This document shows, in pieces, positions 1-64,000 of a DNA stretch of 64,000 nt. Position numbers and translations under genes: made by a program. Source of the DNA: Lichenicoccus roseus (GTDB lineage: Bacteria > Pseudomonadota > Alphaproteobacteria > Acetobacterales > Acetobacteraceae); contig NZ_VCDI01000005.1 in assembly GCF_005844085.1 (NCBI RefSeq), positions 1-64,000 on the forward strand, in the 5' to 3' direction. Numbering within the stretch: position 1 is the first letter of the stretch; each line of letters begins with the position of its first letter. The notes below the pieces were generated by a model. That model saw nothing but the letters and a program-made list of their open reading frames with translations. It did no database searches and was not told where the DNA came from.

Positions 1-66
1 GCCCTTGAGGACCGCAATGGTCCCGCGGGCAGAAGCGACGTCGTCTTCGACCAGAAGCACACGCAT
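1..66 (-). CDS. ctrA: CtrA-type response regulator, N-terminal fragment
   Basis: Only the first 22 codons lie in the window; the gene runs off the left edge. The translation MRVLLVEDDVASARGTIAVL is the beta1-alpha1 part of a receiver domain, with the paired acidic residues (E7, D8, D9) that help bind Mg2+. The opening matches CtrA, the OmpR-family cell-cycle and motility regulator, and ctrA divergent from fliI is an arrangement known in Rhodospirillales. With so little sequence another OmpR-type regulator cannot be excluded; the neighbour is the main reason for naming it ctrA. Confidence 0.65.
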   Translation of the reverse strand, partial: MRVLLVEDDVASARGTIAVLKG

Positions 67-227
67 TTTCACCACCAGGAGTTTTCGTTGACCAAACGTT
101 ACCACCTTGGGTTGCATTATGTCGATAGATAAACGTAAAAGCATCTCTAGATTTTTCTGATAATCAAAAATTAACCGTCTGGGTTGTATTCAATTAGGAG
201 ACGGATGGCGATTGCGGGAGAACTGAC
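67..227. promoter_or_regulatory. Divergent ctrA/fliI intergenic region
   Basis: This 161-bp spacer is much richer in A+T than its surroundings. It contains one TTAACC half-site at 171-176, the core of the alphaproteobacterial CtrA box, but the second half-site seven bases on reads GGTT rather than TTAA, so a complete box is not present. Flagellar regulation by CtrA is well established in the class; here it is only an inference. A GGGAG ribosome-binding site at 216-220 precedes the GTG start of fliI. Confidence 0.4.
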
Positions 228-1607
228 GTGCCGGCCCTGGATGACCTGAGCTCACGTCTCGACGCCGTGCGCGCGTCCCTCTCCGATGTGTCGGCCTTCC
301 ATGTCTCCGGTCAGGTGTCGGGGATCAGTGGACTGGCGGTCGAGTTGTCGGGCCTCGACCGGCATGTGGCCGTCGGTGACCGTATCCTGCTGCGTGGACG
401 TGAGCCGCAGCCGGTGCAGGCCGAGATCGTCGGCTTCAGGAGCGGCCTGGCCCGCGCCATGGCATACGGTTCGCTCGACGGGATCGGGCCGGGAAGCGGC
501 GCTACCTATGCCATCGGTGCGGGAGCGATACCCGGCCGGCTGGCGCCGACGGACGCCTGGCTCGGACGGGTTATGGATCCGCTCGGCCGCCCGATGGATG
601 GCAAGGGGAGGCTGCCGCTTGGTCCGGTCTCCCGCCCGGTGCGCGCCGGCCCCCCAGAGGCAACGCTGCGCGCCCGGCTGGGGCCAAGGCTGGATCTCGG
701 TGTGCGGGTGATGAACCTGTTCACCACCTGCCGCGAGGGCCAGCGCCTCGGGCTGTTCGCAGGCTCCGGCGTCGGCAAGTCGACGCTGCTCTCCATGCTG
801 GCGCGGCAGACCAAGTGCGACGTCACGATCATCTCCCTGGTCGGCGAGCGCGGCCGCGAGGTTCGCGAGTTCATCGAGGACGATCTCGGTGCCGAGGGGC
901 TGGCACGCTCCGTGGTGATCATCGCCACGTCCGACACCCCGCCCCTGATGCGCCGCGAGGCCGCCTATTCCGCCATGACCGTTGCCGAGCACTTCCGCGA
1001 CCAGGGCAAGTCGGTGCTGCTGCTGATGGACAGCGTGACCCGCTTCTGCCTGGCGCTGCGGGAGATCGGGCTTTCGGCCGGCGAGCCGCCGGCGACGCGA
1101 GGCTATCCACCGAGTGTGTTCGCCGAGTTGCCACGCCTGCTGGAGCGTGCCGGACCGGGTCCGATGCTGCCGGATGGCACCGCGGGGCAGATCACCGCCC
1201 TGTTCACCGTGCTGGTCGAGGGCGACGATCACAACGAGCCGGTCGCCGACGCCGTGCGTGGCATCCTGGATGGGCATGTCGTGCTCGACCGCAAGATCGG
1301 CGAAGGTGGCCGCTATCCGGCGGTCGACGTGCTGCGGTCGTTGTCGCGCTCGGTGCCCGGCTGCAACGATGCAAGGCAGAACCTGCTGACCCGCAAGGCA
1401 AGACAGGTCCTGGCGCTCCATGCCGACATGGCTGACATGATCCGTCTCGGAGCCTATCGCAGCGGCAGCGATCCGGCGGTAGATGAGGCCATCGTGCTGG
1501 CTCCGCGCATCGAGGCCCTGCTGCGACAGGATCGCGGCGGAGCGACCGGGATCGAGACCAGCTTCGAACTGCTGGAACAGGCACTTGCTGTCGGGCACGC
1601 GACATGA
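228..1607 (+). CDS. fliI: Flagellum-specific ATPase FliI
   Basis: 459 residues, the usual FliI length. FliI energises export of rod, hook and filament subunits through the flagellar type III apparatus on the cytoplasmic face of the membrane. The Walker A motif GLFAGSGVGKSTLL lies near residues 182-195, Walker B (VLLLMDSVTRF) near 262-272, followed by the family block GEPPATRGYPPSVFAELPRL. An F1-beta-like N-terminal domain precedes the ATPase core. The start is GTG at 228, chosen for the GGGAG about seven bases upstream. It overlaps fliJ by four bases, so the two are translationally coupled. No other flagellar genes follow. Confidence 0.95.
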   Translation: MPALDDLSSRLDAVRASLSDVSAFHVSGQVSGISGLAVELSGLDRHVAVGDRILLRGREPQPVQAEIVGFRSGLARAMAYGSLDGIGPGSGATYAIGAGAIPGRLAPTDAWLGRVMDPLGRPMDGKGRLPLGPVSRPVRAGPPEATLRARLGPRLDLGVRVMNLFTTCREGQRLGLFAGSGVGKSTLLSMLARQTKCDVTIISLVGERGREVREFIEDDLGAEGLARSVVIIATSDTPPLMRREAAYSAMTVAEHFRDQGKSVLLLMDSVTRFCLALREIGLSAGEPPATRGYPPSVFAELPRLLERAGPGPMLPDGTAGQITALFTVLVEGDDHNEPVADAVRGILDGHVVLDRKIGEGGRYPAVDVLRSLSRSVPGCNDARQNLLTRKARQVLALHADMADMIRLGAYRSGSDPAVDEAIVLAPRIEALLRQDRGGATGIETSFELLEQALAVGHAT

Positions 1608-2026
1608 GCCGGAACCCGCTCATCACCCTGCTACGCCTGCGTGATGCGGAACTCGACGATGCGAAACGCACGGTGGCCGGAGCGCTGGTGCGTGAACACG
1701 CGGCTAGCCGCCGCCTGGAAGTCGAGGAAGCCGCGTTGTCGCGCGAGATGACGATGGCGACCAGCATGGCAGGTGGCGACGACTGCGTGGACGCTTTCGC
1801 ACGGTGGCTGCCCATCGGCCGGAAGGCGATCGGCGAGGCGCTCATTGCGTGCCAGGTGGCGGCGGCCGAGGTGGATCACGCCCGCACCGTCCTCACGCTG
1901 TCACGCGCGGGCCACCGGTCGGTGGAAATGCTGATGGAGAAGCAGACGCTGCAGACCGCCGCCGAAGCCGCGATCAGGACGCAACGCGAGATGGACGACC
2001 TCGCGTTGCGCCTGCGATCAGCGTAG
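1604..2026 (+). CDS. fliJ: Flagellar export chaperone FliJ-like protein
   Basis: 140 residues, almost entirely charged and alanine-rich helix with heptad-like spacing, as expected for the antiparallel coiled coil of FliJ. FliJ binds the FliI hexamer and couples it to the FlhA export gate. Sequence similarity within this family is low, so the call rests on length, coiled-coil character and the ATGA overlap with fliI. The 3' end overlaps the convergent gene at 2018-2470 by nine bases. Confidence 0.8.
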   Translation: MSRNPLITLLRLRDAELDDAKRTVAGALVREHAASRRLEVEEAALSREMTMATSMAGGDDCVDAFARWLPIGRKAIGEALIACQVAAAEVDHARTVLTLSRAGHRSVEMLMEKQTLQTAAEAAIRTQREMDDLALRLRSA

Positions 2027-2470
2027 CGGCCTGGAAGGCTTGCGACGGCGCAGCAGGCTTCGCACTGCTGCGAAAGCGCCACGTCCAGCATAGCGTCCAG
2101 CCGGACCCATGATGGTGCTGGTCACTGCCGTCAGGGCGACGGCGTTGCGCAGATCATGCAACGCCCTGTCGCGAACTATCCTGGCTTCGACCTCAACCGG
2201 ATCCGGCAATTTGCCGCGCCCCAGAAGAAGGAACACCACCAGAAACAGAACGTCGACCCCGAGCACGATCACGGATGCCCAGACCTTGCCGGTGTGCCAG
2301 GGGCCCTCGCATAGGGTCCAGAGCACTACGTGCACCGAGATCAATGCGAAGAACCCGAACACGGCCGCCACGACCAGGAAGGCGGCACGCCGGGCAAAGC
2401 GCAGTGCAGTCTTCTGAAGAAGCAGCCCTTCGGACGAAGCGGCGGTCTTGGCGAGTTCGACGACCTTCAT
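2018..2470 (-). CDS. YqjE-like / phage-holin superfamily membrane protein
   Basis: 150 residues with two hydrophobic segments (about residues 28-53 and 65-84) separated by a short polar loop, and a basic C-terminus (LLRRRKPSRPLR). This resembles the YqjE/phage-holin-3 family that commonly follows DUF883 (ElaB/YqjD) genes; proteins of this kind are inner-membrane, stationary-phase or stress associated, with no defined reaction. It lies 13 bases downstream of the DUF883 gene and is surely cotranscribed with it. The family assignment is by architecture and context. Confidence 0.6.
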   Translation of the reverse strand: MKVVELAKTAASSEGLLLQKTALRFARRAAFLVVAAVFGFFALISVHVVLWTLCEGPWHTGKVWASVIVLGVDVLFLVVFLLLGRGKLPDPVEVEARIVRDRALHDLRNAVALTAVTSTIMGPAGRYAGRGAFAAVRSLLRRRKPSRPLR

Positions 2471-2483
2471 GCCCCGGGCCGGA

Positions 2484-2753
2484 TCAGCGCGCTATGCGGC
2501 CGAGGAAGTATCCGACCACCGCCGAGATCGCGATCGCGATCAGCGGCTGCCCGCGAACCTGCTCCGACACGTTCTTGACCTGGGTATTGGTCAGGTCGCG
2601 AGCGCTGGTGACCGCGGATTCAGCCTTGCCGGCTGCGTCGGCCAGGGCCGGCGTGACACGCTCGTTCAACAGCTGCTCGACCTGGGCCCGTAGGGACTGA
2701 AGCTGCTCCTGGGTATCCTGCGCAGCATCTTTGACCTTGTCGGAAACAGCCAT
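2484..2753 (-). CDS. DUF883 (ElaB/YqjD-like) membrane-anchored stress protein
   Basis: 89 residues starting MAVSDKVKDAAQDTQ. The first about 65 residues are a polar amphipathic helix, and the end (QPLIAIAISAVVGYFLGRIA) is a single C-terminal membrane anchor with the typical GYFLGR close. ElaB/YqjD proteins tether to the inner membrane, and E. coli YqjD binds ribosomes in stationary phase. A purine-rich AAGGGGG lies just upstream of the ATG. It heads a two-gene operon with the YqjE-like protein and has an EcfG-like promoter sequence at 2783-2807. Confidence 0.8.
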   Translation of the reverse strand: MAVSDKVKDAAQDTQEQLQSLRAQVEQLLNERVTPALADAAGKAESAVTSARDLTNTQVKNVSEQVRGQPLIAIAISAVVGYFLGRIAR

Positions 2754-2782
2754 GATAAGCCCCCTTATGAATGTAGCGCTCG

Positions 2783-2807
2783 AACGTGTTGCAATCGGAC
2801 AAGTTGC
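2783..2807 (-). promoter_or_regulatory. Candidate EcfG-type promoter for the DUF883 operon
   Basis: On the minus strand the sequence reads GCAAC, 16 bases, then CGTT, about 30 bases before the DUF883 start. The alphaproteobacterial general-stress sigma factor EcfG recognises GGAAC-N16/17-CGTT, so this has one mismatch in the -35 element. The same spacing recurs before two other stress genes in the window (25990 and 47190). Confidence 0.45.
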
Positions 2808-2816
2808 ACCCGTCCG

Positions 2817-3947
2817 ATGAGCCCGGAGAGGGCCCTGGAGGTGCAGGATCTCCTGCTGTCGACCGCGGCGGCGGGCAATCCGGCGACGGCTAACCAGGCC
2901 CTGTCGCTGTCCGTTGGCGGCGGCGAAAGCATCACCTTGCTGGGTCTCCGCGACGGCGGCGCGCCGGACCTGCTGGACACCATCGCCGGCCATCTTCCAG
3001 CCGCAGCCGGCCGGATCCGTGTCGATGGACGCGATGTCGCGGCGCTGCCACCTGGCGACCGCCGTATCGGGTTGATCTCGGCACGAGACCCCTTGTTCCG
3101 GCACCTGACCGTGCGGCGGAATATCGGCTTTCCGCTGCGCGCGCGGCGGGTGCCGGAACCGGAACGCACCCACCGGGTCGACCAGCTGCTCGCGCTGCTC
3201 GGGTTGGAAGCCGACGCGGATCGCAGGCCGCGCGACCTTTCCCCGGCTCGGACGGTACGCGCGGCGCTGGCGCGTGCGCTGGCCGCCGATCCGGCCTTCA
3301 TCCTGCTTGACGATCCGTTCGCCGCCCTGGACCCGGTATCGCGGCGCGAGCTGCATCAGGTCTTGCGCCAGCTTGTCTCCGCGCGCGGTCTTGGCCTCCT
3401 GCTCGCCACCAGCGACCGCGAGGACGCGCTGTCGCTGGGCGGCCGCATCGGGATTCTCGATCGTGGGCGACTGCGCCAGCTTGCGACCGCGCCCGAGCTG
3501 CTCGACCGGCCGGCGGACGAGACCGTCGCCACCGTGTTCGGCGGCGCCAACAGCCTCACCGGTCAGGTTCAGGACATCGAGGACGACGTGGCGCTGGTCC
3601 GCCTGAGCGCCGGGCCGACGGTTGAGGCTATGGCTGCCGAGGGCCTGCAGGCCGGCATGCTGTGCATCGTCTGCATCCGGCCGGAACGGGTCGCGGTCGC
3701 CTTCCTGTCGGGCGCGCCTTCCGCCTCCGGAGACGGCCAGCTCGGCAGCGACGTACTGCCCGCGACGCTCTCCGAGACGGTTCATCTGGGCGACCATCTC
3801 AGGCTGCGCTTCCGGCTCGCCGGCGGCGGCGAGATGGTCGTGCACCGGCCGGCATCGCAGCCCACCTCCCAGCTCAAGCGCGACCGCCCGGCGGAACTCG
3901 CCTGGCAGCCGTCGCATGCCATCGCCTTTCCGGCCCCCGACATGTAG
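2817..3947 (+). CDS. Degenerate MalK/PotA-type ABC ATPase (catalytic motifs lost)
   Basis: 376 residues with the full layout of a PotA/MalK-type subunit: nucleotide-binding domain (about 1-235), then a TOBE-like regulatory domain with CIRPERVAVA. Every catalytic element is altered: the Walker A position reads GLRDGGAPDLL with no lysine, the Q-loop glutamine is missing (ISA for FQ), the signature is LSPARTVR in place of LSGGQQQR, Walker B ends in DD instead of DE, and the H-loop histidine is serine (ATSDREDA). The frame is intact over its whole length. It is most likely a non-hydrolysing ABC protein, either decaying or repurposed, next to a matching binding protein and a permease remnant. Confidence 0.75.
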   Translation: MSPERALEVQDLLLSTAAAGNPATANQALSLSVGGGESITLLGLRDGGAPDLLDTIAGHLPAAAGRIRVDGRDVAALPPGDRRIGLISARDPLFRHLTVRRNIGFPLRARRVPEPERTHRVDQLLALLGLEADADRRPRDLSPARTVRAALARALAADPAFILLDDPFAALDPVSRRELHQVLRQLVSARGLGLLLATSDREDALSLGGRIGILDRGRLRQLATAPELLDRPADETVATVFGGANSLTGQVQDIEDDVALVRLSAGPTVEAMAAEGLQAGMLCIVCIRPERVAVAFLSGAPSASGDGQLGSDVLPATLSETVHLGDHLRLRFRLAGGGEMVVHRPASQPTSQLKRDRPAELAWQPSHAIAFPAPDM

Positions 3948-3973
3948 CCGGGCGTAGAAGGCCGGACGCCCGG
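3948..3973 (+). terminator. GC hairpin after the ABC ATPase gene
   Basis: A perfect 8-bp inverted repeat (CCGGGCGT and ACGCCCGG) with a 10-base loop begins two bases after the stop codon. There is no U tract, so it may be a weak or Rho-assisted terminator, or an mRNA-stabilising hairpin between the ATPase and the binding-protein gene. Confidence 0.35.
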
Positions 3974-4119
3974 CCGGCCTGTTCCAGCACGCCGCAACCT
4001 GCTCTATGCACTATCCGCTTTCGCCCAGCCGCCTTGTGCCCAGCTCCTGGTTCTTAGCCCAGCCCGTCCATCGCAAGAGAGAAAGTCCACGTCCTGAGCG
4101 CCGCTGCGACCCTCGAGAG

Positions 4120-5262
4120 ATGATCCGACCGAGCAGATCGCCATTCCGGTGCGCTCCGGTGCTCTGGCTTCTGCCTGCACTGGCGTGCGGCGGCGCCGCT
4201 GCCGAGCCCCCGACCCCGACGGCCTCCCGTGCCGCCGTGTCTCGTCAGGCGAGCGCGCATCCGGACGCGCTGCAGGTCGCCTCCCTGGGCGGCGGCCTGC
4301 AGGAGGCGCAGCAAGCCACCCTGTTCAAGCCGTTCAACGATCAGACCGACATCGCCCTGCATGTCCAGGGCTGGGACGGCAGCCTGTCCACGCTGCAGAA
4401 GCGAGCGGCGAGCGGCGCCGTCGGCTGGGATCTGGTGTTGATGGAGGAGGCGCCGCTCCGGGTGGCCTGCCGGCAGGGACTCTTCATCCCCGACCCGCGA
4501 GGCACCGGCGATCGCGCCGACAGGCCGGACAGTACGGGTGCCGGGTGCGGCGTCAGCGCCTGGCGCGAGAGCATCGTGCTGGCCTGGGACAAGGGCCGGG
4601 TGGACTCCACGCCGACCTGGGCGGATTTCTGGGACGTCGCGCGCCGGCCCGGCAAGCGCGGCCTCAAGCGTGATCCGCGTGGCACGCTGGAGATTGCGCT
4701 TATGGCCGACGGGGTGGCGCCGTCCGACATCTATCGCACCCTGCAGACGCCGGACGGCATCAACCGCGCCTTCCGCAAGCTCGACCAGCTCAAACCCTAC
4801 ATCGTCTGGTGGCAGACCCCGGCCGAGGCGGTGCAGATCATAGAGAGCGGTGCCGTGCTGATGACAAGTGCTCCGAGTGGCGAGATCGCCACGGCCGATC
4901 GCCTCGGCAACCGGCATTTCGGCACCCAGTGGCAGCAAAGCCTGGGCGACGTGCTGGACTGGGGCATCACCCGATCGGCGGGCCCGGCAGCGCGTGACGT
5001 CGCCCGGCACCTCCTGGACTTCACCCGGCAACCGGACCGGGCGCAGGCATTCGCCGCAGCCTATCTCGCCCAGGCCAACCCGAGCCCGTCGACGACCGCC
5101 ACGGCCGCAGACCCTCCGGGGGCAACCGCCTCGACCGACAAACCCGCACCGGCGGCTCCGGTGCCGCGACATGCCGACACGCTCATGCTCGACGAGGATT
5201 TCTGGGCAGCTCAACTCGAACCGCTGGGACGCCGGTTCGAAGCCTGGATCAGCGCGAAGTGA
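4120..5262 (+). CDS. PotD-like periplasmic substrate-binding protein
   Basis: 380 residues. A signal peptide is visible (basic start, then APVLWLLPALACGGAAA). The mature part follows the spermidine/putrescine-binding family pattern: LQVASLGGG at the start, then the segment with GVAPSDIYRTLQTPDGINRA, then KPYIVWWQTPAEAVQ. Between about residues 322 and 352 there is a Pro/Ala/Thr-rich insertion (SPSTTATAADPPGAT) before the closing FW...RFEAW motif. The start at 4120 is chosen because the signal peptide begins there; an upstream in-frame ATG at 4006 would add an unlikely leader. The ligand is unknown. It lies between the degenerate ATPase and a truncated permease. Confidence 0.75.
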   Translation: MIRPSRSPFRCAPVLWLLPALACGGAAAEPPTPTASRAAVSRQASAHPDALQVASLGGGLQEAQQATLFKPFNDQTDIALHVQGWDGSLSTLQKRAASGAVGWDLVLMEEAPLRVACRQGLFIPDPRGTGDRADRPDSTGAGCGVSAWRESIVLAWDKGRVDSTPTWADFWDVARRPGKRGLKRDPRGTLEIALMADGVAPSDIYRTLQTPDGINRAFRKLDQLKPYIVWWQTPAEAVQIIESGAVLMTSAPSGEIATADRLGNRHFGTQWQQSLGDVLDWGITRSAGPAARDVARHLLDFTRQPDRAQAFAAAYLAQANPSPSTTATAADPPGATASTDKPAPAAPVPRHADTLMLDEDFWAAQLEPLGRRFEAWISAK

Positions 5263-5269
5263 CGCCTGA

Positions 5270-5599
5270 TTGAGGGCCTGGCCCAAGCTGGCGGTGATCG
5301 CGCTCATGCTGCCAGGCGCGATCACCGCCGCGATCCTGCCCGTGCTGCTGAACCATCCCCCCAGCCCGGCCGGGCTGCGTGTATGGCGCCTCGCCCTGGC
5401 GCTGCCGGTGCTGCTGACGCCTGTCCTGGCTTCGTTCTGGCAGTTGCAACGCGGCGAGGCGCGGGCGGCCGCGAGCCTCGGCGCCAAGCGCTTCGACCGG
5501 CTGCGCTGGATCTGGCTGCCACAGCTCGCCCCAGGCCTCGCCGCCAGCCTGGTGCTGGCGTTCCTGCTCGCCGGTGCTGCATTCCTGACCCGGCATTAG
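5270..5599 (+). pseudogene. Truncated PotB/PotC-type ABC permease remnant
   Basis: A 109-codon open frame with a TTG start seven bases after the binding-protein stop. It has two or three hydrophobic segments and a recognisable EAA loop ([20 protein letters not shown] followed by LPQLAPGL), the site where ABC permeases dock on the ATPase. A complete permease of this family is about 270 residues, so the N-terminal half is absent and the protein ends soon after the EAA loop. It may still be translated, but a working channel is unlikely. Confidence 0.6.
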
Positions 5600-5643
5600 C
5601 CGGCACTTCCAGCCTGCCGGCGGTCGCCCTATTCTTCCGGCGC

Positions 5644-6150
5644 ATGACCGAGCCCTTCTGGAAGCGCAAGCGCCTGGACGAGATGACCACGCAGGAGTGG
5701 GAATCGCTCTGCGACGGCTGCGGCCGCTGCTGCCTGCACAAGCTGCGCGACGAAGACACCGAGGAGGTCATCTTCACCAACGTCGCCTGTCGCCTGCTCG
5801 ATCCCGAGAGCTGCCAGTGCGCCGACTACGCGAAGCGGCAGCGCAAGGTGCCGGATTGCGTGCGCCTCACCCCGCAGAGCCTGCCCGAGATCGACTGGCT
5901 GCCGCCCTCCTGCGGCTACCGGCGCCTGCAGGAAGGTCGCGACCTCGCCTGGTGGCATCCGCTGGTCTCCGGCCGGGCGGAGAGCGTGCACGAGGCCGGG
6001 ATCTCGGTGCGCGGCCGGGTCGTCGGCGAGCGCGAGGCCGGTCCGATCGAGCATCATGTCGTCGACTGGCCCGGGCGTACGCCGCGCGCCATCGGCCGGC
6101 CGGCGGTGCCACCGACGATGCGCCGGCGACGGGTCGAGCGGGCTTCATGA
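5644..6150 (+). CDS. YcgN/UPF0260 family cysteine-cluster protein
   Basis: 168 residues. The N-terminal part carries [12 protein letters not shown], then [14 protein letters not shown] and PDC, the conserved cysteine set of the YcgN family, which probably binds a metal or Fe-S centre; the biochemical role is unknown. Tryptophan-rich stretches ([22 protein letters not shown]) are also typical. The ATG at 5644 is the only sensible start. The stop overlaps the ATG of the metallopeptidase gene (ATGA), indicating coupling. Confidence 0.85.
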
Positions 6151-6944
6151 GCCGGGAGCCGGTCCGCAAGCTGAAGCGTACCGGCCAGAAGCGTACGGAC
6201 CAGAAGCGCGCGGGCCAGAAGCGCACCGGAATGGCGCCGCCGCCGGAAATGCTGCTGCTCGCGGGCGGCGAGACGCCGATACGATGGCAGCGGTCACGGC
6301 AGGCGCGGCGGGTCTCGCTACGGATCGACCCGCGCGCCGGAACGGTGGTGGTGACGCTGCCCCCGCGTATCACCCGGGAAGCGGGACTTGCCCTGTTGCA
6401 CGCCCACTCCGGCTGGATCTCCGGCAAGCTGGCGGCACTCCCTGGCCACGTGGTTTTCGATGCGGAGGCCATGGTTTCGCTCAGTGGCGTGCCGCACGTG
6501 ATCCGCCACCATCCGCAGGCGCGTCGCGGCGTCTGGGTCGAGGCCGGCGAGATCCGGGTCAGCGGCGATCACGCCTTCCTGCAGCGCCGGGTGCTGGATT
6601 TCCTGCGTGGCGAGGCACGCGATGTGCTGGGTGCGCTGGCCCGGGGCATCGCCGAGGCCTCGGTCGCGACTGGTGCCGCCCTGCGGCCACGACGGCTCGC
6701 GATCAAGGATACCAGTAGCCGCTGGGGCAGCTGCTCGTCCGACGGCGTGGTGATGTTCAGCTGGCGCCTGGTGATGGCCCCGCCGGAGATCCAGCACTAC
6801 GTCGTCGCGCACGAGTTGGCGCATCTTCGCCACCTGGATCACGGAGCCAACTTCTGGGCCCTGGTGGCGGCGCTGACCCCGCACCGGCAGCGCGCGGAGG
6901 CCTGGCTCCGGCTGCACGGCGCGGCGCTGCTGCGCATGGGCTAG
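6147..6944 (+). CDS. YgjP-like M48-type zinc metallopeptidase
   Basis: 265 residues. The zinc site is [16 protein letters not shown] near residue 217 (HExxH plus a downstream His), preceded by the family block [11 protein letters not shown]. This matches the YgjP/DUF45 group of WLM-type metallopeptidases, whose substrates are not defined. The N-terminus is unusual: residues about 7-29 consist of a repeated basic unit ([19 protein letters not shown]) before the family-typical start near the second ATG at 6231. Translation from 6147 is supported by the ATGA overlap with the upstream gene. Confidence 0.85.
6177..6230 (+). repeat. 15-bp coding tandem repeat
   Basis: Three 15-bp units (6177-6191, 6192-6206, 6207-6221) and a partial fourth, each ending CCAGAAG with small differences, encode the repeated basic pentapeptide KR-x-x-Q at the start of the metallopeptidase. 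The in-frame length lets copy number vary without a frameshift. Confidence 0.8.
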
Positions 6945-7019
6945 GGCCGGTAGCCGCGTTTCGCTCCCGGGTTTGCGGTGGCCGCGGCTCGCCCTGTAGG
7001 TTCAAGCAGCCGCGTGCGC

Positions 7020-7104
7020 GCGGGCGTGATGGAATGGTAGACATAACGGACTTAAAATCCGTAGGGCCTCGCCCATGCCGGTTCGAGTCCGGCCGCCCGT
7101 ACCA
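7020..7104 (+). tRNA. tRNA-Leu(UAA)
   Basis: A full cloverleaf is visible. The acceptor stem is GCGGGCG with CGCCCGT (a G-U first pair). The anticodon stem ACGGA/TCCGT encloses loop CTTAAAA, giving anticodon TAA. A long variable arm (GGGCCTCGCCC) marks a class II tRNA, and the T arm is GCCGG-TTCGAGT-CCGGC. The 3' ACCA is encoded. The long variable arm and anticodon identify leucine. It stands alone between the metallopeptidase and the aldo/keto reductase; tRNA genes are common integration sites, but no integrase or att duplication was seen nearby. Confidence 0.96.
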
Positions 7105-7131
7105 CTCTCGCCGCCCATACCACTCCGACCG

Positions 7132-8076
7132 CTAGACGACCCGGCCGATGATGCGCTCGGCTTCCACGAACAGGCCAGGCGGCACGTCGTGGCCGGACGC
7201 CTTGATGTTCTCGTCGATCTGGTCGGGCCGCGATGCGCCGATGATGGCCGAAGCGACATTGGCCTCGCGCAGCACCCAGGCGATGGCGAACTGGGCCAGT
7301 GTCAGGCCGGCCTGCTGCGCCAACGGCTTCAGCGCCTGCACCGCCTCCAGCACCGGCGGCTCAAGCCACTGCTTGCGGAAGGCGCCGTTCATCGCCTCGC
7401 TGGCGGCGCGGCTGTCGGACGGCACGTTGGCGCCGGGGGCGTATTTGCCCGTCAGCACGCCCTGGCCAAGCGGCGACCAGACGATCTGCGAAATCCCCGA
7501 GCGTGCGCAGAGTGGCATGACCTCGCGCTCCGGATCACGGTGCAGCAGCGAATACTGCGGCTGGCTGGACACGAACTTCGTAACGCCCGGCAGAGCCAGC
7601 GCCGCGGCGATCCGGTCCGCCGGCCATTCCGAGAAGCCGAGTGTGCGTGCCTTGCCGGCCTTCACGATCTCGGTCAGCGCCTCCATCGTCTCCTCGAGCG
7701 GCGCATCGGCGTCATAGCGGTGGCACTGGTAGAGATCGACGTGATCGACCCTCAGCCGCGCCAGCGAAGCGTCGATCTGCTTGTGCACCTGTGCCCGGGA
7801 CAGGCCGCGATCGGTGTCGCTCATCGGGAAATAGAGCTTGGTGGCCAGCACGTAGCTGTCACGCGGCAGGCCTGCCAGCGCCTCGCCCAGCACCGTCTCG
7901 GCGGCGCCGCGGCCGTAGACGTTGGCCGTGTCGATCAGGGTGATGCCGCGATCGAGCGCACGGTGGACGCAGGCGATTGCGGTCTGCTTCTCGACGCCAC
8001 CGGACGTCGTCAGCCACGATCCGAACGCGATCTCGGATACGGTGATGTCGCTGTCGCCAAGTTTGCGAAATTTCAT
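7132..8076 (-). CDS. Aldo/keto reductase
   Basis: 314 residues, an NADPH-dependent (alpha/beta)8-barrel oxidoreductase. Diagnostic segments are GITLIDTANVYGRGAAETVL (catalytic Asp and Tyr), the Lys in VLATKLYFP, and DLYQCHRYD for the catalytic His region. The C-terminal block AIIGASRPDQIDEN is the cofactor phosphate-binding part. The overall pattern resembles the Kv-beta/YghZ branch. The physiological substrate cannot be told. The start ATG at 8076 begins directly with the family-typical MKFRKLGDSDITVS. Confidence 0.9.
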   Translation of the reverse strand: MKFRKLGDSDITVSEIAFGSWLTTSGGVEKQTAIACVHRALDRGITLIDTANVYGRGAAETVLGEALAGLPRDSYVLATKLYFPMSDTDRGLSRAQVHKQIDASLARLRVDHVDLYQCHRYDADAPLEETMEALTEIVKAGKARTLGFSEWPADRIAAALALPGVTKFVSSQPQYSLLHRDPEREVMPLCARSGISQIVWSPLGQGVLTGKYAPGANVPSDSRAASEAMNGAFRKQWLEPPVLEAVQALKPLAQQAGLTLAQFAIAWVLREANVASAIIGASRPDQIDENIKASGHDVPPGLFVEAERIIGRVV

Positions 8077-8272
8077 CTCTGCCTCACTGAAAGTGCGCTG
8101 TGCCCCACCGCCGCCAGGGTAATCGGTAGGGCAAGATGCAGCACAGTGCCGGGACTGCTACCGCCGCGACCACGCCGATCCTCTGCGATGCGCTACCCGC
8201 TTGACTGGACCAGGTTACTCACGCGAGCACTGCCAAGGCGCCCAGGGGCGGCGGCGGCAACAATGCTACGCT

Positions 8273-8600
8273 TTACGCTCGCGGCAGCGCGGGGTTGCGG
8301 CTGCGATACACCAGGCCCGCCGCCGACAGCGTCGCCTGCACCGGCAGATGGACAGCCAGCGCCTTGCCCCGGCGAAGGCCGGCGCGTGCCTGTTCGAGAC
8401 GCTGGCGCAGCAGCATGGCAGTCGGCGTGGTGCCGAAATGGCTGCTGGAGGCTTCCTGCAGGGAGCGTATGCCGTCCGCCCTGCGCAAGTGGCGCGGCGG
8501 CAGGGATCCCGGACGGGATAGCTCGCCCTCGAGGCAGCCCATCAGGCCATCGATGCTGCGACCGGCCTCGCCGTCCCATGAAAAAAGTGGGCGTCAAAAA
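8273..8600 (-). pseudogene. AraC-family regulator remnant
   Basis: Minus-strand translation gives LEGELSRPGSL, then PPRHLRRADGIRSLQE, then HFGTTPTAMLLRQRLEQARA, a run typical of the linker and first helix-turn-helix of AraC-type activators. The binding domain upstream and the second helix-turn-helix downstream are missing or scrambled, and no frame continues. The 722-bp gap 8077-8798 otherwise holds nothing recognisable. I take this as a decayed regulator gene. Confidence 0.4.
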
Positions 8601-8798
8601 CCACTGGAGCAGCACCGCGTGCTTCGCCATCGCACCGGCCAGCACCAGCTTCAACGCAACGTCGCGGCTGCCCGATGCCGTCGCCACCCTGCCGGCTGGC
8701 CTGGAGCTGTCCACCATCCGCAAGCTTGCAGGCAGACTGGCCTGCGACGCGTCGCCTGCGCCGGGATACACTTCGCAGGCCATGATGGGGCGGCTGAC

Positions 8799-9305
8799 CT
8801 ACCCGTTCTGACCGGTATCCTCCACCGGCGCCGGCGGCTGGTGCAGTTGCACGCACAGCCTGAAGTTCTGGATTGCCTCGTCACCCGGCTGCATGTCGAT
8901 GCGTACCGCCCGCGTCGGCCATTGCGGCGTCGAGAGGGTCAGTGTCTGCGCGGGATCCAGGAAGCGCCCCAGGTCGGCCATCGAGATCGGCGCCACCAGG
9001 CCGACCGGACCGCTCTCGCCGAGCGGCACGAACGTTCCGGCGCGGTCGAAGCTGAAAGTCGGGCGATCCACCTGCACCGGCCAGGCCGCCACGTTCAGCG
9101 ACAGCGTCGGCTGGTCGGAGCCGGCATCGTAGCGCAATGCCAGGGTCGCCTCGCCGTCCTGGTCGAACTTGAGGGCGCAATAGCTGCGGCCATCGGCGAG
9201 CAGCCCGCTGGCGCTGTGCCAGTGCAGCGCCGGATCCGCATGCGCCGGCAGCCCGCCCGGCAGCAGCAGGCAGCACGCCAACAGCCGACGCAGTCGACGC
9301 ACCAT
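8799..9305 (-). CDS. Secreted protein of unknown function
   Basis: 168 residues from an ATG at 9305 preceded by a run of seven G. A clear signal peptide is present (MVRRLRRLLACCLLLPGGLP, cleavage near AHADP). The mature part is about 145 residues, beta-rich, with two cysteines (YCALKF and FRLCVQLHQ) that could form a disulfide in the periplasm. No domain is recognised. The downstream gap to the AraC remnant has no terminator I can see. Confidence 0.6.
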   Translation of the reverse strand: MVRRLRRLLACCLLLPGGLPAHADPALHWHSASGLLADGRSYCALKFDQDGEATLALRYDAGSDQPTLSLNVAAWPVQVDRPTFSFDRAGTFVPLGESGPVGLVAPISMADLGRFLDPAQTLTLSTPQWPTRAVRIDMQPGDEAIQNFRLCVQLHQPPAPVEDTGQNG

Positions 9306-9437
9306 CAAACCCCCCCTTGCTGCACCGGTGGGTATACCCTGCATGGTTGCGGGATGCATGCCGTGCATGCACCGCGCCACGGGTCGCGGGGCGATATCAT
9401 GGATCAAGGACGGCAGCCGCCTTGCCGCCGACGCAGT

Positions 9438-10268
9438 TCAGCCGCCCTCGCCATCGGCGACGAGCACCAGGCTGATGCGGTGGCCCGGCACCGGCGTTCC
9501 GCGCTCCTCGATCCCGCGCGGCAGGATGCGCGTCCCGTGGAACAGGATCGCCGCCGGATGCACCCCCTCGTGCACCAGCGCAAGGGCAACGCTGCGCAGC
9601 AACTCCGCCTGCGCCTGCGGGTCCAGGTTCGCCGGGGCGGGAGCGATCTCGATCTGTGTCGTCGCAGCGCGTCCCATGCTGTGCAGGGCGAGGTCCATCA
9701 CCCTCGCCGCGTCCTGATCCGGGAAGCGCACCGGGTCGGCGCGCATCAGGTAGCGGATCAGCTTCACATCCGGCGGCACCGGCCTGGTATCCAGTCCGGC
9801 GATTGAGGGAAGCGGCTTCGGCGGATAGCCCCAGCGTGCCACGACGAAGCTCAGGATGTTCGGGACACCGGCGCCGCCGCCGCCCTGGGTGCCGCCCACC
9901 TCGTCCACACCGACATGGTTGGTGCCGTAGAGCGGGTTGGCATAGCTGTAGGCGGTGCCGAACTCCTCTGTCCTGGTGCCGGTCTGGGTGTCATGGAGCA
10001 CTTCGCGTGGCTGCTCGCCGGCGGTGATGCGCGGGATGATGGTATGTATCGGCGAGGCGGTGACGCTGTCGCTCAGGCTGAGCGCCTGCGCCCCCGGGGC
10101 CGGCTTCGTAAGAGTGAATGGCTGAGCCCCGCCGGACGCGGTCTGGGCATCGGCCCGGGGCGACAGGAAGGCCAGCAGGATCCCATAGCCAAGCGCGAAG
10201 CGTGTCCCCGGTGCATGCACGGGATCAAGCGTAGTCCGCCACTTGGCAGCCGTGCGAGACCTTCCCAT
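9438..10268 (-). CDS. Secreted protein of unknown function
   Basis: 276 residues if begun at the ATG at 10268. The hydrophobic stretch [13 protein letters not shown] with PRADAQ looks like a signal peptide but begins about 22 residues in, so a GTG at 10220 (VHAPGTRF...) may be the real start. That would also relieve the crowding with the divergent gene at 10278. The C-terminal part ([15 protein letters not shown]...[10 protein letters not shown]) faintly recalls the OmpA-type peptidoglycan-binding tail, where a run such as L-x-x-x-G-V-x-P-x-x-I is common; this is not strong enough for a call. Confidence 0.5.
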
Positions 10269-10277
10269 GTTACGAAG

Positions 10278-11273
10278 ATGATCCCGTTCTCCGTCCTCGA
10301 CCTGTCCCCGATCATCGAGGGGGGCGACGCGGCGTTGGCGCTGCGCAACACCCTGGACCTCGCCCGCCACGCCGAGGCGCTGGGCTACCGGCGCTACTGG
10401 GTCGCCGAGCACCACAACATGCCGGGCATCGCGTCGGCGGCCACCGCCGTGGTCATCGCCCATGTGGCGGGTGGCACCAGCCGCATACGGGTCGGCTCGG
10501 GCGGCATCATGCTGCCGAACCATGCGCCGCTCACCATTGCCGAGCAGTTCGGCACACTGGCGGCGCTGCATCCTGGCCGCATCGATCTGGGCCTGGGCCG
10601 CGCCCCGGGCTCCGACCAGCGCACCATGCTGGCGTTGCGGCGCGATCCGGGCAGCGCCGACCGCTTTCCCAACGACGTGGTCGAGCTGCAGTCCTACTTC
10701 CAGCCGGCGGTGCCGGGCCAGGCGGTGCAGGCGGTTCCCGGCGCCGGCCTGGACGTGCCGATCTGGCTGCTCGGTTCCAGCCTGTACAGCGCGCAGCTCG
10801 CCGCGATGCTCGGCCTGCCGTTCGCATTCGCCTCGCACTTCGCACCGGACCTGATGGACACCGCGATCGAACTGTACCGCGGCCGCTTCGAGCCGTCGGA
10901 TGCACTCGACAAGCCGCACGTGATGCTCGGCGTGAACGTGTTCGCCGCCGACACCGGGCGCGAGGCCCGGCGCCTGTTCACCTCGGCACAGCAGCAGTTC
11001 ATGATGCTGCGGCGCGGCCAGCCGATCAAGCTGCAGCCGCCGGTCGACAGCATGGACGAGCTGTGGTCGCCGATGGAGGCGGCCGGCATCATGCGATCCC
11101 TCAGTGCCGCGGTGGTTGGCGACCGGCTCGCGGTTCGGGACGGAATAGAACGCTTCATCGAGATGCACCGCCCGGACGAGCTGATGGTGGCGGCGCAGAT
11201 CTACGATCACGAGGCACGCCGGCATTCATTCGAGATGGTGGCTGAGCTGCAGCGCGACCACGTGCTGGCCTGA
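10278..11273 (+). CDS. Luciferase-like flavin-dependent oxidoreductase
   Basis: 331 residues of the bacterial-luciferase-like (LLM) TIM-barrel family that uses FMNH2 or F420-type cofactors. Typical blocks are [12 protein letters not shown] at the start, [35 protein letters not shown] and [14 protein letters not shown]. The MsnO8-type subgroup to which this pattern belongs is usually annotated as alkane 1-monooxygenase or an LLM oxidoreductase without a known substrate. The start ATG at 10278 is fixed by the conserved opening and lies only nine bases from the divergent gene. Confidence 0.88.
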
Positions 11274-11284
11274 TCGGTCGGGGC

Positions 11285-11620
11285 GGGTCGGGTTGCCCTC
11301 GCAACTGGCGCGCCGGCGTCCTGACCTGCGCGAGGCAGGCTGGCCTTCCAGACCGCCGGACTCGGCAACAGGCGCGACGTCGATGACGCGCTCACCGGCT
11401 ACGCCCGGACCCAGCGCCAACGCCGGCAGGCGCTCGAGGTGGTGCGGCAGAGCCGGCTGACGCTGAATGCCGCGACGGAGTCGTACCGGCAGGGCGCCTT
11501 GGACTTCCTGAATGTGGACGACCCCGAACAGGCTCTCCTGCAGGCCCAGGGTCAGCGGGCGACTGCCGACACCCTGACGGAAGTCGACCTGGTCGCACGG
11601 TAAGAGGCACCTGGCGGCTG
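11285..11620 (+). pseudogene. NodT/OprM-type efflux outer-membrane protein relic
   Basis: At 11292 the plus strand reads LPSQLARRRPDLREAG, the diagnostic motif of RND efflux outer-membrane factors (NodT family). After a shift of frame and a large internal deletion, a second block at about 11340-11600 reads LGNRRDVDDALTGYARTQRQ and then TESYRQGALDFLNVDDPEQA, the C-terminal part of the same family. A TAA follows VDLVAR where the family normally has Tyr before a short GGW tail; EAPGGWD is readable beyond the stop. The gene is dead, with deletion, frameshift and a nonsense codon. Confidence 0.7.
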
Positions 11621-11685
11621 GGACGTTGCCGACCGCGTGCCCGGTCCGATCGCAGTCCCTGCTGCTACCCTGGCCCAGCCGGGCT

Positions 11686-11835
11686 TCAGTGCCGCAAATG
11701 GCGCATCGAGACGATCAGGTCGGGTCCGCGCAGCAGCGCCAGGTTCAGGAGCACGGCGAACACGATGGCGCCCAATCCGACGCAGACATAGTGATGCACG
11801 GCAAAATCAAGCCACTGGTCGAGAAGAACGGACAC
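11686..11835 (-). CDS. Small single-pass membrane protein (49 aa)
   Basis: A short frame with a GTG start at 11835 preceded by GGAGG with a six-base spacer. The product begins MSVLLDQWLDFAVHHYVCVG, continues with the hydrophobic segment GAIVFAVLLNLALL, and ends RHLRH. It would be a single-pass inner-membrane protein with a short basic tail. It lies 73 bases downstream of ribH in the same direction, so it may ride on the riboflavin operon. No family is recognised. Confidence 0.5.
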   Translation of the reverse strand: MSVLLDQWLDFAVHHYVCVGLGAIVFAVLLNLALLRGPDLIVSMRHLRH

Positions 11836-11908
11836 ACGCTGCCTCCGTCGCCACACCCATCAGGCAACAGGAGTATCGAGCATCCCGCTTCGAGAAGTCG
11901 ACAGAAAT

Positions 11909-12400
11909 TCAGTCTCTCCTCGCGATCTCCTGAAGGATTGCGATGCTCTCCACGCACGCCGCCGCCGCCTCCCTGCCCTTGTTGTGGGCGTCGTCACGCG
12001 AACGCACCACCGCCTGTTCCTCGGTGTAGGTGGTGAGCACGCCGAACGCGATCGGTACGCCGGTGACGAGCGACGCCTGCATCAGGCCGGTTGCCGCACC
12101 CAGGCTGATGAACTCGAAATGCGCTGTATCGCCCTTGATCACGCAGCCGAGGCAGATCACCCCGTCATAGCGCCGCGTACGCGCCAGCGCCTGCGCCAGC
12201 AGCGGCAGTTCGAAGGCGCCGGGACTGGCGAAGATGTCCTCGTCACGCAGGCCGATGCCATGCTCCGCCAGCCACGCAACGGTGCCCGCGCGCAGACCGC
12301 CGGTGACGTCGGTGTTGAAGCGGCTGACCACCAAAGCGAGGCGCGGTGGCGTCTCGAAGGCGAGGAGCGGCGCGTCGCCCGTTGCGTCCGGCTTGCTCAT
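11909..12400 (-). CDS. ribH: 6,7-dimethyl-8-ribityllumazine synthase
   Basis: 163 residues. It condenses 5-amino-6-ribitylamino-uracil with 3,4-dihydroxy-2-butanone 4-phosphate, the penultimate step of riboflavin synthesis. Landmarks are SRFNTDVTGGL, SPGAFELP, GCVIKGDTAHFEFI with the catalytic His, and FGVLTTYTEEQA. The start at 12400 is taken because GGAGA lies upstream and the protein then has normal length. It is the last riboflavin gene of the operon, 22 bases after ribBA; nusB, often next to ribH, is not here. Confidence 0.96.
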   Translation of the reverse strand: MSKPDATGDAPLLAFETPPRLALVVSRFNTDVTGGLRAGTVAWLAEHGIGLRDEDIFASPGAFELPLLAQALARTRRYDGVICLGCVIKGDTAHFEFISLGAATGLMQASLVTGVPIAFGVLTTYTEEQAVVRSRDDAHNKGREAAAACVESIAILQEIARRD

Positions 12401-12422
12401 GCGTATGTCTCCAGCTGACGGT

Positions 12423-13745
12423 TCACTGCGCCGCGGCAGCGTGATCGGGCTGCCGGCCATGGCCGAGCCGCATCGCTTTCGCCTCGAGATAGGCGCGGTT
12501 GTGCGGATTGGGCACGATCTCCAGCGGGACCTGCCGGCGCACATCGATGCCGTTGGCACGCAAGGCGCGGATCTTGTCGGGATTGTTGGTCAGCAGATCC
12601 AGCCGCTCGACCGCCAGCTGACGCAGGATGCGCGCGGCGATCCCCCAGTCGCGCTCGTCGGTGGCGAAGCCGAGCCTGTGGTTGGCGTCGACAGTATCCA
12701 GTCCCTGGTCCTGCAGCGCATAGGCGCGGATCTTGTTGGCAAGACCGATGCCGCGCCCTTCGTGGCCGCGCAGATAGACCAGGACCCCGCCGGGGCTTCC
12801 CGAAATCAGGTGCAGGGCGCGACGCAATTGCTCGCCGCAATCGCAGCGCAGCGAGCCGAGTGCATCCCCGGTCAGGCACTCGGAATGTAGCCGCACCAGC
12901 GGCGCGTCGCACGACTGGAGGTCGCCGCTGACGATCGCAAGATGCTCGATGCCGTCACGGGGATCGCGGAACGCATGCACGGTGAAGGCGCCATCCGGTC
13001 CGCCGGCATGCACCTGGCCGAACGCGCTCGGCAGGCGTGCGCTGCCGACCGGATCGAGGCGATCCGGCAGCGGGTTGAACAGGGCCGCGTTGGCGCCGCT
13101 CGCGGCCAGCGCCAGCCGGTAGCGTACCAGGTCGGCGATGCTAACGATCGGGATGCCGTTCCGGGTGCCGAACTCGCGCAGCTCGGGCAGCCGCGCCATG
13201 CTGCCGTCGGCGCTCATCACCTCGCAGATCACCGCCGCCGGCCTGAGCCCGGCAAGGCGCAGGATGTCGACCGACCCCTCGGTGTGACCCGCTCGTGCCA
13301 GCACGCCGCCCTGGGCAGCGCGCAGCGGAAAGACATGGCCGGGCGACACCAGGTCGTCGGCGCGCGCATCCGGCGCGGCGGCGACCTGTATGGTGCGGGC
13401 GCGGTCATGCGCCGAGATGCCGGTATCGACACCGTCACGTGCCTCGATCGAGACGGTGAAGGCCGTGCCACGCGGCGCGGTGTTGTTGCGCACCATCATC
13501 GGCAGGCCGAGGCGGTCGAGCTGGTCGGCCTCCAGCGCCAGGCAGACCAGCCCGCGGGCGTGCGTGACCAGGAAGTTCACCGCCTCGGGCGTCGCGTGCT
13601 CGGCGGCCAGCACCAGGTCGCCTTCGTTCTCGCGATCCTCGTCATCGACCATGATCACCATGCGGCCGTCCCGCAGTGCTGCGATCGCCTCGGCGAGAGG
13701 AGCAGGGATCTGCAGCGGGGGCGGGTTCAGGTCCGGGGCTGGCAT
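12423..13745 (-). CDS. ribBA: Bifunctional DHBP synthase / GTP cyclohydrolase II
   Basis: 440 residues joining two riboflavin enzymes. The N-terminal RibB domain (to about residue 205) makes 3,4-dihydroxy-2-butanone 4-phosphate and carries the acidic DDEDRENEGDL, THARGLVCLAL and RAGHTEGSVDILRLAG. The C-terminal RibA domain opens GTP and has the zinc cysteines (SECLTGDALGSLRCDCGEQL) and GHEGRGIGLANK. Both sets of key residues appear intact, so the fusion should be fully bifunctional. The start at 13745 lies inside the 3' end of ribE (19-base overlap). Confidence 0.95.
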   Translation of the reverse strand: MPAPDLNPPPLQIPAPLAEAIAALRDGRMVIMVDDEDRENEGDLVLAAEHATPEAVNFLVTHARGLVCLALEADQLDRLGLPMMVRNNTAPRGTAFTVSIEARDGVDTGISAHDRARTIQVAAAPDARADDLVSPGHVFPLRAAQGGVLARAGHTEGSVDILRLAGLRPAAVICEVMSADGSMARLPELREFGTRNGIPIVSIADLVRYRLALAASGANAALFNPLPDRLDPVGSARLPSAFGQVHAGGPDGAFTVHAFRDPRDGIEHLAIVSGDLQSCDAPLVRLHSECLTGDALGSLRCDCGEQLRRALHLISGSPGGVLVYLRGHEGRGIGLANKIRAYALQDQGLDTVDANHRLGFATDERDWGIAARILRQLAVERLDLLTNNPDKIRALRANGIDVRRQVPLEIVPNPHNRAYLEAKAMRLGHGRQPDHAAAAQ

Positions 13746-14335
13746 AGCTGCTCCACATACTTGGCGATGACGTCCACCTCGACATTGAGGGACGCACCCG
13801 GAACCAGCCGGCCGAGGGTGGTGTGCTCCCAGGTGTGCGGGATGATCATCAACGCGAGGCTGAAGTGGTCCGGGGCGTTGGCGGTTCCTATCGCGTTGAT
13901 GGTCAGGCTGATGCCGTCCAGCGCAATCGACCCCTTCTCGACGCAATAGCGCCGCAGCGCCTGCGGCACGTCGAGCTGCACGGCCCAGGCGTCACCCTGC
14001 GGCGTCGCCGAGGCGAGCGTTGCGGTGCCGTCGACATGGCCCTGCACCATGTGGCCGGACAGCCGCGTGGTCGGCGTCACCGCCCGCTCAAGGTTGACCT
14101 GATCACCTTCGCCAAGCCGTCCGAGCGAGGTGCGATGCAGCGTCTCCGGGCTGACGAAGAAGATCGCGGCCCCGCCGGCGTCGCTGTACGTGACGGTAAG
14201 GCAGACGCCGTTGACCGCGACGCTTTCGCCAAGGGCGAGGTCGGTCAGGCTGGTGTCCAGCACCAGCCGGATATCCTTCCCGCCCGGCTCGACGGCACGT
14301 ACCCGGCCGAGGGTTTCTATGATGCCGGAGAACAT
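13727..14335 (-). CDS. ribE: Riboflavin synthase alpha chain
   Basis: 202 residues made of two lumazine-binding repeats. The N-terminal repeat starts MFSGIIETLGRV and contains NGVCLTV; the second starts near LSGHMVQGHVDGTATL and contains DGISLTINAIG. The enzyme dismutates two lumazine molecules to riboflavin plus the pyrimidine that RibH reuses. Its start overlaps ribD by 19 bases and its end overlaps ribBA by 19 bases, so the set is tightly coupled. Confidence 0.96.
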   Translation of the reverse strand: MFSGIIETLGRVRAVEPGGKDIRLVLDTSLTDLALGESVAVNGVCLTVTYSDAGGAAIFFVSPETLHRTSLGRLGEGDQVNLERAVTPTTRLSGHMVQGHVDGTATLASATPQGDAWAVQLDVPQALRRYCVEKGSIALDGISLTINAIGTANAPDHFSLALMIIPHTWEHTTLGRLVPGASLNVEVDVIAKYVEQLCQPRT

Positions 14336-15363
14336 GTGGCCTCCTGTTCCAAAGTGATTTCCGAGGGGATCCCGTCGATCAGTCGCAACGGCGTCGTCGC
14401 GGTGCGGGCGCGCACGCTGACCAGATCCCCGGCATCCGGCTGCCGGCGTATGGTCAGCCAGTCATCCCACAGATCGGTGCGCCGCAGGCTCGCGAGCAGG
14501 CGCGGGCCGGCCTCGACCATGGCCCACAGCACCCCGTCGTCACGCAGCCCCTGCATCAGGGCCGGCAGGTCGGGCGCCGTGCGTAACCTGAAGCCGCGCG
14601 CTTCGGCCTGCCGCCGCCAGGCTGCGGGCAGGCCGTCGCCGCGGTCCAGTACGGCGATGACACGACGGCGCTCCGGATGATCGGCGACATGCCGGACGGT
14701 GAATTCGGGCGCGTCGGCGATTATCGTTCCGAGCCCGGTGACGATCGCATCGGTGGCGCGGCGCAGCCGGTGCGCGAGCTGCAACGACGAGGGCGAGGTG
14801 AAGGTGCGGGCGCCGGGTGGCGGGATCATGCCGCCGTCGAAATCGAGCGCCTGCTTGACGGTGACCCAGGGACGTCCGCGCAAGGCGCTGGCGAACGGCG
14901 CGATCAGCGCCAGGCAGTCGCGAGCTTGCGGGCTGTCCGGCGCGGCCATATGCACGTCGAGGCCGGCATCGCGCAGTCGCCCGGCGCCACCGCCGGCCAC
15001 GCGCGGGTTCGGATCGCGCACGCCGATCCAGACGGTACGGATCGGACTCGCCAGGATCGCCCCGGTGCAGGGCGGGGTGCGGCCGACATGGTTGCAGGGC
15101 TCGAGGGTGACGACGGCGGTGGCCGCCCGCGCCAGCACTCCGGCGGCTTCGCACCGGCGCAGCGCAAGCGCTTCCGCATGAGGCTCCCCGGCGCGATGGT
15201 GCGCCGCCACCGCCAGGATATGCCCTTGCGCATCGAGGATCGCGCAGCCGACCGGCGGATTGGGCGCGGTGGCGCCGACACGGCGCACGGCCTCGGCGAT
15301 CGCGGCCTGATAGGCCAGCGCGATAGCGTCCGGATCGACCTGCTGCGTCGTGCCCTGCTGCAT
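14317..15363 (-). CDS. ribD: Bifunctional riboflavin deaminase/reductase
   Basis: 348 residues. The deaminase domain (about 1-145) has the zinc motif GEPHAEALAL followed by TLEPCNHVGRTPPCTGAI; the C-terminal reductase domain (from about 150) reduces the ribosyl side chain with NADPH. It is the first gene after the FMN riboswitch. The start at 15363 (MQQGTTQQVDPD) gives a normal N-terminus; a GTG at 15411 would add 16 residues with no family support. Confidence 0.93.
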   Translation of the reverse strand: MQQGTTQQVDPDAIALAYQAAIAEAVRRVGATAPNPPVGCAILDAQGHILAVAAHHRAGEPHAEALALRRCEAAGVLARAATAVVTLEPCNHVGRTPPCTGAILASPIRTVWIGVRDPNPRVAGGGAGRLRDAGLDVHMAAPDSPQARDCLALIAPFASALRGRPWVTVKQALDFDGGMIPPPGARTFTSPSSLQLAHRLRRATDAIVTGLGTIIADAPEFTVRHVADHPERRRVIAVLDRGDGLPAAWRRQAEARGFRLRTAPDLPALMQGLRDDGVLWAMVEAGPRLLASLRRTDLWDDWLTIRRQPDAGDLVSVRARTATTPLRLIDGIPSEITLEQEATCSPAS

Positions 15364-15420
15364 CCACCCCGTCCCTGCGGACGCACCCGGGGCATGCGGA
15401 CAGGAGGGCACGGTTGTACG

Positions 15421-15454
15421 GGCACGCGCACATCCCTTCAGGGACGGGCGTGCC
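15421..15454 (-). terminator. Hairpin between FMN riboswitch and ribD
   Basis: On the minus strand a stem-loop forms from GGCACGC and GCGTGCC, with an inner CCCT/AGGG pairing. It lies six bases after the riboswitch aptamer and about 58 bases before ribD. It has no U tract, so it may be the expression platform acting through Rho or by blocking translation, rather than an intrinsic terminator. Confidence 0.4.
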
Positions 15455-15460
15455 GAACCG

Positions 15461-15627
<167 letters not shown>

Positions 15628-15702
15628 TCTCGACCGGCCACCATGGCCGGACGGGTGTCATTAAAGGCTGCACCTGCCGCACCGCAAGATGTGACCTGGG
15701 TT

Positions 15703-16482
15703 TCACGCTTTCAGCTTGTGGATCAGCTCCTGCGCGGCTGCCGGGGCGCGGTGCTTGGCGCCGGAGATGACGTAGGCATAGACCGGCCGCTCCCGCGACA
15801 GTGCGCGCAGCCGCGCGGCCCAGGCATCGAGATGCTCCGGGGCATAGCCTAGCGGTTCCTCGTCGCGTGTCGCCTGCAGGCGCAGATAGGCGAAGTCCGC
15901 GGTGAGCGGATAGCCGGTCTCGGTCCCCGGCGCCTGCGGGTCGAGGTCGAGCGCCACCAGCGCGACGTTGCGCTGCTCGATCAGCCTGAGCGCCGGGTCG
16001 CTCGAAAAGCTTGGATGCCGTGCCTCCAGCGCATGACGGAGCGCGATCCCGTCACGCTCCGCCGGCAGCAGGTCGAGGAAGGCGGCCAGCGCGTCCGCGT
16101 CGAAGCGCCGCCCGGGCGGCAGCTGCCACAGGATCGGCCCCAGCGCCGGTCCCAGCTCGGTCAACCCGGAACCGAGGAACCGCTCGATCGCCGGCGCCGC
16201 CTCGCTGGCGTCCTTGCGCTGCGCGGCACCCCGCGCGGCCTTCACCGAGAACACGAAGTCCTCCGGCACCGCGTCGCGCCATGACCGGAAGGTCTGCGGC
16301 GTCTGGGTGCGGTAGAAGGTGCCGTTGATCTCGATCGAGCCGAGCCGGGCGGAGGCATAGGCCAGCTCGTCGGCCTGCCGCAGTCCCTTGGGATAGAAAT
16401 TGTCCCGCCACTCCGGGAAGTTCCAGCCGCCGATGCCGATGCGTATCGGATGGGATACAGCCTTCTTCGCGCGCGCCATCAT
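15703..16482 (-). CDS. DUF72 (YecE-like) TIM-barrel protein
   Basis: 259 residues. The opening IRIGIGGWNFPEWRDNFYPK and the later SIEINGTFYRTQTPQTFRSW are the hallmarks of the DUF72/YecE family, a TIM-barrel fold of unknown activity. The end (PVYAYVISGAKHRAPAAAQE) is also typical. Two adjacent ATGs at 16482 and 16479 follow GGAG; I take the first. It is divergent from the sugar-kinase operon, sharing an 81-bp spacer. Confidence 0.9.
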   Translation of the reverse strand: MMARAKKAVSHPIRIGIGGWNFPEWRDNFYPKGLRQADELAYASARLGSIEINGTFYRTQTPQTFRSWRDAVPEDFVFSVKAARGAAQRKDASEAAPAIERFLGSGLTELGPALGPILWQLPPGRRFDADALAAFLDLLPAERDGIALRHALEARHPSFSSDPALRLIEQRNVALVALDLDPQAPGTETGYPLTADFAYLRLQATRDEEPLGYAPEHLDAWAARLRALSRERPVYAYVISGAKHRAPAAAQELIHKLKA

Positions 16483-16563
16483 GTGCTCCAGGCTTGCCGC
16501 CCACTCGCGGTCTGCTTGCGAAAACGCTACGACCTCGGGCGGCCGGACAGAAGGAGCCACCGG

Positions 16564-17529
16564 ATGCCAGACGCATCGACCGGGATGATCGTCACCATCG
16601 GGGAGATCCTGGTCGAGATCATGGCCGAGACGCCCGGCCAGGGCTTCCGCGAACCGCTCCCCCTGATCGGCCCGTTCCCGTCCGGCGCGCCGGCGATCTT
16701 CATCGACCAGGTGGCACGGCTCGGCGCGCCGGCCGGCATGATCGCCTGCGTCGGCGACGACGATTTCGGCCGCCTGAATATCGAGCGCCTGCAGCGCGAC
16801 GGCGTCGATGTCGGCGCCATCCGGATCGATCCGGACCTGGTCACCGGCAGCGCCTTCGTGCGCTACCGCGAGGATGGCGAGCGCGACTTCGTCTTCAACA
16901 TCCGGCACAGCGCCAGCGGCGCGATGCGGATCGACGATGCCGCCGAGCGCCTGCTGCGGTCCTGCCGCCACCTGCACGTGATGGGTTCGTCGCTGTTCTC
17001 GGACCACCTGATCGAGGCGGCCAACGGGGCAGTGGCGCGGGTTCGCGACAGCGGCGGCACCGTCTCCTTCGACCCCAACGTGCGCAAGGAGATCCTGCGC
17101 GCCCCGGGGATGCGCGCGGCGCTGCAGGAGATGCTGCGACGCTGCGACATCTTCCTGCCGAGCGGGCCGGAACTCACCCTGCTGACCACGGCGACCGACG
17201 AAGCCGGCGCCATCGCCGAGATCCTGGCGCTCGGGGTGCGCGAGATCGTGGTCAAGCGCGGGGCGGACGGTGCCAGCCATTACGATCGTGACGGCGCGCA
17301 TCACGCACCGGCCTTCGGCGTCGCGGAGATCGACCCGACCGGCGCCGGCGACTGCTTCGGCGCCACCTTCGTCACCTGCCGCCTGATGGGCATGGGTGCT
17401 GCGGACAGCCTGCGCTATGCAACCGCCAGCGGTGCGCTCGCTGTCGGAGTACGCGGACCGATGGAAGGCGCCAGCAGCTTCGCCGACCTCGACGCCCTGA
17501 TCTCCAGCCAGGCCGGAGACGCCACGTGA
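16564..17529 (+). CDS. PfkB-family sugar kinase, probable tagatose kinase
   Basis: 321 residues of the ribokinase/PfkB fold. The N-terminal GEILVEIMAETPGQGF and the C-terminal DPTGAGDCFGATFV with its catalytic Asp are intact, as is the hydroxyl-accepting region. AGGAG precedes the ATG. It is the first gene of a four-gene operon with GatZ, a polyol dehydrogenase and a sugar-binding protein. In Agrobacterium such a kinase (TagK) phosphorylates D-tagatose in galactitol use; that identity is inferred from the neighbours, and 2-keto-3-deoxygluconate or fructose are alternatives. Confidence 0.8.
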   Translation: MPDASTGMIVTIGEILVEIMAETPGQGFREPLPLIGPFPSGAPAIFIDQVARLGAPAGMIACVGDDDFGRLNIERLQRDGVDVGAIRIDPDLVTGSAFVRYREDGERDFVFNIRHSASGAMRIDDAAERLLRSCRHLHVMGSSLFSDHLIEAANGAVARVRDSGGTVSFDPNVRKEILRAPGMRAALQEMLRRCDIFLPSGPELTLLTTATDEAGAIAEILALGVREIVVKRGADGASHYDRDGAHHAPAFGVAEIDPTGAGDCFGATFVTCRLMGMGAADSLRYATASGALAVGVRGPMEGASSFADLDALISSQAGDAT

Positions 17530-18821
17530 CAAGCCCGGCCCTCACCCGCCTCGCCGCCGCGCGCGTGCAGGGCGTGCCCGCCGGTCTCGTGTCGATCTGT
17601 TCGGCGCATCCGCTGGTGATCGAGGCGGCGCTGCTGCAGGCACGCGACGACGGCACCGAGGTCCTCATCGAGGCGACCTGCAACCAGGTCAACCAGGAGG
17701 GCGGCTATACCGGCATGACGCCCGCCGCCTTCCGCGACTTCGTGCACGGCATTGCGGATCATGTGGGCTTCGCACGCGAGCGCGTCGTCCTGGGCGGCGA
17801 CCATCTCGGACCCAATCCCTGGAAGCACCTGCCGGCGGACGAGGCGATGGCGCGCGCCGAGCGGATGATCGCGGGCTACGCCGAAGCCGGCTACGTGAAG
17901 CTGCATCTCGATGCCAGCATGGGCTGCGCGGGGGAGCCCGCTGCCCTGGACGACACCCAGACCGCCGGACGCGCCGCCCGCCTGGCCGCCGCCGCCGAGC
18001 ATGCCGCCCCCGGGCAGGCGGTGTACGTCATCGGCACCGAGGTCCCGACCCCCGGCGGCGCGCTCGAGGCGCTCGACCATCTGCAGCCGACCGAGGCCGA
18101 TGCCGTCCTCGCCACCTACGCCGTCCATGCGGACGCCTTCCGCGACGTGGCGAAGGGCGACGCCTGGCGCCGGGTGCTGGCGATCGTGGTGCAGCCCGGC
18201 GTCGAGTTCGGGCACGAGAACGTCGCGGTGTATGCGCCGGAGCGTGCGCTGGCTTTGAGCGCATCCCTCGACGCCATGCCGGGACTGGTGTTCGAGGCAC
18301 ATTCCACCGACTACCAGCCGGAAGCGAGCCTGCGGCGCCTGGTGCAGGACGGCTATCCGATCCTGAAGGTCGGTCCCGGCCTGACCTTCGCGCTGCGCGA
18401 GGCGCTGTACGGGCTGGACGCGATCGACGGCATCCTGCATCCCGGACACGACCGGCTTGTGGACACCATGGAGACGGTGATGCTGGCCGAGCCGAAGCAC
18501 TGGCGGAGCCACTATCCCGGCACGTTCGACGAGCAGCGCCTGCTGCGCCACTACAGCTACAGCGACCGCATCCGCTACTACTGGCCGGTGCCGGCGGCGC
18601 AGGCGGCGGTGGACGCGCTGCTGGGCCGTCTCGGCGACAGCCCGATCCCTGAGACGCTGGTCAGCCAGCACCTGCCGCGGCTGCATGAGCGCGTCATGCT
18701 CGGCGCCATTCCGCCGCTGGCCCGCACGCTGCTGATCGAGAGCGTGCGCGACGTGCTGCGCATCTATGGCCGGGCATGCCGGCCATCCGCGACACCATCG
18801 ACGAAGGAGAGGCAGGCATGA
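17526..18821 (+). CDS. gatZ: GatZ/KbaZ-family protein, probable tagatose-6-phosphate epimerase
   Basis: 431 residues, full length for the GatZ/KbaZ family. Conserved parts include SICSAHPLVIEAALLQA, IEATCNQVNQEGGYTGMTP, VLGGDHLGPNPWKHL and VYVIGTEVPTPGGA. In enteric bacteria GatZ is a non-catalytic partner of the aldolase GatY. No gatY is present here, which fits the alphaproteobacterial situation where GatZ itself converts D-tagatose 6-phosphate to D-fructose 6-phosphate. The GTG start overlaps the kinase stop by four bases. Confidence 0.85.
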   Translation: MTSPALTRLAAARVQGVPAGLVSICSAHPLVIEAALLQARDDGTEVLIEATCNQVNQEGGYTGMTPAAFRDFVHGIADHVGFARERVVLGGDHLGPNPWKHLPADEAMARAERMIAGYAEAGYVKLHLDASMGCAGEPAALDDTQTAGRAARLAAAAEHAAPGQAVYVIGTEVPTPGGALEALDHLQPTEADAVLATYAVHADAFRDVAKGDAWRRVLAIVVQPGVEFGHENVAVYAPERALALSASLDAMPGLVFEAHSTDYQPEASLRRLVQDGYPILKVGPGLTFALREALYGLDAIDGILHPGHDRLVDTMETVMLAEPKHWRSHYPGTFDEQRLLRHYSYSDRIRYYWPVPAAQAAVDALLGRLGDSPIPETLVSQHLPRLHERVMLGAIPPLARTLLIESVRDVLRIYGRACRPSATPSTKERQA

Positions 18822-19588
18822 TCCTGCAGGGCAAGGTCGCCATCATCACCGGTGGCGCGCGTGGCATCGGCCGCGCCATCGCCGAGCGCTACACGAGCGA
18901 GGGTGCCATCGCGGTGATCGCCGACCTCAACGAAGCCGGCGCCCAGGCGGCAGCGGCCGAGATCGGCGGCGGCTGCATCGGACTGGCGCTGGACGTGACC
19001 CGCCAGGACTCGATCGACACGCTGGTGGCGGCGGTGGTTGCGCGCTATGGCCGCATCGACATCCTGGTCAACAACGCCGGCATCTTCGACCTCGCCCCGA
19101 CCGTCGAGATAACCCGGGCCAGCTACCAGCGGGTCTATGCGGTCAATGTCGAGGGACTGCTGTTCACCCTGCAGGCGGTGGCGAAGCAGATGATCGCCCA
19201 GGGAAGCGGGGGCAAGATCATCAATTTTGCCTCCCAGGCCGGGCGGCGTGGCGAGCCGCTGGTGGCGATCTACTGCTCCTCGAAGGCGGCGGTGATCAGC
19301 CTGACCCAGAGCACCGGGCTCGACCTGATCCGGCATGGCATCAACGTCAACGCCATCGCGCCCGGGGTGGTCGACAACGAGCACTGGGACGATGTCGATG
19401 CCCGCTTCGCCCGCTACGAGGGCCTGCAGCCCGGCGAGAAGAAGCGCCAGGTCGCCGCGTCGGTACCGTTCGGCCGGATGGCGCGTCCCGACGAGGTCGC
19501 CGGACTGGCCCTCTTCCTAGCCGGCCCGGACTCGGACTATATCGTTGCGCAGACATACAATATCGACGGCGGCAACTGGATGAGCTGA
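18818..19588 (+). CDS. Short-chain polyol dehydrogenase (sorbitol/galactitol type)
   Basis: 256 residues. The Rossmann motif GGARGIGRA, NNAG, and the catalytic YCSSKAA are present, and the close DYIVAQTYNIDGGNWMS is typical of SmoS/PolS-type sorbitol dehydrogenases. It would oxidise an alditol to a ketose with NAD+, feeding the kinase and GatZ. The start ATG overlaps the gatZ stop (ATGA) and is preceded by AAGGAGAGGC. Substrate among sorbitol, galactitol and altritol cannot be fixed from sequence. Confidence 0.88.
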   Translation: MILQGKVAIITGGARGIGRAIAERYTSEGAIAVIADLNEAGAQAAAAEIGGGCIGLALDVTRQDSIDTLVAAVVARYGRIDILVNNAGIFDLAPTVEITRASYQRVYAVNVEGLLFTLQAVAKQMIAQGSGGKIINFASQAGRRGEPLVAIYCSSKAAVISLTQSTGLDLIRHGINVNAIAPGVVDNEHWDDVDARFARYEGLQPGEKKRQVAASVPFGRMARPDEVAGLALFLAGPDSDYIVAQTYNIDGGNWMS

Positions 19589-19611
19589 CCGCCGGCAGGG
19601 GGAAGACGTTT

Positions 19612-20937
19612 ATGAAGATGAACAAGAAGCACGGGCTGACGGCCGCCGTGGCCGCCGCCGGGATGGCGCTTGCGGGCTCGGCACAGGCCGACACGACGTT
19701 GACGATCGCGACCGTCAACAACGGCCAGATGATCCAGATGCAGAAGCTGACGCCGGTGTTCGAGAAGTCGCACCCGGGGATCCACCTGAACTGGGTGGTG
19801 CTCGAGGAGAACGTGCTGCGCCAGCGCGTGACCACCGACATCGCCACCCACGCCGGCCAGTTCGACGTGCTGACCATCGGCAACTACGAGGTGCCGATAT
19901 GGGCGAAGCAGAACTGGATCGAGCCGATGGACAACCTGCCGGCGGGCTTCGACGCCGAGGACATCCTGGCCCCGGTGCGCGAGGGCATCAGCTACAAAGG
20001 CAAGCTCTACGCGCTGCCGTTCTACGCCGAGAGCGTTATGACGCTGTATCGGACCGACCTGTTCAAGAAGGCCGGGATCACCATGCCGGCAGCGCCGACC
20101 TACGACCAGATCCGCGAATTCGCCGACAAGATCACCGACAAGTCGCATGGCATCTACGGCATCTGCCTGCGCGGCAAGCCGGGCTGGGGCGAGAACATGG
20201 CCTACTTCTCGACGCTGGTGACGGCGATGGGCGGCCAGTGGTTCGACATGCACTGGCACCCGACCATCAACACCGCCGCCTGGAAGCAGGCGCTCACCTA
20301 CTATGATGACATCCTGAAGGCCGACGGACCGCCGGGCCTGTCCTCGAACGGGTTCAACGAGAACCTGTCGCTGTTCACAAGCGGGCATTGCGGCATGTGG
20401 ATCGACGCCACCTCGGCGGCCGGCATCGTCTACGACAAGAAGCAGTCCACCGTGGCCGACAATGTCGGCTTCGCGGCGTCGCCGACCGGCAGCTTCACCG
20501 GCGGTCCGACCTGGCTGTGGTCGTGGAACCTGGCGATCCCGAAGAGCTCGCCGCATCTCGACGCCGCCCGCCAGTTCGTGACCTGGGCGACCTCGAAGGA
20601 CTACATCAAGCTGGTCGCGCAGACCGATGGCTGGGTCACCATTCCGCCCGGCACGCGCGCCTCGTCGTTCGCGGCGCCCGAGTACAAGCAGGTTGCGCCG
20701 TTCTCGTCCTTCGTCGAGGACGCCATCAACCACTCCAACCCGACCGGCCAGACCAAGAACCCGCGGCCCTATACCGGCGCCCAGTATGTCGGCATCCCGC
20801 AGTTCCAGGCGATCGGCACCAGCGTCGGCCAGACCGTCGCGGCGACGCTCGCCGGCCAGCAGACGGTCGATCAGGCGCTTGCTTCGGCGCAGGCCTCGAC
20901 CAACCGGACCATCCGCCAGGCTGGCTACCAGAAGTAA
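19612..20937 (+). CDS. Polyol ABC transporter substrate-binding protein (SmoE-like)
   Basis: 441 residues with a signal peptide ending AGSAQA before DTTLTIATVNN. It is a type 1 solute-binding protein of the sorbitol/mannitol (SmoE) group: segments such as NWVVLEENVLRQRVTTDIAT, FDVLTIGNYEVPIWAKQNW and LPFYAESVMTLYRTDLFKKA are characteristic. It is the last gene of the operon, and a strong terminator follows. No permease or ATPase gene accompanies it, so it must rely on components encoded elsewhere or be an orphan. Confidence 0.88.
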   Translation: MKMNKKHGLTAAVAAAGMALAGSAQADTTLTIATVNNGQMIQMQKLTPVFEKSHPGIHLNWVVLEENVLRQRVTTDIATHAGQFDVLTIGNYEVPIWAKQNWIEPMDNLPAGFDAEDILAPVREGISYKGKLYALPFYAESVMTLYRTDLFKKAGITMPAAPTYDQIREFADKITDKSHGIYGICLRGKPGWGENMAYFSTLVTAMGGQWFDMHWHPTINTAAWKQALTYYDDILKADGPPGLSSNGFNENLSLFTSGHCGMWIDATSAAGIVYDKKQSTVADNVGFAASPTGSFTGGPTWLWSWNLAIPKSSPHLDAARQFVTWATSKDYIKLVAQTDGWVTIPPGTRASSFAAPEYKQVAPFSSFVEDAINHSNPTGQTKNPRPYTGAQYVGIPQFQAIGTSVGQTVAATLAGQQTVDQALASAQASTNRTIRQAGYQK

Positions 20938-20966
20938 GCCGGACCTGATTTCTCGCGCCTGACGAG

Positions 20967-21000
20967 CCGGCTCCCCGTTCGCGGGGAGCCGGTTTCGTTT
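20967..21000 (+). terminator. Rho-independent terminator of the polyol operon
   Basis: A perfect 11-bp stem (CCGGCTCCCCG with CGGGGAGCCGG) with a short TTCG-type loop is followed by TTTCGTTT. It lies 30 bases after the binding-protein stop and could also serve the convergent prolyl oligopeptidase gene. Confidence 0.85.
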
Positions 21001-21014
21001 CTGCTCTCTCCTGA

Positions 21015-23216
21015 TCAGCCTCCGGGCGGCAGCTTCATGCCGAGCTGGTCGAACAGGAACGCCATGTAGTCCGCCTGCTGGTCGACGCGCACGCTGAGCG
21101 CGCTGCCGATGCCGTGCCCGGCCTTGTCGCTGATCGAAAGATAGACCGGATAGCCGGACGCGGTCGCCGACTGCAGGCGCGCGATCATCTTGCGCGACTG
21201 CGCCGGATTGACCCGTCCGTCATGCGTGCCGGTCGCCATGAATACCGCCGGGTAGCGCACCCCGTCGCGCACATGCTGGTACGGCGAATAGGCCAGCATC
21301 GCCCGGAACTGCGCCGGATCCTTCACCGAGCCGAATTCCGTCACGTTGAAGGCGCCGTTCGGGTCGAGCTCGATGCGCATCATGTCGTAGATGCCGACCA
21401 GCGACACCACGGCACGGAACATCGACGGCGCCTGCGTCAGCGCCGCACCCATCAGCAGGCCGCCGTTGCTGCCGCCGAGGATGGCAAGATGCGCCGGCGA
21501 GGTGATGTGGTGCGCGATCAGCGCGTGGCCGGCGGCGAGGAAATCGTCGAACACGTGCTGCTTGTGGGTCAGCGCGCCGTCGCTGTGCCAGGTCTCGCCG
21601 TATTCGCCGCCGCCACGGATATTCGCGACCGCATATTCGCCGCCGGCATCCAGCCACAGCCGCGTCGCCGCGCCGGCGAAGCGTGGCGTCATCGAGACGT
21701 CGTAGCCGCCATAGCCATAAAGCAGGGTGGGTCGCCGGCCATCGGCGGGAGCACCGCGACGGCGGATGATGTTCACCGGCACCCGGGTGCCGTCCTTCGA
21801 CGTCGCGAAGATACGCACCACCTCGGCATCGTCGAACCTCACCGGACTGGTCTCGGCGAGACCGGTCGGCGCCGATCGCCGGGTCGCCTCGTCGTAGGAC
21901 AGCACCCGCGTCGGCTGCAGGTAGGTCTGCACGCTGTACAGCACATGGCCGTCCGGCGTCGGCTCGAGTTCGTCCACCGCGGCGATCGGCGGCAGCGCGA
22001 TCTCGCCCCTCGGCGTGCCGTCATGGGCGAAGACCGCCACCCGCGACGGGCCGCCGGCAAGTTCGCGCAGGTAGAGCGCGTCGCGCGTCACCGCCACCGC
22101 CTCGCCACCGAATTCGCCGCCGCCCTCGATCGCGCCCTCGCCCTGCGGGACCAGCAGTCTCGCGTGCGACAGGGCGAGGTCGGTGAGCTCCAGCGCCAGG
22201 ATCCTGCCGCGTGGCGCATCCCGCTTGGACACCAGGTAGAGGATGTTGTCCGGTCCGATCGTGCCGGCGACCACCTGGTCGGCAAAATGGGTCACCTGCT
22301 CCACATGGTCACCGCCCGGGCCGCCGCCGGCAGCAATCACGTAGTGCTCGTACTCGCCGCCGTCGCCGTTCGCCACCGACACCAGCACGGCGTCCGGGTT
22401 CTCCCGGCTGTCGAGCTGGATTTCCGCGATGCGCGGAAAGTCGCGCCCCAGCACATAGCTGTCGGTCGCCGGGTCGGTGCCGATGCGATGATAGAACACC
22501 TGCTGGAAGAAATGCCGGTCGGCGTCCGGACGCTCGCGGCCAGGATAGCGCGTGTACCAGAAGCCCGAGCTGTCCGCGCGCCAGGCCAGCGATCCGCCGG
22601 CGGTCGGATATTGCGCGCGTGGCACCGCTTCGCCGGTCTCGTGGCCGGTGGCCACGTCATACACATGCACGGTGCCGTCCTCGCTGCCGTTGCGCGACAG
22701 CGACACAGCGACCCGCCTGCCGTCCGGGGACGGCACGAACCAGTCGATGGCGGTCTGCCCCGATGGATCGATGACATTCGGGTCGACCACCGCGCGCGCC
22801 TGCGCCGGATCCGCCGAGGCCGGCATGACGCTCACCATCGGCTGCTGCTTCGGCGGCTGCACGGTGAGCGTGAACAGCCGGCCGCCCGCCATGGTCAGGG
22901 AGTGATACGACGGCGAGGTGTGCGAGGCGACGGCCATGATGCGGTCGCGCAGGGGCCGGCGCGCCGGAAGCGGATCGAGGTAGGCCCGGGTGCGGTCGTT
23001 CTGCGCCGCCGACCAGGCGGCTGTCCCCGGATCGCTGCCATCCTCCAGCCAGCGATACGGGTCGGCGACGGCAACGCCGTGATAGTGGTCGGTCACCGTC
23101 CGCACGGTGGTGGCGGGGGCGCCGCGATCGGCGGCGATGCCCAGGGCCGGAGCGCCGGCCGCCATCGCAATGCCGGCAAGTAGAGCAAGGCGGGTGTTGG
23201 TCGAGCAGTGTCGCAT
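21015..23216 (-). CDS. Prolyl oligopeptidase, secreted S9A family
   Basis: 733 residues. A signal peptide (LALLAGIAMAAGAPALGIAA) indicates export to the periplasm. The N-terminal beta-propeller region starts DHYHGVAVADPYRWLED, a family signature. The C-terminal alpha/beta-hydrolase domain carries LLYGYGGYD, the nucleophile elbow GGSNGGLLMGAAL, the Asp in GTHDGRVNP and the catalytic His in DKAGHGIG. It cleaves short peptides after proline. AAGGAGA precedes the chosen ATG. It is divergent from the PAS-LuxR regulator. Confidence 0.92.
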   Translation of the reverse strand: MRHCSTNTRLALLAGIAMAAGAPALGIAADRGAPATTVRTVTDHYHGVAVADPYRWLEDGSDPGTAAWSAAQNDRTRAYLDPLPARRPLRDRIMAVASHTSPSYHSLTMAGGRLFTLTVQPPKQQPMVSVMPASADPAQARAVVDPNVIDPSGQTAIDWFVPSPDGRRVAVSLSRNGSEDGTVHVYDVATGHETGEAVPRAQYPTAGGSLAWRADSSGFWYTRYPGRERPDADRHFFQQVFYHRIGTDPATDSYVLGRDFPRIAEIQLDSRENPDAVLVSVANGDGGEYEHYVIAAGGGPGGDHVEQVTHFADQVVAGTIGPDNILYLVSKRDAPRGRILALELTDLALSHARLLVPQGEGAIEGGGEFGGEAVAVTRDALYLRELAGGPSRVAVFAHDGTPRGEIALPPIAAVDELEPTPDGHVLYSVQTYLQPTRVLSYDEATRRSAPTGLAETSPVRFDDAEVVRIFATSKDGTRVPVNIIRRRGAPADGRRPTLLYGYGGYDVSMTPRFAGAATRLWLDAGGEYAVANIRGGGEYGETWHSDGALTHKQHVFDDFLAAGHALIAHHITSPAHLAILGGSNGGLLMGAALTQAPSMFRAVVSLVGIYDMMRIELDPNGAFNVTEFGSVKDPAQFRAMLAYSPYQHVRDGVRYPAVFMATGTHDGRVNPAQSRKMIARLQSATASGYPVYLSISDKAGHGIGSALSVRVDQQADYMAFLFDQLGMKLPPGG

Positions 23217-23309
23217 CCTGATCTCCTTGGGGACAGGCCGGACGCTATGCGCCTGTTCCGTACTTGACGAGAAGGGTGCACGACACTTCCAGCCGCCTGC
23301 CGCGTTGCC

Positions 23310-25211
23310 ATGGCCATGAGCCGCGAAGCCGAACCAGCACCGAACCCTTCCGAAGCGAGCACGATGCCAGAGAGCATTCCGCATCGCCGCGCGGATCGCA
23401 CGCAGCTGCAGCAGATCATCCTGGGCCTCGATGACGGCGTGCTGATCATCGATCCGGACCAGACCATCGCCTGGGCGAACAAGGCGGCGCTCGACATGCA
23501 CGGAGTGGTCGATATCGCCGATCTCGGTGCGACGATCGACGAGTATCGTGCCCGCTTCGAGTTGCGCTACCGGAACAACCATCGGTTGCCGGAGGGCGCC
23601 TACCCGATGGAACGCATCATGGCCGGCGAGGCGTTCGACGAGGTGGTGGTCGAGGTCGGGCCACCCGGCGAACCGGCGCGCTGGACCCACCGGCTGCGCA
23701 GCCTGGTGCTGAACACCCCGGACGGACGGCCGGACTGCCTGGTGCTGATCATCAACGACGAGACCGATCGCTACAGCGCCGAGGAGCGCTTCGAGGCGAC
23801 GTTCGCAGCCAATCCGGCGCCGGCGATCATCTGCCGCCTCAGCGATCTCCGCTACGTCAAGGTCAACCAGGGCTTCGTCGACCTGAGCGGCTTCGCGCGC
23901 GAGCAGCTGCTCGGCCGCCTGCTTTACGACGTCGACGTGCTGGAGGCCGCGTCCGATCGTGACCTGGCGGTGGCGCGGCTGCAGGAGGGGCGCACCATCC
24001 CGCAGATGGAGGCGACGCTCAGGCTCGCCGACGGCGGCAGCAAGCTGGTGATCGTGGCCGGGCAGCCGATCGAGGTTGGTGACGATGCCTGCATGCTGTT
24101 CTCGTTTGCCGACCTGGAGCCGCGACGGCGTGCCGAGGAGGCGCTGAAGCACAGCGAGGAGCGCTTCTCGAAGGCGTTCCGGATCGCGGCCGGTCCGATG
24201 ATGGTGAGCGCACTCGAGGATTGCCGGACGCTCGATGTCAACGACGCCTTCATCGCCGCCACCGGCTACGACCGCACCGAGGCAATCGGCCGGAGCATGG
24301 CCGAACTGCAGCTCTGGGGCGACGAGGCAGCCCACCTACGCATCCACGACGAGCTGCGCAACCTTGGCCACGTGCATAGCCTGGACGTGCGGCTGCGGAC
24401 CAAGCATGGCGAGGTGGTCGACTACCTGCTGTCGGCGGAAACCGGGACCATCCAGGGCGAGCCCTGCATCATCAGCGTCATGCAGGACATCACGGCCCGG
24501 AAGCGCTCGCAGGAGGAACTGCTGGCCGCCATCGAGGCGGTCATGCAGGACACGTCGTGGTTCGGGCAGCGCATCGTCGAGAAGCTCGCCAACCTGGCCC
24601 GGGCCGGACAAAGTCGCCCCCAGGTGGAGACGACCGACCTTTCGCAACGCGAGCATGAGGTCCTGACCCTGGCGGCGGGAGGCCTGGACGATGTTGCGAT
24701 TGCGGCAAGGCTCGGCCTGTCGCGTGTGACGATCCGCAATCATATGGCCGCGATCTACGCCAAGATCGGCGTCAATCGCCGGGCGGCCGCGGTGATCTGG
24801 GCGCGCGAACGCGGCCTGGACGGCTCGGGAGATCGTCGTTCCCGTCAGCATCGCCGGACGGGACCAGGGCAAAAGAACCAGCCGGCCGGTTCGAAAGGAC
24901 CAGGATGGAGGCGTAATGATCAGCCTTTTCAGGAGGTTGACCACAGACTCGATGTAACGAACACTGTCTCTCAGCGGCGTTCGACCCACTCCGACCGTGG
25001 ACGGGACAGCGGTGCCGACAGGGGGACGTCGGATGGCAATCATCGCAGCGAAGGCAGCGACCGCCGGCTCGAGGGCTCCATCAAGGATGCCTTCGGGAAA
25101 GTGACCGGCAATCATGCGGCAACCACGGCGAAACACACGGAGCAGCCCACAGGCAAGGCGGATGACGCCGCCCGTGTGCACCAGGGCAAGGGACGCGGCA
25201 CCCCCGGATAG
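23310..25211 (+). CDS. Triple-PAS LuxR-type regulator with run-on CsbD tail
   Basis: 633 residues. Three PAS-type sensor domains lie at about 35-160 (GVLIIDPDQTIAWANKAAL), 165-285 (NPAPAIICRLSDLRYVKVNQ) and 285-410, followed by a connecting helix and a LuxR-type DNA-binding domain near 440-503 (LSQREHEVLTLAAGG, LSRVTIRNHMAAIYAKIGVN). A paralogue at 58626-60191 shares the whole layout and closes soon after ARETGL. Here 130 extra residues follow ARERGL, low-complexity at first and then a csbD-derived end. The tail looks like accidental read-through after loss of a stop. No receiver or kinase domain is seen, so it is a one-component sensor, probably of a small molecule, redox state or light. Confidence 0.85.
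   Translation: MAMSREAEPAPNPSEASTMPESIPHRRADRTQLQQIILGLDDGVLIIDPDQTIAWANKAALDMHGVVDIADLGATIDEYRARFELRYRNNHRLPEGAYPMERIMAGEAFDEVVVEVGPPGEPARWTHRLRSLVLNTPDGRPDCLVLIINDETDRYSAEERFEATFAANPAPAIICRLSDLRYVKVNQGFVDLSGFAREQLLGRLLYDVDVLEAASDRDLAVARLQEGRTIPQMEATLRLADGGSKLVIVAGQPIEVGDDACMLFSFADLEPRRRAEEALKHSEERFSKAFRIAAGPMMVSALEDCRTLDVNDAFIAATGYDRTEAIGRSMAELQLWGDEAAHLRIHDELRNLGHVHSLDVRLRTKHGEVVDYLLSAETGTIQGEPCIISVMQDITARKRSQEELLAAIEAVMQDTSWFGQRIVEKLANLARAGQSRPQVETTDLSQREHEVLTLAAGGLDDVAIAARLGLSRVTIRNHMAAIYAKIGVNRRAAAVIWARERGLDGSGDRRSRQHRRTGPGQKNQPAGSKGPGWRRNDQPFQEVDHRLDVTNTVSQRRSTHSDRGRDSGADRGTSDGNHRSEGSDRRLEGSIKDAFGKVTGNHAATTAKHTEQPTGKADDAARVHQGKGRGTPG
24958..24981 (+). promoter_or_regulatory. Possible EcfG-like promoter of the csbD relic
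   Basis: CGAAC, 15 bases, CGTT lies about 50 bases before an out-of-frame ATG with a good ribosome-binding site (25033). One -35 mismatch and a one-base-short spacer make it weak alone, but it resembles the sites at 25990 and 47190. It suggests the csbD relic once had its own promoter. Confidence 0.3.
25033..25211 (+). pseudogene. Frameshifted csbD-like gene relic
   Basis: An ATG at 25033 preceded by AGGGGGAC starts in a frame that soon stops. Another frame, open to the upstream regulator, reads DRRLEGSIKDAFGKVTGNHA and ends GKADDAARVHQGKGRGTPG. The intact csbD at 26071 has the corresponding KDRIEGGARKIKG and KETFGKVTGDRV. So a former CsbD-family gene has been shifted near its start, leaving the body in frame with the PAS-LuxR gene. 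Confidence 0.55.
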
Positions 25212-25349
25212 CCGGCCACGCGCCACGATGGTCCTGGGCGAACCGCCGTTCTGGCCCCATTGCGCGGATTTCGACAGCTCCATGCTGGACACGATGCCGG
25301 GCCGCATCGGCCCGAGACCCAGCCGGCTCTGCCCGGACGGGCGGCCCCC

Positions 25350-25865
25350 ATGGCCTTGAAGCAAGTTGGCCCGGACCGGTTCGAGGATGCCGACAGGGGA
25401 GTGCGGATCGATCTGGCGGACCGCAACGGCAATGCCGGTTACCTCAAGGGTCACTCCGGCCCATGGCGCGACTATCTCGACTATGCCGTTGAACGGCTGC
25501 AGGCGGGCAACTGGTACTATCGATCATCAGGGCCGCCGGCCGATCGCTTCCGGGCCGACGGAGATCCCGCGGCGGCGCGACAGAAGATCATGTTGCCGAA
25601 GGACGCCTTCATCCGGGGCTTCAGGCGCGCCTTCATACGAAGACGCGGGCGCCCTGCCAGCCGGGACGAAGTCTCCCAGTATGTCTCGGACATAGTCGAG
25701 GCGCTCCTGCTCAATCATCGCGCCCTGCACGGTGATCGGGACATCGCCGTTGCGGATCCGGAGATCGTCCTGTTCGAGGGACGGATGTCGATGGATGAGC
25801 TCCATGCCTCCCTGCAATCCAAGCCCGGCGCCGCGCGGGCAACTGGCGCCGACCGGACCGCGTGA
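25350..25865 (+). CDS. Hypothetical protein in stress island
   Basis: 171 residues, soluble, rich in Arg and Asp, with no signal peptide or membrane segment. It has an amphipathic middle (YLDYAVERLQAGNWYYRSSG) and a basic patch (FIRGFRRAFIRRRGRPASRD) next to a helical part (VSQYVSDIVEALLLNHRAL). I do not recognise a family. The ATG at 25350 is the first that gives a protein-like start. Position between the PAS-LuxR regulator and csbD suggests a link to the same response. Confidence 0.55.
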   Translation: MALKQVGPDRFEDADRGVRIDLADRNGNAGYLKGHSGPWRDYLDYAVERLQAGNWYYRSSGPPADRFRADGDPAAARQKIMLPKDAFIRGFRRAFIRRRGRPASRDEVSQYVSDIVEALLLNHRALHGDRDIAVADPEIVLFEGRMSMDELHASLQSKPGAARATGADRTA

Positions 25866-25989
25866 CCACCCGCACCGTGGAGAGCGGACGGTCCGATGAC
25901 CAGGTCGCACAGTACGTTTGACCCAGGCGAGTAAGTAAATAGCACCAGGTATTTCCGTAAAAATCTGCGGTTATCAGTGACTTGACTAC

Positions 25990-26014
25990 GAAACCAGTCC
26001 GCCCACTTCTCGTT
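25990..26014 (+). promoter_or_regulatory. Candidate EcfG-type promoter for csbD
   Basis: GAAAC, 16 bases, CGTT, ending 56 bases before the csbD ATG. It differs from GGAAC-N16-CGTT at one position. The surrounding 205-bp gap (25866-26070) is notably A+T-rich, as expected of a promoter region. Confidence 0.45.
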
Positions 26015-26070
26015 CCATGGCATACCGCGACGCCGGCCATGTCGGCCGCTTTCGCAACGGGAGGACGAGC

Positions 26071-26250
26071 ATGGACAAGGATCGCATCGAGGGCGGTGCC
26101 CGAAAGATCAAGGGGGCTCTCAAGGAGACCTTCGGGAAGGTGACCGGGGATCGCGTGACAGCCGCCGAGGGCAGCGCGGAAAAGGCGGCGGGCGAGGCGC
26201 AGGCCGAGACCGGAGCGTTCAAGGACAAGGTGCGCGACGCGACGAAGTAG
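26071..26250 (+). CDS. CsbD-family general stress protein
   Basis: 59 residues, the usual CsbD length, beginning MDKDRIEGGARKIKGALKET with the signature FGKVTGDR and ending in charged helix. CsbD is a small, highly hydrophilic, hydrophilin-like protein induced by general stress (sigma-B in Bacillus, EcfG-type response in alphaproteobacteria); its mechanism is unknown. GGGAGG lies eight bases before the ATG. It heads a probable operon with the membrane protein at 26306 and the CsbD-anchored protein at 27314. Confidence 0.9.
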   Translation: MDKDRIEGGARKIKGALKETFGKVTGDRVTAAEGSAEKAAGEAQAETGAFKDKVRDATK

Positions 26251-26305
26251 ACCCGCTGCGGATCGATACCGGTGCCGCACAAGCATTCCTGGAGCCTCTG
26301 TAATC

Positions 26306-27247
26306 ATGTCCACTTCCTATGACGCGACCGCGGCCTATCCGGCCGCGGGCGACGGCACGCGCGTCCGCGTCTCCTGGTCGGCGATCTTCTGCGGCGTCGT
26401 CCTGGTTGTCGCGATCCAGATCGCACTCGCCATTCTCGGCACCGGCGTCGGCCTCGGCCTGATCAATCCCGGTCATGCCGACAGCGCGAGCGCCTCCAGC
26501 CTCGGCAGCGGTGCCGGGGTCTGGTGGCTGGTCAGCACGATCCTGTCGCTGATCGCCGGCAGCTACGTCGCCGCTCGCCTGGCAGGCGTCGCGTCTCGCC
26601 TCGATGGCGCCATGCACGGGCTGGTGGTCTGGGGCCTGGCCCTGCTGCTCACCGTCTACCTGATCACAACCGCCGTCGGCGGGTTGGTCGGCGGCGCGTT
26701 CTCCGCTCTCGGCGGCACCCTGTCAGCCGCGACATCGGTAGTCGGCGGCGCTGCTTCCGCCCTCGGCGACGGCGTCAAGGCTGCGGCGCCGCAGGCCGCC
26801 CAGGCTGCCGGCATCACGCCCGACGGGATCCAGAAGCAGCTGACCGCGCTGATCAACAACCAGCCGCCCGCCGATCCCGCGACGATGTCGGCGCCCGATG
26901 CCGCCCACGCCATCGCGCAGGAAGTACCGGACCTGTTTGCCGCACCCGGCAAGGCCGATGCCGCCCGCCAGCGCATAACCGCGATCGTCGCCGCCCAGGC
27001 TCACATCACGCCGCAGGAGGCCCAGGCACGCGTCAACAACGTCGAGGCGCAGGTCAACCAGACGCGCCAGCAGGCGGTCGCGATGGCCACCCAGGCCGCC
27101 GATGCCAGCGCCAGCGCAGCCTCGCGCGCCTCCTTCATGGCGTTCGTCGGCCTGCTCATCGGTGCGCTCGCCGCGACCGGCGGGGGTCTCATCGCTTCCC
27201 CGCGTCGGGATATCGCAACCCTGGCCGGCCGGACGTCCAGGATCTGA
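26306..27247 (+). CDS. Multi-spanning membrane protein, stress-island associated
   Basis: 313 residues. Hydrophobic segments lie at about residues 23-50, 70-93, 98-120 and 272-292, with glycine-zipper-like stretches (GVGLGLIN, VGGLVGGAFSALGG). The middle (130-265) is Ala-rich with SPDAAHAIAQEV-like and VEAQVNQTRQQAVAMATQAA coiled segments, probably periplasmic. Such proteins are widespread in Acetobacteraceae and related groups as membrane proteins of unknown function. Position 55 bases after csbD suggests cotranscription. Confidence 0.65.
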   Translation: MSTSYDATAAYPAAGDGTRVRVSWSAIFCGVVLVVAIQIALAILGTGVGLGLINPGHADSASASSLGSGAGVWWLVSTILSLIAGSYVAARLAGVASRLDGAMHGLVVWGLALLLTVYLITTAVGGLVGGAFSALGGTLSAATSVVGGAASALGDGVKAAAPQAAQAAGITPDGIQKQLTALINNQPPADPATMSAPDAAHAIAQEVPDLFAAPGKADAARQRITAIVAAQAHITPQEAQARVNNVEAQVNQTRQQAVAMATQAADASASAASRASFMAFVGLLIGALAATGGGLIASPRRDIATLAGRTSRI

Positions 27248-27257
27248 CTGTCAGGCT

Positions 27258-27295
27258 GCCAGACCAGCAAACAACGGCCAGACCGGCAAACAACG
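27258..27295 (+). repeat. 19-bp tandem direct repeat before the second csbD
   Basis: Two adjacent 19-base copies, GCCAGACCAGCAAACAACG (27258-27276) and GCCAGACCGGCAAACAACG (27277-27295), differ at one base. They fill most of the 66-bp gap upstream of 27314. They may be a tandem operator or a simple duplication. Confidence 0.85.
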
Positions 27296-27313
27296 AAACG
27301 AAAGGAACCATCG

Positions 27314-27754
27314 ATGGACAAGCATGAGGCAAAGGGCGCCATCAAGGACGCGGTCGGCAAGGTGAAGGATGGCTTCGGCGGCCTGACCGGCAAGCCGACC
27401 ACACAGGTTGATGGCAAGATCGACCAGGCATCCGGCAAGCTGGAGGGCAAGTTCGGCGGGCAGATCGACGACCTCAAGGAGCAGGGTGCAGATCTCGCCG
27501 ACGCCGGCTCCCGCCTTGCCGGGCAGGCGGCCGACCAGGTGCGCGATGCGGCGCGAGCGACACGTGCCCAGGCCAGCGAATACGCGCATAGCGCTGCGGA
27601 CGCCGGCGCCCAGGCCAGCCGCACTATCGGCGAGACGGCCAAGCGCCAGCCGATCCTCTCGGTGGTCGCGATCGGGGCCGCCGGCTACCTGATCGGCTTC
27701 CTCGTACACTCGCCGCACAGCCCGTTTGCGCCGGCCCGCTCCACCCGGAGATAG
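27314..27754 (+). CDS. CsbD-like protein with DUF883-type membrane anchor
   Basis: 146 residues. The start MDKHEAKGAIKDAVGKVKDG and GGLTGKPTTQVDGK repeat the CsbD pattern, with a second half-copy (KIDQASGKLEGKFGG). The rest is a long amphipathic helix and a single C-terminal anchor (RQPILSVVAIGAAGYLIGFL), matching the end of DUF883 proteins such as the one at 2484. It therefore combines a CsbD head with an ElaB-type tail and would place CsbD at the inner membrane. GAAAGGAACC precedes the ATG. Confidence 0.85.
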   Translation: MDKHEAKGAIKDAVGKVKDGFGGLTGKPTTQVDGKIDQASGKLEGKFGGQIDDLKEQGADLADAGSRLAGQAADQVRDAARATRAQASEYAHSAADAGAQASRTIGETAKRQPILSVVAIGAAGYLIGFLVHSPHSPFAPARSTRR

Positions 27755-27763
27755 TGCAACTGG

Positions 27764-27806
27764 CAGGACCGGATCCCCGGGGCTAGTCCCTGGGTATCCG
27801 GTCCTG
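27764..27806. terminator. Bidirectional hairpin between csbD island and MFS gene
   Basis: A perfect 11-bp inverted repeat, CAGGACCGGAT and ATCCGGTCCTG, with a GC-rich interior lies 9 bases after the CsbD-DUF883 stop and 79 bases after the stop of the converging MFS gene. There is no U tract; it is a plausible shared terminator. Confidence 0.5.
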
Positions 27807-27884
27807 GATATACCCGGTCGGGTTTCGAACCTTCCCGTCCGGCCGACGCATGAAGCCGCCCGGCTTGCGCCAGGCCAGACCGGG

Positions 27885-29204
27885 TCAATTCCCCTGCAGC
27901 GTCGCCGCCCTGGGCTCGGGCAACAGCAGGAGCAGCACGGCTGCGATCAGGCCGGAGGCGCACAGCGCATACAGCCCGGCGCCGTGCACCGCGAAATGAT
28001 GATCCGCCCACTCGCGCAGGTTCGGGGCCACGAAACCGCCGAGATTGCCGAGCGAATTGATGATCGCGAACGCCGCCGCCGCCGCGACGCCACCGAAATG
28101 GTCGGCCGGGAAGGTCCAGAACACCGGCTGCGCGCTGATGATGCCGCTGGCGGCGACGCAGAGCGCGATGATGGCAATCACCGGCGGTGCCTGCGCCGAG
28201 ACCGCGATGCCGATCGAGATGCCGAGCAGCGAGATCACGCCGAACAGGCGCCGCCGGCCGAGCCGTACCGCCATTGCCGGCCAGAACAGGGTGACGGCGA
28301 TCCCGCAGGCCCAGGGCAGTGCCGAGACCAGGCCGACGATGAAGCCGATCTTGCGCCCGACCAGCTCGCTGACCTGGGTCGGCAGGTAGAAGGTGACGCC
28401 GTAGCTGCCGATCTGCAGGGCGAAGTAGATGGCGATGAAATGCAGCAGCCGCACGTCGCGGAAGGCGTCGAGCAGGCTGTGCCGACCGACCGCGCGCTTC
28501 TCCTCGCCCTCTGCGGCAATCGCCGCGTTGAGCGCCCGCTTCTCGTCCGGCTCGAGCCAGTGCACCGAGTCCGGACTGTCCGGCATCCAGAACAGCACGC
28601 CGATGCCGACGACCGAGGCGAGCAGCCCGTCGATCAGGAACATCCACTGCCAGCCGGCGAGGCCGAGCCAGCCATCGAGGTCGAGCAGCGCGCCCGAGGC
28701 CGGATTGCCGAACAGCAGCGCCAGCGGATAGCCAAGATAGAACAGTCCGATCACCCGGCCGCGCTCCGCGGACGGAAACCAGTATGTCATGAACAGGATC
28801 GCGCCCGGGAAGAAGCCGGCCTCGGCAGCGCCCAGCAGCAGGCGCAGGCCGTAGAAGGAGGTATCGCCGGTCACGAAGATCGTGGCGGCCGACACCAGGC
28901 CCCAGGTGATCATGATCCGAGCCATCCAGACGCGCGGACCGACGCGGTGCAGGATCAGGTTGCTTGGAAGTTCGAACACCGCGTAGGTGACGAAGAACAG
29001 GCCGGCTCCCAGGGCAAAGGCGGCGCCCGAGATGCCGACCTGGGACTGCAGCGCCTGCTTGGCGACGCCGAGATTGACGCGGTCGAGGAAGGCCAGCGTG
29101 TACATCACCAGCAACAGCGGGATCAGCCGCAGTTTCGCCTTGCGTATCGCCTCGACCAGGGCAGCCGGGTTCGCGCCGCGCTGGTCGTAAGTCTGGTCGG
29201 GCAA
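27885..29204 (-). CDS. MFS transporter, anion:cation symporter type
   Basis: 439 residues with about twelve membrane segments. The first helix holds YTLAFLDRVNLGVAKQAL and the loop 2-3 region WMARIMITWGLVSAATIF, both typical of the ACS family that imports sugar acids and tartrate-like anions by proton symport. A TTG start at 29204 is chosen because AGGAAGG sits upstream and no ATG is near. It lies 49 bases downstream of the erythronate-type dehydrogenase gene and probably imports its substrate. Confidence 0.88.
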   Translation of the reverse strand: MPDQTYDQRGANPAALVEAIRKAKLRLIPLLLVMYTLAFLDRVNLGVAKQALQSQVGISGAAFALGAGLFFVTYAVFELPSNLILHRVGPRVWMARIMITWGLVSAATIFVTGDTSFYGLRLLLGAAEAGFFPGAILFMTYWFPSAERGRVIGLFYLGYPLALLFGNPASGALLDLDGWLGLAGWQWMFLIDGLLASVVGIGVLFWMPDSPDSVHWLEPDEKRALNAAIAAEGEEKRAVGRHSLLDAFRDVRLLHFIAIYFALQIGSYGVTFYLPTQVSELVGRKIGFIVGLVSALPWACGIAVTLFWPAMAVRLGRRRLFGVISLLGISIGIAVSAQAPPVIAIIALCVAASGIISAQPVFWTFPADHFGGVAAAAAFAIINSLGNLGGFVAPNLREWADHHFAVHGAGLYALCASGLIAAVLLLLLPEPRAATLQGN

Positions 29205-29253
29205 GGCGTTTTCCTTCCTGTCGTGCGCCTCCTGAAGCAGCGGGCGCCCGGGT

Positions 29254-30240
29254 TCAGCCGATACGGCCGCCCAACTCGTCCTCGATATGCGCCCATACGA
29301 TATCGGTAAAGTGCTTCTCGGCGGTGAAGCCCAGCGCCTCGGCACGGCTGGCATCCAGCGCCTGCGCCCAGCCGGCCACGATGCGCTCGATGACCGGATC
29401 GCGCTCCTGGCGGATCAGCCCGGCGACACGGTCGCCGGCCACCTCGCGCAATGCCGCGATCTGCTCGCCCACCGTCACCGAGAGGCCCGGCATGCTGAGG
29501 TTGGGCCGATCGCCGAGAAGGGCGATATCCAGCGTGGCGGCATGGATCAGGAAGCCGATCGCGGATCGCGGACTGGTCATCCAGTGGCGCACGTCCTCGC
29601 CGACCGGCAGGATCGCCTCCTGGCCGGCCAGCGGCTCGCGGATGATGCCGGAGAAGAAGCTCGATGCGGCGCGGTTCGGCTTGCCGGGGCGCACGCAGAT
29701 GGTCGGCAGGCGGATGCCGACGCCCTCGAGGAAGCCACGACGGGCGTAGTCCGCGAGCAGCAGCTCTCCCATCAGCTTCTGGGTGCCGTAGCTGGTCTGC
29801 GGGGTCAGCACGTATTCCTCGGGGATCACCGCCGGGAAGCTGCCGCCGAACACCGCCAGCGAGGAGGAGAATACCACGCGCGGCTTCCAGCCTTTTCCCT
29901 CGCCTTCGAGACGGATCGCATCGAGCAGCAGGCGGGTGCCATCGAGATTGATCCGGTAGCCCTTCTCGAGATCCGCCTCGGCCTCGCCGGAAACGATGGC
30001 GGCCAGATGGAAGATCAGGTCGGGGCGGCTCCGCACCATGGCCGCCATGGTGCCTGGCTCGGACAGGTCGCCGGCCTGGCAGTTGGCCTCGCCCTTGAAC
30101 CCGGCCGGGGCGGCGGGGGTGATCACGTCGACAAGGTCGAGCGTGTCGACGGACTGGCCGCCAAGCTGGCCGTCGTGCGCGAGGCGCTCGGCCAGCTTGC
30201 GGCCGAGCATGCCGGCGGCGCCGAGGATGAGGATACGCAT
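29254..30240 (-). CDS. denD: D-erythronate dehydrogenase-like NAD-dependent epimerase/dehydrogenase
   Basis: 328 residues. The N-terminal NAD motif is GAAGMLGRKLAERL; SSSLAVFGG and the catalytic pair YGTQK follow. Full-length resemblance is to DenD, which oxidises D-erythronate to the 2-keto acid in four-carbon sugar-acid catabolism (with OtnK and OtnC, not present in the window). Neighbouring MFS transporter of sugar-acid type agrees. AGGAG precedes the ATG at 30240. Confidence 0.8.
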   Translation of the reverse strand: MRILILGAAGMLGRKLAERLAHDGQLGGQSVDTLDLVDVITPAAPAGFKGEANCQAGDLSEPGTMAAMVRSRPDLIFHLAAIVSGEAEADLEKGYRINLDGTRLLLDAIRLEGEGKGWKPRVVFSSSLAVFGGSFPAVIPEEYVLTPQTSYGTQKLMGELLLADYARRGFLEGVGIRLPTICVRPGKPNRAASSFFSGIIREPLAGQEAILPVGEDVRHWMTSPRSAIGFLIHAATLDIALLGDRPNLSMPGLSVTVGEQIAALREVAGDRVAGLIRQERDPVIERIVAGWAQALDASRAEALGFTAEKHFTDIVWAHIEDELGGRIG

Positions 30241-30321
30241 GGTGAAAGCTCCTGGAGCTGGTGTCACCGTCGATGGCACGACGGATCGAATGGTCTGACA
30301 AGTCCGGATCACGGCAAAAGA

Positions 30322-31404
30322 TCAGTGATCGCGGTTCCACGCCAGGATGCGGAACTCCGCCGCGGCTGCATGCGGATCGCCCAGCGACGCCGCCATGTCC
30401 TGCATGACGCGGTCGGCGATACCGATGCGGTAGTGCAGCGGGTCCCAGAAGTTGCCGTGCGACAGGGTGACGGCGTCGGGCTGCGCGAAGTCCAGCACGA
30501 TGCTGTCCGGCGTGCGCCCGGCGACGTCGATCGCGAGCTGCTTGCACCTGTCCCATGAGGCGCGCGTCCGGCTGCCGGCGACGCCCATCGTCTCGTCGGT
30601 GATCGGCGGAAGATACAGCAGCTTGACCGCGCCGCGCGGTAGCCGCCCGAGCAGCGAGGGCAGCCCGTTCATGTATGGCAGGTCGATCGGCGCCGCGCCG
30701 GCCGGGCTGTTGTCGACGTGGCCCCAGCTTCGGAAGATCGCATCCACCCGCCGGGGATCGTAGGCGGCGTCCGGCGGGAGGAAGTTGGTGTAGCCGTCGA
30801 CGCCGTAGTGCTTGCGCTTCAGCCCGAGGGCGGCACTCGCCTGGTTGGCCGCCTCCTGCACGGCATACAGGCTCAGCATCTGCCCGTAGCCGCGCCATCG
30901 TGTGCCGCCATACATCCAGGCCGGGAACGGCCGTCCGGTCAGGCGTGGAGTATCGGGCCCGGCCAGGCACCAGGAGGCATCCAGCCCGAGGATCAGGGCG
31001 CGGGCCTGCGGATGGGTGCGGGCGAACAGCAGCAGCAGTCGCTCCTGTTCCCAGGCGGTGGCGGCGTTCATCGCGAGGTTGGCGAAGTGGGCATGGAACG
31101 GCGCATCGAGCACGGCGGGACGCAGCAGCCGGCTGGTCGAGGTGCCGACGATGACGGCGTCGAACTCCGGGTCGATCGCCAGCGCCGGGAACGAGTAGCG
31201 CGCATTGGTCGAGATCGGCACCCGCGTGATCGGCAGGTGCAGCGGCAGCATGCCCCAAGGATCGACGAGCACCACGAACAGATAGACGAGCGCCAGCGGG
31301 ATGACGGTCGCGAGCAGCAGCACCGCCAGGAAGCGCCGCCACCGCGTCTCGGAGCGGCGCTCCTCAGAACTGGAAATAGATGAACTCACTCGGAATGCCG
31401 CCAC
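30322..31404 (-). CDS. SGNH-type partner of MBOAT acyltransferase (AlgJ/DltD-like)
   Basis: 360 residues. One N-terminal membrane segment (FLAVLLLATVIPLALVYLFV) places the rest in the periplasm. VIVGTSTSRLL supplies the nucleophile-type GxSxSR block and the end has NFWDPLHYR with the Asp/His pair, as in AlgJ/AlgX/DltD SGNH proteins that pass acetyl groups from an MBOAT protein to a polysaccharide. The frame overlaps the MBOAT gene by 41 bases from the GTG at 31404, or 26 bases from a GTG at 31389. Substrate polymer is unknown. Confidence 0.75.
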   Translation of the reverse strand: MAAFRVSSSISSSEERRSETRWRRFLAVLLLATVIPLALVYLFVVLVDPWGMLPLHLPITRVPISTNARYSFPALAIDPEFDAVIVGTSTSRLLRPAVLDAPFHAHFANLAMNAATAWEQERLLLLFARTHPQARALILGLDASWCLAGPDTPRLTGRPFPAWMYGGTRWRGYGQMLSLYAVQEAANQASAALGLKRKHYGVDGYTNFLPPDAAYDPRRVDAIFRSWGHVDNSPAGAAPIDLPYMNGLPSLLGRLPRGAVKLLYLPPITDETMGVAGSRTRASWDRCKQLAIDVAGRTPDSIVLDFAQPDAVTLSHGNFWDPLHYRIGIADRVMQDMAASLGDPHAAAAEFRILAWNRDH

Positions 31405-32740
31405 CCACGAGGATCACGAGAAAAGCCAGCGCCGCGCCGATCGGCAGCGCAAGCCAGGGGCGCGGCGCCAGGCGGTCCAGCATCGCCGCCTGGCTGGTCG
31501 GGCCGATGAACACGCACAAGGCCGCCAGCATCACCACCGCCGCGTTGCGTACATGCACATGGCCGACGCCCTGCAACCCGGCCATGGCGCCCATCATGAG
31601 CCACGCGGCGTGGAAATCCGGCGCTCGGAACAGCACCCAGCCGACCATGACGAACAGCAGGGTCAGCATCCAGCCGGCGGCGCGCGGCAGCCGTCCGCCG
31701 GCGCGCTGCCACAGATGGTTGACCACCAGCCCCGCGCCATGCAGCCCGCCCCAGGCGACGAAGGTCCAGGCGGCGCCGTGCCACAAGCCACCAAGCAGCA
31801 TGGTGGCGGCAAGGTTGCCCATCTGCCTCGTCTCGCCGCGACGGTTGCCGCCGAGCGGGATGTAGAGATAGTCGCGCAGGAACCGCGATAGCGTCATGTG
31901 CCAGCGATGCCAGAAATCGCGTAGCGAGGTGGCACTGTATGGGGCGTTGAAATTGAACGGCAGCTTCAGGCCGAACATCAGGGCGAGGCCGATCGCCATG
32001 TCGGAATAGCCGGAAAAATCGAGATAGATCTGCAGCGTGTAGCAGGCCGCCGCCGCCCAACCGCCGACGAGGCCGAGCGGTTGCCCGGTGGCGGCGAGCG
32101 CAAACAGCGCATCCGGATTGACCGCGATGCTGTCGGCCAGTCCGGCCTTCTTGGCGAGCCCGGCGGTGATAAGGGCAAGCCCGCGCGCGATGTCCTGCAT
32201 CGGCGTCCCTGTCGGACGCGCGCGGTCGAACTGCGGCACGATCTCGGTATGGCGCACGATCGGCCCGGCGATCAGCTGCGGAAAGAACGTCACGAAGGCG
32301 GCGAATTCGAGCAGCCCGTGGATGCGCCTGCCGCCGCGGCGCAGGTCGACCAGATAGGCGATCTTCTGGAACACGAAGAAGCTGATGCCGAGCGGCAGCA
32401 GGATCGGCCAGGGCGAATGCACGCGCCCGAACAGCGCGTCGATGTTGGTCGCGAGGAAATTCGCATACTTGAACACGCAGAGCGTCGCGAGATTGATGAC
32501 CACGCCTGCGGTTAGCCACCCCTTGCGGCCGCTACGTCCGTATGCGTTCGAGAGCAGCCAGTTCAGCAGCGTGAGCCCGGCCAGCAGCGGCACGTAGTGC
32601 CAGTTCCAGCTTGCATAGAAAACCAGCGAGGCGACGACCAGCACCAGCAGCCGCGCCTGCCTTGCGGTGCCGCAGGCGTAGTAGGCCGCCAGCACCACCG
32701 GCAGGAAGCCGAACAGGAAGATCTGCGAGTTGAACAGCAT
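31364..32740 (-). CDS. MBOAT-family O-acyltransferase (AlgI-like)
   Basis: 458 residues with about ten membrane segments. The family pattern is clear: MLFNSQIFLFGFLPVVLAAY, FFPQLIAGPIVRHTEIVPQF, DFSGYSDMAIGLALMFG, SLRDFWHRWHMTLSRFLRDY, LYIPLGGNRRG, and the invariant His in GLWHGAAWTFVAWG. AlgI-type proteins move acetyl groups across the inner membrane for exopolysaccharide acetylation. It is translationally coupled to the SGNH protein and starts six bases after the ABC-F gene. Confidence 0.92.
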   Translation of the reverse strand: MLFNSQIFLFGFLPVVLAAYYACGTARQARLLVLVVASLVFYASWNWHYVPLLAGLTLLNWLLSNAYGRSGRKGWLTAGVVINLATLCVFKYANFLATNIDALFGRVHSPWPILLPLGISFFVFQKIAYLVDLRRGGRRIHGLLEFAAFVTFFPQLIAGPIVRHTEIVPQFDRARPTGTPMQDIARGLALITAGLAKKAGLADSIAVNPDALFALAATGQPLGLVGGWAAAACYTLQIYLDFSGYSDMAIGLALMFGLKLPFNFNAPYSATSLRDFWHRWHMTLSRFLRDYLYIPLGGNRRGETRQMGNLAATMLLGGLWHGAAWTFVAWGGLHGAGLVVNHLWQRAGGRLPRAAGWMLTLLFVMVGWVLFRAPDFHAAWLMMGAMAGLQGVGHVHVRNAAVVMLAALCVFIGPTSQAAMLDRLAPRPWLALPIGAALAFLVILVGGGIPSEFIYFQF

Positions 32741-32746
32741 CGGCGG

Positions 32747-34375
32747 TCAGGCCCGCTTCTTGCCCTTCTTCTTGTTGGCCTTGGCGTTCTGGGACGGCGC
32801 CGCACCGCCCTTGGCGCGCTCGATGACGAACTTCGCGTAGTCGTCCATGTCGCCCTCGAACGGCACGATGGTGCCGTCGGCGGCGAGCCACAGCCGGTCG
32901 GCGACCAGTTCCATCAGCGACCGGTCGTGGGTGATCAGGATGACCGCGCCCTCGTAGTCGTTCAGCGCGTCCAGCAGCGCCCGCCTGCTGTCGATGTCGA
33001 GATGGTTGGTCGGCTCGTCGAGGATCAGCAGGTGCGGCGCTTCCATCGCCACCAGGTTGAGCAGCAGTCGCGCGCGCTCGCCGCCGGAGAGGTTGGCGAC
33101 CGTGGTTTCCTGCTTCTGGAAGGCGATGCCGAACTGCGCCAGGCGCGAGCGCTGCACCGTCTCGCTGTCGTCCTTGCGGGCGCGGCGCATGATGTCGAGA
33201 GCGGTGTCGTCGGGATCGAGCGCCTCGATCTGGTGCTGGTGGAACCAGCCGACCTTGATGCGGCCTTCGCGCTGCATCCGCCCGGAGGCGATCGGCAGCG
33301 CGCCGGCCGCCATCTTGGCGAAGGTGGACTTGCCCGCGCCGTTGACCCCGAGCAGCCCGATGCGGTCGTCGACGTCGAGCCGCAGGTTGAGGTCGCGCAG
33401 CACCGGCGGCGCGTCGCCATACCCGATGTTGACGTGCTCGAGGCGCATCAGCGGCGGCGCCAGCGGACGCACCGGCGACGGCAGGGTGAACGGCACCACC
33501 CGCTCCTCGATGGTGGCCGAGATCGGCTCCAGCTTGGCGAGCCGCTTCATGCGCGACTGCGCCTGCGCCGCCTTGCTGGCCTTGGCGCGGAAGCGGTCGA
33601 CGAAGCTCTGCAGATGCGCCCGCTCGGCCTCCTGCTTGACCCGCGCCGACGACAGCAGCCGCTGCTTCTCGGCGCGCTGGCGTTCGAAGTCGTCATAGCC
33701 GCCGGTGTAGTATTCGAGCTTGCCGTCGGTGACGTGCAGGATGGCGTCGACGCAGTTGTTCAGCAGCTCGCGGTCGTGGCTGATGATCAGCGCCGAGTGC
33801 GGGTACTTCTTCAGGCGCGCTTCCAGCCAGAGCGCGCCTTCCAGGTCGAGGTAGTTGGTCGGCTCGTCCAGCAGCAGCATGTCGGGCTGCGCGAACAGGG
33901 CGGCGGCCAGCGCCACCCGCATGCGCCAGCCGCCGGAGAACTCCGCCATCGGCCGGGTCAGGTCCTCGGTGGAGAAGCCGAGCCCGTTCAGGATCTCGGC
34001 GGCCCTGGCCGGCGCGCGGTCGGCGTCGATCTCGGTCAGGCGGGCATAGATCTCGCCCATGCGCTCGGGTTCGGCGGTGTCGAGCTCGGTCAGCAGCGCC
34101 TCCCGGTCGATGTCGGCGGCCAGGATGGTGTCGATCAGGCTGACCGGGGTGGCCGGATGCTCCTGGTCCACCGAGCCGAGCCGGGCCGCCTTCGGGATGC
34201 CGATCTCGCCGCCATCCGGGCTGAACTCGCCCTTGATCAGCCGGAACAGGGTGGACTTGCCGACGCCGTTGCGCCCGACCAGACCGACCCTGGTGTCGAG
34301 CGGCAGCGTGACGCTCGCACGGTCGAAGAACCGGCGCCCCCAGGCGTTGAAGGTCATTGAGTCGATTTGCAGCAT
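32747..34375 (-). CDS. ABC-F family ATPase
   Basis: 542 residues with two nucleotide-binding domains and no membrane segment. Walker A motifs are GRNGVGKSTLF and GVNGAGKSTFA; signatures are FSGGWRMRVALA and LSGGERARLLL; Walker B motifs are LLLDEPTNYLD and LILDEPTNHLD. The interdomain linker contains the charged arm typical of the family (AEKQRLLSSARVKQEAERAH). ABC-F proteins act on the ribosomal E/P site during stalled translation. The C-terminus is a Lys-rich tail (KANKKKGKKRA) in place of a long coiled coil. YheS/Uup type most likely. Confidence 0.93.
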   Translation of the reverse strand: MLQIDSMTFNAWGRRFFDRASVTLPLDTRVGLVGRNGVGKSTLFRLIKGEFSPDGGEIGIPKAARLGSVDQEHPATPVSLIDTILAADIDREALLTELDTAEPERMGEIYARLTEIDADRAPARAAEILNGLGFSTEDLTRPMAEFSGGWRMRVALAAALFAQPDMLLLDEPTNYLDLEGALWLEARLKKYPHSALIISHDRELLNNCVDAILHVTDGKLEYYTGGYDDFERQRAEKQRLLSSARVKQEAERAHLQSFVDRFRAKASKAAQAQSRMKRLAKLEPISATIEERVVPFTLPSPVRPLAPPLMRLEHVNIGYGDAPPVLRDLNLRLDVDDRIGLLGVNGAGKSTFAKMAAGALPIASGRMQREGRIKVGWFHQHQIEALDPDDTALDIMRRARKDDSETVQRSRLAQFGIAFQKQETTVANLSGGERARLLLNLVAMEAPHLLILDEPTNHLDIDSRRALLDALNDYEGAVILITHDRSLMELVADRLWLAADGTIVPFEGDMDDYAKFVIERAKGGAAPSQNAKANKKKGKKRA

Positions 34376-34532
34376 GGCGCGTGCCTAGCGGATCGGGGTC
34401 CGGATGGCGAGGGACGAGGTCCGCAAGCCGGGGCCACCTGCACCCGACGGTTCGTTATCGCCGATGTCACGGCGAGCGGCCTGCCGGCGGCTGTCTTCGT
34501 TGCGATTGGCGTGGTAAGTCGTTGCACAGCCT

Positions 34533-35810
34533 ATGTTTCAGACTGCCGGCATGGATCCGATCCATCACCCCGGCGGTGGCCTGATGGGAATCCGGATGCA
34601 ACGGTCTGCACTGCTCGAGCAAGTGGTCGCGGCTACCTGGCTGCCGTCACTGCCGATCCGCCACGCCACCCGATTTACGGTCACGTCGCTGGCGACCCAC
34701 CAGTCCAGGATGGAAGTCCGGTCCTGCTGGAACCAGCTGTTCTGCAGGAACGACCGGCCCGGGGCGATCTACCAGAGCGACAGTTACGACGAGTTCCGGC
34801 GCGAGAGCGGTGATGTCGAGGGTGACCTGCTGGCCATCACCGAGACGGCGCGCAACACCATCGTCGGCATCGTGCCGTTGAAGGCGACCGAGATCGGGCT
34901 GCAGTTCATGCTGCGCTCGAAGCTGATGTACCGTCTGCGGCCGCATGGCCTGATGCTGCTCGGCAGCGAGCCGATGCTGGTCGAGGAGCCCGAAGCCTTC
35001 GACAGCCTGTTCCTGCATCTGGCGCGGCACCACCCGGAGGCGAGTGCGATCTCGCTGATGGCGGTGCGCGAGGGCAGCTTCACCTGGCGCTACCTCGCCA
35101 CGTCGGCGGTGATCAGGGAGCATTTCTACGTCTACAAGCCCGAGGGGCTGCGTAACTGCCACGCCGTCGAGGTGCCGACCTCGCTTGACGCCTATCACCG
35201 CGGCCTCGGCAAGAAGCGACGCTACAACCTGCAGCGCCAGGAGCGGCTGCTATCCGAGCATCTCGGCGACGAGCTGACGCTGGTGGCGATCGATCGCGCA
35301 AGCCGGCTGCACGAGTTGTATCGGGCGATCGAGCAGCTGGGCGCCACTGATGACGCCATCCTGAGCCCGGAGCATTATGCCCTGGCCTGCAAGCATGGCT
35401 TGCTGCTCTGCTATGTCCTGCGGGCGGGATCGCGCGTCGTCGGGCTCGCGCTGGGCTCGCAGTGCAGGCGGACCTTCCTGGTGCATCGCCTGTTCCACGA
35501 CAGCTCGCTGCAGCGTTTCTCGCCCGGCACGGCCCTGTGGCAGCACATGCTGCGCGACCTCATCGGGAATGGCCGCTTCGACCGTGTCGAGATGGGCTTC
35601 GGCGACCCCGCCTACCGTCACCACACCACCAACATCATCGAGCAGCGGGCCAGGATCCTGTTGCTCCGGCGCACGGTCGTGAACCGCCTGCGCATCGAAG
35701 CGCACCGGGGATTCTACGCCGCGCTGGCCTCGATCAGCCAGCGGATGCGGGAGATCAGGCTGCTCAGGCAGGGCGCGTTGCCCGTCGCCGCCAAGCCGGA
35801 CCCGTCGTGA
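34533..35810 (+). CDS. CelD/BcsL-type GNAT acyltransferase
   Basis: 425 residues. The central and C-terminal part follows the BioF2-like acetyltransferase (FemAB-like) domain, with KKRRYNLQRQERLLSEHLGD, RLHELYRAIEQLGATDDAIL and VEMGFGDPAYRHH. Members named CelD/BcsL are linked to cellulose and exopolysaccharide production, which suits the nearby MBOAT pair, but the acceptor is unknown. Starts at 34533, 34551 and 34584 are all possible; none has a strong ribosome-binding site. Its stop is one base from the convergent HNH gene. Confidence 0.75.
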   Translation: MFQTAGMDPIHHPGGGLMGIRMQRSALLEQVVAATWLPSLPIRHATRFTVTSLATHQSRMEVRSCWNQLFCRNDRPGAIYQSDSYDEFRRESGDVEGDLLAITETARNTIVGIVPLKATEIGLQFMLRSKLMYRLRPHGLMLLGSEPMLVEEPEAFDSLFLHLARHHPEASAISLMAVREGSFTWRYLATSAVIREHFYVYKPEGLRNCHAVEVPTSLDAYHRGLGKKRRYNLQRQERLLSEHLGDELTLVAIDRASRLHELYRAIEQLGATDDAILSPEHYALACKHGLLLCYVLRAGSRVVGLALGSQCRRTFLVHRLFHDSSLQRFSPGTALWQHMLRDLIGNGRFDRVEMGFGDPAYRHHTTNIIEQRARILLLRRTVVNRLRIEAHRGFYAALASISQRMREIRLLRQGALPVAAKPDPS

Positions 35811-35811
35811 C

Positions 35812-36261
35812 CTAGGCAGGTTCCGTCGCAACTGACGCCGCCTTCGTGCGGCGGGTCGCCACGGCCTTTTGGGCGGCCGCGCGGCGTTTGCGGACCAACC
35901 CGGCTTTCGTACCGGCATCCTTCATACGTGGCTTGTGGTCGGTGCGATCGAGGTTGGTCTGCCAGTGCGCCTGCAAGAGGCGGATCGCCTCGATCGGATA
36001 GAGGCCACAATCGTACATCCAGTGATGGGTCCCGCACAGGCGGGCCAGATTATCCGGAGCATTGTTGGACGCGTCATGGTCGAGATGGGCGATCTGCAGG
36101 CAGGCCGGCAACTGCAGGCCGCACACGGCGCAGCACTTGAAAGGGTATTCCTGATCGATAACCTTGCGCGCCCTGTGCTGGTCCCGCAGTCGTATCCGTA
36201 AAGCAGGTACCGGGGCGTCAGGAGTGTCCATGAGATGCTCGCATTTGATACGATACCGCAT
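35812..36261 (-). CDS. HNH-type nuclease-like protein
   Basis: 149 residues from the ATG at 36261 (or 139 from 36231; neither has a clear ribosome-binding site). The zinc-bound HNH core is CCAVCGLQLPACLQIAHLDH followed by NNAPDNLARLCGTHHWMYD: two CxxC/H pairs, the DH general-base region and the Asn. The C-terminal third is very basic (VRKRRAAAQKAVATRRTKAA) and could bind DNA. No restriction or phage genes are near, so its role is unclear. Confidence 0.75.
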   Translation of the reverse strand: MRYRIKCEHLMDTPDAPVPALRIRLRDQHRARKVIDQEYPFKCCAVCGLQLPACLQIAHLDHDASNNAPDNLARLCGTHHWMYDCGLYPIEAIRLLQAHWQTNLDRTDHKPRMKDAGTKAGLVRKRRAAAQKAVATRRTKAASVATEPA

Positions 36262-36305
36262 CGTAGTCGCGGCGGGGTGACGCTTCAAGCACGGCGCCCG
36301 CCAGC

Positions 36306-37442
36306 TCAGGCCGAGGCTTCCAGCATCTCCCGGTAATCCTGTTCCGAAGCCGCCCGCGGGTTGGTGCGGTGGCAGTGGTCGGCCAGGGCGCGCTCGATGA
36401 TCCGGGGATACAGGGCGGGCTCCACGCCCAGGACGCCGAGGCCGGCCGGCAGCTCCAGCCGGCGGTTGAGGTCGCGCACCGCCTGCACGACGTCGCCGTC
36501 TTCCGGCAGTCCGATCGCCAGCGCCAGCCGCGCCATGCGGCCCTCGGCGCGGACCGACGGCGCCTCCGCATTGAAGGCGAGCACCGCCGGCAGCAGCACC
36601 GCATTCAGCACGCCGTGATGCAGGCGCGGATCGAGGCCGCCGAGCGCGTGGCTCAGGCTGTGCACGCAGCCGAGGCCCTTCTGGAAGGCCATCGCGCCCA
36701 TCATCGAGGCGCACATCATGTTCAGCCGCGCGTCGCGATCCTGCGGCGTCGTCACCGCGATCTCCAGGTGCGACCAGCCGCGCCGCAGGCCTTCCAGCGC
36801 GATGCCGTCCGCCGGCGGATTGAAGGACGGCGCCAGGAAGGTCTCGATGCAGTGCGAGATGGCGTCCATGCCGGTGGCCGCCGTAAGCCGGGGCGGAAGA
36901 CCGAAGGTCAGCTCCGGGTCGCACAGCGCCACGCGCGGGATCAGGTACGGGGACAGCAGCCCGACCTTGCGGCCATCCTCGAGAATGATGATCGCGCCAC
37001 GCCCGACCTCGCTGCCGGTGCCGGCGGTGGTCGGGATGGCGATGACCGGCGCCACCGCATCGGTGATCCGCGCCGCGCCGCCCTCGATCACAGCGAACGA
37101 GGACAGCGGGCCGTCATGGGTCGCCGCCAGCGCCACCGCCTTGGCGAGATCGATCGAGGAGCCGCCGCCGACCGCGACGATGCCGTCGCAAGCCCCGGCC
37201 CGGTAGCTGGCAACGCCGCAGCGGACCGCGGCCTCGGTCGGGTTGGACGGGGTGTCGCCGAACAAGGCCGGCTCCAGCCCGTCGAGCTCGGCCAGTACCC
37301 GGTCCGCAAGTCCCGCAGCACGCACGCCGGGATCGGTCACCACCAGCGGGTGCCGTATGCCAAGCCGGTCGCATTCCTGCCGCAGCAGGCGGACCGCGCC
37401 GAACTCGAACTGGATGGTGGTGACGTAGTTGATCAGCGCCAT
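36306..37442 (-). CDS. Iron-containing alcohol dehydrogenase
   Basis: 378 residues of the group III (Fe-dependent) ADH family. GGGSSIDLAKAVAL and PTTAGTGSEVGRGAII bind the nucleotide; the metal ligands lie in TGMDAISHCIETF (Asp, His), GCVHSLSHALGG (His) and LHHGVLNAVLLP (His). It would reduce an aldehyde or ketone, or oxidise an alcohol, with NAD(P)H; the substrate is unknown. It is the last gene of a run that begins with gspE, four bases after cbpM. GGGAG precedes the ATG. Confidence 0.9.
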   Translation of the reverse strand: MALINYVTTIQFEFGAVRLLRQECDRLGIRHPLVVTDPGVRAAGLADRVLAELDGLEPALFGDTPSNPTEAAVRCGVASYRAGACDGIVAVGGGSSIDLAKAVALAATHDGPLSSFAVIEGGAARITDAVAPVIAIPTTAGTGSEVGRGAIIILEDGRKVGLLSPYLIPRVALCDPELTFGLPPRLTAATGMDAISHCIETFLAPSFNPPADGIALEGLRRGWSHLEIAVTTPQDRDARLNMMCASMMGAMAFQKGLGCVHSLSHALGGLDPRLHHGVLNAVLLPAVLAFNAEAPSVRAEGRMARLALAIGLPEDGDVVQAVRDLNRRLELPAGLGVLGVEPALYPRIIERALADHCHRTNPRAASEQDYREMLEASA

Positions 37443-37446
37443 GTGG

Positions 37447-37773
37447 CTACTCCCGGGCATCCTCGATCAGCCGCAGCAGCGCCGCGCGTTGCTCCGGGCC
37501 GGCCTGGTCGAGCAGGTCGCGCACCCGGCGCAGGCGGCGGCGCTCCTCGTAGAGCTGGTCGAGCAGGGAAAGCACCACCGGCAGCGCCTCCTCGTTGACC
37601 CGCAGCTCCTCGCGCAGTTCGAGGATCAGCCGCACGCGGGCGACGTCGATGTCGCCGAACTCGTAGCGCCCCGATCCGCCGTGCGGGCGCACCCAGCTGC
37701 GTTCGATCCAGCGTTCGACATCGTCGCGCGCAAGGCCGCGCACCTCGACGCAGAGGGTCTCGATCGTGATCAT
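37447..37773 (-). CDS. cbpM: Chaperone modulator CbpM
   Basis: 108 residues. CbpM is a MerR-like winged-helix protein that binds the J domain of CbpA and inhibits it. The pattern is recognisable: LARDDVERWIERSWVRPHG at the N-terminus and a coiled arginine-rich C-terminal part (LLDQLYEERRRLRRVRDLLD). It overlaps cbpA by four bases (ATGA). Confidence 0.85.
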   Translation of the reverse strand: MITIETLCVEVRGLARDDVERWIERSWVRPHGGSGRYEFGDIDVARVRLILELREELRVNEEALPVVLSLLDQLYEERRRLRRVRDLLDQAGPEQRAALLRLIEDARE

Positions 37774-38735
37774 GCTGCCCCCTCAAGATCGGCGCGCGGA
37801 TCGACCCCGGCGGGCGGCGTCCAGCCACGCAGGAAGTCGCGCAGGCTGTCGTCCACCGCGCCGACATGCAGCCGCAGCGTTACATACAGGTCGCCGGCCG
37901 GGTGGCCGCCATGCGCCGCCACACCCTTGCCGCGCAGCCTGAGCTGGCGACCGGTATCGGAGTCCGGCGGCACGCTGAGCGAGACCGTGCCGGACGGCGT
38001 GGGCACCGGAACCTTGGAGCCCAGCACCGCCTCCTTCAGCGTCACCGGCAGGTCGAGATGCACATCCCGCCCGACGCGCCGGAACAGCGCATGCGGCAGC
38101 ACCCGGATCTCGATCAACGCATCGCCGTCCGGGCCGCCCTCGCGCCCGGCGCCGCCGCGACCGCGCAGCCGCAGCGTGGTGCCGTCCTCGATGCCGGGCG
38201 GGATGCGAACGTCGAGCGTGCGGCCGTCCGGCAGGGTCAGGCGACGGGTGGCGCCGGCGATGGTGTCGACGAACGCCACGTCCAGCGCGTAGGTCTCGTC
38301 GCGGCCACGGGCCGGTCCGCTCGCCGCCCCGCCACCATGACGGAAGAACTCGCCGAAGATATCGCCGAGATCCTCCTCACCCCAACCTGCCGCTCCCGCG
38401 CCGGCTCCTGCCGCGCCATAGCGGCGACCCGCATCGCTTTCCGCATAGTCCCGGTAGCGACGCTGCCGGCCCTGCTCGCCGGGCCCCGGCCCACGCGGCT
38501 GGTGGCGCTCCTGGCCGGTCTCGTCGATCTCGCCGCGGTCGTAGCGGGCGCGCTTATCCTTGTCCGACAACAGGTCGTTCGCCGCCGACACCGCCTTGAA
38601 GCGTTCCTCGGCGGCCTTGTCGCCCGGATTGAGGTCGGGGTGGTGCTTGCGCGCCAGGGTGCGGTACGCCTTGCGTATCGCGTCCGCATCGGCATCGCGC
38701 GCAACGCCCAGGGTCGTATAGGGATCGTCCGCCAC
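37770..38735 (-). CDS. cbpA: DnaJ-class co-chaperone CbpA
   Basis: 321 residues. An N-terminal J domain (YTTLGVARDADADAIRKAYR with HPD in KHHPDLNP) is followed by a Gly-rich linker, then a DnaJ C-terminal peptide-binding domain without the zinc fingers (VRIPPGIEDGTTLRLRGRGG, VHLDLPVTLKEAVLGSKVPV). It assists DnaK. The start is GTG at 38735 preceded by GGAG. It lies 28 bases after gspJ in the same direction. Confidence 0.93.
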   Translation of the reverse strand: MADDPYTTLGVARDADADAIRKAYRTLARKHHPDLNPGDKAAEERFKAVSAANDLLSDKDKRARYDRGEIDETGQERHQPRGPGPGEQGRQRRYRDYAESDAGRRYGAAGAGAGAAGWGEEDLGDIFGEFFRHGGGAASGPARGRDETYALDVAFVDTIAGATRRLTLPDGRTLDVRIPPGIEDGTTLRLRGRGGAGREGGPDGDALIEIRVLPHALFRRVGRDVHLDLPVTLKEAVLGSKVPVPTPSGTVSLSVPPDSDTGRQLRLRGKGVAAHGGHPAGDLYVTLRLHVGAVDDSLRDFLRGWTPPAGVDPRADLEGAA

Positions 38736-38763
38736 CCTGTCTCCGCCTGCTGTGGGCTATCTC

Positions 38764-39375
38764 TCAGCCTGGAACTTGCGCTCGTGCGGGCGCCTCGACA
38801 ATGTCCGGCCAGTGCCGCGGGTCATGCTCGCCGAACAACAGGCGGATCCGCACCAGGTCGGGCAGCGTGTTGCCGGTCCAGGTCGTGCTCCATTGGCGGC
38901 TGGCGTCGGACCAGTAGCCGAGATCGATGCCGGCGATCCCGTCCATCAGCATCGTGGTCTGCGGCGCCGGAACCGGCCCCACCCGTACCGCATGACGGTG
39001 CGGCAGCCAGGACAGCAGCAGCCGGCCATCCTGGACACGCAGCCGCATGTCCGCCGCGGGAGCCACGGCGCCGGTGCCCGCACCGGATGGCAGCGGCGCC
39101 ATGAACGCCATCGCATGGGCGCGGCCGGCCAGGGTGGCGCCGTCGCGTTCGGAGCCGGGGTCCATCTGCTCGACCAGCCGGCGCAGCGTGCGGTCGACGG
39201 CGGACAGTCCCTCGCCGGTGCGCAGCGCCTGGTCCTGGCGCCCCCAGCTTGCGAAACCGAAGCGCACCCCCTGCGACAGGGTGGCGAACAGCACGCCGAG
39301 CACGACCAGCGCCACGATGATCTCGAGCAGGGTGAAGCCGGCCTCGCCATCGGCGGACGCCATGTGCCGCTTCAC
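38764..39375 (-). CDS. gspJ: Type II secretion minor pseudopilin GspJ
   Basis: 203 residues. A prepilin peptidase site and hydrophobic helix are visible: GEAGFTLLEIIVALVVLGVL, with Phe after the cleavage Gly and Glu at mature position 5. The longer globular part ends in a PD-rich tail. GspJ with GspI and GspK forms the tip of the pseudopilus; no GspK is encoded here. The GTG at 39375 overlaps the gspI stop. Confidence 0.82.
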   Translation of the reverse strand: MKRHMASADGEAGFTLLEIIVALVVLGVLFATLSQGVRFGFASWGRQDQALRTGEGLSAVDRTLRRLVEQMDPGSERDGATLAGRAHAMAFMAPLPSGAGTGAVAPAADMRLRVQDGRLLLSWLPHRHAVRVGPVPAPQTTMLMDGIAGIDLGYWSDASRQWSTTWTGNTLPDLVRIRLLFGEHDPRHWPDIVEAPARAQVPG

Positions 39376-39809
39376 GAACCCACCCCGAGCGAGGCGCGCC
39401 TGGTCGAGAGGGTGGTGCCGCGCGGCCCCTGCGGGCCATCCCAGCTCTCGGTAACGTGGATCTCGTAGAGCGTCTCGCGTTGTGGATGCAGCGGGTCGGT
39501 GCCCGCCTCGGCCAGCACCGCCGAGGTCAGCGGCCGGATCGACAGCGACCAGCGGAAGCCGTTGCCGTCCTCGCCCTGCTGGGTCGCCGTCTGCAGCGGG
39601 ATGCCGTGCCCGACCGCGGCGAGGTGGGACCGCGCCACCGACACCGCCTCGGTGGTGCGGTCGGCGAGGCGCACCGAGGCAAGTCCCTCGATGCTGCCCT
39701 GGAACAGCACGCCGAGCGCCAGCGCCGCGATCACGAACGCGACCAGCACCTCGAGCAGGGTGAAGCCGGCCTCCCCCGCCTGGTTTGGAGGCATCCGCTC
39801 AGCCGCCAT
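39372..39809 (-). CDS. gspI: Type II secretion minor pseudopilin GspI
   Basis: 145 residues. GEAGFTLLEVLVAFVIAALA is the prepilin cleavage site and helix. A small globular domain follows (ETLYEIHVTESWDGPQGP). The start at 39809 overlaps gspH by 11 bases. It is placed third among the pseudopilins in the standard H-I-J order. Confidence 0.82.
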   Translation of the reverse strand: MAAERMPPNQAGEAGFTLLEVLVAFVIAALALGVLFQGSIEGLASVRLADRTTEAVSVARSHLAAVGHGIPLQTATQQGEDGNGFRWSLSIRPLTSAVLAEAGTDPLHPQRETLYEIHVTESWDGPQGPRGTTLSTRRASLGVGS

Positions 39810-40239
39810 CGGTGCGGTGTATGGCACCCTGGCGGATCTGGCCGCTGAACCAGTCGATACCGATATCAACCCCCGCATCGCCCTCGCTCAGCCGGATCAG
39901 CGCGGCGCTGGCGCCGCCATCCGGATCGAAGCGCAGCGTGCCGTCGCCTTCGTGCTCGCCCGGCGGACTGTGCAGCTCCAGCGTGACGCGCCCCTGCATG
40001 CGCGCCATCGCCTCGCGCGCCTGCCGGGCGGTGACGTTCACCGGCCGGTCGGTGGCGATCGCACGGCCACGCGCCTCGCGGAGTGCGTCCACCAGGCTGC
40101 GCGAGGCGGCGCGCAGGTCCAGGCTCGCCGAACGGACCGGTCCGCGCTGCAGCACGATGGTGAGCACCAGCCCCAGCACCGCCAGCACCACGATCATCTC
40201 GATCAGGGTGAAGCCGGCCTCGCGCTCCGGGGCCTGCAT
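39799..40239 (-). CDS. gspH: Type II secretion minor pseudopilin GspH
   Basis: 146 residues. EREAGFTLIEMIVVLAVLGL is the prepilin site and helix; the remainder includes the family-typical SRSLVDALREARGRAIATD. The ATG at 40239 begins one base after the gspF stop. A TTG at 40251 would add four residues. Processed by the nearby GspO. Confidence 0.82.
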   Translation of the reverse strand: MQAPEREAGFTLIEMIVVLAVLGLVLTIVLQRGPVRSASLDLRAASRSLVDALREARGRAIATDRPVNVTARQAREAMARMQGRVTLELHSPPGEHEGDGTLRFDPDGGASAALIRLSEGDAGVDIGIDWFSGQIRQGAIHRTDGG

Positions 40240-40240
40240 C

Positions 40241-41470
40241 CTACTGGGCAAGATCGTTCAGGCTCAGCATCGCCAGCAGCAGCGACGACACGATGCCGGC
40301 GACCGCGGCGCCCATCACGATGGTGATCACCGGCACCAGCAGCGCCACCAGCCGCTGCACGCGGATGCGGGTGCTCTCCTCGTGGATCTCCGCCGCACGC
40401 AGGGCCATTGGGCCGAGCTGGGCGGTCTCCTCTCCGAGGCGCAGCAGGTGGATCATGCGCGGCGGGAAGATCGCCGCCTCGCCGAGCGTGCGTGCCAGCC
40501 CGGCGCCGCTCTTGGCGCCCTCGGTGCCACGGTCGATGGCGGCGAGTCCGGCGCGGTTGCCGATCACGTCGCGGACGATCCCCATGGCGGCGATCAGCGG
40601 CACGCCGTTGAGCAGCAGGGTGCCGAGGGTGCGGGTGAAGCGGGACGCCAGCACCTCGGACAGCACCCCGCCCAGCACCGGAGTGCGCAGCACCAGCGCG
40701 TCGAAGCGGGTGCGGGCCGGCCCGTCGCGCAGCAGCCGCCAGCCGAGCACGCCGAGCCCCGCCAGCACGACCAGGATCAGCAGGCCGTAGCTGCTGATGA
40801 TGGCCCCCGCATCGACCAGGAACTGCGTCGAGGCCGGCAGCCGGGCGCCGTTCTGCTCGAACAGCGGGGTGAATTGCGGCAGCACCTCGGTCAGCAGCAG
40901 CACGATGGCACCGACCGCCGCGAGCGTCAGCATCGCCGGATAGATCATCGCCGAGGTGAGCGTCGCCGCCAGCGCCCGCTCGCGTTCCATCAGGGTGGCG
41001 ATGCGCTCCAGCGTGGCGGCGAGATTGCCGCCCGCCTCGGCGGCGCGCACCAGGCCGATATGCAGGCGCGGGAAGCTGCCCGGATGACGCCCGAGCGCCT
41101 CGTGCAGGGTGGCGCCGTCGCGCACCTGGTCGCGCAGCGAGCGCACCACGGTGCGGACGCGGGCACTGGGCGCGGTCTCGTCGAGGAAGCGCAGCGCGCG
41201 GTCGAGGTCCTGGCCGGCGCCGAGCATCACCGCGAGCTCGCGGGTGAAATGGGCGACCTCGGAGCGGCGCAGGGTGCTGCGGGAGAACTCGAACCGCCGG
41301 AGCGCCTCGAACGTGCCGGAGCCAAGACCCGCGGACGCGGCGTCGGTGCGCATCGGGATGTTGCCCTGGCGGCGGATGAAATCGACCGCCTCCGCCTCGC
41401 TGCCGGCCTCGGTGACACCACGCACCAGCCCGCCGGCGGGATTTATCGCGGTGAAGCGGTAGCTCGGCAT
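40241..41470 (-). CDS. gspF: Type II secretion inner-membrane platform protein GspF
   Basis: 409 residues with the three membrane segments and duplicated cytoplasmic domains of GspF/PilC. Landmarks are ALRRFEFSRSTLRRSEVAHF and TRELAVMLGAGQDLDRALRF near the middle, and TRTLGTLLLNGVPLIAAMGI in the second half. It links the GspE ATPase to pseudopilus assembly. It lies 27 bases after gspE. Confidence 0.93.
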   Translation of the reverse strand: MPSYRFTAINPAGGLVRGVTEAGSEAEAVDFIRRQGNIPMRTDAASAGLGSGTFEALRRFEFSRSTLRRSEVAHFTRELAVMLGAGQDLDRALRFLDETAPSARVRTVVRSLRDQVRDGATLHEALGRHPGSFPRLHIGLVRAAEAGGNLAATLERIATLMERERALAATLTSAMIYPAMLTLAAVGAIVLLLTEVLPQFTPLFEQNGARLPASTQFLVDAGAIISSYGLLILVVLAGLGVLGWRLLRDGPARTRFDALVLRTPVLGGVLSEVLASRFTRTLGTLLLNGVPLIAAMGIVRDVIGNRAGLAAIDRGTEGAKSGAGLARTLGEAAIFPPRMIHLLRLGEETAQLGPMALRAAEIHEESTRIRVQRLVALLVPVITIVMGAAVAGIVSSLLLAMLSLNDLAQ

Positions 41471-41497
41471 CGCTGCGGCACCCTGGCTCCTGTGTTT

Positions 41498-43243
41498 CTA
41501 GTTCTCTGCCCGGATGGAGCGGGCGACCTCCTCGACGGTGGTCTGGCCGGCCAGCGCGGCGTCGATGCCGGCATCGAACATGGTGACCATGCCACCTTCC
41601 ACCGCCGCGCGCTCGATGGCGGAATGATCGGTGCGCTGGAAGATCAGCCGCTCGATGCTGGCATCGGGGATCAGGAACTCGGAGATCGCCTGCCGGCCGC
41701 GATAGCCGGTCTGGCGGCAATGCGCGCAGCCACGGGCATGGAACAGGGTGATCGGCCGCTGCGCGGTGCGCGCCTCCAGCCCGAAGCGCTCGATCAGCGC
41801 GGGGGGCGCCTCGTACGGCTCCCGGCACTCGGTGCACAGCCGGCGCACCAGCCGCTGCGCCAGCACGCCGCGCAGCACCGCGGTCAGCAGGTAGTCCTCG
41901 ACGCCCATGTCGCGCAGCCGGGTGATCGCGGCGGCCGCCGAGTTGGTGTGCAGGGTGGACAGCACCAGGTGCCCGGTGAGCGCCGCCTGCACCGCGATCT
42001 GCGCGGTCTCCAGGTCGCGGATTTCGCCGACCATGATCACGTCCGGGTCCTGGCGCAGGATCGAGCGCAATAGGGACGCGAAGGTCAGGCCGATCTGCGG
42101 CTTGGTCTGGATCTGGTTGATGCCGCGCAGCTGGTACTCGATCGGGTCCTCGACGGTGACCACCTTGCGCGTCACCGAGTTCAGGCCGAGCAGCCCGGTG
42201 TAGAGCGTGGTGGTCTTGCCCGAGCCGGTCGGGCCGGTGACCAGCACGATGCCGTTCGGCAGTTCCAGCCGCTCGGTCCAGCGCGCCACCACGGCAGGCG
42301 CGAGGCCCAGCTTGCCGTAGTCGAACACCACCGCCGAGCGGTCGAGCACGCGCAGCACCACCGTCTCGCCATACAGCGACGGGATGGTGGAGACGCGGAA
42401 ATCGATCTCCTGGCCGCGCACCGCCAGCTTGATGCGGCCGTCCTGCGGCAGCCGGCGCTCGGCGATGTCGAGGCGGGCCATGATCTTGACGCGCGAGATG
42501 ATCGCCGGGATCAGCCGCGCCGGCGGGCTGTCCATCTCGACCAGCACGCCGTCATGCCGGTAGCGCACCCGCAGGCGGTCCTCGAATGGCTCGATATGGA
42601 TGTCGGAGGCCTGCGTCTCGACCGCGCGCTGGATGATCTGGTTGACCAGCCGGATCACCGGCGCCTCGCTGGCGAGGTCCTTCAGGCGTTCGGCGTCCTC
42701 CTCCAGCGGGGTGTCGTCCTGCTGGTCGGGGCCACTGTTGGTCTCGGACGGGTAGAGCCGGTCGAACGCCGCCTCGAGCTCGATCGGCACCGCCACCTCG
42801 CGGCGCACGCGCAGTCCGGTGGCGGCGGCGACCGAAGCCGGCACGAACTCGTCGAGCGGGTCGACGCAGGCCATCACCAGCGCACCCTCCTCGAGCGCCA
42901 CCGGCAGCGCCCGCACCTCGCGCAGGAAGCGCGGCGCCAGGCGGTCCGGCAGCAGCGGCTCGGCCGGGTAGCGCTCCGGCAGCGCGCGCGGCAGGCCGAG
43001 CAGGGCGCAGTAGGCATCCGCAAGGCCGCGTTCGGTGACCAGGCCGAGCTGCAGCAGGACGGTGTCGAGCCGGGTGCCGCTCTCCTCGGCGACGCGCCGG
43101 CCGCGATCCAGCGTGCGCGCGTCGCACTGGCCCTGCTCCAGCAGCAGTTGCGCCAGGCGTTCGACCGGGCTGCCCTGTGCCGGGAGCCCCGGTGCGGCGG
43201 GAACCGAGTGGCCGGTGGCGGGAACCTCGAGGATGGCGCTCAT
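41498..43243 (-). CDS. gspE: Type II secretion ATPase GspE
   Basis: 581 residues. Walker A is VTGPTGSGKTTTLYTGL; the Asp box VVTVEDPIEYQL, Walker B VIMVGEIRDLETAQIA and His box HLVLSTLHTNSAAAAI follow. A zinc-binding CxxC pair (CTEC...CAHC) is present in the C-terminal domain. The N-terminal half (1-200) is the GspEN domain. It powers pseudopilus extension. The ATG at 43243 lacks a strong Shine-Dalgarno sequence. It heads the gspE-F-H-I-J run. Confidence 0.95.
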   Translation of the reverse strand: MSAILEVPATGHSVPAAPGLPAQGSPVERLAQLLLEQGQCDARTLDRGRRVAEESGTRLDTVLLQLGLVTERGLADAYCALLGLPRALPERYPAEPLLPDRLAPRFLREVRALPVALEEGALVMACVDPLDEFVPASVAAATGLRVRREVAVPIELEAAFDRLYPSETNSGPDQQDDTPLEEDAERLKDLASEAPVIRLVNQIIQRAVETQASDIHIEPFEDRLRVRYRHDGVLVEMDSPPARLIPAIISRVKIMARLDIAERRLPQDGRIKLAVRGQEIDFRVSTIPSLYGETVVLRVLDRSAVVFDYGKLGLAPAVVARWTERLELPNGIVLVTGPTGSGKTTTLYTGLLGLNSVTRKVVTVEDPIEYQLRGINQIQTKPQIGLTFASLLRSILRQDPDVIMVGEIRDLETAQIAVQAALTGHLVLSTLHTNSAAAAITRLRDMGVEDYLLTAVLRGVLAQRLVRRLCTECREPYEAPPALIERFGLEARTAQRPITLFHARGCAHCRQTGYRGRQAISEFLIPDASIERLIFQRTDHSAIERAAVEGGMVTMFDAGIDAALAGQTTVEEVARSIRAEN

Positions 43244-43297
43244 GCGGCGGACGATTGCCGGGGCGGCAGTCAAGTGCAAGCCTTCAGATATGAACGA

Positions 43298-44062
43298 ATG
43301 CCCAGGATACTGGCGCTGCTGAGCGAGAGCTTCCTGGCCCTGCTGGTGTCGCCCGCGATCGGCAGCTTCCTCGGCGTCCTGGTCCGCCGCCTGCCGTCGG
43401 GGCGGCCGGTCGCGCTGGCCCGCTCCGGGTGCGAGCATTGTGGCCGGGTCCTGGGCGCGGCCGAGCTGCTGCCACTGGTGAGCTACGCCTGGCAGCGCGG
43501 ACGCTGCGTGGGATGCGGCGCGCCGATCGGCTGGTTCCATCCCGCCATCGAGCTGGCTGCGCTGGCGGTCGCGGTGGTGATGGTGCCGGCAGCAGGAGGC
43601 GACGGCCTGACCCTGTGGGCCGGATGCGGGCTCGGCTGGACCTGCCTGACGCTGGCGCTGATCGACCTGCAGCACCAGCGGCTGCCCGACATCCTCACCC
43701 TGCCGCTGCTGCTGGCCGGGCTGGGGGTGTGTGCGCTCGGCACGCCGGACCGGCTCGCCTCGAACGCGCTGGCGGCCTGCCTCGGCTGGCTCGGCTTCCG
43801 GGCGATCGCCCTGCTCTACCGGCGCCTGCGCGGGATCGAGGGGCTGGGACAGGGCGACGCCAAGCTGCTGGCGGCGGCAGGGGCCTGGGTCGGGCTGGCC
43901 ATGCTGCCGCTGGTGATGGGAGGCGGCGCCTTCCTCACTTTGCTCTGGGTGCTCGGCGAAGCAGCCTGGCGGCGGCGGATGCCTCCACCGCAACGCAGGC
44001 TACCATTCGGCCCCGGTCTTGCGGCAGCCTGCTTCGCGGTCTGGCTGCTGACAGCGACCTGA
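43298..44062 (+). CDS. gspO: Prepilin peptidase GspO/PilD
   Basis: 254 residues, integral membrane. The N-terminal zinc cysteines are intact (CEHCGRVLG and CVGCGAPIGW). The two catalytic aspartates of the GxGD-type peptidase are in TLALIDLQHQRLPD and GLGQGDAKLLAAAGAWVG. It cleaves and N-methylates the pseudopilins encoded alongside. It is divergent from gspE and converges on gspG with five bases between stops. Confidence 0.9.
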   Translation: MPRILALLSESFLALLVSPAIGSFLGVLVRRLPSGRPVALARSGCEHCGRVLGAAELLPLVSYAWQRGRCVGCGAPIGWFHPAIELAALAVAVVMVPAAGGDGLTLWAGCGLGWTCLTLALIDLQHQRLPDILTLPLLLAGLGVCALGTPDRLASNALAACLGWLGFRAIALLYRRLRGIEGLGQGDAKLLAAAGAWVGLAMLPLVMGGGAFLTLLWVLGEAAWRRRMPPPQRRLPFGPGLAAACFAVWLLTAT

Positions 44063-44067
44063 GGACG

Positions 44068-44508
44068 CTACTTGTTGCAGATCGCGGTATCGGAGCTGGC
44101 GTTGTTGTTCGGTCCCGGCGAGCACAAATCATAGTCGTGGTCGGGCCGGTCGGACGGTGCGCGATACACGTAGGGGTGGTTCCACGGATCGAGCGGCACG
44201 CTGTTGCCCTTCACGTACGGCCCGTTCCAGTTCTCGGCATCGGACGGCTTGGTCACCAGCGCCTGCATGCCGTCCTCGGTGGTCGGATAGTTGCCGACAT
44301 CGAGCTTGTAGGTGTCGAGGATGGAGCCGATGCGCTCGATCGACTGCTTTGCGATCGACACCTTCGCACCGCCGAGTTGCCGCAGCACCGCCGGCGCCAC
44401 CAGGCTGATCAGCAGGCCCAGGATGGCGATCACCACCAGCAGCTCGATCAGGGTGAACCCAGCATCCTGCCGCCGGTCGACGGGACGACGCTTAGACATC
44501 GCGATCAT
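44068..44508 (-). CDS. gspG: Type II secretion major pseudopilin GspG
   Basis: 146 residues. RRQDAGFTLIELLVVIAILG is the cleavage site and helix; the globular part carries LDVGNYPTTEDGMQALV and GPYVKGNSVPLDPWNHPYVY, the diagnostic GspG blocks, including the calcium-binding loop region. Two starts (44508 and 44499) are possible. Separation from the gspE run by the opposite-strand gspO is unusual. Confidence 0.92.
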   Translation of the reverse strand: MIAMSKRRPVDRRQDAGFTLIELLVVIAILGLLISLVAPAVLRQLGGAKVSIAKQSIERIGSILDTYKLDVGNYPTTEDGMQALVTKPSDAENWNGPYVKGNSVPLDPWNHPYVYRAPSDRPDHDYDLCSPGPNNNASSDTAICNK

Positions 44509-44595
44509 GCTCGGGTAGAGGCTGCTTGGAAACGTCTGCAGCAGGCGCCGGCTGGCAGCCTCCCGGGGGATGTGGTGGTACCGTACGTTGCCTGC

Positions 44596-45030
44596 ATGGC
44601 GCTGGTCGCCTCGCTCTATCACCTGCCGCCGCGCGTGCTGCCCTCTATCCAGGCGGTCGAGGGCGGCCAGCCGGGTGTGCTGCACCACAACAGCGACGGG
44701 ACCCTAGATGTCGGTGTGATGCAGATCAATACGCGCTGGCTCGGACCGCTTTCGCGCTACACCGGCACGCCGCCGACCGAGGTCTTCCTGCGCCTGCGCT
44801 ACCGGCCCTGCTACAACATCGCCGCGAGTGGTGCGATCATGCGCACCTACCTCGACGAGGCGCATGGCAACCTGCTGCTGGCAGTCGGCTACTACCACTC
44901 GCACACCATCGAACTGAACCTCGCCTACCGCCGGCAGGTGCTGAACTCGGCCCGGATGCTGTTCATGCGGCCCGGCCGAACCGACCGCCTGCGCTACGCC
45001 AGCCACGAGGCCTCAGTCCCGCCCGGCTGA
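44596..45030 (+). CDS. Small lytic transglycosylase
   Basis: 144 residues from the ATG at 44596; GTG codons at 44572 and 44575 just after CCCGGGGGA may be the true start and would add seven or eight residues. LPSIQAVEGGQPGVLHHNSD holds the catalytic Glu, GVMQINTRWLGPL is the SLT motif, and LLAVGYYHSHT matches the end of the fold. It would cut peptidoglycan in the periplasm. A VirB1-like role in making room for a secretion apparatus is plausible beside gspG. No clear signal peptide is seen with the short start. Confidence 0.8.
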   Translation: MALVASLYHLPPRVLPSIQAVEGGQPGVLHHNSDGTLDVGVMQINTRWLGPLSRYTGTPPTEVFLRLRYRPCYNIAASGAIMRTYLDEAHGNLLLAVGYYHSHTIELNLAYRRQVLNSARMLFMRPGRTDRLRYASHEASVPPG

Positions 45031-46626
45031 CGCTGCGGCAGCGGCGGCGATTGGTTCGGCACCGCCCTGGCCCTCGGCAAGCGCCTGCAACACGCCACGT
45101 GCGGACTCTTCCCACGTTACCGGCCTGAACTCCCGGCGTACCCGCTCCGCCCAGGCTTCGGTCTCCTCCGGGTTCTCGATGGCGTGGCGGATCACGTCGT
45201 AGGCCTCGTGGGTGTTCTCCGGGTCGAAGTAGCGCGCGAGGTCGCCGCCGGCCTCGGGCAGCGAGGTCGCGTTGGAGATGATGCAGGGGCGGCCGAACGA
45301 CAGGCTCTCGGTGACCGGCAGGCCCCAGCCCTCGTAGAAGGACGGGAACAGGGTGAAGCGGCAGCCGGCATAGAGCTGGCGCAGTTCCTCGTCGCTGGGG
45401 TCCTCGACCAGCACCAGCTTGCCGTCGAGATAGTCCGCGTTGTGGATCTGTTGCATCAGGTCGCTGACCAGCCAGCCGACCCGCCCTGCAAACACCAGTG
45501 TGGGAACCCGGTCCGGCGGCAGGTCCTCGACCAGCCGGCGCCAGACCCGGAACAGCAGCATGTGGTTCTTGCGCGCCTCGATGGTCGAGACGATCAGGGC
45601 ATAGCTGCCGGCCTGCGGCAGCCGCCGGCGGGCGGGCTCGGGGGAGGCGGCGCCCGGCCGGGAGGGATGAGCAGGCTGTGGCGCGGCATCGCTGAAACCG
45701 GTGCCGATCGGGATCGGCGACGGCGTCCGGCGCAGCCGGTAGCCGGCCCGCTTCGCCTCGATCTCCAGGTCGCCGGCGCTGGCTTTGGAAATGGTCAGCA
45801 TCACGTCGACCAGTGGGAACACCGCGCCGGTCCACTCCTTGAACCGCAGCACCAGGTTGTGGTCGCACCATTCCGGTCGGCGCACCGGGATGATGTCGTA
45901 CACCAGCAAGGCGAACCGCAGACCCCGGGTACGCTGAGCCTTGTCCACGATCTCGGCGTAGTAGGGATGGAACCAGGGCGATCCGAGCACCAGCAGGATA
46001 TCGCCGGGAGCGGTGGCGGTCTCGAACGCGGCCGGCTCGAGACCAGCTGCCCCGCCGACCGGCATGCCCGGGCCGAACGGGGCGGTCCCGGCCGCCACGC
46101 CGGACGCCGGCCCGCCCCTCCCGCCCGGGCCCGGCGATCGTGGCTGGCGCAACCGGCGTGCCAGGCGCGTGGCACGGGTGCCGCCGGCCCAGGCCACCGC
46201 GCTGCCCAGATGGACCAGCGCCCGCCCGGCCTCGCGCTCGGCCTTGAACAACGCGACCAGCGGATTGCGCAGGCCCTCCGGCAGCCGGTAGGCGATCCGC
46301 CGCAGCTTGCTGTCGGCAAGCTTCTGCCCCGGCTGCTGGCGAGCATCCACGATCCGCAACTTCGAGGAGGCCGACCTGGACGTATCCGGCCGGGTGCCGG
46401 TCAGCTTGTCGTGCAGCTGCTCGAGCTGCGCATACGGGATGGCGACGAACGATTGCTGGGTCGCGGTGTGCCGTACGAAGCGCACCCGCTCGCGCGACTC
46501 CGGCAGGGTCGCGAGCGCCCGGCACAGCTCGAACTCGATGCGCTGGATGCCGCTCGGACGCGGGTTGGCGGCCGCGTACTGGAACAGATCCTCGACGTCG
46601 ATCCAGATCTTGCTGTGCCCGGCCAT
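45013..46626 (-). CDS. Glycosyltransferase family 4 protein
   Basis: 537 residues. The C-terminal GT1-type domain is evident: ALIVSTIEARKNHMLLFRVW (acceptor/donor turn), VFAGRVGWLVSDL, then LYAGCRFTLFPSFYEGWGLP with the E-x7-E motif EGWGLPVTE and RPCIISNATSLPEAGGD. The N-terminal half has SGIQRIEFELCRAL, seen in large bacterial glycan glycosyltransferases. It would act in exopolysaccharide or LPS synthesis. Its last 18 bases overlap the convergent transglycosylase gene. TTG codons at 46635-46641 are alternative starts close to a GAGGAAAG. Confidence 0.87.
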   Translation of the reverse strand: MAGHSKIWIDVEDLFQYAAANPRPSGIQRIEFELCRALATLPESRERVRFVRHTATQQSFVAIPYAQLEQLHDKLTGTRPDTSRSASSKLRIVDARQQPGQKLADSKLRRIAYRLPEGLRNPLVALFKAEREAGRALVHLGSAVAWAGGTRATRLARRLRQPRSPGPGGRGGPASGVAAGTAPFGPGMPVGGAAGLEPAAFETATAPGDILLVLGSPWFHPYYAEIVDKAQRTRGLRFALLVYDIIPVRRPEWCDHNLVLRFKEWTGAVFPLVDVMLTISKASAGDLEIEAKRAGYRLRRTPSPIPIGTGFSDAAPQPAHPSRPGAASPEPARRRLPQAGSYALIVSTIEARKNHMLLFRVWRRLVEDLPPDRVPTLVFAGRVGWLVSDLMQQIHNADYLDGKLVLVEDPSDEELRQLYAGCRFTLFPSFYEGWGLPVTESLSFGRPCIISNATSLPEAGGDLARYFDPENTHEAYDVIRHAIENPEETEAWAERVRREFRPVTWEESARGVLQALAEGQGGAEPIAAAAAASAGRD

Positions 46627-46787
46627 GCTGTCCAACAACAACTTTCCTCGTCCAATCTGTGCCGCGGCAACGGCGTAGCGCCGCCCGCGGTCGGCCTTGC
46701 GGAGCCGGCAGGTTACGATGAGCCCTGCTACACCCCTGGCCGATCTGCTAGCAACGGCCCGACCACCACGCCCGTACGGAACGCCAG

Positions 46788-47183
46788 ATGCCTGATCCCT
46801 CGACGACTTCCGGTCGGCTGCCCGGCGCGGCCGGAGTGGCCGCCCTGGCCCTGCTGGCCGCGACCCTGGCCGGCTGTGCCCCGCCGGCCTGCTCGCAGCC
46901 CGACGTGATCAGGTTCGTGAACCGCACCGCGGCCTCGCACGATATCGGCTCGCTCGGCCTGCGCGGGCAGGTCGCCCAGCAGGACGTGCCTGGACGGCCG
47001 CTGGCGCAGTGTTCCGCCTGGATGCTGCAGCGCAATCCGCTGCATCGGACCGGCGACGCACAGCCACCGAACGTGCTGGTCGCCCGCACCTACACCGTGC
47101 GGCCGGTCGCCCAGGGCTACGAGGTGCGCGTGCAGCCGGTCTCGCCGCTGGCCTTGACCATGTATCCGGCGGCAACACGATAA
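46788..47183 (+). CDS. Putative lipoprotein of unknown function
   Basis: 131 residues. A hydrophobic signal (GVAALALLAATLAGC) ends in a good lipobox LAGC, so the mature protein should be lipid-anchored at the N-terminal Cys near residue 30. The mature part has two further cysteines and ends RVQPVSPLALTMYPAATR. No domain recognised. Confidence 0.65.
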   Translation: MPDPSTTSGRLPGAAGVAALALLAATLAGCAPPACSQPDVIRFVNRTAASHDIGSLGLRGQVAQQDVPGRPLAQCSAWMLQRNPLHRTGDAQPPNVLVARTYTVRPVAQGYEVRVQPVSPLALTMYPAATR

Positions 47184-47189
47184 GGTGTG

Positions 47190-47214
47190 CGAACCGGCTC
47201 AGGCGGGGTTCGTT
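47190..47214 (+). promoter_or_regulatory. Candidate EcfG-type promoter for the DUF892 gene
   Basis: CGAAC, 16 bases, CGTT, in the 57-bp gap before the DUF892 gene. It differs from GGAAC-N16-CGTT at one position. The predicted start of transcription would give a leader of about 20 bases. Confidence 0.45.
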
Positions 47215-47240
47215 CCCCGGAACTCTCAATGGAGGTTCCG

Positions 47241-47744
47241 ATGGGCCTGTTTACCAAGCCGATCAAGACACTCGAAGACCTGCTCGTGCATCTGCTGCAG
47301 GACATCTACTACGCCGAGAACCAGATCACGAAGGCGCTGCCGACGATGATCGGCCGTACCACCAATCCACACCTTCGTGCGGCCTTCGAAAGCCACCTGC
47401 ACGAGACCGAAGGCCAGATCGGGCGTCTCGAGCAGGTGTTCCGGATGCTCGACGTAGAGGTCAAGGGCGTGACCTGCGAGGCCATCGACGGCATCCTTAC
47501 CGAGGCGAAGCACGTGATGTCGGATATTGCCGATCCGGACGTGCTGCAGGCGGCGATGCTGGCCTCGGCGCAGGCCGTCGAGCACTACGAGATCGCACGC
47601 TATGGCACCATGATCGCCCTGCTGCGCCAGCTTGGCCGGGCCGATTGCGGCAGCGTGCTGGAGCAGACGCTGGCCGAGGAGAAGGCCACCGACGAGAAGC
47701 TCAGCAAGCTGGCGACCGCCGAAGTCAACCGCGAAGCTGCCTGA
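47241..47744 (+). CDS. DUF892 (YciE/YciF-like) ferritin-like stress protein
   Basis: 167 residues. The four-helix ferritin-like fold is marked by TLEDLLVHLLQDIYYAENQI, ESHLHETEGQIGRLEQVFRM and VEHYEIARYGTMIALLRQLG, with Glu and His at the di-metal positions. Family members are induced by osmotic and envelope stress. The start at 47241 is chosen because GGAGG sits five bases before it. Confidence 0.9.
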   Translation: MGLFTKPIKTLEDLLVHLLQDIYYAENQITKALPTMIGRTTNPHLRAAFESHLHETEGQIGRLEQVFRMLDVEVKGVTCEAIDGILTEAKHVMSDIADPDVLQAAMLASAQAVEHYEIARYGTMIALLRQLGRADCGSVLEQTLAEEKATDEKLSKLATAEVNREAA

Positions 47745-47768
47745 CCGTCTTCCGGCCGGGATCGCCGC

Positions 47769-48668
47769 TCAGGCGGCCCGGCCGGTGTTGCGGCCTGCCC
47801 ATTGCCGCCTGGCTGCATGCAACGTGTTGCTGAGCAGGCAGGCGATGGTCATCGGCCCGACCCCGCCGGGCACCGGCGTGATGCGGCCGGCGACGCCAAG
47901 GGCCTCTTCGAAGACGACATCACCGACCAGCTTTGTCTTGCCGCTGCCGGTCGGGATGCGGGTTATGCCGACATCGATGACGGTGGCGCCGGGCTTGATC
48001 CAGTCGCCACGCACCAGCCCTGGCCGGCCAGTCGCGACCACCAGGATATCGGCTCGCCGGGCATGGGCAGCGGTGTCCACCGTATGGATATGCGCGGTCG
48101 TCACCGTGCAATCGGCGTTGAGCAGCAGCTGGCTCATCGGCCGGCCAACCAGGTTCGATCGTCCGACCACGACGGCATGCAGACCGCTCAGGCTACCGAG
48201 TTCGGCTTCGAGAAGCAGTAGGCAGCCGAGCGGCGTGCACGGCACCAGGGCTGGATGCCCGAGGGTTACCCGCCCGACATTGACCTGGCCGAGCCCGTCC
48301 ACGTCCTTGGCCGGATCGATCGCGTCCAGCACCAGGGTGCTGTCTATCGATGGCGGCAGCGGCAGCTGCACCAGGATGCCGTGCACGTCGGGATCGGCAT
48401 TCAGTCGCGCGACCAGGGCCAGCAGCTCGGCCTCGGAGGTGTCGGCGGGCAGGGTGTGCGCGAACGAGCGCATGCCGACCGAGCTTGTCTGCCGGGTCTT
48501 GTTGCGGACATAAACCTCGCTCGCGGCATCGGTCCCGACGAGCACGACGGCGAGGCCCGGCACTTGCCCCTGCTCGCGATCCAGCTGCGCGACCTCGGCG
48601 CTGACCCTGGCGGTCAACGCGGCGGCATGCTGCTTGCCGTCGATCAGGCGGGTGTCGATGGTGCTCAT
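47769..48668 (-). CDS. folD: Methylenetetrahydrofolate dehydrogenase/cyclohydrolase FolD
   Basis: 299 residues. The catalytic Tyr/Lys region [55 protein letters not shown] and [18 protein letters not shown] are all present, and the close [16 protein letters not shown] is diagnostic. It interconverts 5,10-methylene-THF and 10-formyl-THF. It is divergent from threonine aldolase, which releases glycine, so the pair serves one-carbon metabolism. Confidence 0.96.
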
Positions 48669-48731
48669 GAGATAGGCCTGTTCGGAAGTCGCTCCTGAGG
48701 CGGAGGCGAGGTCGGGCAGCGGAGGAACGAG

Positions 48732-49787
48732 ATGACTGTGATACGGAAGAACTTCGGCAGCGACAATGTCGGGCCTGCCCACCCGCAGGTCGTGCAAGCC
48801 ATGCTCGAAGCCAACCGGGGGGCGGTTGCCTCCTATGGCGGCGACCCGTGGACGGCCCGTGTCGGGACGCTGATCGACGAGATCTTCCAGACCGAGACGA
48901 CGGTGTTCCCGGTGGCCACCGGGACCGCCGCCAACGCGCTTGCCCTGTCGGCGCTGGTGCGGCCGTTCGGCGCAATCGTCTGCGACGAGGTGGCCCACAT
49001 CATGAACGACGAGGCGGGTGCGCCGGAATTCTTCACCGGTGGCGCCAAGCTGCTGACCTTGCCGAGCCCGGACGGGCGCATGGACCCGGAGGTGCTGCAG
49101 GCCACCCTGGCGCGCCGGCGGATCAGCGGCGTGCACCAGAGCCCGGTCGAGGCGATCAGCCTCACCCAGGCGACCGAGTGGGGCACCTGCTATCCCGTCT
49201 CCCGGATCGCGGCGCTGTCGGCGGTCGCCCGCGAGAACAGGCTGCATGTGCACATGGATGGCGCACGTTTCGCCAACGCGATCGACTTCCTGGGCGCCAC
49301 GCCGGCTGCGGTGACTTGGCAGGCCGGGGTGGACGTCCTGTCGCTCGGAGCAACCAAGAACGGCGCCATGGCGGCGGAAGCGGTGGTGTTCTTCAACCGC
49401 GACCTGGCGCGGGAATTCGCCCAGCGGCGCAAGCGTGGCGGCCATCTCTGGTCCAAGCAGCGGTTCCTGAGCGCACAGCTTACCGGCTACCTGGAAGGCG
49501 GCCTGTGGCTGCAGAATGGCGCCCGTGCCAATGCGGCGGCCCTCCGGTTGTCGCAGGGCCTGGCTGCCCTACCCGGTGTCGCGGTCGTGCAGCCGACCGA
49601 AGCCAACGAGGTATTCGCAGCGTTGCCCGAGCCGCTGGTCGTGCGCCTCGAGGCGGCAGGCTACGGCTTCTATCGCTGGGCGAGATTGCCCGGGGATGGC
49701 GGGATCGTGGTGCGGCTGGTGTGCGCCTTCGATACGACCGAGGCGGATGTCGATGCCCTGCTGGGCAAGATCCGCCGGGACGAGTGA
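48732..49787 (+). CDS. ltaE: L-threonine aldolase, low specificity
   Basis: 351 residues of the PLP-dependent aspartate-aminotransferase fold. [18 protein letters not shown] and the pyridoxal lysine in [17 protein letters not shown] are diagnostic, as is [10 protein letters not shown]. It cleaves threonine and related beta-hydroxy amino acids to glycine and an aldehyde. GGAGG sits before the ATG. Confidence 0.92.
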
Positions 49788-49867
49788 TGCCCGGCATATT
49801 GTTCGAAACGACTTGGTAACTAATCTGGTGCATCACTCCGGTGTTGAATAGACACCCGGGGATCATC

Positions 49868-51562
49868 ATGCAGGCTTCCATCGTGCGCACCGGATCGGTG
49901 CACGGGCAACGCTTCGTATTCGGGCTGGGTGCGAAGCTCACGGCGGGCTTCTTGACCCTGACGGTTTTGTCGCTTGCCCTGGGCTTGTTCGAGCTCGACA
50001 GGATGAGTTCGATCAACGCAGGCAACGTGGCGCTGCAGGACAACCTGGTGCCGAGCATGAAGTGGCCCGCGCGCCTTGTTATCGGGCTCGAGGACTCCAG
50101 GCGTTACGAACTCAGGAGTGCCAGGGACCCGGCGGGGTCCGCCGAACGCACCGCCGATGCCGCCGGGGCGAGGGAGGCGATGGCGGCGGTCGAGGCCAGC
50201 CGGCACAGCATGGAGCCGTTCATAGATGCCGGCGAGGAGCGGGCTGCCTACGCTGAGTTTGATAGGGCGTGGCCGATCTACCGTGCGGCTGCGGAGGCCT
50301 CGCTGGCTCAGACAGGGACAGCAGTTGCGCCGCCGGTTGCGTTCGAGACGCCGCTGGGTCTCGCGAAATCAGACATCGAATACAATGACAGGATGATGCA
50401 TTCGGCCGGGCAGCTCGGACGCGGACTGTACGAAGACACCCGCATGCTCTCGATCGGCGGCGTCATCGCAGTCCTGCTGCTGAGCCTGTTGGTTGCCTTC
50501 ATCCTGATCCGCCACATCAGCCGTCCCATCTCGGCCATGACCGCCGCCATGCGACGGCTTGCCGACCGCGACGGCAGCATAGAAGTTCCGAGCCTCGGGC
50601 GCGGGGACGAGATCGGCGGCATGGCTGCCGCCGTGCAGGTGTTCAAGGACAACATGATCAGCGCCGATGCGGCGGCCTCGGAGCAGGATCGCGAGCGTCA
50701 GGCGGTGGCGCAGCGTACCGCACGGGTCGAGCAGCTGGTCGGCGATTTCGAACGCCAGATCGGCGGCACCGTGTCGGCCCTGGCGGCAGCCTCGACGGAG
50801 ATGGAAGCGACCGCGCGCTCGATGAGCGGCAATGCGGAGCAGACCGACCGGCAGGCAACCGCGGTGTCCCGCGCGGCGCAGAGTTCGGATGCCGGCGTGC
50901 AGACCGTGGCGGCGGCGTCGGAGGAACTCGCCTCCTCGATCAGCGAGATCAACCGCCAGGTCTCGGCGTCGGCCTCCCTGACCGCAAAGGTCGTGCACAG
51001 CATCCGGCAGACCGACACGACCGTGCGGGCGCTGGCGGAAGCGGCCGCGCGCATCGGACAGGTGGTCGACCTCATCAACAACATCGCCAGCCAGACCAAC
51101 CTGCTTGCCCTGAACGCGACCATCGAGGCGGCGCGCGCCGGCGACGCCGGCAAGGGCTTCGCGGTGGTGGCCTCCGAGGTCAAGAACCTGGCGCAGCAGA
51201 CCGCGAAGGCCACCGGCGACATCGGCGGCCAGATCGCCCAGGTCCAGCAGGCGACCCACGGGGCGGTCGAGGCGATCAAGGAGATCGCGATCCTGATCGA
51301 GGAAGTCGGCGCCATCACCACCTCGATCGCCGCCGCCGTCGAGCAGCAGGGTGCGGCCACCGGCGAGATCGCGCGCAACGTGCAGGAGACCGCGGTCAGC
51401 ACCCGCACCGTCACCGACAACATCGCCGGCGTCAGCCGCGCCGCCAACGAGACCGGCGCCTCGGCCGGACAGGTGCTCGATGCCGCCGGCGGACTGTCGC
51501 GTCAGGCGGAGACGCTGTCCTCGGAAGTGGCGAGCTTCCTCACCTCGGTGCGGGCCGCCTGA
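49868..51562 (+). CDS. Methyl-accepting chemotaxis protein
   Basis: 564 residues. TM1 ([20 protein letters not shown]) and TM2 ([18 protein letters not shown]) flank a helical ligand domain of about 140 residues. HAMP ([20 protein letters not shown]) follows, then the signalling hairpin with [20 protein letters not shown] at its tip. No C-terminal NWETF-type tail is seen. The ligand is unknown. The start at 49868 follows GGGGA; a GTG at 49841 is possible. Confidence 0.93.
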
Positions 51563-51565
51563 GGC

Positions 51566-52540
51566 TCAGGCCGCAACCGCCCTGGTGCCGCGTGCCGACA
51601 GGATGGCCAGGCCGCGCTGCAGGGCGATGAAGCCGAACAGCAGGATGCCGACGGCGATCTTGGTCCACCAGCTGCTCAGCGTGCCGTCGAAGGTGATGTA
51701 GGTCTGGATCAGGCCCTGGATCAGCACGCCGACGAAGGTGCCGATGACGTAGCCCTGGCCGCCGCTGAGCAGGGTGCCGCCGATCACCACGGCGGCAATG
51801 GTGTCGAGCTCGACACCGGTCGCCGCCAATGATGAACCTGCCGACGTGTAGAACGAGAACACGATGCCGGCGAGGCCGGCGAGGCCGGACGACAGCATGT
51901 AGATCATGATGGTGGTGCGTGCGACCGGCACCCCCATCATCTCGGCCGAGACCCGGTTGCCGCCCATTGCATAGACGTTGGCGCCGAAGCGGGTGCGGTG
52001 CGCGATCACCATGCCGACCGCCACGACCGCCAGCATGATCATCGCGATCACGCTCAGCTTGCCGCGTCCCGGCAGGTCGATCGCATACAGGTAGAGGTGC
52101 TGGTACAGCGGGTGGCTGATCGGGATCGAGTCCGTGGTCAGCACGAAGCACAGGCCCCGCGCCAGGAACATGCCGGCCAGCGTGGTGATGAAGGGCGGGA
52201 TGCGGAAATAGTGGATCAGCGCACCCATGCCGGCGCCGTAGCCGGCGGTGATCGCCAGGATCGCCGGGAAGGCGAGCCAGGGCGAGACGTGGTGGCGCTG
52301 GATCGCGAGAGCCAGGAAGACGCATGTGAAGGCGATCACCGAACCCACCGAGAGATCGATGCCGCCCGAGATGATCACGAAGGTCATGCCGACGGCGACG
52401 ACGCCGAGGAAGGCGTTGTCGGTCAGGGTGTCGCCCAGCACCAGGGTCGAGGCGAAATGCGGGAACTCGAGCGAGCAGGCCAGCGTGCCGGCAAGGAACA
52501 CGCCGACGGTGATCAGCAGGGGAACCAGGCTGCCGCGCAT
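51566..52540 (-). CDS. Sugar ABC transporter permease (YjfF-like)
   Basis: 324 residues with about nine membrane segments. DTLTDNAFLGVVAVGMTFVI and SGGIDLSVGSVIAFTC are the hallmarks of ribose/galactofuranose-type permeases (AraH/RbsC group), close to YjfF. GGAGG precedes the start. Its ATG overlaps the preceding permease stop by one base, and both form one importer with the ATPase at 53519 and the binding protein at 55061. Confidence 0.9.
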   Translation of the reverse strand: MRGSLVPLLITVGVFLAGTLACSLEFPHFASTLVLGDTLTDNAFLGVVAVGMTFVIISGGIDLSVGSVIAFTCVFLALAIQRHHVSPWLAFPAILAITAGYGAGMGALIHYFRIPPFITTLAGMFLARGLCFVLTTDSIPISHPLYQHLYLYAIDLPGRGKLSVIAMIMLAVVAVGMVIAHRTRFGANVYAMGGNRVSAEMMGVPVARTTIMIYMLSSGLAGLAGIVFSFYTSAGSSLAATGVELDTIAAVVIGGTLLSGGQGYVIGTFVGVLIQGLIQTYITFDGTLSSWWTKIAVGILLFGFIALQRGLAILSARGTRAVAA

Positions 52541-53517
52541 CAGTCGCGCCTCCGCACCGATTGCAGCAGCAGCACCGCCATCACCACCACCGCCTTCACG
52601 ATCAGGTTGAATTCCGGCTTCAGGCCGGACAGCAGGATGCCGGTGTTCATCGCCTGGATGATGATCGCACCCGCCACCGCCAGCGGCAGGCTGAAGCGGC
52701 CGCCCAGCAGCGAGGTCCCGCCCACCACCACGGCGAGAATGGCGTCGAGCTCCAGCCACAGTCCGGCATTGTTGGCGTCCGCACCCTGGATGTCGGCGGC
52801 GGCGATGATACCGGCGATCGCGGCGCACAGGCCGCTCCAGACATAGGCCGCGATCTTGACGACACGCGCCGAGACGCCGGCATAGGCGCTGGCGCGCTCG
52901 TTGGCGCCGACCGCCTCGATGAACAGGCCGAGCGCGGTGCCGCGCACCAGCAGCGTGGTCAATGCAAAGGTGCCGGCGGCGATCAGGATCGGGACCGGGA
53001 TGGCGAGCAGCGCGCCGGTGCCGAGGGCGATCAGGCCGCGATCGTCGAAGGTGACGATCTCGCCGGCGGTGATGAGCTGCGCGATGCCGCGTCCGGCGAC
53101 CATCAGGATCAGGGTGGCGACGATCGGCTGGATGCGCAGCAGCGCCACCAGGATGCCGTTCCACAGGCCGCACAGCAGCCCGGCGCCGAGGGCGGCGGCT
53201 ACCACCAGCACCAGCGGGGTGCCGGCGTTGATTAGCGTGGCCGCCACCGCGCCGGAGATCGCCATCACCGCGCCGACCGAAAGATCGATGCCGCCGGTGG
53301 CGATCACCAGCGTCATGCCGAGCGACAGCAGCACCACGGGTGCCCCGCGGTTGAGCACGTCGATGACGCTGCCGAACAGCCGCCCGTCGACCATCCGGAT
53401 GTTGAAGAAGCCGGGGAACACCAGCCAGTTGCCGAGGAGCACGGCGGCGAGTGCGGCAAGCTGCGCGCTGCCGGGAATGTTGGTCAGGCGGGTCAGCCTG
53501 GCGGAGGTGGCGCTCAT
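52540..53517 (-). CDS. Sugar ABC transporter permease (YtfT-like)
   Basis: 325 residues, same family as the following permease. VLLSLGMTLVIATGGIDLSV and GAVMAISGAVAATLINAGTP are the core, and NNAGLWLELDAILAVVVGGT the typical second signature. Two permeases side by side fit the YtfT/YjfF arrangement of the galactofuranose importer. It lies one base after the ATPase gene. Confidence 0.9.
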   Translation of the reverse strand: MSATSARLTRLTNIPGSAQLAALAAVLLGNWLVFPGFFNIRMVDGRLFGSVIDVLNRGAPVVLLSLGMTLVIATGGIDLSVGAVMAISGAVAATLINAGTPLVLVVAAALGAGLLCGLWNGILVALLRIQPIVATLILMVAGRGIAQLITAGEIVTFDDRGLIALGTGALLAIPVPILIAAGTFALTTLLVRGTALGLFIEAVGANERASAYAGVSARVVKIAAYVWSGLCAAIAGIIAAADIQGADANNAGLWLELDAILAVVVGGTSLLGGRFSLPLAVAGAIIIQAMNTGILLSGLKPEFNLIVKAVVVMAVLLLQSVRRRD

Positions 53518-53518
53518 G

Positions 53519-55033
53519 TCAGGCGGCGATCGTGGTCATGATCTTGCTGGTGGTGACGTCGCTGCCCGACAGCTCGGCCACGTGCGCGCGGTCGCGCAGG
53601 ATGACGACCCGGTCGGCATAGGCGGTGATCTCGTCGAGCTCGGACGAAATCACCAGCAGCGACAGCCCGTCCGCGCACAGCCGTTCGATCAGCCGGATGA
53701 TCTCGGCGTGCGCCCCGACGTCGATGCCGCGCGTCGGCTCGTCGAGGATCAGGAAGCGCGGCTCGGTCACCAGCCAGCGCGCCAGCAGCGCCTTCTGCTG
53801 GTTGCCGCCGGACAGGAACTGGATGGCGCGCTCGGCGTCCGGCGTGCGTATGTCGAGCATCCGGATGTAGCGCGCGGCGATCTCGTCGGTCTGGCGGCGG
53901 GGCATCCGGCGCAGCCAGCCGCGACGCGCCTGCAAGGCGAGGATGATGTTCTCGCGCACCGACAGCGAACCGACGATGCCCTCGGTCTTGCGCTCCTCCG
54001 GGCAGTAGCCGAAGCCGCGACGGATCGCCTCGCGCGGCGAGCGGATGTGCGTCGGCTTGCCGTCGATGGAAACCAGCCCGCGGCCGCTGCCGGTCTCGGC
54101 GCGCTCGATGCCGAACACCAGCTTGGCGGTCTCGGTACGGCCGGAACCGAGCAACCCGGCCACGCCGACGATCTCACCGCGTCGCACCGAAAGATCGAAT
54201 GGCGCCATGTAGCGGCGCTTGCCGTACTTCTCGAACCGCACCAGCGTCTCGCCGGCTTCGTTCTCGGGTTTATGGCGGTGCAGGGCGGTCTCGGACAGCT
54301 CGTGGCCGAGCATCATCTGCACCAGGTCGATGCGCGGCAACTCGCGCGTGAGGCGCTCGGCGACGCGGCGGCCGTTGCGCAGCACGGTGATGCGGTCGGA
54401 GATGGCGTAGACCTGGTCGAGGAAGTGGGTGACGAACACGATGGCCATGCCGCGCTCGCGCAACTGGCGCATGACGTCGAACAGCAGCGCCACTTCCTGG
54501 GTGTCCAGGCTGGCGGTGGGCTCGTCCAGGATCAATACGCGGGCGGACAGGTCGACAGCGCGGGCAATGGCGATGATCTGCTGCACCGCGACCGAGAGCT
54601 GGCCCAGCGGCGCCGCGACGTCGATCTTCAGCCCGTACTTGGCCACGATCTGGGCGGCCTGTTGGCGCATCCGCCGCTTGTCCACGAAACCCAGCCGCAT
54701 CGGCTGACGACCCAGGAACAGGTTGTCGGCGACCGACATGTTCCCGAGCAGGTTGACCTCCTGGTAGACGGTGCCGATCCCGAGCGCCGTCGCCTGGATG
54801 ACGTTGGCGGGCGAGATCTCCTGGCCGTCGAGCACGAAACGTCCGGAGTCTCGTCCGGTAAGGCCGGTCAGCACCTTGATCAGGGTGGACTTGCCGGCGC
54901 CGTTCTCGCCGAGCAGGGCATGCACCTCGCCGGCGTACAGATGCAGGTCGACCGCGTCGAGCGCCCGCACGCCGGGGTAGGTCTTGGTCAGGCCCTCGAT
55001 GGAGAGCAGGGGCTTGCGTTCAGGAACCTGCAT
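53519..55033 (-). CDS. Sugar ABC transporter ATP-binding protein (YtfR/RbsA-like)
   Basis: 504 residues with two fused nucleotide-binding domains. The first has LLGENGAGKSTLIKVLTG, LSVAVQQIIAIARAV and LILDEPTASLD; the second has the usual altered P-loop (GLLGSGRTETAKLVFG), LSGGNQQKALLARWL and LILDEPTRGID. This is the normal RbsA/AraG pattern. It is 27 bases after the binding-protein gene. Confidence 0.94.
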   Translation of the reverse strand: MQVPERKPLLSIEGLTKTYPGVRALDAVDLHLYAGEVHALLGENGAGKSTLIKVLTGLTGRDSGRFVLDGQEISPANVIQATALGIGTVYQEVNLLGNMSVADNLFLGRQPMRLGFVDKRRMRQQAAQIVAKYGLKIDVAAPLGQLSVAVQQIIAIARAVDLSARVLILDEPTASLDTQEVALLFDVMRQLRERGMAIVFVTHFLDQVYAISDRITVLRNGRRVAERLTRELPRIDLVQMMLGHELSETALHRHKPENEAGETLVRFEKYGKRRYMAPFDLSVRRGEIVGVAGLLGSGRTETAKLVFGIERAETGSGRGLVSIDGKPTHIRSPREAIRRGFGYCPEERKTEGIVGSLSVRENIILALQARRGWLRRMPRRQTDEIAARYIRMLDIRTPDAERAIQFLSGGNQQKALLARWLVTEPRFLILDEPTRGIDVGAHAEIIRLIERLCADGLSLLVISSELDEITAYADRVVILRDRAHVAELSGSDVTTSKIMTTIAA

Positions 55034-55060
55034 AGCCCCCGCTTCCCTGGCGGCCTGTCC

Positions 55061-56017
55061 TCAGTAGAGAGGCGCGCGACGCTTGTACTCGGCGGCAGCG
55101 GTCGCCGGCGTGTACAGGGTGGACGGCGTCTTGATCCACTTCTGCGGCTCGGTGCCGTTGCTCTTCAGCGCGATCAGCGCCTTCAGCGCCGGGCCGGCCA
55201 TGTCGGGAGACAGTTCCACGGTGCCGTTGGCCTCGCCGTTGGCCATCGCCTTGAACATGTCAGGCACGCCGTCGATCGACACCACCAGGATGTCCTTGCC
55301 CGGCTTCAGCCCGGCTTCCTTGATCGCCTGGATCGCGCCGATGCCCATGTCGTCGTTATGGGCAAACACCGCGCAGATGTTCTTGCCGCCATCCTCTGCC
55401 TTGATGAAGCTCTCCATCACCGTCTTGCCGCCGGAGCGGGTGAAGTCGCCGGACTGGCTGCGCACGATCTTCATGTCGGGATGCGCCGCGATGGCTTCCT
55501 CGAAGCCCTTCTTGCGGTTGATCGCCGGGCTGGAGCCGACGGTGCCCTGCAGCTCGACGATGCGGCACTTGTTGTTGGTCAGCTTGGCCAGGTGATCACC
55601 GATCATGTGGCCCTCGAGGACGGTGTCGGAGGTCACCGCGGCGGTGTAGAGCGTCGGATCGCTGGTATCGATCTGCCGGTCGAGCAGGAACACCGGCACC
55701 TTGGCGTCGCGCGCCTCGCGCAGCACCGAGTCCCAGCCGGTGGCGACCACCGGGGCGAGCAGGATGCCGTCGACGCCCTGGGCCACGAAGGAGCGGATCG
55801 CCTTGATCTCGTTCTCCTGCTTCTGCTGCGCGTCGGAGATGCGCAGGTTCACCTTGTCCTGGTGGGCTCGGAGCTTGGCGGTCTTGGTCTCGGCGGCGCG
55901 CCAGCCGGACTCCGAACCGACCTGCGCAAAGCCGACCACCATTTCGGCGGCCTGCGCGGTGCCGGCGGCGGCCATGATGCCGAGCGCCGTGACTGCCGCA
56001 ATCCTGTTGAGCTTCAT
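55061..56017 (-). CDS. Periplasmic sugar-binding protein (YtfQ-like)
   Basis: 318 residues with a signal peptide ending GTAQA. VGFAQVGSESGWRAAETKTA is the start of the YtfQ-type periplasmic-binding fold; DGILLAPVVATGWDSVLREA and AVFAHNDDMGIGAIQAIKEA follow. YtfQ binds galactofuranose in E. coli, but ligand in this group varies. AAGGAAA precedes the ATG. It is the first gene of the importer operon; a palindrome at 56078-56090 lies upstream. Confidence 0.9.
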   Translation of the reverse strand: MKLNRIAAVTALGIMAAAGTAQAAEMVVGFAQVGSESGWRAAETKTAKLRAHQDKVNLRISDAQQKQENEIKAIRSFVAQGVDGILLAPVVATGWDSVLREARDAKVPVFLLDRQIDTSDPTLYTAAVTSDTVLEGHMIGDHLAKLTNNKCRIVELQGTVGSSPAINRKKGFEEAIAAHPDMKIVRSQSGDFTRSGGKTVMESFIKAEDGGKNICAVFAHNDDMGIGAIQAIKEAGLKPGKDILVVSIDGVPDMFKAMANGEANGTVELSPDMAGPALKALIALKSNGTEPQKWIKTPSTLYTPATAAAEYKRRAPLY

Positions 56018-56077
56018 GACGTTTCCTTGTTCCCCTGCTCGAGCCCCGTCTCCGCGGCGCGTCCGGCAGCGCAACTA

Positions 56078-56090
56078 TTTGTCTGACAAA
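56078..56090. promoter_or_regulatory. Palindromic operator-like site TTTGTCTGACAAA
   Basis: A perfect 13-bp palindrome, TTTGTCTGACAAA, lies between the divergent importer operon and the epimerase-xylulokinase operon, in an A+T-rich patch. TTGTCNGACAA-like sites are typical of FadR-branch GntR regulators of sugar and sugar-acid genes. No GntR gene is encoded in this window, so the regulator would lie elsewhere. Confidence 0.5.
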
Positions 56091-56221
56091 CCAGTGCTGT
56101 CAAGCGGAGTTTGTGGTGCACCCCTTGACCGCGACGACGCCGCGCCGCTGATATCGCCGACATAAAAAACGCGGGTCCGGGGCCGGACGCCTCCAACCGC
56201 CACAGGAGAGGACGCGATCCC

Positions 56222-57127
56222 ATGGACAATCCGGTCACGAACAAGCTGGGCGTTCACGCCTTCGTCTGGACCGCAGGCTGGAATCGCCAGGACGCCGCCT
56301 ATGCCATCGGCCAGACCGCGGAACTCGGCTACGACCTGATCGAGGCGTCGGTGATGGACTTCACCACCGTCGACGTCGCCGAAACCCGGCGCGAGCTCGA
56401 GCGCAGCGGCATCGGCATCACCATGTCGTTCGGCCTGGACGGCTCCATGGATATCTCGAGCGAGGATCCCGATCGCATCAAGCGGGGCGAGCGCCAGCTT
56501 GCCGAGACCATCTCGGTGGCGCGCGATCTCGGCGCCACGCATCTGTGCGGCATCCTGTATTCGGCGTTCCAGAAGTATGCGGTGCCGCCGACCCAGAAGG
56601 GGATCGAGAATTCCATCGAGGTGATCCGCCGGGTGGCGAAGCAGGCGGCGGCGAGCAACATCATCCTCGGCATGGAGGTGGTGAACCGCTACGAGACCAA
56701 CATCCTCAACACCGCAGCGCAGGGCGTCGAGTTCTGCAAGCGCGTCGGCGAACCGAACGTCAGGGTGCATCTCGACTGCTACCACATGAATATCGAAGAA
56801 GCCGACGTTGCCGCCGCGATCGTGCAGACCGGCGAGTACCTCGGCTATTTCCACACCGGCGATTCCAACCGCGGCTATCTGGGGTCGGGCTCGATCGAGT
56901 TCGGCAGGGTATTCCGTGCCCTGGTGGCGTCCGGATATGCGGGTCCGATCACCTTCGAATCGTTCTCCTCGGCGGTCGTCGGCCAGCCGCTGGAGGGCAT
57001 CCTCGGCATATGGCGCAACCTCTGGGATGACGGGCGCGATCTGGCGCGCCACGCCAAGCTGTTCACCGAGGCGCACCTGAAGGCCGCGCAGGAGGCGGCC
57101 CGGCGGCGGCCGACAGTGCTCGGCTGA
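56222..57127 (+). CDS. TIM-barrel sugar isomerase/epimerase (ketose 3-epimerase type)
   Basis: 301 residues. NKLGVHAFVWTAGWNRQDAA starts the AP-endonuclease-2-like fold; metal ligands are expected in GMEVVNRYE (Glu), VHLDCYHMN (Asp, His), and FESFSS (Glu). The pattern resembles D-tagatose/D-psicose 3-epimerases. With xylulokinase nine bases downstream it could convert D-ribulose to D-xylulose or another ketose pair. The substrate is inferred. Confidence 0.82.
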   Translation: MDNPVTNKLGVHAFVWTAGWNRQDAAYAIGQTAELGYDLIEASVMDFTTVDVAETRRELERSGIGITMSFGLDGSMDISSEDPDRIKRGERQLAETISVARDLGATHLCGILYSAFQKYAVPPTQKGIENSIEVIRRVAKQAAASNIILGMEVVNRYETNILNTAAQGVEFCKRVGEPNVRVHLDCYHMNIEEADVAAAIVQTGEYLGYFHTGDSNRGYLGSGSIEFGRVFRALVASGYAGPITFESFSSAVVGQPLEGILGIWRNLWDDGRDLARHAKLFTEAHLKAAQEAARRRPTVLG

Positions 57128-57135
57128 CATCGCGC

Positions 57136-58620
57136 GTGACCACCGCCGGCGCGGTGTTCCTCGGCATCGACCTCGGAACGTCCGCGGTCAAGGCGTTGCT
57201 CGCCGACATGGACCAGGCGGTCGTGGCGACGGCTTCGGTGCCGCTGGCGACCTCGAGGCCGCGACCGGACTGGTCGGAGCAGTCGCCGCAGGACTGGTGG
57301 GCGGCGGTGGGCGAGGTTGTCGCCCGGCTGCGGCGGGCGGCGCCCGATGCCATGGCGCAGGTGCAGGGCGTCGGCCTGTCCGGGCAGATGCATGGGCTGG
57401 TGCTGCTGGATGCGGAGGGCGCCGTCCTGCGCCCCGCGATCCTGTGGAACGACAGCCGCGCCGCCGACGAGGCCGCGCAGCTCGCATCGGATCATCCGGA
57501 CCTGGCGGACCTCGCGGGGGTGGCGCACTCGACCAGCTTCTGGCCTGCCAAGCTGCTCTGGCTCGCGCATCACCAGCCGGAGATCCTCGGCCGCACCCGG
57601 CACATGATGTTGCCGAAGGACTATCTCCGCTGGCGCATGACCGGCCGCTACCAGACGGACGGCTGCGACGCCGGCGGGACGGCCCTGCTCGACGTGTCCC
57701 GCCGCGACTGGTCTGCACCGATCATCGAGGTGTGCAACGTGGACCGCGCCGTGCTGCCGGAGATCGTCGAGGGCAGCCAGGCCGCGTCGCTGCTTGCCCC
57801 GGAGATTGCCGCCGCGTGGGGCATCTCGACGGCGCGCGTCGTCGTTGCCGGCGGCGGCGGCGACAGCGCGACCGGCGCGATCGGCATCGGGGCGATCGCG
57901 GACGGCGACGCCTATATCTCCCTCGGCACCTCGGCGCAGCTGTTCGTCACCACCGATCGCTACCGTCCGGCGGTCGAGGCCGGCGTGCAGAGCTTCGCGC
58001 ACGCCCTGCCCGATCGCTGGTTCCAGGCCGGCGCGGTGCTGAACGGCGCCAGCGCCCTGGCCTGGGCGACACGCCTGTTCGGCGAGGCCGATCCGGCCGC
58101 GCTGCTCGCCGAGGCCGAGGCCAGACCGGCGGGTCCGGGCCGGCTGCTGTTCCTGCCCTACCTGACCGGCGAGCGCTGTCCGCATAACGACCCGTATGCC
58201 CGCGGCGTGCTGTTCGGCCTCACCCCCGCCTCGTCGCGCGCCGAGATCGTGCAGGCCGTGCTCGAAGGTGTCGCCTGCAGCCTCGCCGACGCGCTCGCCT
58301 GCCTGGCCCGGGCCGGCACCGTCATCGAGGAGGCCGCGATCGTCGGCGGCGGCGCACGCAGCTTGTTCTGGACCCGGATCATCGCCGACGTCGTCGGACT
58401 GCCGATCGTACGCTACGCCGGCAGCGAGACCGGACCGGCATTCGGCGCCGCCCGGTTGGCGCGCCTCGCGGTGACCGGCGAGCCGACCGAGCAGGTCTGC
58501 GGCAAGCCGCCGGTGCTGGACCGCACGCTCCCGGATCCCGCCCGCCACGCCGCCTATGGCGTTGCCCTGTCGCGCTTCAGGTCGCTGTACGGCGCGCTGC
58601 GCAGCGAGTTTCGAAACTGA
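57136..58620 (+). CDS. xylB: Xylulokinase
   Basis: 494 residues of the FGGY family. FLGIDLGTSAVKALLADMD, VGLSGQMHGLVLLDAEG, and LWNDSRAADEAAQL fit the N-terminal domain; GGGGDSATGAIGIG and ISLGTSAQLFVTTDRYRPA fit the C-terminal ATP-binding one. It phosphorylates D-xylulose for the pentose phosphate pathway. It follows the epimerase by eight bases and is followed by the second PAS-LuxR gene after five bases. Confidence 0.92.
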   Translation: MTTAGAVFLGIDLGTSAVKALLADMDQAVVATASVPLATSRPRPDWSEQSPQDWWAAVGEVVARLRRAAPDAMAQVQGVGLSGQMHGLVLLDAEGAVLRPAILWNDSRAADEAAQLASDHPDLADLAGVAHSTSFWPAKLLWLAHHQPEILGRTRHMMLPKDYLRWRMTGRYQTDGCDAGGTALLDVSRRDWSAPIIEVCNVDRAVLPEIVEGSQAASLLAPEIAAAWGISTARVVVAGGGGDSATGAIGIGAIADGDAYISLGTSAQLFVTTDRYRPAVEAGVQSFAHALPDRWFQAGAVLNGASALAWATRLFGEADPAALLAEAEARPAGPGRLLFLPYLTGERCPHNDPYARGVLFGLTPASSRAEIVQAVLEGVACSLADALACLARAGTVIEEAAIVGGGARSLFWTRIIADVVGLPIVRYAGSETGPAFGAARLARLAVTGEPTEQVCGKPPVLDRTLPDPARHAAYGVALSRFRSLYGALRSEFRN

Positions 58621-58625
58621 ACCGG

Positions 58626-60191
58626 ATGCAGCCCGTGCGTTGCAGCCGCATGTCCGGAACCATTCCCGCCGAACAGACGCACCGCGCCCAGCTGCAGCAG
58701 ATCATCGTCGGCCTCACCGACGGCGTGATCATGCTCGGTCCCGACCGCACCATCGCCTGGGCCAACGAGGCGGCACTGGCCATGCACGGCGCACACTCGC
58801 TCAAGGATCTCGGCGGCACCGTCGCCGGCTACCGCGCCGCCTTCACGCTGCGCTACCGCAGCCGGCAGCGGCTGGCGGCGAGCGACTATCCGATGCATCG
58901 GCTGCTCGCCGGCGAGGCGTTCAACGAGCTCGTGGTCGAGGTGGTCCCGTCCGGCGAGGCCAATGGCGGCGGCCGGCACTGGGTCCACCGCGCCCGCGGC
59001 CTGGTGCTGAGGGACCAGGCCGGAGGGCGCGACTGCCTGGTGCTGATCCTGGAGGACCTCACCGAGCAGTATGATGCCGAGGAGCGCTTCGAGCGTGCGT
59101 TCGGTGCCAACCCGGCGCCGGCCATCATCGTGCGTCTGACCGACATGCGCTACGTCAAGGTGAACCAGGGCTTCCTGGAACTGACCGGTCATAGCAGGGG
59201 CGCGGTGATCGGACGCTCGATCCACGAGATCGACGTGCTGCACGGCGCCACCCACCGCGAGACCGCGATCCGCCACCTGCATGCCGGCACCACCATTCCG
59301 CAGATGGAGGCCTGCCTGAAGCTGGCCGACGGCAGCGAACGGTTCGTCATCGTCGCCGGGCAGCCGATCGAGGTCGGTCACGCCGACTGCATGCTGTTCA
59401 GCTTCGCCGACCTGCACGCACGCAAGCGCGCGGAGGACACGCTGCGCCACAGCGAGGCCCGGTTCTCTCTGGCCTTCCGGATGGCGCCGGGGCCGATGGC
59501 GATCATGGCGCTGGATGGGCTGCGCCTGCTGGATGTGAACGATGCCTTCACCGCCGCCACCGGTTGGCGCCGCGAGGAGGTGATCGGCCGTGGCGAGGCC
59601 GAGCTCGAATTATGGGGCAGCGGCGACGCGCGTGCCGAGGTGGGCAAGCTGGTGACCCATACCGGCAGCTTCCGCGGCCTGGATGTCGAGCTGAGAACCC
59701 GCGATGGCGGCTACAAGGACTATCTGCTTTCCGCCGAGACCGTCACCATCCACGACCAGCCCTGCCTGCTGACGGTGATGGTCGATATCACCGAGCGCAA
59801 GCGCACCGAGGTGGAGTTGCTGGCGGCGGTCGAGGCGGTGATGCACGACACCTCATGGTTCGGACACCGCATCGTCGAGAAGCTGACGACGATCACCCGC
59901 ACGCGCACTTCGCCGAAGGCCGCCCGCGAACTTGCCGCTCTCACGCCCAAGGTGCGCGAAGTGCTCGACCTGGTCGCAGCGGGCCACCCGGACGACGCGA
60001 TCGCCAGCAGGCTCGGCATCAGCCGGAACACGGTGCGCAATCACCTTGCCGTGATCTACCGCACGCTCGACGTGCACCGGCGCAGCGACGTGGTGATCTG
60101 GGCACGGGAGACCGGGCTGCCGGCTTCGCGCAAGCCCGTGCAGAACCGGCAGAATTCGAAACAGCCGACGCGCCGCCTGGTGCATGAATAG
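58626..60191 (+). CDS. Triple-PAS LuxR-type regulator, second paralogue
   Basis: 521 residues, the same architecture as 23310-25211: PAS1 with GVIMLGPDRTIAWANEAAL, PAS2 with NPAPAIIVRLTDMRYVKVNQ, PAS3, then a LuxR-type helix-turn-helix at about 435-500 (LTPKVREVLDLVAAGHPDDA, SRNTVRNHLAVIYRTLDVHR). It ends VIWARETGLPASRKPVQNRQ plus a short tail. Two starts, 58626 and 58650, are possible. It starts five bases after xylB, perhaps inheriting its transcript, and is followed by a stress-protein set. Confidence 0.87.
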   Translation: MQPVRCSRMSGTIPAEQTHRAQLQQIIVGLTDGVIMLGPDRTIAWANEAALAMHGAHSLKDLGGTVAGYRAAFTLRYRSRQRLAASDYPMHRLLAGEAFNELVVEVVPSGEANGGGRHWVHRARGLVLRDQAGGRDCLVLILEDLTEQYDAEERFERAFGANPAPAIIVRLTDMRYVKVNQGFLELTGHSRGAVIGRSIHEIDVLHGATHRETAIRHLHAGTTIPQMEACLKLADGSERFVIVAGQPIEVGHADCMLFSFADLHARKRAEDTLRHSEARFSLAFRMAPGPMAIMALDGLRLLDVNDAFTAATGWRREEVIGRGEAELELWGSGDARAEVGKLVTHTGSFRGLDVELRTRDGGYKDYLLSAETVTIHDQPCLLTVMVDITERKRTEVELLAAVEAVMHDTSWFGHRIVEKLTTITRTRTSPKAARELAALTPKVREVLDLVAAGHPDDAIASRLGISRNTVRNHLAVIYRTLDVHRRSDVVIWARETGLPASRKPVQNRQNSKQPTRRLVHE

Positions 60192-60347
60192 TATTTCATG
60201 GTACTTCCAGACTAGAGCGTTGCAGCAAATCTGACAGAATTCGGCCTGTTTTCTTTTAGAACTTTCCCTCCCAGTTTGCTTTCACGCCGGCACACAGGAA
60301 GCCTGGCGACCGACTGTGATCTGCAATCTGCGAGGAGACACCCACAA

Positions 60348-61145
60348 ATGACCGATGAGACAATCGTAGCCGTATTCGACGAGCCCGCGCACGCGGAGGC
60401 CGCCAAGCGCGATCTTCTGGCGGCCGGCATTCCTGCCGAGGCGATCAGCCACTATGCCGGCTCGACCACCGAGGCGCGTTCGGCCTCCACGGTAGCGCCA
60501 GCACAGGAGCAAGGCTTCTGGTCGCGTCTGCTCGGTGGCGAGCCCGACCATCATCCGTCCGTGTTCGACCGCAGTGTCGAGAGCGGCTCAACCGTGCTGA
60601 CGGTTCGCACCCCGGCGCAGCACGTCGAGTCCGTCGGCGGAATCCTCGAGCGTCACAACCCGATCGATCTCGACGAGCGCGCCGGCGCCTATGGTGCGAC
60701 GCAGGACGCACCGGCACAGGATTACCGGAGCACGGCTGCGCCGGTCGCCACCCGCGGCGAGGATGCCGCCTCGTTGCAGTTGTCCGAGGAGCGTCTCGAA
60801 GTCGGCAAGCGGCTGGTCAACCGCGGCACCACGCGGGTGCGTCGCTACGTTACCGAGATCCCGGTTGAGCAGCAGGTCAGGCTGCATGACGAGACCGTCG
60901 GCATCGAGCGCGTTCCGGTCACCGATGGCCGTCCGGTATCCGAGGCAGCCTTCACCGACCGGACCATCGAGATGACGGAGAGTTCGGAAGAGGCAGTCGT
61001 CGGCAAGACCGCGCATGTCTATGAAGAGGTCGCGCTGCGCCGCCAGGAAGCCGAGCGGGTCGAGACGGTGCGCGACACCGTGCGCCGCGAGGATGTCGAG
61101 GTGACCGAGGCTCCGGATACGCTTCGTACTCCGAAGAAAATCTGA
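60348..61145 (+). CDS. YflT-like plus DUF2382 stress protein
   Basis: 265 residues. The first part (ETIVAVFDEPAHAEAAKRDL) is a general-stress protein 17M/YflT-like domain; the C-terminal part carries the DUF2382 (YsnF/AvaK) pattern LQLSEERLEVGKRLVNRGTT and VEQQVRLHDETVGIERVPV, with TAHVYEEVALRRQEAERVET closing. YsnF-type proteins are general-stress proteins with unknown mechanism. AGGAGA precedes the ATG. A weak AGAAC-N16-CTTT sequence lies upstream. Confidence 0.85.
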   Translation: MTDETIVAVFDEPAHAEAAKRDLLAAGIPAEAISHYAGSTTEARSASTVAPAQEQGFWSRLLGGEPDHHPSVFDRSVESGSTVLTVRTPAQHVESVGGILERHNPIDLDERAGAYGATQDAPAQDYRSTAAPVATRGEDAASLQLSEERLEVGKRLVNRGTTRVRRYVTEIPVEQQVRLHDETVGIERVPVTDGRPVSEAAFTDRTIEMTESSEEAVVGKTAHVYEEVALRRQEAERVETVRDTVRREDVEVTEAPDTLRTPKKI

Positions 61146-61171
61146 AATCCGGTTGCACAAGGAATATGCCC

Positions 61172-61519
61172 ATGAGATCCATTCCTCTCGCCCTGGCGGC
61201 CGCGCTGATCGCCACCGCCGCCTCCGCCCAGACCACTACGAACAACGGCGCCGCGACGAACAACGGCACCGCGGCGGCAAGCGGCGACAACAACCAGGCG
61301 GTCGCGACGACCAGCGCCGATGCGCCGCAGCCTGCGCATGGCGCCAACTCGTTCAGCCATGGCGAGGCCCGCCGGCGCATCACGGCGCACGGCTTCCAGA
61401 AGGTGGCCTCCCTGCACAAGGACGCCAACGGCGTGTGGTGGGGCCAGGGCATGAAGGACGGCCAGCAGGTTCGCGTCTGGCTGGATTACAAGGGCAACGT
61501 CGGCCAGCAGCAGCCGTAA
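61172..61519 (+). CDS. Small secreted protein, PepSY-like
   Basis: 115 residues with a signal peptide (MRSIPLALAAALIATAASA). A low-complexity Thr/Asn/Ala stretch (QTTTNNGAATNNGTAAAS) leads into HGEARRRITAHGFQKVASLH and WWGQGMKDGQQVRVWLDYKG, which resembles the small PepSY/YPEB-like periplasmic fold. The second of two close ATGs (61172, eight bases after AAGGA) is preferred. It probably shares a transcript with the genes on either side. Confidence 0.65.
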   Translation: MRSIPLALAAALIATAASAQTTTNNGAATNNGTAAASGDNNQAVATTSADAPQPAHGANSFSHGEARRRITAHGFQKVASLHKDANGVWWGQGMKDGQQVRVWLDYKGNVGQQQP

Positions 61520-61564
61520 CGCAGACGCCTTCCCGCATCGCAACCCCAGCATCAGGAGGCCTGC

Positions 61565-62215
61565 ATGGCCATTCGCACGTTCACGCATCTCTACGACGAC
61601 TACGCAGAAGCCGAGCAGACTGTGCAGGCGCTGGAGGCGGCTGGCGTGCCGCATTCCGACATCAGCATCGTGGGCAACAATGTCGATGACCGCCACGCCT
61701 CGACCGGCCGCACGGCCACGACGGGCACGACCGCCGGCACGGTCGCTCACGACGCGATCGCCCACGATGGAGAGCCGAACCGTGCGGCGACCGGCGCCAC
61801 TACCGGCACCCTGGTCGGCACCGGCGTCGGCCTGTTGACCGGGCTCGGCCTGCTGGCGATCCCGGGCGTAGGCCCGGTGGTCGCAGCCGGCTGGCTGGTG
61901 GCGACGGTGACCGGTGCCGGCATCGGAGCTGCCGGCGGCGGCCTGCTCGGCTCGCTGGTGCATGCCGGCGTGCCTGAGGAGCACGCCCACGCCTACGCAG
62001 AGGGCGTGCGGCGCGGCGGCACGCTGGTCAGCGTGCGTGGCGATGATAGCCAGGCGGTCACCATCGAGGAGATCCTCGCCGGTCGGCAGGTCCGGGCAGT
62101 CGATCTCGACACCCGTCGCGCCGACTTCCGCACCGGCGGTTGGGATCGCTTCGATGAGACCTCGCCACACTACACCGCGGAGCAGCTCGACGCGGAGCGT
62201 CGCCGCCGCGTCTAG
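61565..62215 (+). CDS. YflT-like general stress protein with glycine-zipper region
   Basis: 216 residues. IRTFTHLYDDYAEAEQTVQA and VPHSDISIVGNN match the 17M/YflT-like stress domain. The middle carries Thr/Gly-rich repeats and two hydrophobic segments (GTGVGLLTGLGLLAIPGVGP, VVAAGWLVATVTGAGIGAAG). HAYAEGVRRGGTLVSVRGDD and AVTIEEILAG resemble the typical conclusion. It probably associates with the membrane. AGGAGG precedes the ATG. Confidence 0.8.
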   Translation: MAIRTFTHLYDDYAEAEQTVQALEAAGVPHSDISIVGNNVDDRHASTGRTATTGTTAGTVAHDAIAHDGEPNRAATGATTGTLVGTGVGLLTGLGLLAIPGVGPVVAAGWLVATVTGAGIGAAGGGLLGSLVHAGVPEEHAHAYAEGVRRGGTLVSVRGDDSQAVTIEEILAGRQVRAVDLDTRRADFRTGGWDRFDETSPHYTAEQLDAERRRRV

Positions 62216-62231
62216 CAGACCGCGATAAAAC

Positions 62232-62259
62232 GCCGCAGTCCGGGCAACCGGGCTGCGGC
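62232..62259 (+). terminator. Hairpin with GCAA tetraloop
   Basis: A 12-bp stem GCCGCAG-T-CCGG / CCGG-G-CTGCGGC closed by a GCAA tetraloop lies 16 bases after the stress-gene stop. There is no U tract. It may protect the 3' end of the stress mRNA or act as a Rho-type terminator. Confidence 0.6.
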
Positions 62260-62296
62260 ACGCGGGTTCGACCGCTGCTTGCTACCGGTGGATGAA

Positions 62297-62827
62297 ATGC
62301 GCGGCGCCGATCCCGTGAATAACGAACTTGAGGTTGGCTTCAATGCCGATTTCGAGAAGCGCTGGCACGGCGCCGAACTTGTCGGCCGCGTATTGATGAT
62401 GATGTTCGTGTTGGCGGCGGTTACCGGACTGCTCGGAAACGGTCCACTCGACCATCACACCCTGCTTTCCTCGCCCGAAGCGCTACCGGCCGACTCGCGG
62501 CTCGCCATCGATTACGAGCCCGCGGTGCGCTATGGCACCGGCACCCAGATCACCTTCCATCTTGGCGCGCGGTCCGGAGCAGATACTGTCCGGCTGTTCC
62601 TTGGGTCGAACATCGTGGAGCCGTTCGGTCTGCAACAGATCGCGCCGCAGCCGCAGCGATCGGTAGCGACCCATGACGGGATGGTGCTCACCTTCCCGGT
62701 GCCGCCCGGCGCGTCCGACGTGCTGGTCCGGGTGATGGCAAAACCGGGCACCGTCGGGCCGGTGGGACTGCTGGCGCGCGAAGACGACGGCGTCGAGCTG
62801 CGTTGGCGCCAGTGGGTGCTGCCATGA
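62297..62827 (+). CDS. Hypothetical membrane-anchored protein paired with DUF421
   Basis: 176 residues. One hydrophobic segment (LVGRVLMMMFVLAAVTGLLG) near residues 30-50 suggests a signal anchor, with an extracytoplasmic domain of about 120 residues that is beta-rich (YGTGTQITFHLGARSG, VLTFPVPPGASDVLVRVMA). I do not recognise the family. It lies 22 bases before the DUF421 gene and is probably its partner. A TTG at 62279 is an alternative start. Confidence 0.6.
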   Translation: MRGADPVNNELEVGFNADFEKRWHGAELVGRVLMMMFVLAAVTGLLGNGPLDHHTLLSSPEALPADSRLAIDYEPAVRYGTGTQITFHLGARSGADTVRLFLGSNIVEPFGLQQIAPQPQRSVATHDGMVLTFPVPPGASDVLVRVMAKPGTVGPVGLLAREDDGVELRWRQWVLP

Positions 62828-62849
62828 TCGTCACCCGGGGGACACCCTC

Positions 62850-63302
62850 ATGAGCGTCGTGATCAGGGCCGCCATTGCCTACTGGACGTTGCTGATCGCG
62901 GTGCGCCTGATCGGCCGCCGGACCGTCAGCCAGTTGGCGCCGTTCGATCTGATCGTGTTGTTCCTGTTCGCCGGTATCACCATCACCGCGGTAATTGGCG
63001 AGGATCATTCTTTCGTTGCCAGCTACAGCGCGATCTGCACGATCGGCCTTATGCATATCCTGGTCTCGATCCTGAAGGGTCGATACGACTCGTTCGGCCG
63101 GCTCGTCGATGGAACGCCGGTGGTGGTCTTCGAGCGTGGCCGCTGGCATGAGAACCGCATGAAGCGCCTGCGCGTGCAGCGGCCGGATGTGATGTCCGCA
63201 GCCCGCCAGCGTGGTCTGCAGCGGCTTGACCAGATCAAGTATGCAGTGGTCGAGCGCGATGGCAAGGTATCGGTGATCGAGCAGGAAGAGCCTCCTGCCT
63301 GA
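62850..63302 (+). CDS. DUF421 (YetF-like) membrane protein
   Basis: 150 residues. The N-terminal membrane part (RAAIAYWTLLIAVRLIGRRT, then SQLAPFDLIVLFLFAGITIT) and the cytoplasmic end (GRLVDGTPVVVFERGRWHEN, LDQIKYAVVERDGKVSVIEQ) are diagnostic of the DUF421/YetF family, found in spore and stress contexts. GRRT is a hallmark of its first loop. Function unknown. Confidence 0.85.
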   Translation: MSVVIRAAIAYWTLLIAVRLIGRRTVSQLAPFDLIVLFLFAGITITAVIGEDHSFVASYSAICTIGLMHILVSILKGRYDSFGRLVDGTPVVVFERGRWHENRMKRLRVQRPDVMSAARQRGLQRLDQIKYAVVERDGKVSVIEQEEPPA

Positions 63303-63322
63303 GCGTTACCCGAGGATCTGCC

Positions 63323-64000
63323 ATGCCTGCTGATGCCGCGACCGCCAATCCCCTCACGCACCGTTCGGAGTTCGCCTCCGGGCTTCGTCCGCGTCGCCAT
63401 CGGCATCTCCTTCGGCACGTGCTCAACCTCGAGGATTTCGAGCGCATGGTCGAGCACAGGCTGCCGCGCGCGGTCTTCGGCTATGTCTCCGGTGGCGCCG
63501 AGGCGGGGGTGACGTACCAGCATAACCGCGAGGTGTTCGCGCAGTGGCGCTTCATCACCCGCATCCTGCGTGATGTCTCGCGGCGCAGCACCGCCACCAC
63601 CCTGTTCGGGCGCACCTACGCCGCACCCTTCGCGATCGCCCCGATGGGCGCCTCTGCAGTGGTCGGATACGATGCCGACAACCGGATGGCGCGGGCTGCG
63701 ATGGATGCCAACATCCCGTTCATCCTCAGCGCCAACTCGATCACGCCGCTCGAGGAACTGGCGCAGACCAATCCACATGCCTGGTTCGCGGCCTACCAGA
63801 AGCCGGCGGCCGAGAATATCCAGGCCATGTGCGAGCGTGTCGCGGCGGCTGGATACGACGTGTTCATGCTGACCGTCGATGTGCCGGTCGGCTCCAACCG
63901 CGAGAACAACATCCGTACCGGCTACACGATGCCGTTGCGCCCGACGCCGCGGCTGGCGCTGGACGGTCTCAGCCACCCGCGCTGGCTTGCGGGCACCGGA
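63323..64000 (+). CDS. FMN-dependent alpha-hydroxyacid dehydrogenase, N-terminal part
   Basis: 226 codons before the right edge. LNLEDFERMVEHRLPRAVFG and YVSGGAEAGVTYQHNREVFA start the family; FAIAPMGASAVVGYDADNRM, PFILSANSITPLEELAQ, AAYQKP and FMLTVDVPVGSNRENNIRTG are conserved FMN-site blocks. L-lactate dehydrogenase, mandelate dehydrogenase and glycolate oxidase share this fold, and the substrate-defining C-terminal half is outside the window. Confidence 0.88.
   Translation, partial: MPADAATANPLTHRSEFASGLRPRRHRHLLRHVLNLEDFERMVEHRLPRAVFGYVSGGAEAGVTYQHNREVFAQWRFITRILRDVSRRSTATTLFGRTYAAPFAIAPMGASAVVGYDADNRMARAAMDANIPFILSANSITPLEELAQTNPHAWFAAYQKPAAENIQAMCERVAAAGYDVFMLTVDVPVGSNRENNIRTGYTMPLRPTPRLALDGLSHPRWLAGTG

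Follow-up and report, generated by a model that had tools for sequence, protein, structure and literature searches.

A conserved, catalytically degenerate PotA/MalK-type ABC ATPase of acetic acid bacteria and its probable place in a non-transporting membrane complex

The stretch of DNA analyzed here (hereafter the window; 64,000 nucleotides from Lichenicoccus roseus, contig NZ_VCDI01000005.1) encodes an ABC ATPase of the PotA/MalK type that has been stripped of its catalytic motifs, followed by a PotD-like periplasmic binding protein and a mini-permease (Table 1). It is well supported by sequence comparison that this pseudo-ATPase is both conserved and catalytically dead. The three genes, hereafter the module, probably specify a membrane complex that neither transports nor hydrolyzes ATP and that would act as a sensor or regulator through the TOBE domain of the pseudo-ATPase. 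As a whole, the observations are best explained, with somewhat better than even confidence, by a polyamine-type importer that was turned into such a non-transporting complex in an acetic-acid-bacterial lineage.

Table 1. Features of the pseudo-ATPase module and its flanking genes in the window.
Feature	Position	Strand	Remarks
Pseudo-ATPase, PotA/MalK-type ABC subunit (NBD + TOBE) without catalytic motifs	2817..3947	+	
Former Walker A, GLRDGGAP (residues 43-50)	2943..2966	+	No Lys, no Thr/Ser; canonical sequence GPSGSGKT
Former Q-loop and coupling-helix groove, GLISARDPLF (85-94)	3069..3098	+	Gln89 lost, P92 newly fixed, L93/F94 kept
Former signature, LSPARTVR (141-148)	3237..3260	+	GG lost, R148 kept
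Former Walker B, FILLDD (161-166)	3297..3314	+	Catalytic Glu replaced by Asp
Former H-loop His, now Ser199	3411..3413	+	THD to TSD
TOBE/regulatory domain (246-372)	3552..3932	+	Now the most conserved part; newly fixed C286, F296, R333
PotD-like periplasmic binding protein (SBP_bac_8)	4120..5262	+	Signal peptide judged by eye; conserved C-lobe, N-lobe changed at several positions
Mini-permease, 109 aa, MetI-type core without most helices	5270..5599	+	TTG start assumed
EAA coupling loop of the mini-permease	5453..5533	+	
YcgN/CxxCxxCC family, flanking marker gene	5644..6150	+	
YgjP-like metallopeptidase, flanking marker gene	6147..6944	+	
Holin-superfamily-III-like membrane protein, flanking marker on the divergent side	2018..2470	-	Pfam below cut-off
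Small divergent gene, 89 aa, C-terminal membrane anchor, conserved beside the module	2484..2753	-	YqjD/ElaB-like by eye

The pseudo-ATPase gene is open over 376 amino acids from an ATG start, and its codon-position GC (0.79/0.52/0.85) follows the same pattern as that of genuine neighbors such as FliI. Its product scores above the cut-offs of Pfam PF00005 (63 bits) and TOBE_2 (53 bits) and stays below those of the PotA-specific models TIGR01187 (166 bits; cut-off 355.6) and NF006987 (161 bits; cut-off 482), and a profile of the pseudo-ATPase matches PotA at 1e-60. It is an ABC ATPase of the PotA/MalK type by descent, without being a PotA equivalog. A preliminary description had noted a complete ABC ATPase frame without its five catalytic motifs, which is borne out by alignment with canonical relatives: the Q-loop VFQ has become ISA, the signature LSGGQ has become LSPAR and the Walker B LLLDEP has become ILLDDP. 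Of the Walker A Lys, Q-loop Gln, LSGGQ, Walker B Glu and H-loop His, none is present in the window copy (0/5). The same description held that the D-loop and a TOBE-like block remain. This is true of the window copy (D-loop ALD, TOBE), but does not extend to the clade for the D-loop Asp, which occurs in only 48/108 sequences. AlphaFold models of 36 orthologues (pLDDT 93) adopt the full MalK fold, and the structure match to MalK reaches a Z of 35 over 351 aligned residues. The full-length fold is therewith shared with MalK of MalFGK2; whereas MalK hydrolyzes ATP and drives transport, the sites for doing so are absent from the pseudo-ATPase.

Among 395 Acetobacteraceae genomes searched with a profile, 89 carry the pseudo-ATPase in the same syntenic position. 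They belong to 18 genera, among them Acetobacter, Gluconacetobacter, Komagataeibacter, Novacetimonas and Asaia. The search is delimited by a score gap, pseudo-ATPases scoring at least 317 bits and canonical paralogues at most 310. None of the matches in these 89 genomes contains an internal stop. Loci were collected from contigs with the binding-protein alignment, the diverse ATPase alignment being short of conserved stretches, and motifs were read in 108 distinct sequences that cover nearly all 89 genomes as well as the named loci. The motif loss is common to these 108 orthologues, far beyond chance: the Walker A Lys and the Walker B Glu are found in 0/108 each, and in 104/108 all five catalytic features are missing. 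The mini-permease profile scores at least 69 bits in 88 genomes (next score 57), 87 of which are among the 89 with a pseudo-ATPase. Where both genes lie on one contig (86 genomes), they are always on the same strand and 1.3-3.9 kb apart. The exceptions are G137, which has the ATPase and the binding protein without a detectable mini-permease, and G009, whose contig ends too early. In one further genome of 2.0 Mb (G146 contig 1, 1882651-1883762), the mini-permease is present and the pseudo-ATPase is split over two frames, which reflects either one recent inactivation or an error in assembly. Some family members with genomes of 1.9-2.2 Mb have no module; because it is absent from some reduced genomes and one copy is frame-broken, the module is dispensable in some settings.

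The ATPase phylogeny was built by a quick method, with SH-aLRT support only, from an alignment from which the motif columns had been removed, and therefore the shared losses themselves are unable to create a clade. The canonical ATPases are set apart by a branch with an SH-aLRT of 97, and the 51 fully degenerate sequences are grouped with a support of 99. At the base of the degenerate group stand two half-degenerate sequences (L006 and L015), in which Walker A is intact and the signature, catalytic Glu and His are lost. Similarly, the binding proteins of the module form one clade (99), adjoining the binding protein of the half-degenerate locus L037. The motif loss has a single origin that is common to the 18 genera. 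From the half-degenerate sequences we infer that the signature, catalytic Glu and His were lost first and Walker A later. One locus (L050) carries a canonical operon in the order ATPase, binding protein, permease, permease beside a holin-like gene, a layout that is probably the ancestral arrangement, and complete and half-degenerate relatives together sketch the outline of a conversion route.

A few degenerate ATPases were also seen elsewhere. An isolated second PotA-like ATPase with none of the five catalytic features is located at L241:6870-8000 (G018 contig 19); neither the module binding protein nor the marker genes were found beside it, and it is possibly an independent case of degeneration. 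Very divergent degenerate ATPases beside similar binding proteins occur in metagenome bins (L096:6400-7836, L100:6649-7872 and L109:2482-3582) and branch near the base. L096 has a membrane ORF of 181 amino acids with six helices behind the binding protein, and no permease was detectable in L100.

Selection on the module was estimated as NG86 dN/dS in 16 congeneric species pairs, a set of genera other than the window's own. Median values are 0.146 for the pseudo-ATPase, 0.14 for the binding protein and 0.29 for the mini-permease, which is the fastest evolving of the three module genes. For comparison, canonical ATPases range from 0.09 to 0.32, and YcgN and YgjP have values of 0.11 and 0.16, respectively. 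A decaying gene is expected to show a dN/dS near 1. The comparison among orthologues, which had been put forward as a check on whether the gene is maintained, thus gives a value (about 0.15) well below 1. Two interpretations had been offered for the intact frame, recent relaxed selection or a retained non-hydrolyzing role; the former is rejected and the latter, probably that of a sensor or scaffold, is supported, because of this low dN/dS, the single-origin loss in 18 genera and the appearance of new conserved positions.

These new positions are part of a broader shift in constraint. Among positions conserved in canonical ATPases, mean retention is 22% for those of nucleotide binding and catalysis and 82% for the groove behind the Q-loop. 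Of the groove residues, F94 (103/108), N102 (107/108) and R153 (107/108) are kept in the pseudo clade. LptB F90, L93 and R150 presumably correspond to F94, L97 and R153 of the window copy, as judged from motif spacing and the LptB sequence, and the great majority of pseudo-ATPase sequences, or almost every one, retain the latter three. In LptB, F90, L93 and R150 contact the coupling helices (PMC5082905); in MalK, the EAA loop docks into a cleft of the helical subdomain (PMC3150292). Conversely, around 30 positions that are not fixed in canonical ATPases have been gained, such as A189, R231, A244, C286, F296, R333 and, beside the former Q-loop Gln, P92. Pairwise identity in the NBD and TOBE domain is 0.40 and 0.44 in the pseudo clade, versus 0.60 and 0.27 in canonical ATPases. 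At matched divergence, TOBE minus NBD identity is +0.02 to +0.05 at every level in the pseudo clade and -0.17 to -0.34 in the canonical ATPases. Constraint has moved from the NBD to the TOBE domain, although the conservation of the latter could reflect dimer stability instead of a partner.

The linkage between the ATPase gene and the PotD-like gene is kept across genera. The binding protein matches PotD and the SBP_bac_8 profile (103 bits); it has kept the C-lobe but lacks several N-lobe positions that canonical binding proteins conserve, positions that may be ligand contacts by analogy with PotD. While the preliminary description correctly pointed to this neighbor, it overlooked a third gene of the operon, the mini-permease, which measures about 110-160 amino acids across orthologues (109 in the window, some 135-160 elsewhere). 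In the window, it aligns solely to the importer-permease core around the EAA loop. An EAA-like loop (TAxGLGAxxxxRxRLLWLPLL), aligned to that of PotC, is kept in the mini-permeases, as is, in the pseudo-ATPase, the groove into which such a loop normally fits. Against E. coli, the orthologue profile matches PotC over residues 60-192 (2.6e-8) and PotB (4e-4), and it is on this sequence match that the identity of the mini-permease rests, not on the structure matches, which are weak: Foldseek mostly returns MetI-type permeases (best E-value 0.04), and a VIA Z of 7-8 counts as moderate for a helical protein. The model of the Gluconacetobacter diazotrophicus protein (pLDDT 78) shows four long helices, with one further short helix where the EAA loop lies. 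Signals on its ancestry are split, as PotC scores better in the PDB and gene order and a WLPQ signature favor the first permease. No second permease was found in the module. Of the parts of a complete type I importer, the EAA loop and the operon-encoded binding protein are present and the two full-length permeases (~6 helices each) are not. The module is ABC by descent, and by no criterion tested is it a functional transporter.

We consider it an even call whether, at the base of the acetic acid bacteria, a single conversion turned an entire importer operon into a conserved ATP-free trans-envelope complex, in which the binding protein would lie outside, the mini-permease would be the anchor, the dead ATPase would lie inside and the TOBE domain would be the output. 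The ancestor would have been a complete polyamine-type ABC importer with an ATPase, a binding protein and two permeases. As observed, the ATPase has lost its five catalytic motifs, one permease is absent from the module and the other is cut to a core of ~4 helices, while the three remaining genes stay side by side and under purifying selection. The EAA loop of the mini-permease may dock the pseudo-ATPase to the membrane, while the periplasmic binding protein may sense an external ligand or state. The signal or position would then be passed to a cytoplasmic partner bound at the TOBE domain, and no ATP would be hydrolyzed by the complex. The regulatory domain of MalK binds MalT and EIIAGlc, making MalK a regulatory protein through its C-terminal domain. 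Output through the TOBE domain of the pseudo-ATPase might, by analogy, be of this kind.

Other explanations predict different fates for the three genes. A decaying operon that has lost its function without yet collecting stops would account for the lost motifs, the shortened permease and the split ATPase of G146. Yet a dN/dS of about 0.15 in 16 pairs, one shared origin with frames intact in 89 genomes, the gain of conserved positions and the persistence of three genes side by side all speak against it, and decay, to which we attach hardly any credence, is already refuted for the clade. Alternatively, the pseudo-ATPase might pair with an intact ABC ATPase encoded elsewhere, so that the module still transports. 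The genomes do encode other ABC ATPases, and degenerate sites are common in exporters, in which one site stays active (PMC7756269). However, a composite ATP site is made up of a Walker A and a signature that come from different subunits (PMC7756269), and because the pseudo subunit has neither, no complete composite site exists even in a mixed dimer. In addition, only ~4 helices are left of the permease and the module has no partner permease for it, which makes this pairing very improbable.

A passive route, in which an ATP-independent pore or facilitator is built from the binding protein and a dimer of mini-permeases and the pseudo-ATPase serves as a static plug or stabilizer, would explain why a cytoplasmic cap has been kept together with the membrane part and the binding protein. 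It is nonetheless improbable, as several canonical N-lobe positions of the binding protein are lost, the fold of the permease core is incomplete and the shift of constraint to the TOBE domain is left unexplained. The latter is accommodated if only a soluble role of the pseudo-ATPase matters, for instance as an anti-activator that sequesters a regulator through its TOBE domain, with the membrane parts merely as a tether: the TOBE domain is the most conserved part, the mini-permease evolves fastest and G137 manages without a detectable one. Such a role is unlikely, since the binding protein is constrained like the ATPase, which a mere tether does not need. The conversion into a non-transporting complex remains the reading that we prefer.

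Pseudoenzymes are well known among kinases. In ABC exporters, single degenerate sites are known (PMC7756269); heterodimeric exporters of this type likewise contain ABC subunits with replaced catalytic residues that are kept by selection. Those exporters keep one complete site, whereas the importer-type homodimer of the module has lost both composite sites, Walker A and signature having disappeared from the same subunit. The E. coli spermidine importer PotABC-PotD (PDB 8y5f, 8y5g, 8jv1) comprises the same gene types as the module, but in the latter the catalytic motifs are missing, a single shortened permease stands in place of the two full ones and the N-lobe of the binding protein is altered. 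The module may also resemble FtsEX-type non-transporting complexes, described in PMC11627006 as ABC-derived membrane complexes that pass a signal rather than a solute, although FtsE needs its ATPase and the module cannot have one. Literature searches, which covered few subscription papers, returned no description of the module, of a mutant phenotype or of a signaling partner. Nor did the literature searched report a whole importer (motor, pore and binding protein) that has lost its transport features yet persists as a conserved set. If true, this would show that an ATP-free transmembrane device can arise by exaptation of an ABC scaffold, and it would supply the intermediates of such a conversion. 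It would also call for a correction of annotation, as Pfam ABC_tran and SBP_bac_8 would label the module as an active transporter, in bacteria that are used industrially as vinegar and cellulose producers.

The module is bracketed in the same way at other loci, by the holin-like and small membrane proteins on the divergent side and by YcgN and YgjP downstream. In the window, the flagellar genes FliI and FliJ (228-2026) adjoin the module, as they do in G001 (L036); they were not found beside the other loci compared. A tRNA gene is located at 7020-7101, downstream of the YgjP gene. In KSS8 (L043:9307-10512, minus strand), a gene on the opposite strand lies between the binding protein and the mini-permease, which survives. 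By eye, this intervening gene looks like a 5-aminolevulinate synthase and, judging by spacing, it also occurs in group members such as L040.
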